A stretch of DNA of 64,000 nt from Bryum argenteum (lineage: Eukaryota; Streptophyta; Bryopsida; Bryales; Bryaceae). The stretch lies in the NCBI GenBank assembly GCA_037043015.1, contig CM073321.1:22131001-22195000 (forward strand). The letters are read 5' to 3'. Both the position numbers and the translations under genes were made by a program. The notes under the pieces are model-generated. The model saw only the letters and a program-made list of their open reading frames with translations, made no database searches and had not been told where the DNA came from. Shown here piece after piece: positions 1 to 64,000 of this stretch (its first letter is position 1; every line of letters starts with the position of its first letter).

Positions 1-95
1 CACATTTTCTAGGTGAGAATCTAGAAGCTTTTGGAATGGAAAAATCATCATTTACAAACATCTTTATCTCCATCTCATCGAAACTTTTCTCTTAA

Positions 96-702
96 CCCCT
101 AAATGGTTTGACTCATTTGTAGTAAAATGAACACATCCTCAAAAGCATTGTCATAGGTGGAGGTAAAAGTGTGTTATCCAAATCTCAACCGTACAATCTT
201 GTCGTAGACATATTGAACATCATGTGGGTCAATTTTTGAGTCATGAGGCTTCATAGATTGCGAGATCATAATGTATTAATACTCAAAAATGATCACATAA
301 TTTCATCATTTTCACTTTAAAGTGAAAATGCTACCATTAGACTTATTGCAATGAAAAAGTCACCAATTAGAATGTTGTTCACCTTCATCTCAGTAGCATC
401 CTTGAACAAAAAAAAACCATGAGAAAAATTTCTTTGTGCAAATTATGGCCTTGCAATGGTGAAAACTGCCCTAAATTTTACAAAGGAAAAAATGTCTAAA
501 ACTAGGCTGCTGTCACTGAAATGCATGCCATTAATTCATACTTCATTGTATGGGTCTGAGATTTTCATTACATAAACTAGACTTGATTTGGGACCCAACC
601 CAAGTGATTTCGTCCAAAACGGAGTCCGGATGAAGAAGTTATGGCTCTCCAAAGTTGGTGTCATCCAAAATGTCGTTTTTCGACATTCGGCCCGCTTAAG
701 GG
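96..702. mobile_element. possible TTAA-flanked MITE (weak)
   Basis: The segment is bounded by TTAA on both sides (92-95 and 703-706), and its ends start CCC and finish GGG. This is the arrangement of piggyBac-type elements and matches three clearer cases in this window (22945, 32452, 43544). The two ends agree only loosely beyond the first few bases. A short perfect hairpin (AATGTCG/CGACATT) lies just inside the right end at about 669-687. No coding capacity is seen. It could be coincidence. Confidence 0.3.
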
Positions 703-706
703 TTAA

Positions 707-3700
707 GAAACTCATAAATTCTTACCACAAATATTAGTCTTCTAATGTTGAAAATTGCCACAAAATAAAAATGATCCATAACTACATCTCTTTTGTCCAA
801 AAGCAAGCTATGTCTTTGTACACTTTAGATGGAATCAAGCTTTAATGCCACTACAACTAGACTAAGTTGAATTGAATTTCTAAAAGTGAAATCCAGTAGT
901 GGAAGAAAAAGAATTAGCTTCATGGAATCCATGTATTTAGAAAAAATCATGAGTATAAGAACATCAATTTGTCATATTTTACCAGCCAAAGTATGTCCTA
1001 GAATCACCCATTTCAACAGTAGAAAGGAATAATTTAGGCTAGTTTCCAAATAACCATCCACAAAAATTCTCTGAAGTGAAAGGACGTCCCTTCTATATTT
1101 GCAACCGGTTACTAACTACAACAACCGGACCAAAGACAATTATAGAGACTTAAATCCTACTCTTCAACAACCCTCAATCTCTTAGTGCTTCCTTGATCAA
1201 AGTTAGTCTAGTTACGCAACGACACCTACACTCATCCGATTAGGTTCCGACCTTGATTATCTTTTCGGGTGACCGTCTGTGCTCAAACAAAGTCTACAGA
1301 GCGATAATTTTAGCTACAGATTTTGTTTTAGCTCTGAAATTTGTCAAGAGAATCCTTCCTTATTATTTATAGAGTGCAAAATTAGCTCACTTTCTACCAG
1401 ATGATGACAGTGATCAGATTTTTACCTTCAATTCCTCATTCCTCTCTTTTTCTTCTATAAAGAGAACCTCCTTTATAACCGCTTCTACTATCCAACTTTC
1501 TCCACCAATAGAACACGTCACTAAACAGCTTTCTAGTTCTCCCAGGCATGACTCATTCCTCCGGAGAATGATTAAGAAATTTTTATCCCTAAGTCAGCAA
1601 GTTCCACAACTTTATCCATCTACCCTATCTGGTCGTAGCAGCTAGCAAGTTACACTAGTCGAGAAACCTCAACCGGACATTCCATCCAGGAGGTAGAAAT
1701 CCGGTCTAGCTTCACTCACTGTGTGGATTCTTCCCTTTTCTAGAAACAAGCCTACTTCATACTACTTCAGACTATTTACACTTGGAAACCGAGACATTCA
1801 ATAAGACCCTTCCCGACTACATTCATACGATGCTTGCCAGCAATCGACAATTTTAAACAATGGAGGGCAAGGGACTCTTGCTAACACATGCGGTTCAGAC
1901 CAAGCTCTAAATACAAACACCAAAAGTGCAACAATACAAGAAAGAAGTAGGATCAAAGCTAAAACTTTAGTTAGGATGGCTGGTACATAGAGAGACCCGG
2001 AGATTCCTCCAAATTCTTGATAAGTATCAATTAATCCCGGTCTTCCGGATACCTTTGGAGATCCGGAATTCCAAAAAACAGAGATTCTCGAGGTAGTTGA
2101 CTGGGCTAGGATCCTACAGTTTTGTCTACTTCTAAAGTCCAGACAAAATTCCTAAGATGCTTCTACAAGGGAGGTGCGTCCCCCTCTAGCTGCTATAGCA
2201 GGGACAAAGTCGAGGTCTCCTCTGTTCCAGTTGTCGCTTCAAGAACCTGCACGTCTGCCTCCACATCAATTGCGTCAAGGAAGAACATCCTTGCTCAAAC
2301 CAGAGAGCAGACTAAAGATAATCTCGTTGTTAGCAGGGCTTTTGAAGTTGACTCTCTGAATCACCCTTCTGCTTGTGGAAGCACGTCAACTTCTCGAGTC
2401 TGCACATCCAAGCTTAACAGAGAGGTTTAGGGGTAGAGGTCTCGTGGTCTACTCCGGACGCCTTGCTCTTGGTTCTCCTTTGAATTTTGCGCGGTACTAG
2501 AAAATCCGTCGTCAACACGCTGCTTTTGAGCGGTGCTGCTTCCTCTATCAGACTCGCACGTGGTAGGACTGCAAGGAGCTATTGGGTCATCACCTCAAAC
2601 TCCTTAAGGGCCTGTTCTGCCCCTGTTGCGTACATCCGGAGTAACCTCGCAGTCCTAGCCATCTCTTCCAGTCCCTACTTCACGTCCTAGGGAGCACTCT
2701 TAGTTTGGGCTTCTCCTTCCGTCGTAAAATTTTTTGCATCAAATGCAGCACCGTCTGGTCCACCGCTTCAAGAGCCCAAAGTGCCTTGGCTTGCTCTTGC
2801 ACTTTCTTCTCCATTGCCCAGGCCTCCCCCTTAGAGTCGATTTTCAGGACTTTAAGCTCATTCACCTCTTTTTGCAAGTCTCCGGTGAATCCTGGATACC
2901 TACAAATATTCCTCGACCGGAGTAGCTTGTTTGCGTCCGCCATGGCCTTGAAGATGTGCTGGTTTTTCATGTCCACCTGATCCAGAGCGAGCCGGATTGA
3001 GAGCAACACCCTTTCTTCTAGAAGCCGTTAGAAGGGCTTTGGAATCGGGTAGCGTCAACCGTTAGCTTATGTGACAGCCAGATCTTATCTTAAACTTGTA
3101 AAAAAGCAACAAAGATTTTGAGATTTCAAACCGTTTCAATATCATTTTTTGCGAGCAAATTCAGTTGCCGCTCATGTTTCACACAGCCATTAGCTTCGTC
3201 GCCTTTCACCGCATTTTTTTGGTGCAATTTTGAGCTGCTATGTCTTCATCTTGGTCCAATCTTATGCTGCTAATTGTTCTTTTTGTGCAATCTTGCAGTC
3301 CTACACCTTCTGCTTTTTCTTCTATCCTTTGTTGGTCGCAACACTCATGGTAAAACGTGGTTCTATCTTCCGCCAAACGTTCGCCACAACTTTTACACTA
3401 CACTTGGTTTTCGATAGAAAATCGATTGCATTTGTATTCGTCGTAAGATGTCAAATAGATCGGTTTATTTCTTGTATACAAATTTTTGTTCTTCTTGCAA
3501 GCATCATATGGATTTGATTTGATGTTCAAGATTGCACGTAGAAATCAGCTATTCATGAGAGTTGTTTGTCGAAGTTTCTAGTGACAGTTTCTGTGGACAA
3601 ACAACGGATGAGTGATATTCCACACTTCAATATTCATGTTGACAATCTCACGACATACTCATTTCTTCATGCCATATCCTCAAGCCGACAATTACTTTAA

Positions 3701-3946
3701 GTTTTACTATGCGGATACACTTAAAGTTAGAAATATTTGCTACGATGACTAGTTATCGTTCGGTCGACGAAAACCTTGACCGATACACTATTGTCAATCG
3801 TAACTAAGTGCGAAATCTTATTTGGTAGACAAATGTTTTGTGGGTTACTTCATCTGTGTGTACAAAGGATTTTTGAACAATCGTTTTACATTGCAGATTG
3901 ATATCACCAGGTCGACCATAACACCATTCGTGTCATCTTGCGATCG
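707..3946. other. non-coding stretch, no supported gene
   Basis: About 3.2 kb with no reading frame I can defend. A minus-strand frame at 3009-2680 (about 109 codons) is rich in Lys, Glu and Ala and could form a short coiled coil. It has no recognisable family, and a plus-strand frame overlaps it, so I do not call it a gene. Base composition is slightly more GC-rich around 1.5-3.0 kb than in the flanks. Confidence 0.5.
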
Positions 3947-3949
3947 TTA

Positions 3950-3976
3950 CACTATAAGAAAACTATCAAATTTTAG
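3950..3976 (+). repeat. left terminal inverted repeat of the CACTA element
   Basis: It begins CACTATAAGAAAACTATCAA and pairs with the inverted copy ending at 16704. It is preceded directly by TTA. Confidence 0.85.
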
Positions 3977-5863
3977 ACGTCTTTAGATTTGGGTAGATCA
4001 CTTTTAAGATGTCTTGTTGTTTTGCAACATGTCTTGTAAGATGAGAAGATATCTTGTCGTTTTAAAGATGTCTTCAAGTAGGAGTGCAAGATGACTTGAA
4101 GACATCCAAAGATACGTGGATGTCTTATAAGCTGTCTATTAAGACATCGCGTTAAACATGAAACTGCCACGTTGGCAAGAAATTCCGGTTTCACCAAGTA
4201 AAAAATTCTGAAAGTTATCGGTACCGCGGTAGAAAGTAGCCTGGTTGTAGAAAAAACATGATAATGGGCAGCGGTTTGTGGGAGGACAAAAAAAGGAACT
4301 TCATCCTTTTAAATACTTTTTTGTTATGTGCATTATAATTTTATTTTGTACAACTAAAAATATCGAACTATTAATTTCATAATATTAATCTTAAAATTTT
4401 AGATTTTTTCATTGGTCCAATTTTTATAATAATGTTTAAATATTATAATTTAATTTTAAATATATATCATATGCGTATTTGACAATATTTTAATAATAAA
4501 TATTAATAAACTATTTTAATAAAATCAAAAAATTATTTAATGTTTATTATTAAACATTAAAGTATTACAATATTATTATTCAATTATTATTTTATTATTA
4601 AAATAATTTATTTAGCAAATATAGTTATTTAAATATATACGGCAATTTTTGCATACTTATGAATGAAATTATAAGTGGATATTTCATTAATTTCATAATT
4701 TACAGCTATTTATCTACATGGTAAACAAAAGTCCACGTCGGACGAGAGTACATGTCAAACAATGTTTATTCAGTGTCTTCGTAGACATTTAAATAGATGT
4801 CTTATAAAACATCTTAAAAGACATTGTGTTATGAAGATTATTTTCATTGAGTTCAGTCGATGAACAGAGGCGGCTAGGGTTTGTTGCTGCCGCCATAGTT
4901 AGGTCATAAGACTTTTAAGTAGAAGTGGAGGCCACATAAAGCTTATTTTTGCCTTCATTTTTTGAAGGAGTTAGTGTTTAGAGTGTAGAGACTAGGATTT
5001 GCTTCTTCATGTAGTTAGGGTTTGTTGCCGCCGCCATAGTTAGGTTATGAGATCTTTAAGTGGAAGTAGAGGTTGGACAAAGCTCATTACTGCATTAGTT
5101 TTCATTGTTAAGGAAAACTAAGGAATTATTGTTTGAAGTGTAGAGGATTTCAAAATTGTTTTCATTCAGTTTAAAATTATTGTTAAGTACAACAAGAGAA
5201 TTGTAGTTGTAGAGAGAATCATGAACTTGAGAGTTACTAGATTTCAAAAGCATCATGAACAAGAAACCCTAGGACTTGTAGTATTTGATTTGTTGTGGGA
5301 AAAACCCTAATACTTGTTATGGCAAAAACTCTATGATTTACAATATCTGCTTTGTTGTGGAAAGAACTTTGAAGCTTGATTAGTTGTAGCTGATAATCTG
5401 AAAATTTCATCAGATGTCTATGATGATGTCTCCGAGGTTGTCTTAGAGCATGTTTATGATGATGTCTAAAAGGATGTCTAGTTGTGTTAATTGAATTCTG
5501 TTTTGCAAGGTGGAACATGAGGGGTCGGGGTCCCTGTATGGTGGTAAGAAAAGCTTAAAGAATACATGAACATAGAGAAATATGCCAAAGTAAGTGAGTT
5601 GTTGATATTTCACAACTTCAGAGAGGCGGCAAAACACAATCTGAGGCCGCAAACAGATGTGTTGCATGGATGTTTATGACGTTGTCTTCAATGATGTCTT
5701 CAACGATGTCTTCACGGATGTCTTCAAGGATGTTTTCAAGGATGTTTTCAAGGATGTCTGCCTAAATGTCTAAGCAGATGTTTGCAAGAATGTCTAACTC
5801 TGTCGATACCTTGAAGTCATGATGAAAACTATATCAATCTAGGTTGTATAATTAAATGGAACT

Positions 5864-6664
5864 TGTCACCGAAGTCAACGATGCCAACAAGACGTTTGCG
5901 GCCAAGTCGGGAGGATAGGAGCACCGATTGGCACCAGCGATTTCTGGTCTCCAACGACTACTTAAGGCCGTAGTTAGCACAGATTAGACACTGGTTCTCT
6001 CAGCATAGGCATTGTGATTGAGGATAGGGATTGAATGTGATTGTACTTTATTTCCTAAAATCAATACAAAGGCCATGGCCAGTCTTTTCCTTACTTCTAT
6101 GTCTGTGTAACTACTTCCTGTAACTGCTCTACGTTTCTTGAACAGTTACTTCCAGCCGTTGCAGCACGTTGGCACCGAGTTGTTGTGCAGAACGCGAAAG
6201 TGCCATTGTGTGTGTGTGTGGAGGCTCTCCCCCTATCTCTCTCTCTCTCTGATGCCAAGGTGCCAGCCAACGTAAGACAACACGGGTGGCACGAGCTGAT
6301 CTTGGAAGACCTCGCTCAACCTATCTCTCGAACTACCCTCGCTGGCCTTGACGATAATAACCCTCGGTATCCAGAATGACAGCTTAGAAAACACACTGCT
6401 TTGCACCAGAGTCCCCCCTTTTCGAAGCTACCTTGATCACCGACGCGCATGTGCCGAGTTCTGTCTTAGACTCCCCGATATACCACAGAGTAGCCAGTCT
6501 TAGCCTTAGTTGTCATCAATTGGCGGCCCGAAGTGTTATTTAACACTCACCGGATTTCTGTGCCTATTTACTCCCCCACAAAAGAACTCCACGTTGCCTC
6601 AAAATATGAACAGTGGTCGACTTAGGTAGTCTCGTAAAGCACTTCCACACCTGCCCGGCTAACA
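5864..6664 (+). repeat. 5' LTR
   Basis: It runs from TGTCACC to CTAACA and matches 14788-15587 along its whole length. A short GT run and a CT run lie near its middle and differ slightly in length between the two LTRs. Confidence 0.92.
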
Positions 6665-6685
6665 TTTTGGCGACCATGCTGGGGA
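6665..6685 (+). promoter_or_regulatory. candidate primer-binding site
   Basis: Directly after the 5' LTR comes TTTTGGCGACCATGCTGGGG. It resembles the TTTGGCGCC...GGGG primer sites of Tat-like plant gypsy elements rather than the initiator-methionine type TGGTATC. The assignment to a particular tRNA is inference. Confidence 0.5.
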
Positions 6686-6817
6686 GGGAGTGTTGAGCTA
6701 CTCAGAAGTCGAGTAGAAGCCCTACACAAAACAAGATGCCGCCTCGACAAAGAGAAAAGAAAGAACCAGTGGTGGTTTCCCCTCTCGACGACCCGATGCC
6801 ACCAGGAAATTTTTACA

Positions 6818-7900
6818 ATGGATGAAGCAACAAATGACGGACCTTGTTGCCAAAAAATGACGCCACCAATGCCAAATTGGAAATGCTTAGTCACCAATAC
6901 CAAAGATTTGCAAGGCATGAATACTTCCTCTGCCATACCCAATCCTGGGATCGCTGCGATGCCCTCATCGTCAACATCGGTACCTCCTGTAAACCCAACG
7001 GTGGCTACATCGATGGACGCAGGAGAAAGAGATAGGCTCATTAAGCTACCCAAAATACCCTACCCGGTATTTGACGACAATGCCGACCCTGATTGGCACA
7101 TTCGGCGTTTTAAGGTCATCACCGAACTAATGGCGTCTCTACCACTGGCGACTTACGAGAATATCTTTGGTACCACGTTGCAAGGGAACCATATCAATCT
7201 GTATATCGACTTTGAAGCCGAACATGCCAATCCCACTTGGGAAGATATGGAAAGAAGTTTCTTGCAGAAGTTTCGCAAACTTAAGACGTCTTCTGAAATT
7301 CTCCGCGCCTTGGGAAATATTACTCAAGAAAAGGGAGAAACTGTGGACTACGATCGATTTAAGCAGTTGGCTGATAAGTTGAATCAGAGGCCAACAGATG
7401 ACTACCTATGCGAGTGGTTCAAGAAAGGACTGTTGCCGTGGATCCAGCAAGGTATTGTCATCAAAGGGGTAAAAACCCTACCCGATGTCTTGACAGCCGC
7501 CAATGACATCAGTATAGAGCTTGGGCTGCTTAACAAAACCCAAGCTCCCCTGTTGCCTTTACCCAGTCAAGGACAACGAAACGATGCCCGTATAACATTG
7601 ACACTGTGCACGACATGCGGGAAGGCCCATAATGGACGTTGTTGGTTCGCTTCAGGCAACAATCGCAACGAAGACACCAGGCGACCTCGACCTACCGCTG
7701 CAGCCATGTATACGGAGGAAGTCCATGTCGACGCATTCCAACCAGGCAGAAGTGATGGGTGTTGGGAATGTGGATCCATACACCATCGACGAAGCCAATG
7801 CCCTGTCCTAAAGCAACGTTGGTCGCAAACCCGTCCAATGGCGGAAACCGTCCACCACACCACGGCGCCATTCGATAACTGTGAGACCCAACCCGAATAG
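6818..7900 (+). pseudogene. gag region of the LTR retrotransposon fossil
   Basis: The region codes for a nucleocapsid-type protein of about 360 residues. The central part resembles the retrotransposon gag domain, with a W-x-x-M-E-x-x-F-L-x-K-F block around residue 145. Two zinc-binding clusters lie near the C terminus: CTTCGKAHNGRC and a CWECG...H...C knuckle. It sits just inside the 5' LTR and upstream of the protease segment, as expected for Ty3/gypsy. It is part of a dead copy. Confidence 0.8.
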
Positions 7901-8259
7901 GCGGGGGGAGTATGACCGACAGTTCATGGGACCGAGATTAATGTCTCCACCATTTCTCTTTGCCGCCCCGTCACCACAAGGTCTAAAGCCGCCACACCGG
8001 AGCATGTGATCGAACATCGCAAACCATTCCCGAGCAACATTGGGAACGACTACACAACATTCGACAAAGAAATTCAAGACTTAGAGCCGCCATCGTGAAC
8101 CAATCTACAACAAGTGATGGACAATACGACCGTAAGTATCACACTAACCAAACTTTGCTCAAAATTAGTCCCGAATTGCGAAATACTTACAACAGACGGC
8201 CATACCCAATGCGTCAACAAAGAATGGTGATTTAGAAAACAACGCTACCACCATCGATC

Positions 8260-8460
8260 CACGATGCATAGCGTGATACACCTACGGTTAGGCTACCACA
8301 AGTTGTCAAATGTCTTAGTAGACGGAGGCTCCGGTGTCAACATCATGAGTGAAAGCCTTCGCAGACAGCTAGGATTGCCATCACCTAAAATGGCCCGGTT
8401 TATACTAAGGATGGCAAACGATGCCCCGGTCACACCTTTAGGGATTAAGCCATCGTAGCC
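8260..8460 (+). pseudogene. aspartic protease region of the LTR retrotransposon fossil
   Basis: The segment carries LVDGGSGVNIMS, a D-G/T-G-S type active-site block of the retropepsin family, followed by a conserved LGLP stretch. It lies between gag and reverse transcriptase, the normal Ty3/gypsy position. It is part of a broken coding region. Confidence 0.75.
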
Positions 8461-8969
8461 ATTACCACGCATGGCATATCAACACCGGCAACCTTCGTCG
8501 TCATTGATATGCCAGATACTACCAATTTCCCGATCATACTCGGTAGACCATGGTTACGAGATATGAATGCCGTGCACGACTGGGCCCGGAATCAAATTAG
8601 ACTACATCATCGGGGGCGGGACAATTGTGATTCCGGTGGGATGATGTGTTACCAAAGCAAAAGTTGACCAAATTCGAAATCGAAAGCGGGCACCGATTGG
8701 GTCAAAGGTTTAACACCGGGGACAGAGGCTCTAGTCTTCCATGCGACCCCTCGTTGATCCCGATTGCGAGATCCATTTGGCCACATTGTGCCACGGAAGA
8801 AGCAGTAGATATACCTTCGCGTTTTACTGAAGAAATCCAAGGAGATATCACGGTGAATGCTACCCCGGCAACAAAGGCGCTCGAGGAGCAAGTGGTCACC
8901 GGATGGACTAACGGAGCCAAAGAAAAAATAGAGTTAGTCAACTTGGGCACCGAAGAAGAGAGCCAAAGT

Positions 8970-10380
8970 ACGTGAAAATCAACGCCGACGCACTGATGCC
9001 ATCAAGCGGCGTGATTACTGTTTTTAGAGAATTTCGAGATATATTTGCCTGGTCCCATGAGGATCTTAAAGGTATACCACGGAATATAGCCGAGCACACC
9101 ATCGATTTAAAGCCGAATGCCCAGCCAGTGCAACAACGGAGATACCGCATGAACCCAAACTACGCTGCCAAAGTCAAGACCGAGCTTGAGAAAATACTTA
9201 GTGCAAAATTTATATCTCCAGTGGATGCCGCTCCTTGGTTGTCGCCTATGGTCATCATACCAAAGAAAAATGGTGCCCTGCGAATCTGCGTTGACTTTCG
9301 AAAACTAAACGCCGCCACTAGAAAAGACCACTATCCATTACCACATATGGAGGAAATCATTGATGAAGTTGCCAGACACGAAATGTACTCATTCCTAGAT
9401 TGCTTTTCGGGGTACTACCAAGTTGCCATGGCTGAACAAGATAAAAGTAAAACCGCTTTCTCCACGGAGTGGGGTCCTATCGATTCGAAAGGATGCCATT
9501 CGAGCTAAAAATGCACCAATGACATTCCAAAGGGTCATGGAATTAATATTCCGTCCTTACTTAAAAAGATTCTTTCGCATTTATCTAGACGATGGCACGG
9601 TGTATGGACAAATGAAAGACCACGTTGACCATTTACGACAGATATTCCAAGCTTGTCGGCAGAACGGGGTGAGCCTCAATGCCAACAAATGCATGTTTCT
9701 ATTCTTTGCAGGAGTCATCTTGGGATATATAGTGTGCAAATATGGTAAACTTCCAGACCCAGCCAAGATCCAAGACATCATGGACATGACGCCTCCCACC
9801 GATCAAAAGGGTGTCCAGAGATTGTTGGGTTTATCCCAATTTAACAGGATGTACATCGAAAAGTTGGCTCATATTACAGCACCGATCATCAAGTTGAACC
9901 ATGTTGGCTACACCTACCCACGTAACTGTACACCAGAAGCTCAAGCCGCCTTAGAAAAGATTAAACAGGCTTACTCAAAAGCACCCATACTGTTGGCACC
10001 AGATTGGACAAAACCATTCCATGTCGACACAGATGCCTCTCGGTTAAGTGGGGGTCATGTTAGCCCAAAATGTGGATGACAAACATGATCAACCTGTTGC
10101 CTACGCTAGCAGATTACTTAACCAGGCAGAAAGAAATTATTCTACCACAGAAAGGGAGGCACTTGCCATGATCTATGCAGTGAAAAAGTTTAGATATTAC
10201 CTACTTGGAAACAAATTTAGGTTCATGGTAGATCATCATAGTTTGTCTTATCTTGTAAATCAACCGTTAATCACAGGGAGAGTGGCACGATGGATTATGA
10301 TTCTTATGGAATATGATTTCGAAGTAGTCTACATTCCAGGCAGAAGGCACATCGTAGCAGATTATCTATCTCGGGACACC
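8970..10380 (+). pseudogene. reverse transcriptase and RNase H region of the LTR retrotransposon fossil
   Basis: The reverse transcriptase part shows the LSPMVIIPKKNGALRICVDF block, the HYPLP and FSGYYQVAM blocks, and YLDD as the catalytic aspartate motif. RNase H follows, with DTDAS, an STTEREALAMIYAVKKFRYY block and DHHSLSYL. These are diagnostic of Ty3/gypsy pol. The copy is interrupted and not functional as it stands. Confidence 0.88.
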
Positions 10381-10859
10381 AACACAACCGAAGAAGGCAT
10401 CGATGATTCGTTCAACGAACCATACATTCAGATGGCCTTGATACAGTCAACAGAGTCAACGACGGACACAGGAAACACGACACTAAAAACACCGGAGACA
10501 ATGAGAGCCAACGATTGGAGACACCCCATTATGAAGTATCTAACTCATGGCACCCTACCCACCGACGCAACAGGGGACACAAAAATCAAGTTTGTGCGCT
10601 CGTTGCCTTACACATCGTCCAAGGGCAGCACTGCACCGCAAAGGGGGGACTCCGAGTGCGTTTGTGCGTGCCACGCATCGAAGAACGATGATTATCTCTC
10701 ACTTACATGATGGACCAGGGGGACATCGAGGCCGAAAACGACAATCAAAAAGATATTGGCGACCAAATATTGGTGGCCAACATTGCACAAAGATACCTTC
10801 GCCTACATCAAGAACTCACACACGCAAACAAACAATGACCACTAACTTCCAATACCAAG

Positions 10860-12097
10860 GAAGGGTGCCACAAAAACCCATACTCCCACTAGGACCATTC
10901 CAAAGGTGGGGGTTAGACTTCGTTGGCCCCATTCGACCGGTGACTAAACAAGGATACAAATATATACTAGTTGCCACCGATTACACAACGAAGTGGGTAG
11001 AGGCCAAACCATTACGAAATAATATCTTTGTCAGTGAATAAAGAACATTCATATATGAGAATATCATTACGCGATTTGGTTGCCCCCTGGAGATCGTTTC
11101 GGACCAGGGAACGCATTTTGTCAACGCTGTCATCGAAGAGCTGATGGAAAAACATCTAATCAAACAAAGGACAAGCACGGTGTATTACCCCCAGGGGAAC
11201 GGCCAAGCTGAGTCCACGAACAAAACAATCATCACCATGCTACGCAAATTTACTCAGGCCAACTTTGGCGACTGGGATGATTGCTTACCAGCAGCATTGT
11301 GGGCATACCGTGTTGCCACGAAGTCGGCCACTCAAGCAAGCCCCTTCGAGCTAGTCTATGGCACGCAACCACTGTTGCCAACGGAGTACCTAGTGCCGAC
11401 ATTCAATTCGCTCCACCCCAAGGACTTTGCACCACATCGTGTATTGGCCGCCCGGATGGAGGATCTGCATAAATTGGAAGAACTTCGAAACGATGCCCAC
11501 CAAAACATCCTACACAAACACACACTCAGTGCAAAATACTTTCAAGGCTCACAACCCCCTCGTGTGTTTCACAAAGGTGACCAAATTCTCTGGTGTCCAC
11601 AAGATCCAAGGTTGCGCAAATCCAAATTCAAATCAGTATGGCACGGACCATACCGAATACAGTTAGTGTTACCAAATAACACAGTGCTGCTTGTCAACGA
11701 AGACAACTATGATGCACAGGCAACTATTGTCAACGCAGCCAAACTCAAACATTATCACAGTCAGCACCATCAGGTAACGCCTACACTAAGTCTGGGGCAA
11801 CTGCACACCAATCTAGCCACCGAAGCACAACAGTTGGCAACAGAGGACACCCAAACACACACCTCGGCCACAGACAACAAAGGCAGGAATGCCTTAGGCA
11901 CCGAAAGTCGACAATGGGCCACGAAGGGTCAACAAACAGAGAAGACAACCGAAGGCAACAAAGGAGGGGGGCATGTACCCATGGTGGCACACATTAACCA
12001 CATCCATGTCGTCCATGATGCCCCATATGATGTAGGGTACAGACCATCAAAGCCAACATGGATACCCGAAGGATGGGGCCATCATAACAAACCATGA
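10860..12097 (+). pseudogene. integrase region of the LTR retrotransposon fossil
   Basis: The rve-type core is visible. GLDFVGPI carries the first catalytic Asp, [12 protein letters not shown] follows, and the QGNGQAESTNK block carries the catalytic Glu. A C-terminal domain of about 100 residues follows (FHKGDQILWCPQDPR). No chromodomain is recognised; instead there is a low-complexity tail rich in Thr and Gln. It is part of the same broken copy. Confidence 0.85.
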
Positions 12098-12272
12098 CAC
12101 CCCCATTGATGCCCCCATGATTGACAACCGCCGCCAGAGAGTAGGCATTCAAAGGCCTATTCAAGCCGCCAAACCCACTCCCACACAATCATTCCCATCG
12201 GTACTTCTCGGCCCGCCAACGACACCATCATTTCGGGCACCGGTGGCTACATAAGGGAGGCACTAGCGATCG

Positions 12273-14770
12273 ATGCCTCACTTTTTGCACAAGGCCGACT
12301 TTTTCTCACCCTCGTTGCTCTCGATTCTCACCTTCCTGCTTTCAAACGGCCCCCGCACTCGATCGACGTTGTTGTCCCTTGGGCGACTCCTCGCCATTGC
12401 ATTGTTGACACACTGGAGCCCCTTGTCTACACTTCTTCTCTCATTCCGCCCCCATAGCCACCAACAAAGGCCCTTTCTCCTCGTTCTTAGACGACTTGTT
12501 TCCCTCGCACCGTTGCCATTCCGGAGTCCTCGCCCCTGTGCGGTGACAATGGCACAACGCCGACCTCCTCTGTTGCCTCCGTTTCATGTCCCAAAAAACC
12601 TAACAGATTGGATTTCGCGCATTGACAACGTGTGGGCAGTAGAGACGGGCATACACCGCTACCGCGATGATATGCACCATTGGCATTTGGATATCGGGCG
12701 TTGTAGGCAATTCATCGACAGCATGGGGAAGCACACAGACGCCAATGCGTTCCCCACAGGCACCGTGGACGGCATCGAGGTGCAGTTTTCACCTTACTAC
12801 TTGTTTCAGCAGTATGGGTGGGATGGAACAGGCCTTACGCGGTGGACGGAGGACTGTGGCTACGCAAAGCCGGACTTACAGGCCAGGTTTCCGAACGTGC
12901 ACTTCGATTCGGAGAAAGGATACGATGTGCGGCAGATCGGTGCCAAACTCCCGGAGCCGTGGTATGTTAGGCTCCGTGGAATTTTGAGTCAGGTGTTTTT
13001 TAGGCTCAACTGCAACATGGTGTCAGCGCAGACTTTGGAGCTCTTGCTACTCACAGAGGCCGGCGCAAAAATCAATTGGGGAATGCTGGTGGACCAGAAC
13101 TTGCGCCTTGAATTGAAAAATTACCAAAAAAGGCCAGGTTATGTTAGCCCCATCGGCCCCTTCTTCTCAGCTTTCATTTTGCGAACGCTGGCCTATCACC
13201 GGGAGTACCAGTCGGTGCCACCATTGATGACCTTCGCTGACATCCAGCGAAATGCACCTGCACTAACACAAGTGATTGCACCGACGGCTACAGTGGTGAC
13301 TTCCAACAAACGCCCCCGGATTCAGTTCAAGGCACAGGCACCCGGAGAGACATCTCAGGTGTCACCAAGGGAACATGTGCAAGCCTAGGCCGATGCCCTA
13401 AATTTGTGTGTGCAGGCACTTCTCACACAATTCGACGCCGCCGAAGCTGACAGAGGAGCATTGGACACCCGAGTAAGGGAATTGGAGGTGGACAACGCTC
13501 GAAAGCTAAGAGCTGCCAACTCGGAGATACGCAAGAAGGAGGAGAAGCTGGTACAAGTGCAGCGTGACCTGCAGCAGGCCACCGAGGAGAAGCAAATATC
13601 GGCCAACAGGGTAAGTGCCTTAGAGCGGGATCTACACACCGCTAACAACCGAATCCACACATTGCAGCAAGAGAGGGATCATGCACATGAACATGTCAAG
13701 GCATTGGAAGCGGATCAGGCAGCCCTTCGTGAGCAATACCAGTACATCTGCGAGGCACATCAACGTTGTCAACAGAATGTACCCGCAGATGTCATGCAAC
13801 AAAGTGAGTTGCAGAATAACATTGAAAATTTTGAGGCCAACAAAAGACTTTGGGTGGACAATGCTGCCAATGCTATTGCCCCCAACATGTTCGAAACCAT
13901 GTGCAAATATCCCGCGGAGCAGCAATTGCCAGAGGATTTCATCACTCAGTGTGTCGATCAAGTGCTGCGGGACTTAGGGCTGGATGAGCCAGACTATGAT
14001 GGCTCGTATGACAATGCTACCAGCCTTGAAGGTGTCGACACGGCTACAACTGGCGACATGGCGGAGGAGGCAAGCCACCCCTCCATGGTGTCAGACCCGG
14101 AGGTGCCTGCACCGGAAGTCCCAACTGCTCCCATCGACACCATTGTGCACGAAGAGCGGTTTCAGGTGGTGCCAGTGGAGCAGCAGGAAGAGCAAGTGCA
14201 CATACCTGACCACTTCACTGACACCAATGAAACTCCGCTGCCATCACCAGGACCACAGCCCACCAATGACAGCGTGCCTAGCCAATCTGCCTCGCCAAAA
14301 CCTACGCCGCCAAAATCCACACACACACCGGTAAATACACAACCCAAATCATTTGCTGAACATAGGAAGCATCTGATCGGATTATCAGACAATGCCGCGT
14401 GGGGTGTCACCACAGGGGATACCAGTGAAGACGAGGAGGAGATCAGCGACGCACAAGAAGAAGTCTGCAAATACTTCTTCGAAAACCCGGACTTAGCCCG
14501 TAAGTTTTCAGACCCCGAAGCCAACGATGTCAACTACCCGGGATGCAATAAAATGTTGGGGAAAACTGTACATGACATTTACACTCACGCTGTCAGTGTC
14601 CGTGACAAAAATTTGTTGCATCGGAGCATCGCTGCTGCCATCAAAGACATCTATGGCGGGAACGAGCCCCCGCGCCGCGGACAACAGGTACCCCGCGAGG
14701 TCATTTGCCTAACCGTCGCCCTACTGCACAAACATCACGACGTTGACCAATCCAAGGACGGATTGCGCTC
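12273..14770 (+). pseudogene. extra 3' coding region of the LTR retrotransposon fossil
   Basis: About 2.5 kb between integrase and the 3' LTR is coding-like on the sense strand. A first part of roughly 280 residues (from MAQRRPPLLPPFHV) has the composition of a folded protein. It is followed by a long coiled coil (13.4-13.8 kb: heptads rich in Leu, Glu, Arg and Gln) and then an acidic, Pro/Ser/Thr-rich tail. I see no signal peptide or membrane span, so although it sits where env-like genes sit in Athila elements, it does not look like an envelope. I do not recognise the family. The region is interrupted. Confidence 0.6.
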
Positions 14771-14772
14771 TC

Positions 14773-14787
14773 ACAGGGGAGGCAAAA
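14773..14787 (+). promoter_or_regulatory. polypurine tract of the LTR retrotransposon
   Basis: CACAGGGGAGGCAAAA abuts the 3' LTR, the expected site for plus-strand priming. Confidence 0.7.
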
Positions 14788-15587
14788 TGTCACCGAAGTC
14801 AACGATGCCAACAGGACGTTTGCGGCCAAGTCAAGAGGATAGGAGCACCGAACGGCACCAGCGATTTCCGGTCTCCAACGACTACTTAAGGCCGTAGTTA
14901 GTACAGATTAGACACTGGTTCTCTCAGCATAGGCATTGTGATTGAGGATAGGGATTGAATGTGATTGTACTTTATTTCCTAAAATCAATACAAAGGCCAT
15001 GGCCAGTCTTTTCCTTACTTCTATGTCTGTGTAACTACTTCCTGTAACTGCTCTACGTTTCTTGAACAGTTACTTCCAGCCGTTGCAGCACGTTGGCACC
15101 GAGTTGTTGTGCAGAACGCGAAAGTGCCATTGTGTGTGTGTGTGGAGGCTCTCCCCCTCTCTCTCTCTCTGATGCCAAGGTGCCAGCCAACGTAAGACAA
15201 CACGGGTGGCACGAGCTGATCTTGGAAGACCTCGCTCAACCTATCTCTCGAACTACCCTCGCTGGCCTTGACGATAATAACCCTCAGTATCCAGAATGAC
15301 AGCTTAGAAAACACACTGCTGGCACCAGGAGTCCCGCCCCCTTTTCGAAGCTACCTTCAGTCACCAGACGCCAACGCTGAGTTCTGTCTTAGACTCCCCG
15401 ATATACCACAGAGTAGCCAGTCTTAGCCTTAGTTGTCATCAATTGGCGGCCCGAAGTGTTATTTAACACTCACCGGATTTCTGTGCCTATTTACTCCCCC
15501 ACAAAAGAACTCCACGTTGCCTCAAAATATGAACAGTGGTCGACTTAGGTAGTCTTGTAAAACACTTCCACACCTGCCCGACTAACA
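14788..15587 (+). repeat. 3' LTR
   Basis: It starts TGTCACC, ends CTAACA, is closely matched to 5864-6664, and is followed by the GAACT duplication. Confidence 0.92.
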
Positions 15588-16258
15588 GAACTAAATCTCA
15601 TTTATTTGCTTTTACAAACCTTTTGTTTAAATGCAATCGATGTTGACTTATTGAACATGTGCAGCGGCAGGACATGCACATGAAAGTAGAGGTATGACCG
15701 CAAGCGATGGTAGTAGAGGGACATCGTCTTCGAAGACATCCTAAAAAACATTTTGTGAAATATTACAAAATACACCTCCAAAACATACTCGCAAACATCT
15801 TTAAAACATCATATAAGACATCCTATAAATTTATTTGTAAGACCACTGAAAACATCCTATACACATCGCGCAAAGCATCATTTAAGACATCGTGCAATAC
15901 GAAAAGTAATCACTACTATGTCGAAGTGGATGACTCCGACGACGTGTTTAGACTACTAAACACATCACCGTAGACATTGTAAAATGTCTCATAAGACATT
16001 GTAAAAGGTCTCATTAGACATCCTTATATGTCTCGTAGGACATCCATAAATGTCTTTGAATGTCTTTTATGACCATTATTTCAATATAAAAGCAGTCAAA
16101 ACTATGCTGACGTGGCATGCCACATCGGATTTTCCCCGGTGCCACGTCAGATATTCTTGGATCCACGTTAGATTCTGGCGCCGCCACGTCACGATTTAAT
16201 TGACCACGGAAAACTCCACATCAGGATGAATTTCATCGTCATGTGGCACTGCCCGTCC

Positions 16259-16474
16259 TGGCAATGGTTCGTGGCAGCTACCAAGGAGGCACCCTAGAAT
16301 CCGTGGGGACCTTTCAAGGCTGTTATTGATAATTTTGAATTCAAATTTGAGGTCTGCAACCCCAAATTACCCTTGGAAGCCCACTTCTTGGCATTTAATG
16401 TCTATACATCAAAAACTTAGGGGGCTCATTACCCCTCCTCCATCCTCCTTGGTAGCTGCTACGAACGCTTACCC
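16259..16474. mobile_element. 216-bp MITE (copy 1), Mutator- or hAT-like
   Basis: The terminal inverted repeats are about 30 bases long and share the core GCAGCTACCAAGGAGG. A perfect 10-base duplication, CTGCCCGTCC, flanks the element (16249-16258 and 16475-16484). The internal sequence, including TTTTGAATTCAAATTTGAGG, recurs at 33052-33267 with exactly the same length. A 9-10 base duplication points to Mutator; hAT usually makes 8. There is no coding capacity. It lies inside the CACTA element. Confidence 0.85.
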
Positions 16475-16677
16475 CTGCCCGTCCGCATGGCGCTGATGTG
16501 TCCTCCACCTGACCTACTTTTTACCCTCCCGAGTTTACCTTGAGACGTCATATTTTCCAAGACATTTTTCTATATTTCAAATGTCTTCATGATGTCTTCT
16601 TAAACACTAACCCAACTTTTAGTCTAAAAGTCATTTTTAAGACGTCCAATCGACTTTTAATGTCTTATTTAAGACAT

Positions 16678-16704
16678 TTAAATTTTGATGGTTTTCTTAT
16701 AGTG
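16678..16704 (-). repeat. right terminal inverted repeat of the CACTA element
   Basis: Read on the minus strand it begins CACTATAAGAAAACCATCAA, matching the left end closely. TTA follows it on the plus strand. Confidence 0.85.
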
Positions 16705-16707
16705 TTA

Positions 16708-17279
16708 CCTGATATAAGTATTGTTGGGTCGATCATGACTCTATAAATTCACAACCATATTAATAAAATCGTGGCTTATCGTCACGAGGATGATGTTGAG
16801 GTACTGAAGGTTATCTACACCCATTATTCCAAAGGTCAAATTTTGACGTATCTGACGATCCTATGATATACTTTTGAGCACATGTTATTTCAAGATGTTT
16901 ACAGAGGTATTGTCCGGTTGACGATAGATCTATCTGTACAGTGCTCATCTTCTCTTTAATAATCGTTTTGTCAGGTAGACAATGCTGTTTATTTTAGTGA
17001 GTATTGTGTTAATGTGCTCCAAGGAATTTGAGTATTATCTACCTGTCCATTTAATTGAAATTTGGATATTTCTTATTTTTGATCATCTTGCAAAAATGGA
17101 TATACATCGCCCTCAGGAGATTCCAAGGACTTTGCCTTTCTTTGGCTTCTTATGTTCCTATCTGCGATGGCATTCCTCGCTCAAAATCAATTACTGACTC
17201 TTCGCAACAATGAAGGTGTAAACGTAGCCAAAACATTGTGCCAAAACTTGGATCCAACTCTTAAATATGAGAATAATGG
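16708..17279. other. no supported gene
   Basis: AT-rich DNA after the CACTA element. A 71-codon open frame at 16982-17197 has hydrophobic stretches but no family resemblance. It may be the decayed upstream part of the pseudogene that follows. Confidence 0.4.
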
Positions 17280-19090
17280 CTTAGGTCTTGGTGAAAATTG
17301 AGTTATGGGTCAAACATCAAAGTCATTATTTGAGGATCAACATCTGTCCGAATGGATGTGGTCATTTCACTGATGGAACAAAAAACAAGTTTTTGTGGAT
17401 GGCACTAGTCTTTATGACCATGAGCGGATTCATGTGTATAAAGAGGCCATCAAAGCTCTTAACCGGAGAGGACGGAAAGGCGTTTGTTCCTATCCGACAA
17501 TGCGTGGAAGAGTGAACAATGTTGCTCCTCGCAAGAAAGATGTCTTGTTTGCGCTTGAGTCTATTACTGCAATCTCCATTAAAACGTGCTATTAGAGAAA
17601 TTGCTCATAGCCGTTTCCACGAGGACAAATTCATGCCCTTTGTTCTCAATTGCATCTGAATGATGGAGTCCATGCCCAAAAGAAGTGTCTCCTTTAGGTC
17701 CATGGGTAGATCCACAAGAACTTTGTTGGCAAGGAGTGGATTACCTTGAAAGGTAGGAAAGTGTGTCCCATTGCTTGGTGGATCATTCATGGTATTTCCA
17801 GAACCACATTCTCCACATACTAAGAAATGTCCAAAGGTGGAACAAGCCAAGGTGCACGGGTTTGTGGGGTTGAAAAAACCACGAGTACATATGAACCAAG
17901 TAGCTACGACAGTTCAAAGGCACATAGTTTTTGATGCAGACAGAATGCCACACAAAACAAGGATGCTTGAATCTGGTGATAAAGTCCCTGCAATGGTTTT
18001 GTTGTCTGTATTTTATTGGAGCAACAAGTTAGCTCACATCAATGAGATGAATGCAAGATTTGAGTAGCAACCAATTTCCTCAAGTGACTCAATAACATTC
18101 GGCGTTCTTCTTTTCCACAATTTGCCCAAAAGGCTTATAGAGATAATTTTTCTCGATGTGGCTTGTGTAAGGAGAATTTACACTCCCTTATAATATGCAC
18201 AAGAGAAGTGGTCGCAGACATTGGAAAACCACCTCACATGCCAAATGGCACATAGGGAACTATACTATTTCAATCGGACCCTTTCCGAAGACTTTCCTCA
18301 GAAGATGCTAACCATCATTCATGATAAAATGGATCACTCCAAGAATGAGTCTCCACAACCATTAGATCTATCGCAAAGACCAAGATCACATATTTGTACA
18401 AGAAAATGTCCGTTGCGGTCACGGAAATGATTCCCCATGGTCATGGAGATGTTAGGTATGCGCACTATGGCCCTAACATCTTGAAAGTAAATTCCAACGC
18501 AACCATTGGATCTATCGCAAAGCTTCTACGTGATCTCAAAAAACCTCTTAGGAATTCCTCTCGTAAGTTGTTATCGAATGAAAATACCCAATCCACATTA
18601 ATTAAGGCGGTTGTAGAGGGTTCAGATACATGCTTTGACTCCCTTTTTTCTCTACGAAAGGCTCAGGTCCTTGCTCAAACTTTGAGCCCTATACTTCTCT
18701 TGGAGCTCGATAATGCTATTGGTGAAAATAACAAGATATGGATTTTTGCCTTCTAATTACTCCTTGTATACAAAGAGATCTTCTTTGAAGACGCGCGAAG
18801 ATATAGATGCCATGTTCGGTTGATGGAGCTCAAAGTTGAATGCAAATAACTATCCGACAATTCCAAAACTTATGAAATCCTTAATGGATTGTGAAACACA
18901 ACCGGTCCTTCCCCATTTGATTGAGGGGTTTCTCGAATTCAAGCAATTTGTCATTAGTTCTTTAGGCTTAGGCGGGGACTTTTTATCAAGTTATTTCCAG
19001 TCTCAGCAATTCAATTTGTTTACGGATTCCAATGAGGGGTGTGTGATGGAGGACAAAATTTTGTGTACAGAAGACTCTTGTCTACAATAG
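17280..19090 (+). pseudogene. decayed gene of a plant DUF7869-like (DDE/RNase H-like) family
   Basis: Fragments in several frames line up in order with a large family I recall from moss and liverwort genomes. They include an N-terminal CPNGCGHFTDG block (17.35 kb), an NRRGRKGVC...NNVAPRKKDVL block (17.46 kb), DADRMPHKTR (17.94 kb), and the IIHDKMDHSK block (18.33 kb). HGHGDVRYAHYGPNI...SIAKLLRDL lies at 18.43-18.55 kb. Near 18.70 kb LELDNAIGENNK corresponds to a conserved LDN...NK acid site. EDIDAMFG follows near 18.80 kb, and a PTIPKLMKSLMD block near 18.86 kb. Stops and frame changes separate these pieces, so this is a pseudogene. The family name is from memory and moderately sure; the ordered similarity itself is clear. 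Whether the family is transposon- or host-derived is unsettled. Confidence 0.6.
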
Positions 19091-19099
19091 CGTGGCAAC

Positions 19100-20856
19100 T
19101 GGATTTGCTTGTGAGGTGAGACTGAAGATAAACGTCTTAGAGTTCCATTCGTTCAACACCTATCTATTGTCCGTCAAAACATGCGTTCACTTCAAGAAAG
19201 AGTAAAATGGTTTTATTGCACACTAGACAAGAATGGTTGACGATGATCTCTTTGGAGAATTTAGACGCTAGAATAATCCTTCAAAAGATTATTGGAAAGG
19301 TGATAGAGCTACTCTTGATGCAACAATCGAGCCATGTGAAAGTTTTGTAGATGGATTTAGATTTAGATATAGATTTAGTCCGTTTCCAGAATTGTCCATG
19401 AGGCCAATCGCATGCGTAGAGATGGCACACTATAGGAAGAAGATGTTCAGGATGTACTCTTTGTTGGACGTATCCGTGACCAACCAGGAGCTTCATTCGG
19501 TGTAAATCGCGATACGTTTGTAGGATATTCTGTTGCAGTGCGTCTCGCTGAAGATGATTGAAGGCCATTAAGGCTTGCAAGGGCAATAATAAAGCCAAGT
19601 CTAGATCATGGATATCTGCATATGATCAAAATTTACTATTTGCCTCGTGTAGCTAGAAAATGTGAACTTGAAGACATATGTGAGATGGGCCACAAAAGCA
19701 AGAAATGATGTTAATTTGCGGATCTGTGAGAGCCTTAACGAATAACTCCGAAGACAACGCATCTACTTTGGAAGGATGATATATATTAAAAATGTAGAAG
19801 TTTCAGGTTACAGAGTGTACCGAGGCCGAAAGGGGCATTTCCTTTTATAATATCACTTAGGAGTTGATAGATAGTATTGTTTCCTTCGTAGTAGCCTAGC
19901 TAGTAGGTTGTGCAAAGTGGACTTTGCATTAATATGTTGTATCCAGTTTGAGAATATATAACATATCACTTAATTTAAAAGTTACATTTAGAAAGTTATT
20001 TTAAAGTCTCAATTCACCGGAATGTCTCAAACTGGTTCAGCAAATAGTGAACTTTGCATTGCTTCTTATAGATGTTTGGATATAAATACTTTATCTAACT
20101 TAATATAGATTCTCAATTTACAGAAATTCAAAAGTATGTATTTATTGAATGTCTTATTTTAATATAGGGTAAGTACATGATATGGGTATCCCTTCAAAAT
20201 AGTGTGATTTTTTTGAAAAGAATAATTGATGAAAAAAAAAATCAAAATATTATTCTGACCAGATGATATTATAGGTGACATGGCTATAGTTGTATATATG
20301 AGGTTAAAATGGAAGTTATGGCACATATATAATGAATAACATATAGGTCACACATAATGAAACACGTTTAAGTATACATATTATGCCCTTGCTTTGAACA
20401 TATTTCACAATCTATTTGTAGAAGAGACTAAAATGAAACTTGAGTATCTCTTCGTTTACAAATAAGGCCTTTCGTACCTATATAATTTCACCATGCTTCT
20501 CCTAAATCTATAATTAGGTATTTTTTTAATTTTTTAGAATTCGGGGCCAGTATTACTAGTTTATTTAATATCTCGAAATCCGGCAAGAAGCTCTATGATC
20601 CAATTGTTTTCAAGAATTTTAGAGATAACACACATCCTACTACAGCTCCTTTAGCCCAATCCGACTAGCAATTTCGATATCATAATATCACCTAGAAAAA
20701 TTCAAGATTTGGAGGTTTAAAACCCCGGATATTATGCAGTCTCTGAGAAATTGAAGTAATTGTAACATGGATTGAGTTATATATAAATAAAAATACTACT
20801 ATATTATTATATTTTTACAAGTAATTATGATAGTAGTATGTAAATTTTAGTTGTGT
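19100..20856. other. AT-rich non-coding DNA
   Basis: No defensible frame, RNA gene or clear repeat was seen. The sequence is strongly AT-rich from about 19.8 kb on. Confidence 0.5.
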
Positions 20857-22040
20857 CCCGGGGAGATCACTATCGTTTTTTAGAAATATACGTGAGTTAA
20901 AATATAGGGTCTATTTAATCCAAAGGGGAGATTTTTTATATAATGTGTAGGACTACTACAGGGTCCATAAAATGCTACATACTCTATTATATATCAATTA
21001 GGCTATACAAAAACAATGTGTAGTATGACATTTTATTTATAAGTTAGCCTTCACAAATAGGAGCCTTGATATTTTTTTATAGTAGGACTAGTATGTCCCT
21101 GTGTCCTTTGGACACATGGAGAAAAACATAAAAGATAGTAATTATCAATGTGACTTAAGTTTGGAGTTTTTAAGTTGGAGTTGTTGCAAGCATGAAAGGA
21201 GTGAAGGCAAAATACAACAAAGCGTTATATGCACTAACTAGCATTTTAAGTCCCAAGAACCTTATTTTGTGTCGATTTAACGAATATGACCTTTTGTGCT
21301 TTGTTTAAGTTTTGGTATGTTGCAATAATCAAAGTAAGACAAAATCTTTGGCCTTGAGAGCAAATTTACGTACAAGGCTGGAAAAAATGCACCCATACTG
21401 TTTATATGTAACATAGCCTCAAGTAATTCAACACATGTATGAATTTATAAAACACCATAGGATATCGAGAATACGTCTCGAGTAGCTTTTTATGTAAATA
21501 TACGGTCATCTAAAATACAAAAACAAATGTAAATAGCCCCACATCAAATACCCTCTTAACTCAGGTGTATACCTTAACACTAGGACCGATTGCTACCGTA
21601 TCTATAACATATAAGTTACGCTTATCCATAGGGTGGTGGAGGTTCATTGGTTGCACAAAATGACTTAGACTTTGGTGTAGCACTTCCTAACAACTTGCCT
21701 AAGATAGCTACAACAACAATATACCAATAGAACATACTTTAGATGCACTCATACGGAGTGAAATGAGTACGACATGAGATTCTAGAAATGGTTCAAAATA
21801 GATAATTCTGATTGGTCAAAGTCGTGGGTCATATGCCACATTAGCAAGGTCTAATCAATCAAAATAGTTGCTAGGCAATGTGTACATACCATTGATGTAG
21901 AAACATCAAGGGTTCAGGCTCAAAGCACAAGAAAAAGATAGGTGTGTTTCAGCCCTATAAGCGTAACACATATATTACGCGTAACAATATGTTACGCTTA
22001 TCGGTCCTAGTGTTAAATTATAAGGAGTGATCTCCCCGGG
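20857..22040. repeat. 15-base inverted repeat pair enclosing about 1.2 kb
   Basis: CCCGGGGAGATCACT at 20857-20871 recurs inverted at 22026-22040. The GC-rich repeats stand out in very AT-rich DNA and both point inward, as the ends of a small transposon would. I cannot see a convincing target duplication. The TA-flanked MITE at 21577-22013 lies inside. Confidence 0.4.
21577..22013. mobile_element. 437-bp TA-flanked MITE
   Basis: The ends are ACACTAGGACCGAT and its exact inverted copy, each flanked by TA (21575-21576 and 22014-22015). A subterminal inverted repeat built on TTACGCTTAT lies just inside both ends (near 21612 and 21958-22000). TA flanks suggest a Tc1/mariner-type (Stowaway-like) origin. 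There is no coding capacity. Confidence 0.65.
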
Positions 22041-22432
22041 AGTTTTGTTTTAAAATCAATATTGAAATATGAGGTATTTGAACAAACATAATTAAAAAGT
22101 AGTTAAAATATCTCTTATATAAATACCAACTATAATACAACTTTGTTATACTTGATAATCATGTATGAAAATTATTCTTTATTAAATCATTTTTCATAAC
22201 TTCAACCACAATTTTTAGTACAACACTTCTTTTCCATGAGTATGGTCATATATATATAGATATATACTATAAACTATGTGAATTAGAGTTTTTTTCTAAA
22301 ATGAACATAGATCGTATATAAAAATACCTAACGAAAAATGCTTCGATGAAATTACATCATATTAAGTTCTATTTCGGGTTTAATAAAGTGATTAGTCTAC
22401 TATAGATCAATATGACGCTGAAAACACAATAT

Positions 22433-22463
22433 AATGTAAAAATATAAAAATATAAAAATATAA
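22433..22463. repeat. short AT-rich tandem repeat
   Basis: Several direct copies of ATATAAAA lie head to tail. Confidence 0.6.
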
Positions 22464-22944
22464 AAAAGTCATAATATATTATGGAAGGTGTAAACCAAAC
22501 ACATAAAACCTCACTTATTATATTTCTAACATTTTTAAACAAGAAAAACTTCCTTGAAGGAGAAACTAGCAAGAAAGTGGGAGAGAAATATGGTTCCAGT
22601 TTAAAATTGTGTCCATGCATGTCTTCTATACTTATTTGTCATTGATTGTTGAAAAAAAATGACAATGGTGAATAGGGAAGAAGAGACGGCAGGTAACGAG
22701 ATGGGGAAAACACAAAGGAATAAAAACGAAAAATTAAGAAAAGAGGTGGGGTCAAAGGGGTGAGGTAGGTATAGTTAAGGGGTAGTAAAGGTCACTTTTA
22801 GTTTTTGTGGTCTGGGCAGGTTGGCTGAGCGTCGGGCAGACTTGGCTGAGGGCTGGCATGGTGTTCCTCCGTTACCGGAGGAGAGGGGCACGCCTCGCTC
22901 AGCCGTGTTTGAGCCCCATGTGCGCGGCTCGTCAGCCGTATTAA

Positions 22945-23016
22945 CCCTTAAACGTCAACGCCCTCTGAGAATACACTAGAAACCAAGCCCGATGGGCATG
23001 CTTGGATGTTTAAGGG
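22945..23016. mobile_element. 72-bp TTAA-flanked mini-element (piggyBac-like MITE)
   Basis: TTAA lies on both sides (22941-22944 and 23017-23020). The ends are CCCTTAAAC and its inverted copy. The TTAA duplication with CCC...GGG ends is the piggyBac signature. It is too small to be autonomous. Confidence 0.6.
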
Positions 23017-23058
23017 TTAAATTCGTTGCTTTTCTTATCAATGGACTTCAACCTTGTA

Positions 23059-23080
23059 CCGTAACACCATAGCAGGTTTG
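23059..23080 (+). repeat. left terminal inverted repeat of the Tc1/pogo-type element
   Basis: CCGTAACACCATAGCAGGTT, directly after TA. Confidence 0.88.
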
Positions 23081-24595
23081 TTCATAAATAATTCTCAAAA
23101 AAGAAAACGTAAAAAAACAGAAATTACAAGGAAAAAGAAACGAATAACATTAAAATTGTACCAAAATAAAAACGAAAGTACAGGAAATCAGGGCCACCAC
23201 TACGTCTACAGCCTGGCTGCGCGTTCCACTCCCTCAACTTGCGGTGCTGAACGCCAAGCCTCGTGTCGCGTAAGAGCCTCTCTCACGTAATGCTTCCCAT
23301 CTCTCATCTGCTACGGTACTCAGTTGCCGCTAGGAGATTTATGAAGTATCGGCAGATAGTAGTAGCAAGATATGAAGCTTCACTCCCGAGCACGAGCGGC
23401 AATGCAAATTCGAAGACGCACGGCAAGGTTCGTACCATTGTGCATTCTTGAGTAATACTTCTCCCGGTTTGTGTCCAACCGGTTTTCGTGTCCTAGTTTT
23501 CGCAGATTGTTGTCCTCTGCTTTTCGTCGATTTGATTTTCGCAGATAGTCCTCCGCTTTTCGAAGCTGTGCTTTTCGCTGTCCTGCCGAATTTCACACTT
23601 CTGCTTTTCGGAGTCTTGCTTCTTGCATCTGTCGCTTTGCATTGTTTCCCTCGAAATCCTACTTTGAATTGACAGATCGTACTACTTCGCACATGGATTG
23701 TGCATCTTCGCAGGCATGATTCACACAGCGTAATCAAAACGGTGGCATCGCCTCACACAATTGTGGTCGGAACTTGCCTGGTAACAAAGAAATCATGAGA
23801 CGCGTTGCTTTTACGGTGGATTGCACTCGGCAACAAGCTCGCCTCCAGCTTCGACCAACAATTCCGACTTACAGGCGCTCTATGGACTGCACTACCGTAG
23901 CACCCTGGACCTCATGCGTTGTCTCTAGAGGCAGTATTACACTAGCACTTCTGAATTTTTTGTCTCAAATCTTGTTCCCTGATCAATGAATGTTGTGGTA
24001 TCGATATAGTGATGACCTTTCTGCAATGAAGTTGCAGGACAGGACGATGGGATGTGTTGAACGCAAATCTCTAGCGTGAAGCACTGCCACAGCGTAAAGC
24101 ACCGCCACAGCATCAAACACCGCCATGCAAGCACTTGAGCCAAGCCTCATGGTGTGCACATATCCACACATGATGTGTTGCCGAGACTTCTTTGAAAGCC
24201 AGGTGGTAGATGCCAAAAGACCTGTTTGAAGCCAGGTGATTAATGCATGTCGAAGCAAGGAGCAAGGCTCAAGAAATATCACAAAAAACCTTTTAAGGCT
24301 GTTGGAGCTCAAAAGTGAGGGTTTGAGAAAGCCTCATGTTGATATGTCTTGTATATAGTTTTTAGAGCCGAAATTGTTGATGGTAATAATCTGATGATGA
24401 TATTGATCTGTGCAGGACCATGCTTGGGTCGACCTCGTGGGGAACAGCTGAAGAAGAGGTTGTTGTTAGCATAGACATTGTGCAAAATTTGACAATCCAA
24501 ATAATTGCAAATTAACAAACAAGCTTTTGATTGTTGTGTAAATATGCTAATCTAATATAAAATTACTAGTAAATGCTTGAGAATCACTTACTTGA

Positions 24596-26396
24596 TTAGA
24601 GTTGTGATGTCTTCCTCCTTGCAAGCTCTCTTATTGATGACATCCTGTTTGAGTTGATTGAGTTGGACAATGCAACCACCCTTGTAAGATTTTCCTCTAT
24701 TATAGTTTCTAAAGAAATGTCAACATCAATGTCGTCGTTGTACTCTGTAGAAGAAGCTTGTATTTGTACTTTAGTGTTGTTGAACAAGGCTTTTGACATA
24801 TTATCCAATATAGCTTCCTTTTGGAAGTTGGTGTCAAAGGCTCTTAACAATCTTGTTTGTATCCATCCTTTGCTAATCATGTCCGTTCGTTGTGAAACAT
24901 TGATCCAAGCCATGTAAAGCCAATGACATATATGAGGCTTTAATGTGCTCATTTTGAAATCCATTTGCACATCATCCTGTCATTTCAATTGGCTTGAAAT
25001 AGTGTCCATAGTAAACTTGTTAAATTCTTGGCGAAAGGCATGCTTGAAAGGACGTTGAATGACAACGTCCGATGGTTGATAGATACTTGTGCAATTTGCC
25101 GGTACATAGAGTACAAGAATTTCCGGATGATGTGTTCTCATCCAATCTCGAAAATCTTTGCTAATGTGCACACTCCAGCAGTCAATGAGCCATATCATCT
25201 CTTCATTTGCCGTTAGTGACATTTGGTGAATTCGTGCATCAAGATAAGGTCGAAGAATTTTCTCGACAAACTCTTTGCATGTGTCTAGCGTAGACCAATG
25301 ATTGTAACTATAGGATATCTTCCACCCAGACATTTTACACTCCTTTCTACCCCCTTCAAGCTTAGGTAAAGTTTTTGTGGTGGTACCTTGGAAAATGACT
25401 TGGAAAGGCAAGCAATGTCCATTGGCCGCCAAAGAGACTGTCACTGTAATTTGACGCTTGTCTTCAGTCCCATATACTTTGATATGCTTTGCTCCTCGAG
25501 TCTCCCATGTCATTGATCCTCCTGTGGGTACTAAGTGAATGCCCGTTTGGTCAGTGTTCACAACCAATTCTTTGGGTATGTTGTAGACTTTTACTAAGTA
25601 AGCACACCGTTGTGCTATTGTCTTGCCTTGTTCTTCGAAATCTCTTGGAAGTTTACCAGCTGCTGTAGTCGCAGCCCTTTAACTCCAATTAAGTTCAGCT
25701 TTCACAAAATGTTTTGTCCATTCATAAGACACTTTGAATGCTGTAGAATGTGTACCCTCAAGGATATGCGGAGCTTTGTCAAGGATAATAGCCTTGATCA
25801 ATGGCTGAATACAAACCGCATAGAGAGGTTGTCTCGCCTTCTCCATCTTCTTCAAAATTGCACAAATCTCTTCTTTTAACATAGGGTGAGAGTTTAAAAT
25901 CGGGCAATGTTGAGCGGATTTGGCAAACTAAGTGCCAAATTCCACACAACGCTTGTATGTGTCTTTCAAGTTTCCATTTCGATGAAACCATTCTTTCATA
26001 GAGCTTTTGGATAAATTGTCATACTCACAAGAGAGATCTCCAGGTTTTCTATAGGCTGACCTTAAGAAATTTCATGCTCCTCCAATGTTGCGATGTTGTT
26101 TCATTGCATTGAAAATAGGAGGCCACAAAAGAGGAGTAAACCAGTTTGTATAAGAACCTCTAGGCTTCTTTGTCTCCACTGATCGCTTCATCTTTTCTAC
26201 CTTTGGCTTCAACAATATCTTCTCTGTTTGTCTTGGTCTGCCTACAGGCCGTTTGAAAAATCTCTTTGCTTGGCCTTGACTGCTCCCTCTCCAACCTCTG
26301 GTTCAAAGTACAAAACTCCTTCGCAATTTCTACTTCTCTCTCCTCTCTTGTAATAGGAACAAATGCAAAGTCTACTCTTTGTTGTTTGGGCGCCAT
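24596..26396 (-). pseudogene. DDE_1-domain transposase (Tc1/mariner-pogo group), disabled
   Basis: The catalytic part reads VVNTDQTGIHLVPTG (first Asp, about 25.56 kb), then EDKRQITVTVS, LPFQVIFQG, WLIDCWSVH (second Asp, about 25.18 kb) and PANCTSIYQPSDVVIQRP (third acidic position, about 25.06 kb). The frame from 25882 to 24596 is continuous except for two in-frame stops, a TAA near 25681 (after ...KAELNWS) and a TGA near 24980 (after ISSQLK). Upstream, a start at 26396 (MAPKQQRVDF) opens a Lys/Arg/Glu-rich N-terminal segment. That segment is separated from the catalytic frame by disrupted sequence or introns near 25.9-26.15 kb. Expected role: cut-and-paste excision at the flanking inverted repeats. 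It is transcribed away from COG2, so the roughly 340 bases between its start and the right end could act as a divergent promoter. Confidence 0.8.
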
Positions 26397-26710
26397 GATT
26401 GAACCTTCTCTCATGCACAAGCACAAGCGAATGAAAATACATACAAAAGTGAAAAGGGAGGAGAAACACTCTACAGTAACTCAAAAGGGACCACTTAAGC
26501 AAGATTAGGGTATGTACCGTAGTTAGGTTAACTAAGTATGGCCGCCAAAAATTGATGAAGAATGAAATTAAGATGAAAATTTAAGTACATCTATCTCTTG
26601 CACACGAATAATTTTTTATCAAATAATTAAGAAAACCAATCTCAAAAAAATAATTTTTGGAAGGCGAACCTTATTTTTTCAAAAAAATTAAATATTCGTG
26701 CGGCAGGTGG

Positions 26711-26732
26711 CGAACCTGCTATGGTGTTACGG
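26711..26732 (-). repeat. right terminal inverted repeat of the Tc1/pogo-type element
   Basis: The exact inverted copy of the left end for 20 bases, followed by TA. Confidence 0.88.
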
Positions 26733-26887
26733 TACACATCCGCGTTCTTGCAGCCTGGCTGAGATACTTCAGAGCTCTACTCTGCGTGCCCGTTTGAGCA
26801 TGCAGATTGTGATCAGGGCAAAGGGGTGAGGTTGTATGTGTCTTCGCAACACCTCTCCTATTGATTTTCTGTTTGTTCCTGTCAAAT
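26733..26887 (+). promoter_or_regulatory. COG2 5' flank left between the transposon and the start codon
   Basis: These 155 bases are all that separates the Tc1/pogo-type element from the COG2 ATG. They probably hold the 5' untranslated region. I see no clear TATA box. The original upstream promoter would now lie beyond 23058. Confidence 0.5.
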
Positions 26888-29800
26888 ATGTCGTCGATTG
26901 TCGGAACGATTCCTCTTTCGCCACTTCCGATGAACCACAAATCTGTGGCTTCTCTGTTTGGCGACGGAAATGACTCCGCACCACTGTGGTTCAAGAAGGA
27001 TGCATTCGCGTTATCATCTTTCGAGCCGGAGGCTTACATCTCCGATTTGCGACGCTTTGTGCCCTTCGAAACTCTGAGGACCGAGCTTCGTGGTCATTTG
27101 GGAGGTCTAAAGAACGAGCTAGTGGAGCTCATTAATAGAGATTACACAGATTTTGTGAACCTGAGTACGAAGCTCGTGGACGTCGATGGCTCTGTGTTAC
27201 GCATGCGGATGCCCTTGAACGAGCTTCGGGCGAAGCTTGTGCTGGTAAGGGATACTGTGAACAGCACGCTGCTCTTACTAGGAAACGGATTGAAGAGGCG
27301 AGTTAATGCATCCGCATCCAGGGAAATACTGGAGCTGCTGTTGGACACCTCACACGTCGTTTCCAAGGTTCTGCTTTCTTCTAATTCTTTTTCATCGTAT
27401 GATGACGGCAGGATGGAGGCTATGTTTTTGGGGGCAGCTTCTGTAATCTCTTTATTTTTTAGTTGTGGCTAGATCTATGTATCGTTTTGATTACCCACTG
27501 GACTCTACATGATGATTTATGTCCGGAGTGATTTTTAATGAGCGAGATCGAGTTTTCGGGTACCTGTGTGCGATTGCCTACTCGTCCCGACAGGCGAAGT
27601 GGACAAACGTCCGAATTTGTGAGTGACGAGCAGATTATTAGCATTCGCATTTGCAGAAGGACCTGGCGACGGGCGCTCTTGTTTTAAGATTCCATCCTTT
27701 CTTTCCTGAATTCCATTTTACCCTTCTTCACATGAATTGAGCCTGTGTAAAAAGATGTAGCACACCGTCGAGGACATGTTCGAGCAATTTATTAATGTCT
27801 GGCCGTAATTAGTTGATTCCCATCCTTCAAGTTTTTGTTCTCAGGCTTTTATTAAGCCGTGTTTCTTTCTCTCGTGCTCATGTGGAATATATCTTGGAAC
27901 GTCAAGGTCTCCTTAGTGCTTGAAGGTGCAGTCTGATTACGGCCATAATGAGTGTCGTTTATTGAGAAAGGGTTCACCAACCTCCTTGTATGTGATGTCG
28001 ATGCAGACTGGTCTATGAGGTGTAGTACTGAGGGCAGTTACCAGTAGGAATTAGTGTTACACTGAGATGACGATGTTTCTTTGGGAAAGGAATTAAATGC
28101 ATTTGTTCTTTAGTTTCATATTGTTTCGGCGATTTTGATACTGCTTTTCTGACGACTTTCGTAAGTTATATTAACGGCATCAATCTCTACTCGCGCAGGT
28201 AGAGAAGCTCTTACTTGAGTTGCAAGGCATGCCCGAAGAAGGGTCGCAGTTGCCGCAAGCTGATAGGGCCGATGGTTTCAGGAGGGCTTACAGCAATGGC
28301 AACTTGAATGAAGGGCAGGGTGCCAGGCTGGAGGACACACGGAGTCGATTGCTGGAGAGAGTAGCCGGTGAATTAAACCGCTTGAAGTTCTACGTTGCGC
28401 GTGCTCAGGTTTTTAATCAGAAGGTTTTCCCTGGGTGTTCGTTTCATCTTCAAAGATAATTAATAATCTATAGTGTTGTATTGTCATCAGTCCGCTTTTT
28501 GAAGGGAACTTTCAACTCAGATGTTCTCCTTTCGGTGGCATTATGGATGACATTATTTTGTCTACGTTCAGAGGATGGATGAACGGAGGCAGTGGCACTT
28601 TAATACATTAATTTCGTTGTGAAAATTTTTCGCTTCACACGTTCTCAGGCTATGACAGCAACTTCTTCGTATTGATCACTGTGAAACGATCCAATATTGT
28701 TACCTTGTCTTCTGCCATGTTCCGCAGGACCTGCCATTTATTCGAAGTATGCAGACTCGCATAAGGAATGCAGACGAGTCATTGAATGCTAGTTTACGAC
28801 GCACTTTTGTGGGAGGTCTTGAACGGCAGGATGACGTTGTGATTATCCATTGCTTACGTGCATATGCTGCCATAGACAACAGTGCGGGAGCTGAAGAGGC
28901 ATTCCGATCTGCTGTAGTGGCACCTTTTGTACAGGAAATTGTTCCCTCTTTTTCAGTGCTTGTTCCATTGGCTCCTAGAAGCGACAGGCTTGAAGAAATT
29001 TTTGAGGATATCAAGATACGTATACGGGTTGACTGCCAATTCCTTCTTGACAAAGCAGTAGCAGGTATTGGCTCACGTTTCGGACACAGGTCGCCATGTG
29101 GTTATAATTTATATTGTGCTTATCGTCTATTAAAGTCTTAAGATGTGTTGCTGAAGTAGTCGCTTTCGAAAGTGTTGCGCCATTCTGTCTCATCACAGGG
29201 AAAAAAGAGTATCTGACGACATGCTTCTTGGTTGCGGACCAAGAGCTGAATGTTAATCTATAATCTGGTCAGGTACCTTTATAGTGAGTTGCCCATTTAT
29301 TTCAGTAAGGTATACTTTCGAGGACATGAGTCGGTGTAGTGCGTTTACTGATCTGAGAAGCAGCCAAAGATCGCTGTATGAGCTTCAATTCATTTTCGTG
29401 TCGAATTGGTAAGTGTTCCGGTTTAAGCTGGATGTGTTCATGTGTAGCTGAGGCACTTGCATTTTTTGTTCGGATGATTGCAGCAAATCCTGGAGTACCA
29501 GTCTTTGACTTCCTAAGTAATTCCATCTTAAAGGAGGTTCTATCAACTCTGCAGAAGGGCAATCCGGGGGCTTTTTCTCCTGGAAAGCCAACGGAGTTTC
29601 TTGCCAACTTTAAGTCCGGTCTGAAATTTTTGAATTTTCTAGAAGGTAACATCAGTGTCAACTTCATTCTTCTCAGGTAGCAACTTTTAGAGACGCATTG
29701 ATATTGCTTGGAGGCTGTTTCGACTACGACCTGCTCCTTGGCGTATCTACGATTCCTATGTCTGTACAGGTCTTGCTATCAGTTTTCTTGACATCTGTTG

Positions 29801-32381
29801 TGATGTGGTGTTGCAATATGAGTATCTCCCAACATTGGCTATTGGCCTAGGGCGAGAGTGTTCTGTCATGCCTTCTCTGCCTATTTGTGCAGGTTACTGT
29901 CGCTCACAGAATGCAGTAGCTACGTTTCGGACAAAAGTTGCATACACAGACTTCTTGAAGCAGTGGAACTTGCAAATATATTTCACCTTAAGGTATGGGG
30001 TTTCAATGGACAGACGGTAGGTTCGACGTGTGGCTCTTTATTGATGTGGGGAAAAGAGTGGCTTCGGCAGCTTCTTTATTTTCACCCGGACCTGCTTTAT
30101 TCGGACAGTTGACAAACATTTGCCGAAGTGAGACGTTTCAAACTTGTGTTGTAGATTAGTAGGGCAAGTATCACATGGGCGAATGGCCAAGTTGGAGTGA
30201 TTTTATTTGTGGTTTTCCTCTTGTGCGGATTTCGGTTGAAACTTCTGAAAGTACGATCATCATATCTAGTTGATATACACTGTCGTTGCAGATTCCAAGA
30301 GATAGCACAATATTTGGATAGTGCCCTTGCAGGTCCCCCGGTCATACAGAAAGTTTCTGAGAGTATGCTGGAGCTCGCTCTAAGCTCAAGCAGTACACTG
30401 TGGGAATGCCTGCAACGCTGTTGGCAAGATGATGTGTACATTGATTCCATCTTTGATAAATTTCTGCGCCTTGCACTTCAATTGCTGTCAAGGTCTGCTC
30501 CGTTACCCTTTTTTGTTTGGTGGTCCCGGTCGCTTGGTTCGGTAGTCTATGAATCTTTCTAGATATCACGTTTTTCCTCTAGGATATCGTTTCAAGTGGA
30601 AATTGTTGAGGATTGCAATGTTAGACTTCTTATGAATTAACTCAGTATCCGCTCTATAAGGAACTGCAGAATTACACAAAACTCAGTGAATAAGTAAATT
30701 CATGAATCTAATGTGATGTAAGCTTCATGAATGTACCAATTTGTTTGTGATTCGCGAATTTCAGATACGCGACGTGGTTATCTGCTGGGTTGGCTGCTCG
30801 AAATGCCAACGATGCATCTAACAATCTTGGAGGCGAGTGGGCGCTAGTCTTTGCTCCTGAAGACTTTGTTCTTGTAGGATTAAATTCTCGCCTTGAAAAT
30901 TGTGTCGTCAATTTTTTTTTATTAAGCTATCACTTCTTTTCGCCAAATTTTTGAAGTGGAGCATGGGACAGATCTGGTCGGTTTCTAGAGTGTACAGGTC
31001 GTAGCGCGCACTTTCGAGTATGTTTTAAGTTCTGATAGTCCAGTTTTGACTTTGTCCTTCCGCCAGAAAGAGTTACTTTGCGCTCTTTTCTCGTAGTGGA
31101 TATTCTCATTTCGGGCTAGCAGCTGTTCTGTAATGAGTTCGTTTTTGTGCAGTTAAGGTGTGACGTTGAACTTTTGGTCCGAGCGATAAGGAATTCCTAC
31201 ACTGGACAAATATTGGCCCTTCTTAGCAATAGCCCAGATAATGTTGCAGCTTTGGTACGTGAGAGCTTGTCTCTGGGGTCTCAATCATTATTGACTACGG
31301 TTCCTGCTTTAACCGACGTACTCACGGAGGCCTTAACTGAAAAATGCGTAGAGGTGAGAGTTACTGGTACTTTTGCCTTTTTCATCGGAGCTCTTAGGAA
31401 GTACATTGCAAGGTATGGCAATCTCAATATTTATCAAAGGCATGATCTGTTCCAGCTGAGAATGTCATGCTGTGTCCGTGTTCAATACACATTCTTGCCA
31501 GGTTCTGAAGCAAGCCAAAGGTATCGTCGCAACATATCGTATGACAAATAGGCCTCTCCCCAGTCGCTATTCACCGTATGTTACCAGTGTGTTCCAGCCT
31601 CTTCAGGTAAGTTCCTTATCGCTTTATTATCAAGGTTGTTGGTATATTCTATTTCGTTGAACTTTTTCAGAAACGTTTTGTGCGGATTACTTATAAGGTT
31701 ATTTTGTTTCTGGCTCTAAGATTTATCTGTTTCCAATGCAGGCATATTTGGAGGATGAGCGATATGCAAACATAACAAAAGAGATTCGACTAGAGATCAT
31801 TGCTTCCGTTTCAGAAAAGGTTACATCTCAATATGACGTCTTGGCGCGGGAAATGGTTACCATGGTTAGCAGCGTCTATCCTCAAGCGTCCCCCTTATTT
31901 GTTCGAAATAATATTGCCTTCACAATTGCTCATCAAGCGCTAAGACATTTGCCACTGAAATAATACTCTTGTGCAGGCTAGACAAACCGAAGTCTCATTG
32001 CAGCTTCTTAGGCGAGGTATTCGGCAACGAGGTGCTGGAGGTGCGGATATCATTGAGAATATCTCTGACAATCTCTCCGACAAGATCTGTGCGCAATTGT
32101 TTCTAGACGTCCAGGTACCATTTCTCTTCTGGGACCTTTTTGAGTTAAGTCTCTGCGACCCTTCTGTGCATTTAGTTATAATAGAGCGTAAGTAATGTAC
32201 TCCGAAGCTTTTGTGGAGCTGCAATTTCGACCCTCACGTACACTTTTCCTACTGGATTGTGAAACAGGAATACAGTCGCCGCTTGGCAGCTTTCGGGGTC
32301 GCTGCGGCGGACATACCAGCATACATCTCCCTTTGGCAATGTGTTACACCCTTGGGAAGGCACGAAGTTATTCGGTGTTAA
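26888..32381 (+). CDS. COG2: conserved oligomeric Golgi complex subunit 2
   Basis: COG2 is a subunit of the eight-subunit COG tethering complex (lobe A) on the Golgi. It captures retrograde vesicles and keeps glycosylation enzymes in place. Exons: 26888-27367, 28199-28408, 28728-29064, 29484-29645, 29893-29992, 30292-30492, 30765-30873, 31153-31353, 31502-31606, 31742-31864, 31977-32114 and 32268-32381. All introns are GT-AG and phases agree throughout, giving 2280 coding bases (759 residues), the usual plant COG2 length. The N-terminal signature LWFKKDAF...YISDLRRFVPFETLR (COG2 N domain) and the helical STKLVDVDGSVLRMR block are present. So are AYAAIDN, GAFSPGKPTEFL, ATYRMTNRPLPSRYSPYV and the C-terminal DIPAYISLWQCV. 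The start is chosen at MSSIVGT; the frame also reads open a little upstream. No lesion is seen. Confidence 0.95.
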
Positions 32382-32451
32382 GGGAATCTGAACTTCCAAG
32401 GTCATTGATTATATAGTTTTGCAACTGGTGCGTTTTATAACAAATTTTTAA

Positions 32452-32533
32452 CCCTTTACCGCCGGTAAGGCCCTGACAGGGTCGTGACAGGTTCGAGATA
32501 TATCCAACGCCTGAACCGGCCGGCGGAAAAGAG
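32452..32533. mobile_element. 82-bp TTAA-flanked mini-element
   Basis: TTAA on both sides (32448-32451 and 32534-32537). The ends are CCCTTTACCGCCGG and an inverted near-copy (CCGGCGGAAAAGAG). It lies about 70 bases past the COG2 stop codon and so may fall in its 3' untranslated region. Confidence 0.55.
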
Positions 32534-33051
32534 TTAACCTCTAATTCCCCCAAGTGTTTGAGATCCCGTTTTTTGGTCATTTTGACCCTGAAGTTAAATA
32601 GTTTCCATTTTTTGGTCGTTTTGACACTTGGGCAGGCCCTTAGTTACTCTCACTGGAATTACTTTCTGCAGATCGTAGAGTTCTCATACGTTACATATCC
32701 AACATTTGTGCTTCTAAATCTCTTTTACTTTTAGCGATTCATTCTCGAAGTTACAAATTTATAATAGGGCATCCTCCATAATGGCGATCCTTAACTGATA
32801 AGTTGATTACTTTCTACTAAGACAAGCAAGTACTTGTTACTAAGATTGAGTACCATACTTATTGGTACGAGCATATTTTTTTTGTTAAGACTTAATTAGA
32901 TCTAATTAGCATGCCAAGGAAAGGAAAGAAAGAGAAAAAAGAACAGGGGAACGGGGGTATATATCTAATTAACATGCCAAGGAAAGAAAGAGAGAAGAAA
33001 GAACAAGGATCGGGAATATGGGGAAAAAGTGAATGGGTAGACGAGGAGCAA

Positions 33052-33267
33052 GGGCAATGGTTCGTGGCAGCTACCTAGGAGGCACTGTAGAATCCATGGG
33101 GACCTCCCAAGGCCGGTTTTGATAATTTTGAATTCAAATTTGAGGTCTGCGACCCCAAGTTACGCATGTAAGATTACTCCTTGGCATTTAATGTCTACAC
33201 ACCAAAAAATTAGGGAGCTCATTATTCCTCCTCCATCCTCCTTGGTAGCTGCTACGAACGCTTACCC
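33052..33267. mobile_element. 216-bp MITE (copy 2)
   Basis: Same family, length and internal sequence as 16259-16474. It is flanked by a 9-base duplication with one mismatch (GAGGAGCAA at 33043-33051, GAGGAGTAA at 33268-33276). Terminal inverted repeats start GGGCAATGGTTCGTGGCAGC. Confidence 0.85.
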
Positions 33268-33413
33268 GAGGAGTAAGGTGATTGCATGTCGGGTAACAAG
33301 TGAATCGGATAATAGAGAACGTGGGATGAGGGGGAACAAGGATGAAAACTGCAATTTCTCATTGTTTTAAATTTTTGTGCGTGTCCAGAGGGAGGTACTT
33401 ACTAGTCTGCTTA

Positions 33414-33831
33414 AGGTATGTTCGCACTTGGCCTTAGAGGAGGTCTTAGGAGGGGGTCTTAACTCTATTAAAAATTGTGTGTTCGCACTTACATTCATTA
33501 GTAATTACCAATCCTACATGGATGTCTACATGGAACACTTTAAAGAGTAGGATATTAGCAAACATTTAGGAGGACAAAAGAGCTTTGAGCAATAGTAGGC
33601 AATACTTAAGGGAGCACCAATATTAGAAAGATTCTCAAATTTTCCTCACTTAAGAGTGGTCTTATGTATTGTCCCACTTAAGGGGCCATTACGTAATTCT
33701 CTCACTATTGATTACACCTTTACGAGCCTCATTGATGACACCTTTCTTCAAAAAAAGGTATTCCTCCCCAAATTGTGGGGGTGTTAAATTTTTAGCCACG
33801 CTCTTTGCAAAGGCCAAGTGCGAATGGGCCT
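33414..33831. mobile_element. 418-bp PIF/Harbinger-like MITE
   Basis: Inverted ends share TTCGCACTTGGCCTT and begin AGG...CCT. TTA is duplicated on both sides (33411-33413 and 33832-33834), the TWA-type target of Harbinger/Tourist elements. The motif GTGTTCGCACTTAC recurs inside. No coding capacity. Confidence 0.65.
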
Positions 33832-35151
33832 TTATATACCCATAACAATTGTCCTAAATCAATCAAGTATCAACAGCTTTAATTATTTACAGAGTTGAGA
33901 TTTTACTTTCTTCAAATATAGTATTTTGTGCATGTCCAATTTAATCTTTTGTACATGTGATTAGAACAGTAAGGCGAGAGCTCATCTTTGGATTTTTATT
34001 CGAATAATTTTGTACAGCAATGATGTGACTTTTGTATTTGAATCTCGGCACACCCTCATGTGAAAGATTAAATAATTTTTGTAGCTTCTGAAGTAGGCAA
34101 GAGAAATGAAATAGTGAGAAAATGAGGTGGTGAAGTAACTGCCCTGAATTACAAAAAGTGTGGAACTGAGGTGATTCGGTAAGAGTGAAACTTCGATATG
34201 GGGGTAGGCGCCTGCTGGTATCAGCCCGACCAACTATATCCTTGGATCACGTCATCCAGCCCAGCTGCGCCCACCAATGGGCCGTGCATATGAGGTTGAG
34301 AAACGACTGATGGAGGGTTTTATCAGCCTCTCGTCAAGCCCTCTCTATGGAATACTATTTGCATAGCAGCATTTGTGGAGCGGAATTTCACCGTAGGTGA
34401 CATTTAGGCGGGTCAGATTTGGGAATCCTGGGTTCCAAACCAGTTCTTTTACCACCCCAATTCGGTGGTCGAAGGCGTGCGCTGGTGTACCATTTGCTTA
34501 TGCACGTTTGGATGTGGGCAGCGAAATCGACGTCTGCCCGACAGAACGTAACGACGAATGGGCTTGAACGGAATGACGGACGACGATGGACGAACGGACG
34601 GACGGAAGGGGGACGACGACAATTCGGCTGTGCAATTCGTCGATTCAACAATTCGGATTCAACAATTCGGCTATGCACTTTGACATGATAGTAATTTGCA
34701 CTTCCTAATTCGGACAATTGCAATTTGTGCACTAGATCAATAGTGATTGAATGCACTAAATCATCGAATGCGGGTTTCAGAAACTTTCCATACTGCAAAA
34801 GACAGTAATACGCTCAGACTTAAATGAAATCCTTCTCCTCAATGCTTGCAGTCCATGCAGTGAAGAACACAATAATATTGAGTTTCAAGCTCATTTGGTG
34901 TGCTAATTAGAAACAAACTTGATTTCCCGTGAAGAAAGAAATGCGCAAGACATAGACATTCTACATCAGTCAATTCATCGTAACCTAAAAACAAATCTTC
35001 ATTACCAAATTATCATCTTCAATCTGCAGAAAATACCAAATTGGTCTTTGCTGTATAAAGATGCTCATAACAGTATGAATATGTCCAAGTTTCTGCTCTT
35101 GCAGAATATAATGTAACCTAAATTCAAATTCCCTCCGTGTGAGAACGGCTG

Positions 35152-35206
35152 AAAGATCTATACACAAGGTTCTATCAGCAAAGATCTATACACAAGGTTC
35201 TATCAA
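35152..35206. repeat. 28-base tandem duplication
   Basis: AAGATCTATACACAAGG followed by TTCTATCA occurs twice in direct order with almost no change. Confidence 0.75.
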
Positions 35207-35619
35207 CAAATTTAAATGCCTACATCAGCATTTCAGTCGACACCCTCAAATTGGCCTTCAATGGATCTTCCCAAGTGGAAGCACCGTCCACCAAAATCTT
35301 AATAACATCGTCACCGCCAAGTGAGCATTTGTGCATTTGTGCAATTTCATACAATTCATATTAGACAACTCATATCAGACATACAATTCATTCATACAAT
35401 TTGATAGGAATCGATACATTCCGTGCATACAATCGATTCAGTTGCGAATCTATCGTCACCTGCACCACACGAACCCAACACACTTATGTACCCACCCACA
35501 CACACAGACACACATCTAGTCATTCAATCGGTCATACTAATGTAAGACTTGCCCTTTCAACAACAACATGACTGTGATGGGTTAAGGTCAAAAAATACTA
35601 CCTCCACCAGAAATTATCA

Positions 35620-36065
35620 GATTCATTAGTTATTCCAAAAACTTAGAGAAAAAATTTCACTCTTAAGAAAAATTGAAGACAAACTGAAACTCTTTCCGGT
35701 TGAGTAAGGAAACAATCATGGTTTTCTTACCCAAGCTGCTCTCTCATCAGACTAGTGAGAAAGTCATCATAGAGAAGCAATGGACAGAGCGGTTTTAGAT
35801 CCAAGTAACCACAAATGGCCTGTAACCACAATCATCGAAGTAGCCTGATACTATAGCTACCCTAGAAACTTCAAACGAAATCTAGAGACTTTTGTCAACT
35901 GTACGTCACTCATAAAAAATTGGAACTCGTTTCGGCCAAGTAAGAAAACAGACATGGCTCTCGTACCCAAATTGATCTCTCTGCATACATGTGAGCGAGC
36001 CAACACTGGAAACCAAACGGTCAAAGCGATGAACTGAAATGGCTTGTAACCACAATCATCTTGCA
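35620..36065. repeat. degenerate tandem duplication of about 240 bases
   Basis: Two successive blocks share the same order of words: an ...AACTC-TTTC-GG...AAGTAAG run, a TCATGG/ACATGG run, TTACCCAA, TCTCTC, then a GGC-TGTAACCACAATCATC word (near 35.82 and 36.04 kb). Many substitutions separate the copies. Confidence 0.5.
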
Positions 36066-36249
36066 TACAATTCGATCCAAAATGAGGTTTAGAAGTTCTG
36101 CAATTCAAATTCAAAACAAAGACAAAAACAACTACAATTCGTTCATTCGTTCAACTAGGTAACATAGAACTGCCACACAACTAGATAACCGCAAAAGTAG
36201 TTATTCATATCAAAATTACCGATTCAGAACATAGCCAACTTAATCACGG

Positions 36250-39200
36250 CTAGGAGCACATTGAACACTCGCAAATGGGCTTGGATTTCTCTCTCATTGT
36301 ACTTGACCCTTCTGCTGCTACAGTCCTCGTCCCTCTCCATTTAGCTACCTTGTGCTGCTTTGCACTTCTTCTCTCTCCAATAGGATACCTCGTGATGCTG
36401 CTTGCTCCTTCAAATGGTGTTGGTTCTTCAGGAAGTTCTGTACCGGTCCTCTCCTTGTGTCAAATACCTTGGATGCATCCCCAATCACCACCTCAGGAGC
36501 TCCAGGTAGGAATTGCGTTAATGCCATGAGCTCCAACATTCGGATTCGTTTGGCCGAGTGGTACTGTATCTTGATAAAAATTGCAATGTTGGTGCTGTAA
36601 GCTGCTCCAACTCGATAGTGCACCTTAAGCTGAAACTCCTGGCACCATTCCGCAAGCACTGCTGCAAAAATGGCAGCACGAAAGCAAACTGGGTCTCTGT
36701 GTTCCCGATGGATCCTTGAAAACCTCGTATAAGCTTCAACACAACCTTCTATTGTATCAAACTTCCCTGGGATCTTCGGCCACTTGTACCAAACTGTATC
36801 CTATCGGGAATCGAGCCTCCATCTGTAACGCCTTGGGCAATTGCAGAAGTTTGGATTCGAGGTTACTAAGTAGGGCGGTATTACGGTTCGTCTGCTGCCT
36901 TCGAGTTGATCTGTTGCAGCCAAGTCGCGTTGTGGTGCTCTCGTATCCTCATGATGGTCTTTTGCCATCCAACTTAGTACTTCCCAACTTGGAAATGGAA
37001 CATTCATCATCTTCACAAATAGGTTTGGCCAATTGCCTAAATATCTCTCATCTGCAATTGGGCTCGAATGTGCTGCTAGTAACGACCAATGCTCCCAGTC
37101 GGTAAAGTCCCCAGCCAATCGCATTAGTGTATCTCCAAATTGAGGTCGGCAGTACACCAATTCAGTTTGAATATTCAATGTCGGCATTTGTACCACCGAG
37201 CCAGCTCCCAACTTGTCTCCCAGTCGTCCAAGCGTGCGTTGGTAATGCGACAAATAGGCTGCCGGGTGCATGTCTACTACTTCATTCCTTATCAGCCGAG
37301 TTTGATTGTTCTTCATCAATTTGCTCATCCACTGCTGTCCTTGCAAAGATCCCCTCAAGAACTCCAAATTGCCTCGCCATATGTTGATGAAGTCCTTCTT
37401 CGTACTATCCGGTTGGTCCCAAATTGCAAACGCCTTGAACACACCTTCAGTCAATTTTTTCCCCTCCAATACGCGCTGCCTGGTGTCGTAACGTGCTTTC
37501 CCGATTCGTGCCCGGATAACCCTTTTTCGTGGTAAAAGAGGTTTCCCAAACAAGAACCCGAGTATTCGTTCCACGGAGATCCTGTGAAGTGCAAGAACAC
37601 AATTTCCACCAGTTAGCTAACCCGGATTTGTGCTATCCGGTATCGTCCCTATCACCCCCGTCATTCGTGTATTCGTCCCCGGAAGAAGCTACCCGGACAG
37701 GAGAAAGGAGGGGATTTTAGTCTTTGTGGTTTAGTTTAGCCTCTGTATTCACCTCAGAGGGGTTTCCCCGGATTTAGATAAGTGGAGGGGTTAGACCACT
37801 GCTCCCGTTGATTAACGTGACCGGAAAGGTCACCGAGACGTTCTCTCTCCTTACCCTGTTAGGAACTTCCCTTATACCTCCCTCTACGCCCGGACTCTAG
37901 ATCCACGCGCATGTCACAAAGGTTGGTATCCGGGTCTCCTATGGTCCGGTTTTCACAACTCACTACCCGGGTTAGTAGATCCCGGGTTCTCGGATCGGGG
38001 ATGGTGCGATCGCCCGAGTTCACCGCTATCACCTACGCATGCACTCCGCCTACCCGGACTTCAGGCGATCTAGGGAGACTCAACCGATGGTGTTCTCGGG
38101 AGTCGGTTGAGCGGCCGAATCCCTTCCGGCGGCCGTAATCCCGACGCTACACGGACAAACCGGACCGAACCCTAAGTGGCAAGTGCCGTTCGCTAGCCGC
38201 ACTCCTCCCCGTCGCCTTCTCTACCTCCCGTACTACTCTCCGTTCAAGGACGGAACCGCTCTCTCTCTTGCCCGGATAGCAAGGGTCCTCGAACTCGCAA
38301 ACACCCCGTCCCAAAGAGAAGAAGACAGAAAAGGAGAAGGACACACAATCGCACACATACGCACACACACGAGGGAGATGAGAAAGAGGCGTGCTTGCAC
38401 TTGGATTAGGTATTGCAAAGTCACAAAAGACCCCGGGAGTATCCTTCCCTCGGCTAAGAGCGAATCCTCCCCTGGCATCCTGAGAAGAGGACAAAATCTG
38501 CGCCAGGGAATCTTTCTAAATCCGGCCTTTGTCGGTCTAACGCCGTCATTCTCCTACTCGCCATAAAGGCACTAAAATCTAACCCTATCCTCGGCCAGTG
38601 CATCCGCCCGATTCTTCGGGGTTGCCCGAGTGCGGGTATCCTCTACAACCGCAAGGGAGGTGCCTCCCGGGAAAAGTCCGGGCCATCTCCCGATGAGGCC
38701 TCTCATCTCCTGGAGAGCTCCTTCCATCCTTTCTCGCACCTTCTTCATGTACGCGCCGCCAGGGTTGTCCCCGCCCGAGCCGTTCGTGGCTACCGACCCG
38801 CCGCCGCCTTCCCGGTCTTCGACAACCGGCCGGGCTCTCAACCGGTCGAGCCATACCTACCCGGCTGGCCGTACCGGTTGAGGTATACCCGGTTGAGGCG
38901 ACCCTTTCCCGGGTAGGAGTCAACCCACAAGAGCCGCTACGCGTTATCCGGGTCCGCAATGGGCCGACGACGATACGATACGACTAGGCAGGATCCTAGC
39001 TCGAGAACAGGAGATACAAAGCAAAAGAAAATTCAAAAAGGTAGTGCTACCCTACCCTGTCCACTAAGCCTAAGGATGCTCCTGGGTGGGCAGGTTCCTG
39101 GCCGAGCTAACCTTACCCGGTCATTACCCGGGTAGGCCAGGATATGGGCGTTTATTTCTCCTAATTAGCTATAACTATCCGCTATCCGGACTTACGTGGG

Positions 39201-40690
39201 GCAAAAACGAAAAAATGAGGTTTGACACCTGGACGCCATGTTAATGGCGTTACTCCTCCTACTGGCCAGGTTCTCTTCCAACTTGGCATAGTACAAGAGT
39301 GAACGCGCTCCATAATCTCCAATTAGTACAAAAGCTTCAGCAGCATCTTCTACCAGCAAGTCGCCCCTTCCGACTATCTCAGTCAACAAATCCTGTGCTT
39401 GCAAATTTTGTGCCTTCTCCCAAAATTTTGTGAACTTCCTCCTGGATAAATACTCCCTAAAGGTGACACCTGTTTGCAAGTAAAATACCTCCTGTCCCTG
39501 AGGTAGGCCTGCTCCAAACGTGCTGCTGGAGGCAAATACTCCTGCAAATCATCCAAGTCGTCAGCTTCCATGGTCCTCATTTGGACAACCTTCAAAGTGG
39601 AAGGTGCCACAGAAATCGATGATGGCTCCTCCAAATCGGACGTCCTTTCTACCGCTTCCTCGTGGGTTGGCCCTACTTGGTTGATCTTCGATTGGAGGTC
39701 ATCTCGTTCTCTCACCAAGTCGTTCACTCGTACTGCTCCTACTCGTCTTTTGTAAACCAGTGTTGTGTTCAGACCATCTATTTTGCATTGCACCTTCAAG
39801 TGTTGCTTTGCTTCAATTTCACGACTGACAACCTCGTTGGATTTGCTCATCAAATCCCCCTTTCGTGTTGCAACGTGTCACACGACCTCTGCTTCTCCTC
39901 CAATTTGGTGTTGCATTCTTCCAATTTGGTATTGCATTCTTCCAATTTGGTGTTGCATTCTTCCACTTTGGTGCTGCATTTTTCCAATTATGGCATGTAA
40001 TTTAGCGTTCTTGGCCTTCATTTCCTCTAATTCGGCTCTCAGCTTCTGATCTGCCAATTGCTTGGCTACATGTGCCAGTTGGTCTCCAAATGAGCATGTT
40101 CCTTGCCCTGCTTCAAGAATCGGAGGTTTACTGCTGCAAGGTGCTCCCAAATCGGTTTTTGGTTGGTGCAAATTGGGAATTTGGGGTGGACAACATCTTC
40201 GAATCAACTCGCATATATATATTCGGACATCACCAATTTTGTCTACGGTGTGTGCTAGTGTAGCGTACGTAATGCACCGAGAGACGCGGACCCCATGGAT
40301 GTGTAGAAGAAACAATAGGAAGCCAAAAAACTCAACCTTGTCCCGTTGTTTTGCAGATAGGCACCGCAACGCCTTTAGGTGTTGGAGGCTCCCATCTTTG
40401 CCAGTCTGAAATATGTCTTCGTACCACTGCAACGTATAGAGGGAGCATGTTTAGAATCATGATAAGCGCATCCATCAGCTTGCACCTAAAAATTCAATTT
40501 TGAATCTATCAACTAGGCGTATAGAGTTTGGGACTTACACCCGAGTGATTAAAGAAGTCAAAAAACGCAGTTGGAAGTATTGCCTTTGTGGGACCTCCCA
40601 CGTCTACAACTCCTTCCACACCAATCGCCCCAACTTGGCCTGGCATTTCGAATGTGTATTGGTATGTGGTTTATGGGTAGTATTTGTGAC
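36250..40690 (-). CDS. unrecognised minus-strand coding exons with coiled coil
   Basis: Several long minus-strand frames sit next to each other with plausible splice sites between them. 40690-40540 reads ...VGAIGVEGVVDVGGPTKAIL and ends at a GTGTAAG donor. 40432-39878 starts WYEDIFQTGKDG after a TTGCAG acceptor, has a hydrophobic FFGFLLFLLHIHG stretch and ends in heptads. 39853-39383 is charged; 39479-39215 follows. About 37579-36780 starts after CTTCACAG and contains DTVWYKWPKIPGKFD-type sequence at its lower end. 36690-36345 contains FRAAIFAAVLAEWCQEF. I recognise no family. This may be the downstream half of copy A's ParB-like gene, a separate gene, or an old element. The 37.58-39.2 kb stretch would be an intron. 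Confidence 0.35.
37580..39190. other. GC-rich block, possible insertion inside an intron
   Basis: This 1.6-kb block is markedly more GC-rich than its neighbours and full of CCGG and ACCCGG words. A minus-strand frame at 38841-38572 (start MRARPVVEDREGGGG, with a short Glu/Arg-rich helix-like part) is the only candidate coding piece, and I do not recognise it. I could not define ends or a target duplication. Confidence 0.4.
39885..39990 (-). repeat. 21-base tandem repeat coding for 7-residue heptads
   Basis: Four to five direct copies of a 21-base unit (plus-strand core CCAATTTGGTGTTGCATTCTT) encode repeats of the type RMQHQIG on the minus strand. This extends the coiled coil of the overlapping frame. 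Confidence 0.8.
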
Positions 40691-43543
40691 TTTCACCTTT
40701 TAATGTGAGGAATTGTTTCCGAAGGATAGTAAGCTCCTCCCCTTGTTCAACCTGATGCACGTCCACTGCGTCAGTACACAAGATAACCACCAAGTAGGCA
40801 TTGGCAAATGCTCAAAGAACAACTGTGAAGGTTTGATTGAGGTACACACGATGATCTTAGCTGTAGTAGGCAGCTTCTCTAACGCTTCAATGTACTCTGC
40901 CATGGTGTTGCAACGGAAATAACCAAGGCAATAAGTGCTCCAAATCTCCTCCATCAAGTGCAACGGTGCAAGCATGGACGCCTCATACTGGAATGGCTGC
41001 AGCGCTGCATTCGGAGCCCGCCAATCCTTCATTCTCTCAATCATGCCCTCCAAAATTTCTAGCAAGAACATTGATACCTCCGTCATGTTTTTAGCAAGAA
41101 CAGCCTTCCGAATTGAATGAGCAGACATGGTGGTTACGTCGGTGTTGTTGTTCGCATAATGTCTCTCGATCATGTCCCAAGACTGCCAGTCTGGATGGGA
41201 GTCCACCGAAAATGCACACACCACTTGTTGTAGGTTGTATGCGAAAGAAGGCATGTGTATGATGCAAGCGACTTCGTTCCGTATCATGTCGTCCGTGAGC
41301 CCCCTCCTCCGAGTGTGGCGTTGCTTAAAAGTCATGAATGCCTCTGCCTGACCTCGACAATCAGAGGTATCGGCTTCAGAGGAGCACTCATCAAATGTTG
41401 CCCAAAACCTAGCACGGTCTATTTCCACGGTGCTATTCGACAAGGTGTTGGTAGAGAGGGGAGCAGGGAGGCCAGCTTGCAGTTCTAAGGCTCGATGTGC
41501 TGCCACGGCCTTTGTCCACTTCGCATCAAGTAACTCCATCTCAAACATGCTGCCCGCACAATAAGGCGCGAGGTTGAGACGTGCAGTGTTGCTTATTGGC
41601 GTTTTCCATTTGGAAATGTCTGACAGTTCCGGAAAGAGTACGAGGGGGTGGGCATTGGATCCTGGAACGAATTGCAGATTCAATGTATACCACGTCTTCT
41701 TTGAATTTTGAGATTTCTTGCACCTCTTAATCTCCGATGGAGTCAATATATCTTGATACTGTTCAAGTGGCATGAGACCGTACTTCTGAACTCTAAAGAG
41801 GGTGTGAATAAGGTTGGTCTTAACGTGAGAGTCTTCAGTATGTCTACAATTATCAATCAAAGAGAGGGCATGAGCATATCATAATAGTAGTGCAATCAAA
41901 GTATTTTACACGGAAAATAATTCAAATCAAGAAATAAAACTTACTTGTTGATGTTATGCATCACTTGCATAACAACACCAATTTTTCCTTTCGTGTCAAG
42001 GAGGATGTTGTCCACTGAGTAATGCCAAGCTTCTTCTTTTTTGTGAAGCCTTTGAATATGATTTAACCAAGCCTGACGTCTATGGTTATTATTACATACA
42101 AAGAACATCAAATTCTTGAAACTAGCCAACTCCAGAACAGACTGAAGAAAGGAATTGAATTCTTCATTTTTGGCACTCCAAATGGGACCCCAAGATGCTT
42201 CATCAGCTTGAGTAACCTCACTTGTTTTGCCTTCTTCATGTGTTATTGTCACATAGAAAACAAATGAGCCCTCTCTATAGCCATGGACAAATTCTTGCTC
42301 TAATTTAGCAAGATCAGTTGAGAGTGTGGGCCTCACCATAGGCATGGCCAACATCCTACATAGGGGAATATTGAACCTCGATGAACTAAAAGGTTGGACT
42401 CTCAGTTGACAGATCGTGGTCACGGAAATCAATTTCTGACGGGATCTGATGTCATCTTCATCTCCGTCAAATGCATCTTTTTCGTCAAGCCCCTCTTTAG
42501 CCTCATCTTGACCTTCATCAGAATCTAAATCAATTGCATTCTCTCTTGAAGCTTGAGTTGCTCCTAGTGACGAATCAGTGGGTACATCTTGGGCGGCGGG
42601 GCTCTCTACCTACAAAACAGAGTTCAATATCTAAATAATGAAGGACCAAGCTAGTAGGTATAACTGAGTTGCACAATAATCAACTAAATCAAACTATATA
42701 CTAGATTAATCTCACTAGAATTTACACGACATCTACAAAAAAAAATGGAAATCATCAGCCATAACAAAAAGAAATCGCCAACATTAGAATCTGCCATCGA
42801 GATATTGAACTTCACACACTCACTTGGTTCTCATTCAATGAGGCCGCCTCTCCACCATAGTAGTCTTTCTCATTGTCCATGAGAAGCACCTCAGAAAAAT
42901 CAATGAATGACTGGTCAACGATTAATCAACAGATACTAATTCCAACTGGTTAACCATTCTTCAAGAAAGTTGAATGAGGCTCTAGATAGGTGAACACGAT
43001 CCATCAATCTTCGTACGTGCTTAGCATGCATCTCCGTACGGAGACAAACCTTTCTAGAATCATTTATTAGTCTAGTTTGGAACTCTCTTAAAAAGTCAAA
43101 AACGAGATATAACATCCTCGCTAAGACTGCCTCATCGTTTGCCGAGTACTATCTCGGTACCGAGACAACCATTTCTGAACTGCTGTGCTAACTATCAGAG
43201 CCAGAAAAAGTCCTTGAAAGGTGAGGCTCAAACAAGATACTGCAAAACCTGATTCGGATAAGGAGCTTAGTTATGATGAGCATAATGAACATTTGACCCT
43301 ATCCATCACCACACAAAGCCTTGACGACTCTGAATCTTTCATGCACTGTTCCGGTTGAGCCCGTCTTTGTTCAGCAAAGTTATAATAGACTAGACATCAC
43401 GAACTACATATCAACATTGACGCAATCCTTACGCCTCAAGAAATGATTTTCCTACTTCCGGTCGTCTCTCCACTAATTATGAAGAAGCTGTAAAGACATC
43501 CAGATTACTACAATCGTACCTCCGCTCCTACTCAAGCTGTTAA

Positions 43544-43786
43544 CCCTTATTTGACATCACTGTTTTGAGAAAAATGTGACCTCACTGTCCTTTGACCATA
43601 TTTCAGCATAGCTAATTAAATAGATTCAAAAATCCGAAATGGTGAGTGTCGAGCTAACTTGATTCTGTAAATATTCTTTAAAAGAACGACCACATCGGGT
43701 AAAATCTCGAAATTCGCCACCGTTGAGAGTATGGAAGTTCTTGTTCAAATTCCAGGACCAATTTGGTCCCCTATGTCAATGAAGGG
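43544..43786. mobile_element. 243-bp TTAA-flanked MITE (piggyBac-like)
   Basis: TTAA on both sides (43540-43543 and 43787-43790). The ends are CCCTTATTTGACAT and an inverted near-copy (ATGTCAATGAAGGG). It lies in an intron-sized gap of unit A's ParB-like gene. Confidence 0.6.
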
Positions 43787-43859
43787 TTAAGCCATCCATG
43801 TCCAACTCAATCGCTACTTCTCTCCTCCTGAACATTTCCTTTCAACAGACTCGAAAGCC

Positions 43860-44460
43860 CGTAACCACAACAACTCTTGCCGTCCCTCGCTTAATGATGC
43901 CATTCACTCTCCTAAAATCCAGCTTTGCAACATAAAAGCAATCAAAACTGTTCTTTCGCACGTCTCTTCTCAAGACTGGCCACCGATCACTAAAGAAGCT
44001 CAAAAGCCACTGATATATCTACACTCTCCTAATAAACCGCTACTTCTCTCCTCCACAATGGTGCGAATTACGAACAGTCAAATGAAGCATGAATTCTCAT
44101 TGCTTAAAAAAGCCGTAAATAATGCTTAGCCTAAAAAAATTTTCAAATCAAATCAATTAAAATCCAAATCAATTCCTACCCTCACCCCCTCAACAGTTCC
44201 TCTCAGCCCTTCAGCAACTCTTCCCGTCCCTAAGCTGATGATACCAATCACTCTCCTAAAATCTATCTCTGCAACATAAAAGCAATTACAACTGTCCTTC
44301 CGCACGTCACTTCACAAGACTGGCAACCGATCACAGGAGTAACCATGAAGCCACTGAAACACTTACACTCAATCAATCGCTACTCCCCTCTTTCACAACG
44401 TTGCAAAGTAGGAGCAATCAAAAAACCAGCACAAACTCTCATTGCTCGGAAAAAGTCGTA
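43860..44460. repeat. tandem duplication, period about 340 bases
   Basis: The word order CAACTCTT-CCGTCCCT, CACTCTCCTAAAATC, GCAACATAAAAGCAAT, CGCACGTC-CTTC-CAAGACTGGC and CTCATTGCT occurs twice in direct order (near 43.88-44.10 and 44.21-44.45 kb) with scattered substitutions. Confidence 0.65.
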
Positions 44461-47400
44461 TTTGATCCAATCTCACATGCTCATTACTGTCTCGGTACCG
44501 AGACATGCAAATCCGAACATGAAAACCTTGCATATACTCGGGACTCCCATTGCTAATAATGGAAACGTTTTTTTTGTCACATGCTCGGGACTGTCTCGGT
44601 ACCGAGACATGCGAATCCGGACGAGAACTCTCTGCAAAACCACTTTGCTGGTCGCCACTTTCTAAACTCTCAGTCAACGAGGTGGTAACAATTCTTTAAA
44701 TCCTAACTCTACACGAACCACTCATGGTTCATCACTCTGACCCATGTTTTCCTCATTCTTGCCACATTTGCTTTGCAGTTGCTAGTTACCCAGTCGCAAA
44801 TGCATTCTTGCCACATTCTTACTGGATCAGATGATAGTGGTGATTACTATATTCATTTTTCTTCATCTATATATTAGACGGGTACTTGCTACTGGATGGT
44901 GCTTGATTTGGAGCCCCCTTGTATTGTTTGCGTTACAGGCTCTTCTTGAGGCTCGGAAGCAGATAGAGCGAGAAATGGAACGGTTTAAAGTGTGTGAGAA
45001 AGAGACAAAAACCAAAGCATTTTCTAAAGAAGTGTTGGGCTAGCAACCGAAAACGGTTCGTCTCATCTTTTGCGACAATGCTAAAGCTGTACTGTCGTTA
45101 TTTCCAAGTCAAAGCCTGAGAAACAGCTAGTTACCCAATCGCAAATGCATTCAATTGCACAGACTCATTAGTATATCCCATATTTTTTTATCGTGACTGA
45201 AGGATCGAAACTCAGAGACACGAGTCATTGCACCCAGAAAGCTCTACCATCGACTAATGGCCAATTCAGCTTACTTCGATCAGACCATGCCGACAAGAGG
45301 ATGCTCACAAGCTCTTGAACTTTCTCATTAACGACAACGAACTTTCCTATCAATATCGGCTCTACGACGAACACTCTCTTCCAGCTGCTTGAGTCACCAT
45401 GTAATTGATTCGACGACTTATGTACTTACCCGACTGCGTGTGCTGTTACTACAGGGAGATTTGAAGCCTGCCACGGTTTTGAAGGACTCCTAGTATACGA
45501 TGACATTAGCAAACTGACTACTCACTGACTACTCACTATTGTCTTGGTGCCGAGACAGGCAAATCGGCTGCCAGGACGAGTGCACAATGTGGCGACCAGC
45601 AAAGAGGGCGCCATCGCCATCACCGGCGGATTTCCGACACAGACAACGGCTTTCCAACTCTTAGACACTGCCATGTGAGTCTCGGTACCGAGACAGACAT
45701 TTCGAGATTCACATCTTCAAACCCTAAAATTGAACCACGAAAATTTGTGATGATATCACACCTCAGGCATTGCAGAAAGTGTCGTGTGCTCGAGCTCCAG
45801 CTGCATCTTGTTTATCTGTAGCAACGGAACAATTAGATGAGTTGGTAGTGTCGATCAGATTCCACTTTAAAATGCCTGCATCATCACCGAGGCAATCCAG
45901 GCGTGCCGCTCTTAGCGTGGCCGATCCATGCCGATCAAAAGCTCAACGGCAGGTCAGTCTTCATCCCAATCTCCGAAACTCCACACCTAATTCGGCACAC
46001 TCTTGGAAGAATGCCGAGGATCACTCAGTCATAACCTCCCATAAGAGCATATTACTAAAGTCATACACATCGAGTTCTTGCAACATCGATGTAATCGTTA
46101 TCGCAAAAATTGAGTGCTGAACGATATCTGTTTCATAATGTACTCTCTGATCTGTTGATATCCTGGTAACAGCTCTCAGCAATTCACGGCAGTTCATTCA
46201 TCGGGAGGTAGGGTTTCGGCGTATTTGGCTTATGGATCTACATCTCAGCATGGCTTTAAAAGGGAGTAACCTTTTCCACTTTTTGGCTCCATGGCATGAA
46301 GCACATGAATATGCTCACCCATTATCAAGCCCGGAATTAGGAGCAATTTTTGAAATATGAGTCGTTGTAGTACAATTTATATGAGTGAATTGTCGGGCGT
46401 GCTAATAAGACGAAATTCGTTATATTGAGACGATTAGGAGTCTCATATTTGATCTGGGGATAAAGAAAAACCGTTCAACATCTTCAATATTGAATCGTTT
46501 TTATAATTTGAGACTTTTATATATCAATACACATGAATACCTCTAGTGCCCAAAGGTTGCATTCAAGTTTTATTCCCGGCCCTGGGATAATTCCAATAGA
46601 CCTAAAGTCTGCTCAAAGTCTTGAAGTGCACATATAGTCTCAATGTAACAAATATGGCCATGGTGTATGTTTATAGAATTGGCCCAAATCTAGTCGGCTG
46701 TAAGTATTTACCTCTTGCCCATAATTATGTAGATCATTATCCATGCCGCCTTCACAATCGTCTAAAACTTCATCGACATGATCGAATGCTCCCTTCCTAC
46801 TCTGAGTCTGCAACAATAATGGGTAATTAATCATCAGCTAAGAACTTGACCTATAAATATAATTTCAATGCAAACAAAAGCTTAACCTATCATGAATAGC
46901 AAAGTACTCTGATCGAATAGATGTCATTACAAATAATGATTATGGACCTAAACCGTGTTAATTATCCTACATAAAACATAACATTACGATTGCAAATAGA
47001 AGAATATCTTTAGAATTGAAAATATGCAACACCTCACTACCCCCTTTGTAAATAGGAGTTTCTTCCTGTGTTACTGGAAATAGAACAATGGGAGCAACTG
47101 ATGAGACATCGAACGCCTTCTTCCCTTTGGAACCTCTACTTTTACCCCTAGAAGAATTTCCCCCTTGTCTGCCCATCGATTGCCGCAAATTATACGGAGT
47201 CTCGACGTTCTCTTCTGATTCTAACCTTTGCATCCTCTCTTTGCGCCTTTGTTTTGCAATAGTCTTCCTCACTTCCCTATCTGCTCTTGCTCTCGATCTA
47301 GTGATCATCTCTACCAAAAACTGAAGTGTACAGACCCTTTATATCTTAGTCAAGTCTAAGAGAGTGAATATTCTGGAGCTGGCCTAATCTTCATAATCCC

Positions 47401-47603
47401 ATAGATATATGAAATCAATCTACACTTTTTTAAATGACGAGATATTTATTGTAAGAGTTGACTCAATCTAATGATACACTGAATTTGCCGGCGCTAAGAT
47501 ATAATCAAGAATATCTTATTCTGCCATGACTTATATTTGGTAGCGTAAAAATTGTGACTATTTCTCACTATTGAACAACTTGTCCTGTAATAAATATACG
47601 GCA

Positions 47604-47795
47604 GTCATTTAACAAGTCATCACAGAGCTATTAAAGACCTTCCTTCTAATCTATAACTGCAGAGCTACTATTTTGCTCTCTACAGTATTTGTGGCGGCCG
47701 TCACTTAACAAGTCATCACAGAGCTATTAAAGACCGTCCTTCTAATCTATAACTGCAGAGCTACTATTTTGCTCTTTGCAGTATTTGTGGCGGCA
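47604..47795. repeat. 96-base tandem duplication between the divergent genes of unit A
   Basis: The unit from GTCATTTAACAAGTCATCAC to GTATTTGTGGCGGC occurs twice with only a few differences. It lies between the ParB-like gene start (47308) and the MULE start (48169), so it sits in their shared upstream region. Confidence 0.85.
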
Positions 47796-48168
47796 ATCAT
47801 CTTTTTTACTTGATTTGCTAATCTATATTGGATCTTCCTTAATTTAAAATGTATGCCAGCAATTGGAATCTACTATTTGGAAACACTTAAACATCACAAC
47901 TTTTGCATGTGTATGATACGACCACCTACCAAGCATAGGTTATAGCTTTTCTAGCCGTCATTTAGCTTAATTACTCTACAAAACTCACTATTACCTTCTT
48001 AAACTCTGTTTACTATCACATAAATTAGAAGTTTACAGCGTAATTTCTTCCTTATTATACATTTCTCCTATTCCAATGCTCACAGTACTTGTTATATCAA
48101 ACGACACTTCAAGTCTTTGAGTAGATGTGTATTGAATTTAGTGATAGAGCATTTCACTGTGGACTACT

Positions 48169-50156
48169 ATGGCCTTTCTTTGTGCTGATCATCATTCTGT
48201 TTCGGTCCTCTTTCCATTAAGCGAAGACAGTTATGCTAAAGTCACTTGTACAACCTTAAGTTTAAAGTTTCAGTTTCGTGAGGACACTGTCTTTGTTGAA
48301 GAAGAAGTTTTGACGATAAAACTCGTCTACTTTCACACGCAGTTGGTCAGACCAGAGGAGAAAATGATGTCGGTACATTCTGGTTGTTGAAGCCCGGAAA
48401 ATATTGTGTTTATGGAGTCTCAGATTCTGTGTTAGATGGTTCCACTGAACTTCTAACACCTAGGGAGTCGTCCACTATTAGCATGGAGAGACCAGTAATG
48501 TCTAGAGTCAAAATTGAGCCCGGTCTAGAAACAATTTATGAGTTGAGTGATGACTTTGGTAGTGAGGTTGAAGTTATTTGATCGGAAAGTGAAGTACAAG
48601 GTACCCTACGTCCAGGCGTACATTGTAAGGAATTAGCTCCTCTTAATAGTCTTTCTCGTACTCTTGGTCAGTCCTAGGTTGGAACAAGTCCCGTTCAAAG
48701 TATTATTGATTCATTGATGCGTCTTGGAGCTTGTAAACGATCCAAGAATGTCTTGTCTTGAATTAACTTCGATGTAATCAAACTCCAGCAAGTTGATTAC
48801 CTCCCCCCTCGTTACAATGGAGATGTTATCTTAGAACTTCCTCCATTAGGTGACTACAGTCAAAACACAAAGGCCAAGCAACTTCATGGAATGGATAGAC
48901 GGTACAATGGCCATGCTTGGTCTCGTACAATTACATCAAATATTGCAAATGATCTGAATCTTTTGTTTCGTACATCATCTTGTTTGGGCCACCTCCGTTG
49001 CAACAACCGTGATTGTGAGTATCTTCGGCGAGACCACAGAACTTCCGATCTGAATGAAACTGAGTAGGATGGATTATCTGAGAAGGTGTTTGACGTGGGG
49101 TCCATGCCACCCCCTGGTTCGACCGTTGTTTGCAAGCCCTGTAATGTCCCCCCGACTTGTGTAGCTGTCTGCGCTGCCAAGATCTACTATGTCACTGCGA
49201 CACCTCAGATGACAAGAGCTTGTGTGCACTTGGGACGTCACGACCATCCCGTCAAGTCAGGTGATCATCGGGACTTCATCGAACTAACTGACACCTTGAT
49301 TAGAGAGCAAGTTGAACGCACTCCATCAGCCACTCGCTCCGCAATTGTGCTTGAAACTGCAAAAGAAGAACTGGGCCCACTCCTCCTTGCTAAAGAAAGA
49401 GAACCACAGAAGATCTTAGAACTGGACGAGCTGCAAGTGATTTTTGATCGATGTAAGCACCTGAGCTCTCCCAACATTTGTAACACTTTCACCACATTCA
49501 GGGCTATCCGTCGCTTTGGAGTCATGGACAGTATCACCCAGTTACGCTGTGCTAGCAATTGGAAGTTTGTCCAAAAGAATATGTTTCCAGGGCAACGAGA
49601 GAACATGGATAAGGTCTTTGTCATCAAAATGTCTGAAGTTGGGCCGGGTAGTGGAGTGGATCTCGTTAAGCGAATGCAGTGTGGGGGTGACTTGGAGAAT
49701 GCGTGGATAATGTTTGACCATGTCAAACGTGTTAGATCGTGGACGACGATGGCTTGTCACGTTTATGATTCTAAATATTGCAGAGTCATGACAATTGCAA
49801 CATGCGACATGCAGTCTGAGGACACGACAGCCCAATCGGTTGTCTGGAAGAATTTGAATGCCATTATGGCAAAGCACGGTGTTGAGAATGTGAATTTCAA
49901 GGGCTTCATGGCCAGCGGCGCCCAGGCTAATTGGTATGCGGTTCGCATCATCTATGGGAGCGGAAATGCGTCTGAGAAGATGATTAACAGAGAAAGGACT
50001 TGCCTCTTCCATTGGACCCAGTCCCTAGAAAAACACAAAAAGGCTGACCTACGACAAGACCTCCAAGCTCAACACCGAAAACTTTGTCATCAGTACAAGA
50101 ATGCCACGTCAAAAAACCTTCTGAAACTTTTAGTCTGCATTGAGTTTAACACTTAA
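48169..50156 (+). pseudogene. Mutator-like (MULE) transposase of unit A, truncated
   Basis: It is related along its length to the gene at 58891-62140. The N-terminal part (48169-49080) is disrupted but keeps LKPGKYCVYGV, a DRRYNGHAWSRTIT block and a CNNRDCEY zinc-finger half, as in WRKY/GCM1-type zinc fingers of MULEs. From 49086 to 50156 one long open frame carries a second cysteine cluster (CKPCNVPPTC...C...CVHLGRHDHPV). It continues through the transposase core: VFVIKMSEVGPGSG, MFDHVKRVRSWTTMACHVYD, IATCDMQSED and AQANWYAVRIIYG, then ERTCLFHW. Unit B has RADSAQANW where this copy has MASGAQANW, so an Asp at a likely catalytic position is lost. The C-terminal SWIM finger is missing. The frame ends near the 3' end of unit B's minus-strand gene. 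Confidence 0.75.
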
Positions 50157-50530
50157 ACATTTAGATACACCGATGCATTGAAATTGGAGTTGAAGAAGAT
50201 TCATCAAAATTAGGGTTGGCGTCACCATTAAAGGCAAGCATGGCTTTAGATTACATAGTATTGAGATACTTATAGTAATACTTGAAGCACTTAGTGTAGG
50301 TTAAGCTATCAACGATAATCACGACAAATAAAAAAATAAAACCGTATATATTGAAAAACACATAAAAATAGTATATAAGTAATAGATCATGGTAAACTAC
50401 AAGTGTATGGCGCTATCATGTCCAGTACCTATCAGAAAACAAATCACAAACTAGGCAGACTGGTAGTACCATTAAAGTGCTGATCACACTGATCAGCCTC
50501 AAAGTCTATAAACTTAAGCACACTATTGTT
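50157..50530. other. junction between units A and B
   Basis: Short AT-rich spacer between two convergent gene ends. The left end of unit B should lie here. I found no inverted match to the DNA after 62140 and no obvious target duplication. Confidence 0.4.
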
Positions 50531-53500
50531 TTAACCTCGACGTGGAGTGTCAGACAAAATGGGAGATGGAGCTTGAACAAACTCTTGAGCAAGACGCTCA
50601 GCGTACGATGGTAGGGTGAATTTTGATGGAGGGCTCTTGTAGAGATGAGCATTGCGAGTCAATCGCTCTTTCAGACCTGCGATCCTAAAATTGCAAAGAA
50701 AGTCAGTCCTACCGATTTCTAAGTGCGTAATTTAAAATCAAAAAAGAGAATACAAGATGGTATTACGCACCAATGAACTTGCGTGGCTTCTTCACGACCG
50801 GTTCGTCAGAGTCATAGTCTGCGGGACGGGCTGATTCTCCACTTTCCTCATCACCGGGAGGACCATTCTTGTAATCCGCGAGTACACCATCAAAGATCTC
50901 TTTGTCAGGTTCCATAGCAATGAGGTGTCGATTGGAGCGCGCGCAAGCAATCACAGATGCACCTAAAAAATCAGAAGCCCACGTTAAAAATGCGAAATGT
51001 AGAAACGAATTCTAATGTAGAGTCTACGGAAACATTACCTGTACTTGCGCTCGAGTCGAAGACTATACCCTCTTCGTCCCTGAGACAATCGACGAAACAT
51101 TGAATGAAGGAGGGGTCCTTCTCTCGTGAGCCTTGCCATGGCGTACCATTCGGACGATAACGCAATGTCTCTTTGTCTGCAAAGTTACAGAGGTGGTCTT
51201 CCTCATCTGATACGATTGCCACACCCACGTATGTGTGTGCCACTTGCCGAGTTTGGAACTTTGAAAGATACTCTTTACGAACATAAACTTTGATATGGAA
51301 GCAATGAGTCTGCAAAACACAAGTATAGATACATTAACATAGAAGCATAGAAGGCAATAATCATGAATTGTGAAATTGGAAACTAGAATGTGCTCCGTAC
51401 TTCTTTCGGTTTAGCTACGGTAGAGGCCATAGGGAGGGGATTATACCCCCACCAGTCTCGAACCAGACAAAAACTACATGTATGCGACTCAGAATCAAGA
51501 GTACGGTCAATTCTACGACATTTTGGATGCATAAAAAGAATGGCTCCAACGTCTGTTAAATGATACGCGACAAACACGAAGAGGCTCTCAAAGTAGGTTT
51601 TGTCACGCCGGTTCCATGATGGAATTTTTATTGGAGACACAATCGGTACAGGCAAGTTCTTGGGAGCATCTGCAAAAATGAGATCAATCCCTGGATGCTT
51701 GGGTTCATACTCCATCGCCGAACACGGGTACTTACGGTCTTCTCCAATCTGAGATACAAGTCAAAAATTAGATAGTGGCTAATAGATTTATCATTCTGCA
51801 GTCTTTGATGACTGGTGAACCAAATCTCCAATGTTCCCCTTCTCCAGATACATTGGCAGAGTGACTGATATTTGCGACGACGAGCTGCTACCAATGTGAT
51901 TGGGTTTTGGAAGAGGGCGTCTGGCAAATATTGGCTCGCTGAGGCAACGTGGGGACTGCTGCGAGTTGTGGTCAACGGTGAATGATTGAGGTGGGGACCC
52001 AGCATTTGTAAGTCTACCTGTAGAAAGTTGAGTCAATCTTGCACTGTGTCGAATTGTATTGTTTGCGGCTCCCGCTGAAGCCTGAGTCAGATCAGCATCT
52101 TCACGCCCTGCAATGTCTTCTGAGAGGGGAGCATTTTCTTTGGATTCTTGCTCAAAATCTACAACAGGCTCCGCAACAGCGTTGCGTCGCTTCCTGTTTG
52201 CACGGGACTTGGGCACTGCAACTGGTGAAGAAGGAGAAGAGATTGGATCAAGTGCGACTGGTAAAATGGAGAGGTCGTCATCATCATCGTCGTCAATGTC
52301 CTTCGGTGCAGAGTCAACTGGGTTAGAAGCGAGGTTCCGAAGAAGATGCTTCTCCTCCTTGTGCACGTAGTTGTCGTCGCACTCCGGAAACCATCCACCG
52401 GTCGTCAATTGGGAGTTAATAAACCGCTGTTGTTGGGCTGTGGAGAAAAAGCTGCGGGGATCATTCGTGACTGAAATGTCCTCGAACTCCATTGGAATGG
52501 AGAACGAAGCTAATGCTCCCTTCGCAACGAGCTCTTGTTTTAAGTACCTACAAAAATGTGAACAAATCAGATAGTGAAGATTGAACAAGTTGTACCAATT
52601 TTATTATTATTGAAGAGTAAATTAGAAACATACCGGAATAAAAGCCGCTTAATTGTAACTTTGCCCCAGGTAATCTTTTGAAGATCTGAGCCTTTGATGA
52701 ACTTTGGGCTTGCATTAGGATCAAGATAGTTGTTGAATGCCTTGTCCCATAAGAGCAACCTCCGCTTCTCCACATACTCAGATGGCTTTAGGACAACACT
52801 AGACTACTCAATGTTGAGGTTTTCATTGTCAATCAGGTTTTGCAATTCACTTTGAAGTGAATGCTCGAGCTGTGAAAAAAAAAAACATGTTAATGATGAA
52901 AATACCATGTGAACTCTAACTTTAACAACACGTAACGATAATTTAAGATACTTGTGCCCAAAGAGAAGCGCGATGTAGGAATGCAATCAAAGTTCTATCT
53001 TTCATTGGACGTTCATCTGGGAAGCGAAATGATCGTCGAACTTCGTCTGATGAGTTCCACCATTGGAGCCACTTTCCCTTGAAATCGCAATGAACATTGG
53101 TAGTAGCTACCATTTGTAAGCAATCGATTGTCATATCGGGTTTTAGGTTCTTGCTGTAATGGAAATAAATCTGCACATGAAATTCATAAGTAAGAATCAA
53201 GTTATAAAACATGATTACAAATAGAGTCATATGAAATATGTAAGGGGTGCTTTCTTTACCTCCTTCGCAAATACTTTCCCAAGTTTGTTGTTGGCCACAG
53301 CAACCATCTTGTCGAAGTTTTTGCCACGGATCGACTTGATTTCTGCCTTGATTGCATTATCCATGGCACTCCATACTCCGGGTCCTATTTGTTTCTTCTT
53401 TGGGACGGTGGCGTAGTAATTTGTTTCAGCGTCATCTGATGCTTTTGCTAATCTCCTCTGTATAACATATAAAAATGATTAATAAGGTGTAAAGAACCGA

Positions 53501-56500
53501 ACAGAAAGAATCAAATGTGAGACACATTAAACCCAACTTACCGCGTATAAGAACTTAACAAAAACGTCAACTGTTACAGGATACCAAGTATCTGTTTTTT
53601 CCTTAGCGTTCTTGCAAATTGTGTAATCCTCAGGAGATATCAGATCCTTGAAATCCTCGAGTTTCAATTTTCCGAACTTCCTCATGCGCTGCAATTTTGC
53701 ACACAAACCGTCTTCAACATGGTCATGTTCAGTAGACCTGCACAATGAAATGAAACATGGGAGATATTGAAGTTATATAGAATACATATAAATTGTTATT
53801 GGAAAATATGACGATGACTACTAGTTTATGTCGTTCATAGCGTCAAGCAGGAGATTGCTTTCTCCTCGTGCATCAAGTACGATACAATCCACGGAGATGT
53901 GCCACGAAGGTTCCATCTTATGGTACCTCTTAATGTGACGCATCCACGCCGTAATACGGTGGTTACCTTCGTACACATGAAAGTACTTATCACTCAGGTG
54001 TTGAAGATCCAGATCCGACAACAACGCCTTCTCAAACTCTTCATTTGCAGATTTCCAAAGTGGATTCGTCCACACTGCATCTCCGGCGTCAACCATTTTC
54101 TCTCTCCCTTTCCTATCAAAGGGAGAAACGTACATGACCCAGTGGCCTTCGCGATACCCTTTGTTGAACTCATTTTCCAACTTTTGTACCTCTTGTTCGG
54201 AGATAGGTCGAACCTTAGGATAACAAACAAGACGACACAATGGAATTAGCATGCGTGACTTTTTCAGAGTTTTGTATCGCAACCTGTTGATTATGGCAAT
54301 TGAATCACTCTTGTGAATCATTCGCATTTCATTTGCACTCCAATCGGGATCTTTGTTTTGGAGATGAAGGGGCATGTGGACAATCCTGACATTGACACTT
54401 CCCGGCAGTGGAGGGTCTTCATCTTCAGAATGAGAGACGTCTCCATCGTGATCGTGCATGGGTTGAGGTTGACAGTCAGTTTCCACTGGACTTTCCTCCA
54501 GAACTCCGTTGCCCACGTCTTGAGCACTTCTGCCACTGTCATGTAAGAGTTCATTCTCATACAAGGATCGAGTTGGTGGAGAATGAAGCGGAGTTGGTGT
54601 GGCTTCCTCATCTTGGACGGATTGGACTTGAACTATGTTCATTTGACAATGCAAAAACCAAAATACAACATAGCACAAAAATAATAAGAAGATATCAAAG
54701 TAACAAAGAGATATAGAAAGTAATTTAAAACCTATTTATAATTAGAAAAATATGATAAACATATCATATAATCAATGGATACAATTAAGGAGATTTCAAC
54801 TTTGCGGCAAGTCGCGGAGAACTTCTGGGTGCATTTCACTTGGATACGACGAGCTTTGGCCTCATTTTTCTTAATTCGCCTGTTAATCGCAACCCGATCA
54901 ACGTCAACACGTGAAGTGTGACGGACAGGAGTGAGAGAAGGCGGAGTTTCAGGAACCGAAGACAATGGTATTACTAATCGACGGAAATCCCCATAAGCTA
55001 ACACTTCGTCTCTCAAAGTGGAAAGGTCGCTATGTGCATCGGATTCCTCTTCTGGATGAACTGCAAGTGGCTTTAACGGTTTCTGCAATACAAGTCAAAA
55101 CCACCACCATGCAAAATATCAAATAGTATACAAAGCCAAAGAAATTCACAAACATAATAAATATTAAAACAAATCTCTTGCATTTGCACATCAAGACACA
55201 TCCCAAGCCTAACATCCCAAGTGGCTTTAAAAAAAGAACCCCGTCCCCCAAATCAACGCTGAGATCACAGCTCACGACAAGTAGAATGATCAGGACGAGC
55301 TCACGAACCTAGCCTCGGGCTAGGCGCCAGAGCTTCGTGGACGAAAGTCTCAAAGGTAAGTGAAGCATTCCGAAAAAAAAAGGACCTCGTCCCCCAAATC
55401 AACGCTGGGATCTGAGCTCACGACAAGTTGAATGATCAGGGCGAGCCTGCCTCGGGCAGGGCCCTCACCGGCATGAGCCACTATCTGATCTGCAGAAAAA
55501 AAACTACTACGGCCACCCCGCCACAGAACAAGCATGATGTAATCCGAAATGAGCATCACCTGCCCAGTGTCATACAAGCAAAAACACGAACATCCATCAC
55601 GGCGAGCTCACGAACCCAGCCTCGGGCAGGTTCTCACCGGCATACGCCAGAGCTTCGTTGACGAAAGTCTAGAAGGTAAGTGAAGCATTCCGAAAAAAAA
55701 AGGACCCCCTCCCCCAAATCAACGCTGAGATCACAGCTCACGACAAGTAGAATGATCAGGGCAAGCTCACGAACCCAGCCTCGGGCTAGGCCCTCACTGG
55801 CGTACGCCAGAGCTTCGTGGACAAAAGTCTGGAAGGTAAGTGAAGTATTCCGAAAAAAAAGGACCCCGTCCACCAAATCAACACTTGGATCCGAGCTCAC
55901 GACAAGTAGAATGATCAAGGCGAGCTTACAAAGCCTGGCTCAGGCAGGGCCCTCACCGGCATAAGCCACTATCTGATCAGCAGAAAAGAAACTACCACGG
56001 CCACCCCGCCACGGATCAAGCATCATGTAATCTGAAATGAGCATCACCGTCCCAGTGAATCTGGCAGGGAGCTGAAATTAATCTGAACAACAAAAGGGAC
56101 GACCACCTCGAGGACTACTACGTTCACAGCGTTCAGTCACCTTGATCCTTCCTCAGTCGTCAGGAATCACTTACGCCGCCATCCATTTGCCCTACTCTTT
56201 AAATACAAATCTCTCCCACCGAATTCTAGATAGAAGAAAGAAGAGTAGTTGATTGACAACAAGTACATGATTGAGAGTTGATTCTAACCTTGAAGCATGT
56301 CGCGAACCACGCCTCCTTTTCAGCACGAGTCTTGAATTTTGCTCCAGGAGCGTATTAAAGAGCGTATTCCCTGTAAAACTCAAAAAAGGCTTGACGACGA
56401 ATCAGAACTTACATTCTCCAACTCCTTCTCCACGTCCTCTCCTTTGCGCCGCATTGTGATCTCCTCTTTTCGCCGCATTGTGATCTCCTCTTCAACGCCC

Positions 56501-58379
56501 AAGTTCGCCATTGTAGCTCCTTCCTTCAAACCAAACTGCACATTGACAAGAAAGGATTTGTTGATAGGAACAGGTAGGCCATATTAGTTCATCGTAAGCA
56601 TCTTCACTGATTGCATCCTTTCTATTCACGTAGCTACAATCCAAATTGTCACTCTTTCAGTCAGGCATCTCTTCTGACAGCTTTTCAAAACTGTCCCCTG
56701 CCAAGCTTATTTGAGCCGGATCTAGCCTCATCGGCGGCTTCTCTTTGAATTTCTAGGGTTTTGCGTCGGTGCACAAAGGAGGACCTCCCGCTTCCAAGAT
56801 TTCCATGGATCACTTGCCGAAGGTGCCGGCATCACCTGGTTCATCTAGGCTACGCGTCGTAGGGGGAGGTGAGCGGACATGGAAGAAGCGGACGGAGAGA
56901 AGGCGGAGAAGGACGCGGACAGAGAGGGAGCGGATAAGCGGACGGGCTGATGGAAGACAGTGGTCATGGCAGGGTATCACAGTCAGCAAGGTCGGGCATC
57001 ACCGACGCGGAGGCCACGGCATCTCCTAGGCAAGGGCAGGGTATTAACGGGGCAGGGCAGAACAGGGCTTCATACCCCGAAACCCCAAGTCGGCGCTGCT
57101 GCCGGGGCCGGGGGTTCATACCTCGGTACCCAACGGCGCTGCTACCGGGGCCGGGGGTTTATACCCTCTGGGTTTGCCGGGACCGGGGGTTTATACCCTG
57201 GTCTGGGTCTGCAGGGGCCGGGGATTTAAACCCTGGCCGAGGGTTTATATCCTGGTCTACCGGGGCCGGGGGTTTAAACCCTGGCCGAGGGTTTATATCC
57301 TGGTCTGCCGGGGCCGGGGGATTATACCCTGGCCAGAGGTTTATACCCTGGTCTTACTTGGCCGGGGCCTTATACCCTGCTCTACCCAATACCCTGATAC
57401 CCCAATACCCCATTACCGATACCAAGGATGTCTCCATGTTTACGTGTACCTACTAGGGGTTATACCCTTCAATCTTTTATATTATTATACTGGGCCTCTT
57501 TTATTCAAGGGACTTTACACTTGTACCGCATTTTTAACTGACATTATTTATATTTATCAAAACCAATCAAACATATATTCAATATTACGTCACATTTTTC
57601 TTACTCAAACAATACTTAATCGAAATCTACATTGGCGTACTGTGCAAACATAATCACATATCTAATCTATGGAGGTGAATGCTAAAATGTGCCCATACTC
57701 CTTCATGACACTTAAGAAAAACATCATGTCATTTACCTCCTCCTCTAGAACACGGTCAGTGGTATCTTCATCTTTTTCAACATCTACCAACTTCTTCTTT
57801 TGGTCCATCCGCTCTTCGTTTTCAGAACTGTCCTCGAAATCTTTCTCCGTACCGTCAAAACTTAAATCATCTATCTCATCGTCCTCGGGACCTTCATCGG
57901 CATCACCCTAGTAGATAAACATTCAACTCATTATACTCAAACTGCAATAATTTAATAGCAAAAACTGAAGAATACTACCGTACTTGCCTATCAGAATCCT
58001 GTGCAACCTCATCACCTCCTATGTAATAACATAGAGATTCGCTAGATGTCGATCCACTTCTACCGCGCTCTTGCTCTTCTATAAATCTCTTGAAATCGTT
58101 CCCATCTTCAACAGTGTCTATCTCGTTAATCTCGATCACTGTGTCAAGATTGATCAACCGCATTTTCAGATTACGCCTATACTGGGGCCCGACTTCGTCA
58201 TCGTTCAGATCATAATCAGCAGGGCCTCCCTCATTTCCACTCGACCTAGACGCACCCACCTTTCGCAATGCACTTCGTTTGCGCGCTTTCGTATTACTAA
58301 AACAACTACCTCCTCTCTTCTTCTTCTTCTTAGGCACACTCTCATTGAATCTCTCAGACCCCAAGCTCACCGCGCCCAT
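50531..58379 (-). CDS. ParB-like + beta-class DNA methyltransferase-like protein of mobile unit B
   Basis: Proposed exons (minus strand): 58379-57984, 57907-57737, 55082-54801, 54632-53823, 53737-53542, 53457-53260, 53170-52952, 52869-52634, 52547-about 51810, 51748-51401, 51309-51039, 50962-50767 and 50684-50531. Exons 1-3 are basic then acidic. Exon 4 holds the ParB/sulfiredoxin-like part (GYREGHWVMYV, YEGNHRITAWMRHIKRYH). Exon 10 has DLIFADAPKN (motif IV-like), WNRRDKTYFESLF and DWWGYNPLP. Exons 11-12 have GTPWQGSREKDPSFIQ and, across a splice, VFDSSASTGASVIACARSNRHLIAMEPDKEIF, which reads like motifs I and II. IV-before-I order is that of beta-class amino methyltransferases. Lesions: an in-frame TAG near 52805, and a stop formed at or beside the exon 4/5 junction. 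It is divergent from the MULE gene. Confidence 0.55.
55228..56070. repeat. tandem repeat cluster inside an intron of unit B's gene
   Basis: Four copies of a GC-rich unit begin near 55228, 55370, 55690 and 55850 (core CCCCCAAATCAACGCTG...GAGCTCACGACAAGT). Two of them are extended by a second module ending CCACTATCTGATC-GCAGAAAA...GCCACCCCGCCAC (near 55.48 and 55.96 kb). Spacing is uneven because of that extra module. Confidence 0.8.
56071..57660. other. remainder of a large intron, no supported gene
   Basis: This lies between exons 2 and 3 of the minus-strand gene. It contains an Arg-rich plus-strand frame (56769-57029) and short minus frames with no family resemblance. I treat these as chance. 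Confidence 0.4.
57050..57400. repeat. GC-rich minisatellite, GGGTTTATACCC type
   Basis: About ten irregular copies of a CCGGGGCCGGGGGTTTATAC-type unit. Some carry GGGTTTAAACCC, which is self-complementary. It is followed by shorter ATACCC words to about 57.43 kb. Confidence 0.8.
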
Positions 58380-58890
58380 AACATCAAGACTCTAAACAAA
58401 AGCACACAGATCGTACCGTCTCAATACCTTACCAACACCAACTAAACGAACAAAGGAAAGGACCATCTCGTCGTCCTACTCCTATTTAAACAAAGTTTAC
58501 AAGCCGCCCCCTAACCTAATTTGCGCGGTTCATCATAAATTATCGCAACAACTATGACGGCTTATGGTCTGCCAAATGTGACATTCTCTGACATGAGATG
58601 CTAATCTATTTTTTGAATTTGCATACAAATGCTCTGACAATGACGGCCGCCGTCACTTTTCCAATTTTGAGACTGTCAACACTTGCACATTAATGATACT
58701 AATTACAATTGTCTAATGGTATACAATATTTACTCTTCATTATGGTAATTGTCTGATTTATTCAATCTACTGTACTTTTTTACTTCATTATAAGTTCCAA
58801 CTACCAATTTTCTCTTATAGACTGCATCATACCTAGTGCGTATCCTTTTCTCACATCCACTGTCGATGCTCGTTGGTCCTCTCGCACATC
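58380..58890. promoter_or_regulatory. shared divergent upstream region of unit B
   Basis: These 511 bases separate the start codons of the ParB/methyltransferase-like gene (minus) and the MULE transposase (plus). A bidirectional promoter is inferred from layout. CCTATTTAAAC near 58.49 kb and GTATACAATATT near 58.72 kb are AT-rich but not clear TATA boxes. Confidence 0.4.
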
Positions 58891-61800
58891 ATGGCTTCCT
58901 CCTCCTTTGAACCCACTGCTGCGGACATCGTGGAGATTATGTCACAGGAAGCACTTGTTCCCATTTGCATGTGCGTAGGGCTTGAAGGTGTCCTAGAGAT
59001 CACTGCATCGTGGCTTGGAATTCGATTCGGCTACGATGCATCTTCACTGTGGTTAGAGAGAGAAGTTCTAGAACCTGATACTAATCATGTTCAGTACTCC
59101 ATGGTCGTAGATCCAATCATCCTAGAGAATAATACTACAATCTGGAAGCTTAGAGCTGGAAAGTATTGCCTCTATGACTTGACGGAGTCCGTCATGAACG
59201 CGTCAACATTTCTCCTGACCCCACGCAGTTCTTCTACTATTTCCACGGTTGCTCCAGCTCTTGCTCTTGTCAAAGTCGAACCAGGTCTGGAAGTCACCAT
59301 TGATATATCGGATTCATCAAAAGATGAGAAGAAGTCTCCTCTGCAACCATGTTGTCTCTCCTCTGATATTCCATTGCCCCCTCCTATTAGGGATAACTAT
59401 CTAAGAGCCACCCCTCCTTTACTTTCATCGCAAATCGTAAAACCCAAAAAAATTCTTCCATCCCTCTGCAATCTCGCTAGAATGCCCAGTAGCAAGACTC
59501 TCCTAAAAAAAATTGATTTCGAAACCATCCGCACTGTCAACGTATCTTTCTTGCCTCCGTCGTTCAATGGCGATGTTCTCTTCATTTTTCCCCCTACTCT
59601 TCCGTCTGCAACTCACAAGGTCGCGAAGTCCATGGAAGGGATGGATAAACGGTACGACGGTCATGTGTGGACTAGGACGATGACCACCAACATCAGCAAT
59701 ACACAAGGCTTGTCTTTCCGATACTTGAACTGTGTAGGACATCTACAGTGCCACAACCCAAACTGCGACTTCTAGCAACGACCTGATTGAGTCGCTGGAG
59801 TGAACGATGTGGAGTTTGAAGGCATTACCAAAGTCCCCTTTCTAGTAGGCGGATCGCCCCCGCCCACCTCGACGTTGGTCTGTAAGCTTTGCAAACAACC
59901 TCCAATTTGTATTGCGCCTTGTTCTGCGAAAATCTTTTACGTACTTGGAGAAGATTGTCAAGAGCGTGCATGTGTCCATATAGGAACACGCGAACATCCT
60001 GTCAAAGTCGGAGATTATAGATGTGTACGGAAAAAAATAGATGAGTTACTAGAAGAGCATGTTGACCGTAACCCTCAAGCAACCGTTTCCAAAATAGTTA
60101 TGGAAACCAGCAAAGACTTGTTAGGTAACTTACTTCTCCGTGACAAAGGTGACCCCGAAACCGGCAATCTTTCTCTTCTGCAGCTAGAACCAGTCTTTGA
60201 ACAATGCAAAGAGTTAAACTCTCCCAGCATGCGGAATCGTATCTACACTTTCAAGTACTTGCGTAGATATGACATTCTCGATGGGATCACATAGCTCAGA
60301 GGTCTGAGCAACTGGGCGTATGTGCAACGCAACATGTTCCCTAGCCAAGGAGACAAATCGGAGAAAGTCTTCATTTTCAAGATGTCCGAGGTCGGCCTCG
60401 GCAGCGGTATTGACCTGGTTTGCCGTATGCACCCTGGAGGAAATCCCTCCCACGCATGGATGATGTTTGACCATGTCCAATGCGTAACGGATTGGACCAC
60501 CATGGCCTGCCACGTGTACGACTGACGTTATCAACGCAAACTAACGATTGCATGCTGTGATTTCCAGTCTGAGACAAAGAAGCTCAACTCGTCTTTTGGA
60601 AGAACCTCAACCACGTCATTGCTAGGACCAGAGTACCCAAGCCGCAATTTCCACGATTTAGGGCTGATAGTGCTCAGGCCAACTGGAACGATGTGCGCAT
60701 CATCTACGGCTCTAGAAACCCTGCTGTCTCCATGGAAGCCGCTAACGCACATGTTATTTCCATTGGACTCACGCTCTTGAGAAACATACGAAACAATACA
60801 TTGTGCCCGATTTGCAAGGCCAACACCAAATTTTGTGTTCTACCATCAATTCAATAAAGGCGCTGCAAGTGGTTCTGGACCATCCGTAGAAGAACTTCGT
60901 CAGCGTCTTTATACTGCTCAACGTCGGGCTAATCGATCCGGCAATCCATCTTGCCTTAACAAGGCAGTTATGGACTTCCCTGAAGCAGAAGCTTAGTGTA
61001 CGCGTGACGCCCACTTGGAAGGGGCATAGATTTTTGGTTTCTGGAACCAAAAATCGTAAGGCTGATGTTCCCATTGGTGCTAAAGATGAAACTCATCGAC
61101 GTGACACCGTGAGTTACTCACGTCCTCGAATAGGGAGAAGAGTCACACGAGCTCTTGCTGAGAATCTCAGTCCTATACACGAAGAAGATGAAGTTCAGGA
61201 GCAACCGCTGGAACCCCCCGCTTATCCAAGACCTAGTATTCAGCGCGTCATTGCTATCCAAGAGACGAGAGTAAATGAGCGTCTATGGTACATTGCTCGT
61301 TGGAAGGAATCCTCATCCAAGGCTTGTTGGAGTATTATGGCTAAGACCAGGAAGAAATGCGAATCCCGCATTGTCCAAAACGGGAAGGCGACCGCAGCTC
61401 CAACTTACACCGGAGTATGGCAACGTCCTCAAGAAGGTCCAAAAAAAACAGATCAGTTTTTCTTTTGTCCAGACGACATTGAGCGTTGTGTGAAGGGTAG
61501 TCGTCGTAAATGGATTGAGCCGTTCTCTCGGAAACAAGGACGACCGCCTATTCCCTCTGTTTGGCCCGTGAAGATTGGGACTAATCTCAAACTGAATGAA
61601 ATAGAGGCATTGGAGAATGCGGGTTTTCGGCTCCCACAAAAGGAACGCCTTCCTCTCAACCGCACATTCAATACTTATGCGCCACCGAGAAACTTATCAC
61701 ATATTCCAGTGCCGGACAAGGCTAATGTGTACCCCAAATCACGCAAGTCTAAAGTTCTTTGACGCATCAAGGCTGTGACTCCGAAGCACATGAAGAACAT

Positions 61801-62140
61801 TGATTCAGCTCGTGCCATGGAGGCAAAAATACTCGAGGTGACCATGATACCACAACCTGGTTTTGGATGTATCGTTGCTTTGGAGTCGGATTCAGAGTCT
61901 ATCTATAAACTATCTCTAAGTGAGAACCCTGAGTGTTCTTGCCCAGTGTTCAAAAAAACCATAACTAAGTTAGGAGGAAAAGGCGATCCGTATTGACATT
62001 GCAAGCACCTATACTTCGTGTTGGTATTGGTATGCAAATTTGATATTGATAGAGACCTCTTCATCCACGCGCCCACCTTCAGTTACAACAAGGTGAAAAT
62101 GATTCTAGAGAGGGGAATCCTAGACCAAGTTAGAGAGTAG
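58891..62140 (+). pseudogene. Mutator-like (MULE) transposase of unit B
   Basis: From the ATG at 58891 (MASSSFEPTAAD) the N-terminal domain has WKLRAGKYCLYDLTESV and a MDKRYDGHVWTRTMTTNI...CVGHLQCHNPNCDF segment, a WRKY/GCM1-type zinc finger as in MULEs. A second cysteine cluster follows (CKLCKQPPICIAPC...RACVHIGTREHPV). The core reads VFIFKMSEVGLGSG, FDHVQCVTDWTTMACHVYD and ADSAQANWNDVRIIYGS. The C-terminal part has the SWIM finger CSCPVF...HCKHLYFVLV (61.94-62.03 kb). In-frame stops occur at about 59773, 59788, 60292, 60523, 61760 and 61994, and the frame changes between 60.53 and 61.0 kb. The stop near 60292 aligns with Gln in unit A (SITQLR), consistent with CAG to TAG. Confidence 0.75.
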
Positions 62141-62149
62141 ACTACCCCA

Positions 62150-64000
62150 AGGTCACATAACGTAAACCAACATCCACATCTACCCATTCTACATGTTATC
62201 CCTGTAATCGTGTGTTTTACACGTTATTTATCTTGATTTCAGCATTTTACAAAAGTCAATAAATGTATCTCTATTTACATAAACCTATGAGTTGCTTTAC
62301 AAATTCGACTTATGATTTCACAGTTATAAGATACTAGTCTACTCTATACATTTGCAGAAAGTCGTTTAAGTCCACCCAAGTTTAGAATTTTTAACCTCAT
62401 ATCCACGGGTTTAGGAACACTAAACTACGGTAATAAGAAAAAACAACGGTTTTCTTTAAAATCGAGTCCCCTTTGCCTTCCTTCTTGCATGCATGTGTGT
62501 AGATTACATGCAAGTGACCGTGGTTTGTTTGTGTAGCCAAGACCGGACGAGGTTTTTGTAATTTTATGTTGTTGAATTTTGTGGTGGGCGGGTAACTTAG
62601 TGAGCCGGCTGATCCGGACACGAAGTGGGGTTGTTGGCCATTTGGCCTAACCCACTTGTGTTGTAAATTGTGGGTGTTTTTGAAATTTTTGTACCAAGGG
62701 GGTTTTTGGGGTTGGCTTGTGTTACCACTCAAATATTGAGCGTCAAGGGGGTCTCCCCCTTGCCTATTGTAGTCTTGGGAGATTGAAAGCAGATTACTAT
62801 TTATAGCAATCTGTCATCTCTCACAAGGCGCCCGGTGAGTGTTTTTTACACTTCGTGCCCAACCCTAGTAGGAAGGGACACCGGCGTAGCCCTTGGGGGC
62901 GAAAGTGAATTGTTCTCACCATTTGGGTGAAGATTCACTTGTGTTTAGGTTGGCAATCTTCCAACCGAAAGTAGAAATTCACCGTTGTTGGGTGACTTCT
63001 ATTTGTGTGTAGTAGCTATGTCTTTTCTGTAGGCTTTTTGATATATGGTGAGGACGATTTAATCACCGGCGTGGCCATTTTTATTGTTTGAAATCAAGAC
63101 CGTTGGCAGTGATGCCCCAACGGTTTTGAGTGGTTGTGTTTGTAGGTTGAACACACAGGTTGCCCATAATCCCGTCCATCGAGACTTTTGTAGTCCACCC
63201 TTTATTTTCCACTTAATCATTTGTATAATTCATTTGTAAACCTCTCGAGGGTCCGGAAGCCCAATTGGGAAATTGGGAAGTGGGTCGGGTGAAGCCGCCC
63301 ATTCAAGAACCGGCACGGGGTTCTTGAGTGGTTACCACTCCCAAGACGTGCGCCATCATGGTAAGGGGCGGAGGACCATTTGTGTTCACTTGTGGTAAAA
63401 AGCTTGTGTTAAAATTTAATTTATCAAGCCTAATTGAGGGTTTTCCTATGTTGTCCGGTTTTTTATTGGTCATTAGATCCTTGGAATTTAGCTTAGTAAC
63501 TTCTTGGTGTTTTTTAGGCTTCGTAATTCATAACGGTTTAACCAAAGAGCAAAGGAATTTAGGGGCTTGGTAAATGTCTAACCGGTGGAAGTACTTGTGA
63601 CCTTGTATGGTAAAAACCACATTGATCCGGGATCAATACTTCCCGCCCATGGAGGAAGTATGAGTGGGGGGACATGATAGTGCTGAGGCTTACTTGATAT
63701 TGGGAGCACAACCTGGTATCTTGATCATTATATCCTTCCGTGCTTATCAATTACTAAGGCACCGTGGGCTAAAGGCTCCGGCCCTCCCCTAGTAAATGCT
63801 GTACTTGCACGGTGATTAGGGAGAATTCAGTAAACGGCCGGGTAGGGGTGCAAGGCTACCATTCCCCCCCCCCCTTAGTGTTTGGGAACTCTTGGAGGAG
63901 GGCTTTTGCGGGCCCCGTTGATGATTGAGGTCTTTACCATACAAATTACTAGTTTAACTTCATTGTCTGATTATATTTGCTTAAGCGGGATGGGAGTTCA
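62150..64000. other. no supported gene
   Basis: From about 62.45 kb the composition changes to GT/GGG-rich sequence without open frames. TGGTATC at 63714 could be the start of a tRNA-Met type primer site of an LTR element running off the window. I cannot define the LTR ends, so this stays a hint. Confidence 0.3.

Follow-up and report, generated by a model that had tools for sequence, protein, structure and literature searches.

A ParB-like and DNA methylase-derived gene in a high-copy Mutator-like transposon of the moss Bryum argenteum

What is a gene that joins a ParB-like region to a bacterial-type DNA methylase doing in a plant transposon? The question is raised by a window of 64,000 nucleotides from the moss Bryum argenteum (assembly GCA_037043015.1, contig CM073321.1, positions 22,131,001 to 22,195,000), in which a first-pass annotation had described a mobile unit at 50531..58379 encoding such a protein. 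The unit is indeed mobile, but it is larger than proposed: the window carries 50111–62437 and lacks both ends, with about 0.7 kb missing at the 3' side of the methylase-like gene and about 0.15 kb at the opposite end. The features of the locus are as follows.

50111..62437, no strand: internal fragment of a high-copy Mutator-like element; other copies run past both points
58837..62141, plus strand: divergent transposase-like gene, decayed, with a C-terminal CxC...CxH (SWIM-like) arrangement seen by eye in L031
54778..58379, minus strand: upstream small gene, exons 58379-57984, 57907-57737 and 55082-54778
55596..57379, no strand: minisatellites with 159-bp and 35/48-bp units, inside an intron of the upstream gene
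50444..54642, minus strand: ParB-like / methylase-derived gene, decayed copy, exons projected by alignment with nine other copies
53822..54642, minus strand: exon 4, the gene's first, ParB-like region with YEGNHRITAW; weakened donor, TAG at 53823
53542..53737, minus strand: exon 5, stop-free in all ten aligned sequences, dN/dS 0.13
53260..53457, minus strand: exon 6, splice sites present in copies; holds the start of the Ceratodon model P0001
52952..53170, minus strand: exon 7, aligned with other copies
52634..52869, minus strand: exon 8, where the window copy has TAG in place of TGG
51791..52547, minus strand: exon 9 (linker), end and donor deleted
51401..51748, minus strand: exon 10, methylase-derived domain; the motif IV position reads DAPK here and DAPE in most other copies
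51039..51309, minus strand: exon 11, reading ...GSREKDPSF...VFDSSAST and including the first half of the motif I position
50771..50962, minus strand: exon 12, GASVIACARSNRHLIAMEPD..., remainder of the motif I region
50444..50676, minus strand: exon 13, the last; the window copy has a premature stop at 50533

The transposase-like gene had no Pfam match, and neither MULE nor SWIM families came up at E<=10; a SWIM zinc finger, which its CxC...CxH arrangement resembles, is a hallmark of MULEs. Close to both ends of the element lies CACCGCTCTCCGCTCACAC in inverted orientation, while the outermost 13 bases differ between the ends; MULEs without terminal inverted repeats are also on record in the available text of PMC6446971. 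Two of the three element copies tested are bracketed by 9-bp target duplications (GTGCGACAT and ATACATTCT), a length within the 8–11 bp given for MULEs in the same excerpted source, and the third shows none. Both minus-strand genes lie in this high-copy element, which its divergent transposase, matching subterminal sequence and target duplications mark as Mutator-like. The transposase at 47.5–50.1 kb belongs to another, related family. The methylase-like gene is linked to the transposase-like gene in several element copies examined, and runs of one 7–8 bp repeat (CACCGCTC-type) were seen by eye at both ends. These two observations would suit a transposition co-factor in place of an anti-silencing factor, putatively binding the repeated ends and assisting the transposase, a reading that we regard as unlikely. 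Among the matches nearest the window copy there is an apparent concentration on contig C1, which we do not claim as an enrichment.

The six peptide blocks quoted by the first-pass annotation all lie on the minus strand, in the order it gave, and within one gene; the exon chain it drew through them was too long at its 5' end. The methylase-like gene has ten exons (4–13), begins at the ATG at 54642 and in other copies is about 1,170 codons long. Of the nine aligned copies, most have GT/AG at the exon ends, and several show single losses. The exons at 58379–54778 look like a separate gene, since in other copies an in-frame TAA stands at their end. This stop closes them in eight of the ten copies with a match; of the other two, one is frameshifted before the TAA and one match stops short. 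The predicted product has a lysine-rich start and in other copies ends ...RRSPRLAAK before the stop, an end hidden in the window copy by a 14-bp deletion. A 435-codon frame at locus C9, considered as an intronless retrocopy that would prove the splicing, was rejected as it contains a stop-free intron.

The methylase-like gene is dead in the window copy. At the exon 4/5 junction TGG has become TAG (53823) and the exon 4 donor is weakened from GTGAGT to GTAGTC, the GT itself being intact; exon 8, near 52804, carries a second TGG to TAG change; and exon 9 has lost its end and donor to a deletion of about 94 bp at 51791. These two stops and the exon 9 deletion leave this copy unable to make the protein. 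Its frame also ends early in exon 13 (50533), where most other copies continue reading and the Ceratodon proteins P0001–P0003 have similar ends.

The family as a whole is constrained. Across 45 pairs of ten sequences (the window and nine copies) the median dN/dS of the methylase-like gene is 0.23, compared to 0.92 for introns and 0.93 and 1.27 for shifted frames, with a median of 0.28 for exons 10–12. Thus, the frame of exons 4–12 is under purifying selection, and this selection spans subfamilies. Mutator-like elements tend to pick up host gene fragments, according to the available part of PMC6446971, and a diverged paralog elsewhere in the genome may be a host gene, so that neutral cargo of the Pack-MULE type had to be weighed. 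With dN/dS far under 1 such cargo was already unlikely, and selection on a ten-exon frame, together with 53% identity to Ceratodon P0001, makes it highly improbable.

The C-terminal part is, as judged by profile comparison, a descendant of beta-class N6/N4 DNA methylases. In particular, a profile alignment to CcrM bears out the beta-class order of motif IV followed by motif I that had been read from the exons, and pairs the family DAPE with the DPPY of CcrM. Profile A5 matched DpnA at E 8e-4 and CcrM at 0.013. The link is an indirect one. A profile of P0001–P0003 alone (A1) matched no PDB entry by sequence, and P0001 alone reached DpnA at E=1. The window exons alone gave no match in a Pfam profile search, PF01555 included, and P0001–P0003 scored 18.3, 14.5 and 15.7 bits, under the curated cut-off of 26.7. 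Their Ceratodon relative P0004, which has DQPY, passed PF01555 (E 1.9e-8, 35.0 bits) and is homologous to P0001 across the methylase part at E 8e-21. The NCBIfam CcrM model gave 3.5e-4 for P0004 and 0.087 for P0001, both far short of its cut-off. A fold model of the methylase part is poor (mean pLDDT 32); its order of strands and helices fits a Rossmann-type fold, and its top PDB matches were M1.HpyAVI (E 0.015) and CcrM (0.019), none reaching 0.001 or lower.

In N6_N4_Mtase domains motif IV takes the form [DNS]PP[YFW] and motif I the form FxGxG. The family motifs fit neither. Motif IV is D-A-P-E/K in 13 of the 14 family sequences read and NAPE in one; one exact family pattern encodes DAP 169 times genome-wide and DPP not once; and the motif I position reads SASTG in most sequences, SANTG in P0003 and SASTS in c34228. 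The first-pass annotation had suggested that the protein could mark the element's own DNA, and an active 6mA or 4mC methyltransferase with an unusual motif IV doing so would accord with the retained order of the whole domain, with the constraint on exons 10–12, with the retained D and third-position P of motif IV, and with DQPY in P0004 and DTPF in an own-genome paralog. Against this, all 14 sequences have E or K where motif IV calls for an aromatic residue, FxGxG has S for its first glycine, and DPP is absent from the genome-wide pattern. We regard an active enzyme as unlikely: with DAPE/DAPK at the DPPY position and SASTG at the FxGxG position methylation is doubtful, and these two motifs suggest that the domain is probably non-methylating.

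The N-terminal exon carries a ParB-like GNHR block, as had been noted, and is fused to the methylase-derived part in two paralogous families of the genome. The P-motif of the ParB-CTPase fold has an arginine of GxHR/GxRR type, and the GNHR of the window and of paralog L043 is of the GxHR type. The ParB-like exon occurs at no fewer than 141 genome places, and a pattern of the YEGNHRITAW block has 360 exact genome matches, the R being encoded in 96 of the 100 matches listed (counted by eye). The ParB fold itself, as first proposed, had no significant match by profile or by fold. No ParB family was matched in Pfam at E<=10 or in NCBIfam at E<=5, and the ParB-like phrog_1033 was reached only at E 0.12, by one of four members. 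By sequence against the PDB, the window exon matched one unrelated chain (0.4) and profile A6 nothing. A fold model of this region is also poor (mean pLDDT 34); its fold-search matches are noise, with no ParB among the 50 listed of 204.

A recent capture from bacteria, part of the original proposal, is not supported. The methylase-like gene and its diverged paralog have one intron position in common and relatives exist in Ceratodon purpureus, so the gene is old in mosses. These relatives, P0001–P0004 (M758_6G158200, M758_1G310400, M758_9G084500 and KC19_7G101700), include three that are 53, 52 and 51% identical to copy c5_1612 (P0001, P0002 and P0003, respectively) and one, P0004, that is 53% identical to paralog L042. 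All four annotated Ceratodon models found start within exon 6 or its equivalent, at an internal methionine, and thus omit the ParB-like part; in L043 the exon 5 equivalent and the ParB-like region form a single exon. Viral contigs scanned with two N-terminal patterns of profile A1 yielded no relatives, and the ParB-like exon of the paralog had no tblastn match in phages. With P0004, 237 phage records matched at E<=1; of the 20 listed, the top one stands at 5e-3 and most are annotated as methylases. Two phage methylase genes examined as possible reference ParB-methylase fusions both stand alone.

We give an even chance to the reading that the gene is an accessory gene of the transposon encoding a selected, probably non-methylating DNA-binding protein, composed of a ParB-like N-terminal region, a middle whose known relatives are all within the family, and a methylase-derived C-terminal domain. 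The latter would have lost methyl transfer and may now bind DNA, perhaps also SAM. The ParB-like region would load or hold this module on the repeat-rich ends or introns of the element, and the complex might aid transposition or, by analogy with VANC in Arabidopsis VANDAL elements, prevent host silencing. Quite unlikely, in our view, is a more specific form in which the transposon family coats its own DNA with a nucleotide-dependent clamp of ParB type, joined to a catalytically dead methylase, and so escapes or redirects silencing; the protein would then be a eukaryotic, transposon-borne counterpart of phage ParB-methylase fusions, its methylase a reader or shield.

Phage proteins fusing a ParB-CTPase fold to N6_N4_Mtase exist, and sulfiredoxin is the commonest eukaryotic case of the fold, as stated in the available text of PMC12704722. 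Like these fusions, the moss gene predicts both parts in one polypeptide on mobile DNA; unlike them, it lies in a plant DNA transposon, has many introns and a changed motif IV, and its ParB-like part falls under profile thresholds. With VANC and its VANDAL elements (PMC5735166, in excerpt) it has in common the status of accessory gene in a Mutator-like element with tandem repeats in non-coding parts, whereas VANC is described there without ParB or methylase kinship. Dinoflagellate and charophyte retrotransposons similarly retain DNA methyltransferase-type genes, shown to be active in the accessible part of PMC5890265, but of the C5 cytosine class and in another class of element. In the literature covered, mostly open-access and partly in excerpt, preprints aside, no moss transposon is reported to carry a ParB or amino-methylase gene. 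CcrM and M1.HpyAVI (DpnA) have motifs IV and I at corresponding positions and in the same order, with DPPY and an FxGxG-type motif I where the moss family has DAPE and SASTG. The Ceratodon proteins are homologues, but annotated without the ParB-like part, and P0004 differs in its DQPY.

To our knowledge, few transposon proteins are known to counter silencing, and a conserved ParB-like and methylase-derived protein with hundreds of encoding places in one plant genome offers a testable system. Moreover, the family suggests a long history of bacterial-type amino-methylase genes in moss genomes and their transposons, and bears on claims of 6mA/4mC in plants, as a bryophyte match to a DNA methylase may be a transposon gene without activity. 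Within the element, the minisatellite part (55596..57379) is very different from copy to copy.

The six peptide blocks quoted in the first-pass annotation all lie on the minus strand of the window, C1:22131001-22195000, in the order stated, and the coding frame of the gene begins with an ATG at 54642 and continues through exons 4–13. Three exons placed further upstream probably do not belong to it. In 8 of 10 matched copies they end in an in-frame TAA (...LARLAPRRSPRLAAK), while one of the other two copies is frameshifted and the match to the last ends short. Because of this stop, exons 1–3 look like a separate small gene, whose TAA is masked in the window by a 14-bp deletion.

54642–50444, minus strand: ParB-like, methylase-derived gene, exons 4–13
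54778–58379, minus strand: small upstream gene with a lysine-rich start and an RRSPRLAAK end, kept in most copies

Minisatellites with 159-bp and 35/48-bp units occupy 55596–57379, in a region that is very variable between copies.

The window copy of the gene is dead. Two TGG codons have become TAG, one at 53823 next to a weakened donor and one in exon 8, ~94 bp have been lost at 51791, and the frame stops early at 50533. Ten other copies were taken with their flanks and nine were aligned with the window, c7_18469 being excluded as it is split by an insertion. Most aligned copies keep GT/AG at the splice sites derived from the window, with single losses in several, and all nine are interrupted in exons 4–12 by one or more stops or frameshifts. 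Stop-free versions of exon 4 or exon 10 are present at many other places in the genome (258.8 Mb in 25 contigs). Exon 4 has at least 146 matches, on C1–C11 (141 of 1,216 first-look candidates scored), and exon 10 at least 150 (150 of 962 scored). Exact-pattern searches returned at least 360 matches to the EGNH-x-x-TAW block and at least 169 to GIDLIF-[AG]-DAP; reversed-pattern controls gave none. All of these counts are lower bounds, as they rest on exact patterns or on part of the candidates. Silent positions differ among the matches listed, as constraint on the protein would lead one to expect.

Selection was estimated from 45 pairs among ten sequences over 1,069 codons of exons 4–12, giving a median dN/dS of 0.23 (range 0.13–0.64). 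With the reading frame of these columns shifted by one or two bases, the values were 0.93 and 1.27, and introns gave 0.92. By part, the values were 0.25 for exon 4, 0.17 for exons 5–8 (exon 5 alone, 0.13), 0.26 for exon 9, 0.28 for exons 10–12 and 0.24 for the portion of exon 6 upstream of an internal methionine (44 pairs). These substitution patterns indicate that the protein, both ends included, has been of use to the element.

The only full-protein relatives found in the protein database, in a search limited to relatives sharing short exact words with the query, are three Ceratodon purpureus proteins (P0001–P0003: M758_6G158200, M758_1G310400 and M758_9G084500; 51–53% identity over 65% of the query), which makes a moss the probable host. 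The methylase assignment of the first reading stood in part. The family's own matches to methylases are weak: the methylase family PF01555 matches P0001–P0003 under its cut-off (E 0.0024, 0.034 and 0.015), and phrog_3008 "DNA methyltransferase" matches P0001 (E 2.5e-5). A fourth Ceratodon protein, P0004 (KC19_7G101700), is matched by PF01555 with E 1.9e-8. Genome-wide, PF01555 found 32 places, two at or just above the cut-off (26.8 and 26.7 bits). One of these is a paralog on C4 (L042/L043), whose exons are counterparts of exons 4–12 and which has the exon 10/11 intron position in common with the gene. The 30 sub-threshold places, most matching the motif I part and mostly off C1, are perhaps more diverged families. 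Searching with the paralog led to P0004, named a DNA methylase N-4/N-6 domain protein by one source, and to P0005, an unnamed 389-residue protein matching the middle region. The alignment of P0004 with P0001 covers the middle region (2e-22) as well as the methylase part (8e-21). A profile of the gene family, the paralog and the Ceratodon relatives without P0005 matches DpnA/M1.HpyAVI (8e-4) and CcrM (0.013), placing the family GIDLIxADAPEN over CcrM SVDLIFADPPYN and the VFDWSASTG block over CcrM motif I; a profile of P0001–P0003 alone found nothing in the PDB. The predicted structure of P0001 is of low quality (mean pLDDT 32). M1.HpyAVI (E 0.015) and CcrM (E 0.019) head its list of PDB matches, but none reaches E<=0.001 and unrelated folds appear lower in the ranking, so that the model lends weak support to methylase descent.

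An active methylase is a less likely identity for the gene product. Motif IV reads DQPY in P0004 and DTPF in L042; within the transposon family, 13 of 14 sequences read, comprising the ten aligned ones, L041 and P0001–P0003, have DAPE or DAPK and one has NAPE, and the GIDLIF-[AG] pattern with DPP for DAP has no exact match genome-wide.

Exon 4 includes IPLCRLVCYPKVRPISEQEV..., followed by VYEGNHRITAW and a strand-like VDCIVLD. The paralog retains this arrangement at 36% identity, with WDGNHRLVAW. Pfam, NCBIfam and PDB searches did not recognize the region as ParB, and a ParB-like family, phrog_1033, matched only one of four members (E 0.12). The fold model of this part was too poor for use, and all four Ceratodon models begin in exon 6 or its equivalent, without it. 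In the paralog the ParB-like region and the exon 5 equivalent form one continuous exon, which supports the fusion and demonstrates that the exon 4/5 intron is genuine. Exon 4 is probably homologous to ParB. The paralog (C4:20497600-20503600) has introns with recurring TCTGTACCGAAC-like words, as judged by eye.

An accessory, probably non-methylating, putative DNA-binding protein of the element is a reading to which we give roughly even chances; such a protein may act in anti-silencing or help transposition. Phage ParB-fold domains are described as frequent fusion partners of DNA methylases, N6_N4 among them, and changing the P-motif arginine, which most family copies here keep, abolished nucleotide binding (PMC12704722). 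Arabidopsis Mutator-like VANDAL elements are likewise described as encoding VANC, which binds short repeated motifs of the element and reduces its DNA methylation (PMC5735166), and retrotransposons with C5-class methylase genes are on record (PMC5890265). The ParB-methylase combination described here, carried by a plant DNA transposon, strongly selected and altered in its catalytic motif, did not come up among the papers listed by our literature searches. Transposon methylase genes and phage ParB-methylase fusions are known separately, and their pairing on a plant DNA transposon appears to be new.

We call the element Mutator-like because of its duplication length and ends, together with transposase features that we presume to be typical of such elements. 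The divergent plus-strand gene carrying them resembles a transposase and has a CxC...CxH motif in its C-terminal part, which we read as SWIM-like; Pfam reported no transposase or zinc-finger family for it. Other copies run beyond the window fragment at both ends. The outer end on the 3' side of the gene is ...CACCGCTCTCCGCTCACACCCGTGCATTCCCC (seven copies, single-base differences) and the opposite one is ...CACCGCTCTCCGCTCACACCGTAGCTACGTCC (seven loci plus three in a second set, small differences). Copy c34916 (~14.1 kb) has GTGCGACAT in both flanks and c34228 (~23.5 kb) has ATACATTCT, both lengths being taken from coordinates that may include nested insertions; no flanking duplication was found for c36138. 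The range given for the duplications of Mutator-like elements is 8–11 bp (PMC6446971).

A second transposase, of a related family (59% amino acid identity), lies on the plus strand at 47.5–50.1 kb (47500–50112) and is cut at 50112, where the element fragment starts. The stretch up to 50112 has near-complete matches at eight other places. Another high-copy repeat (62438–64000) adjoins the broken right edge of the element and has many matches on C1 among the 40 of 145 first-look candidates scored. At ~11.2–15.8 kb of the joined copy c40512 (L010), a second, more diverged element (~74–76% identity) lies beside or within the first.
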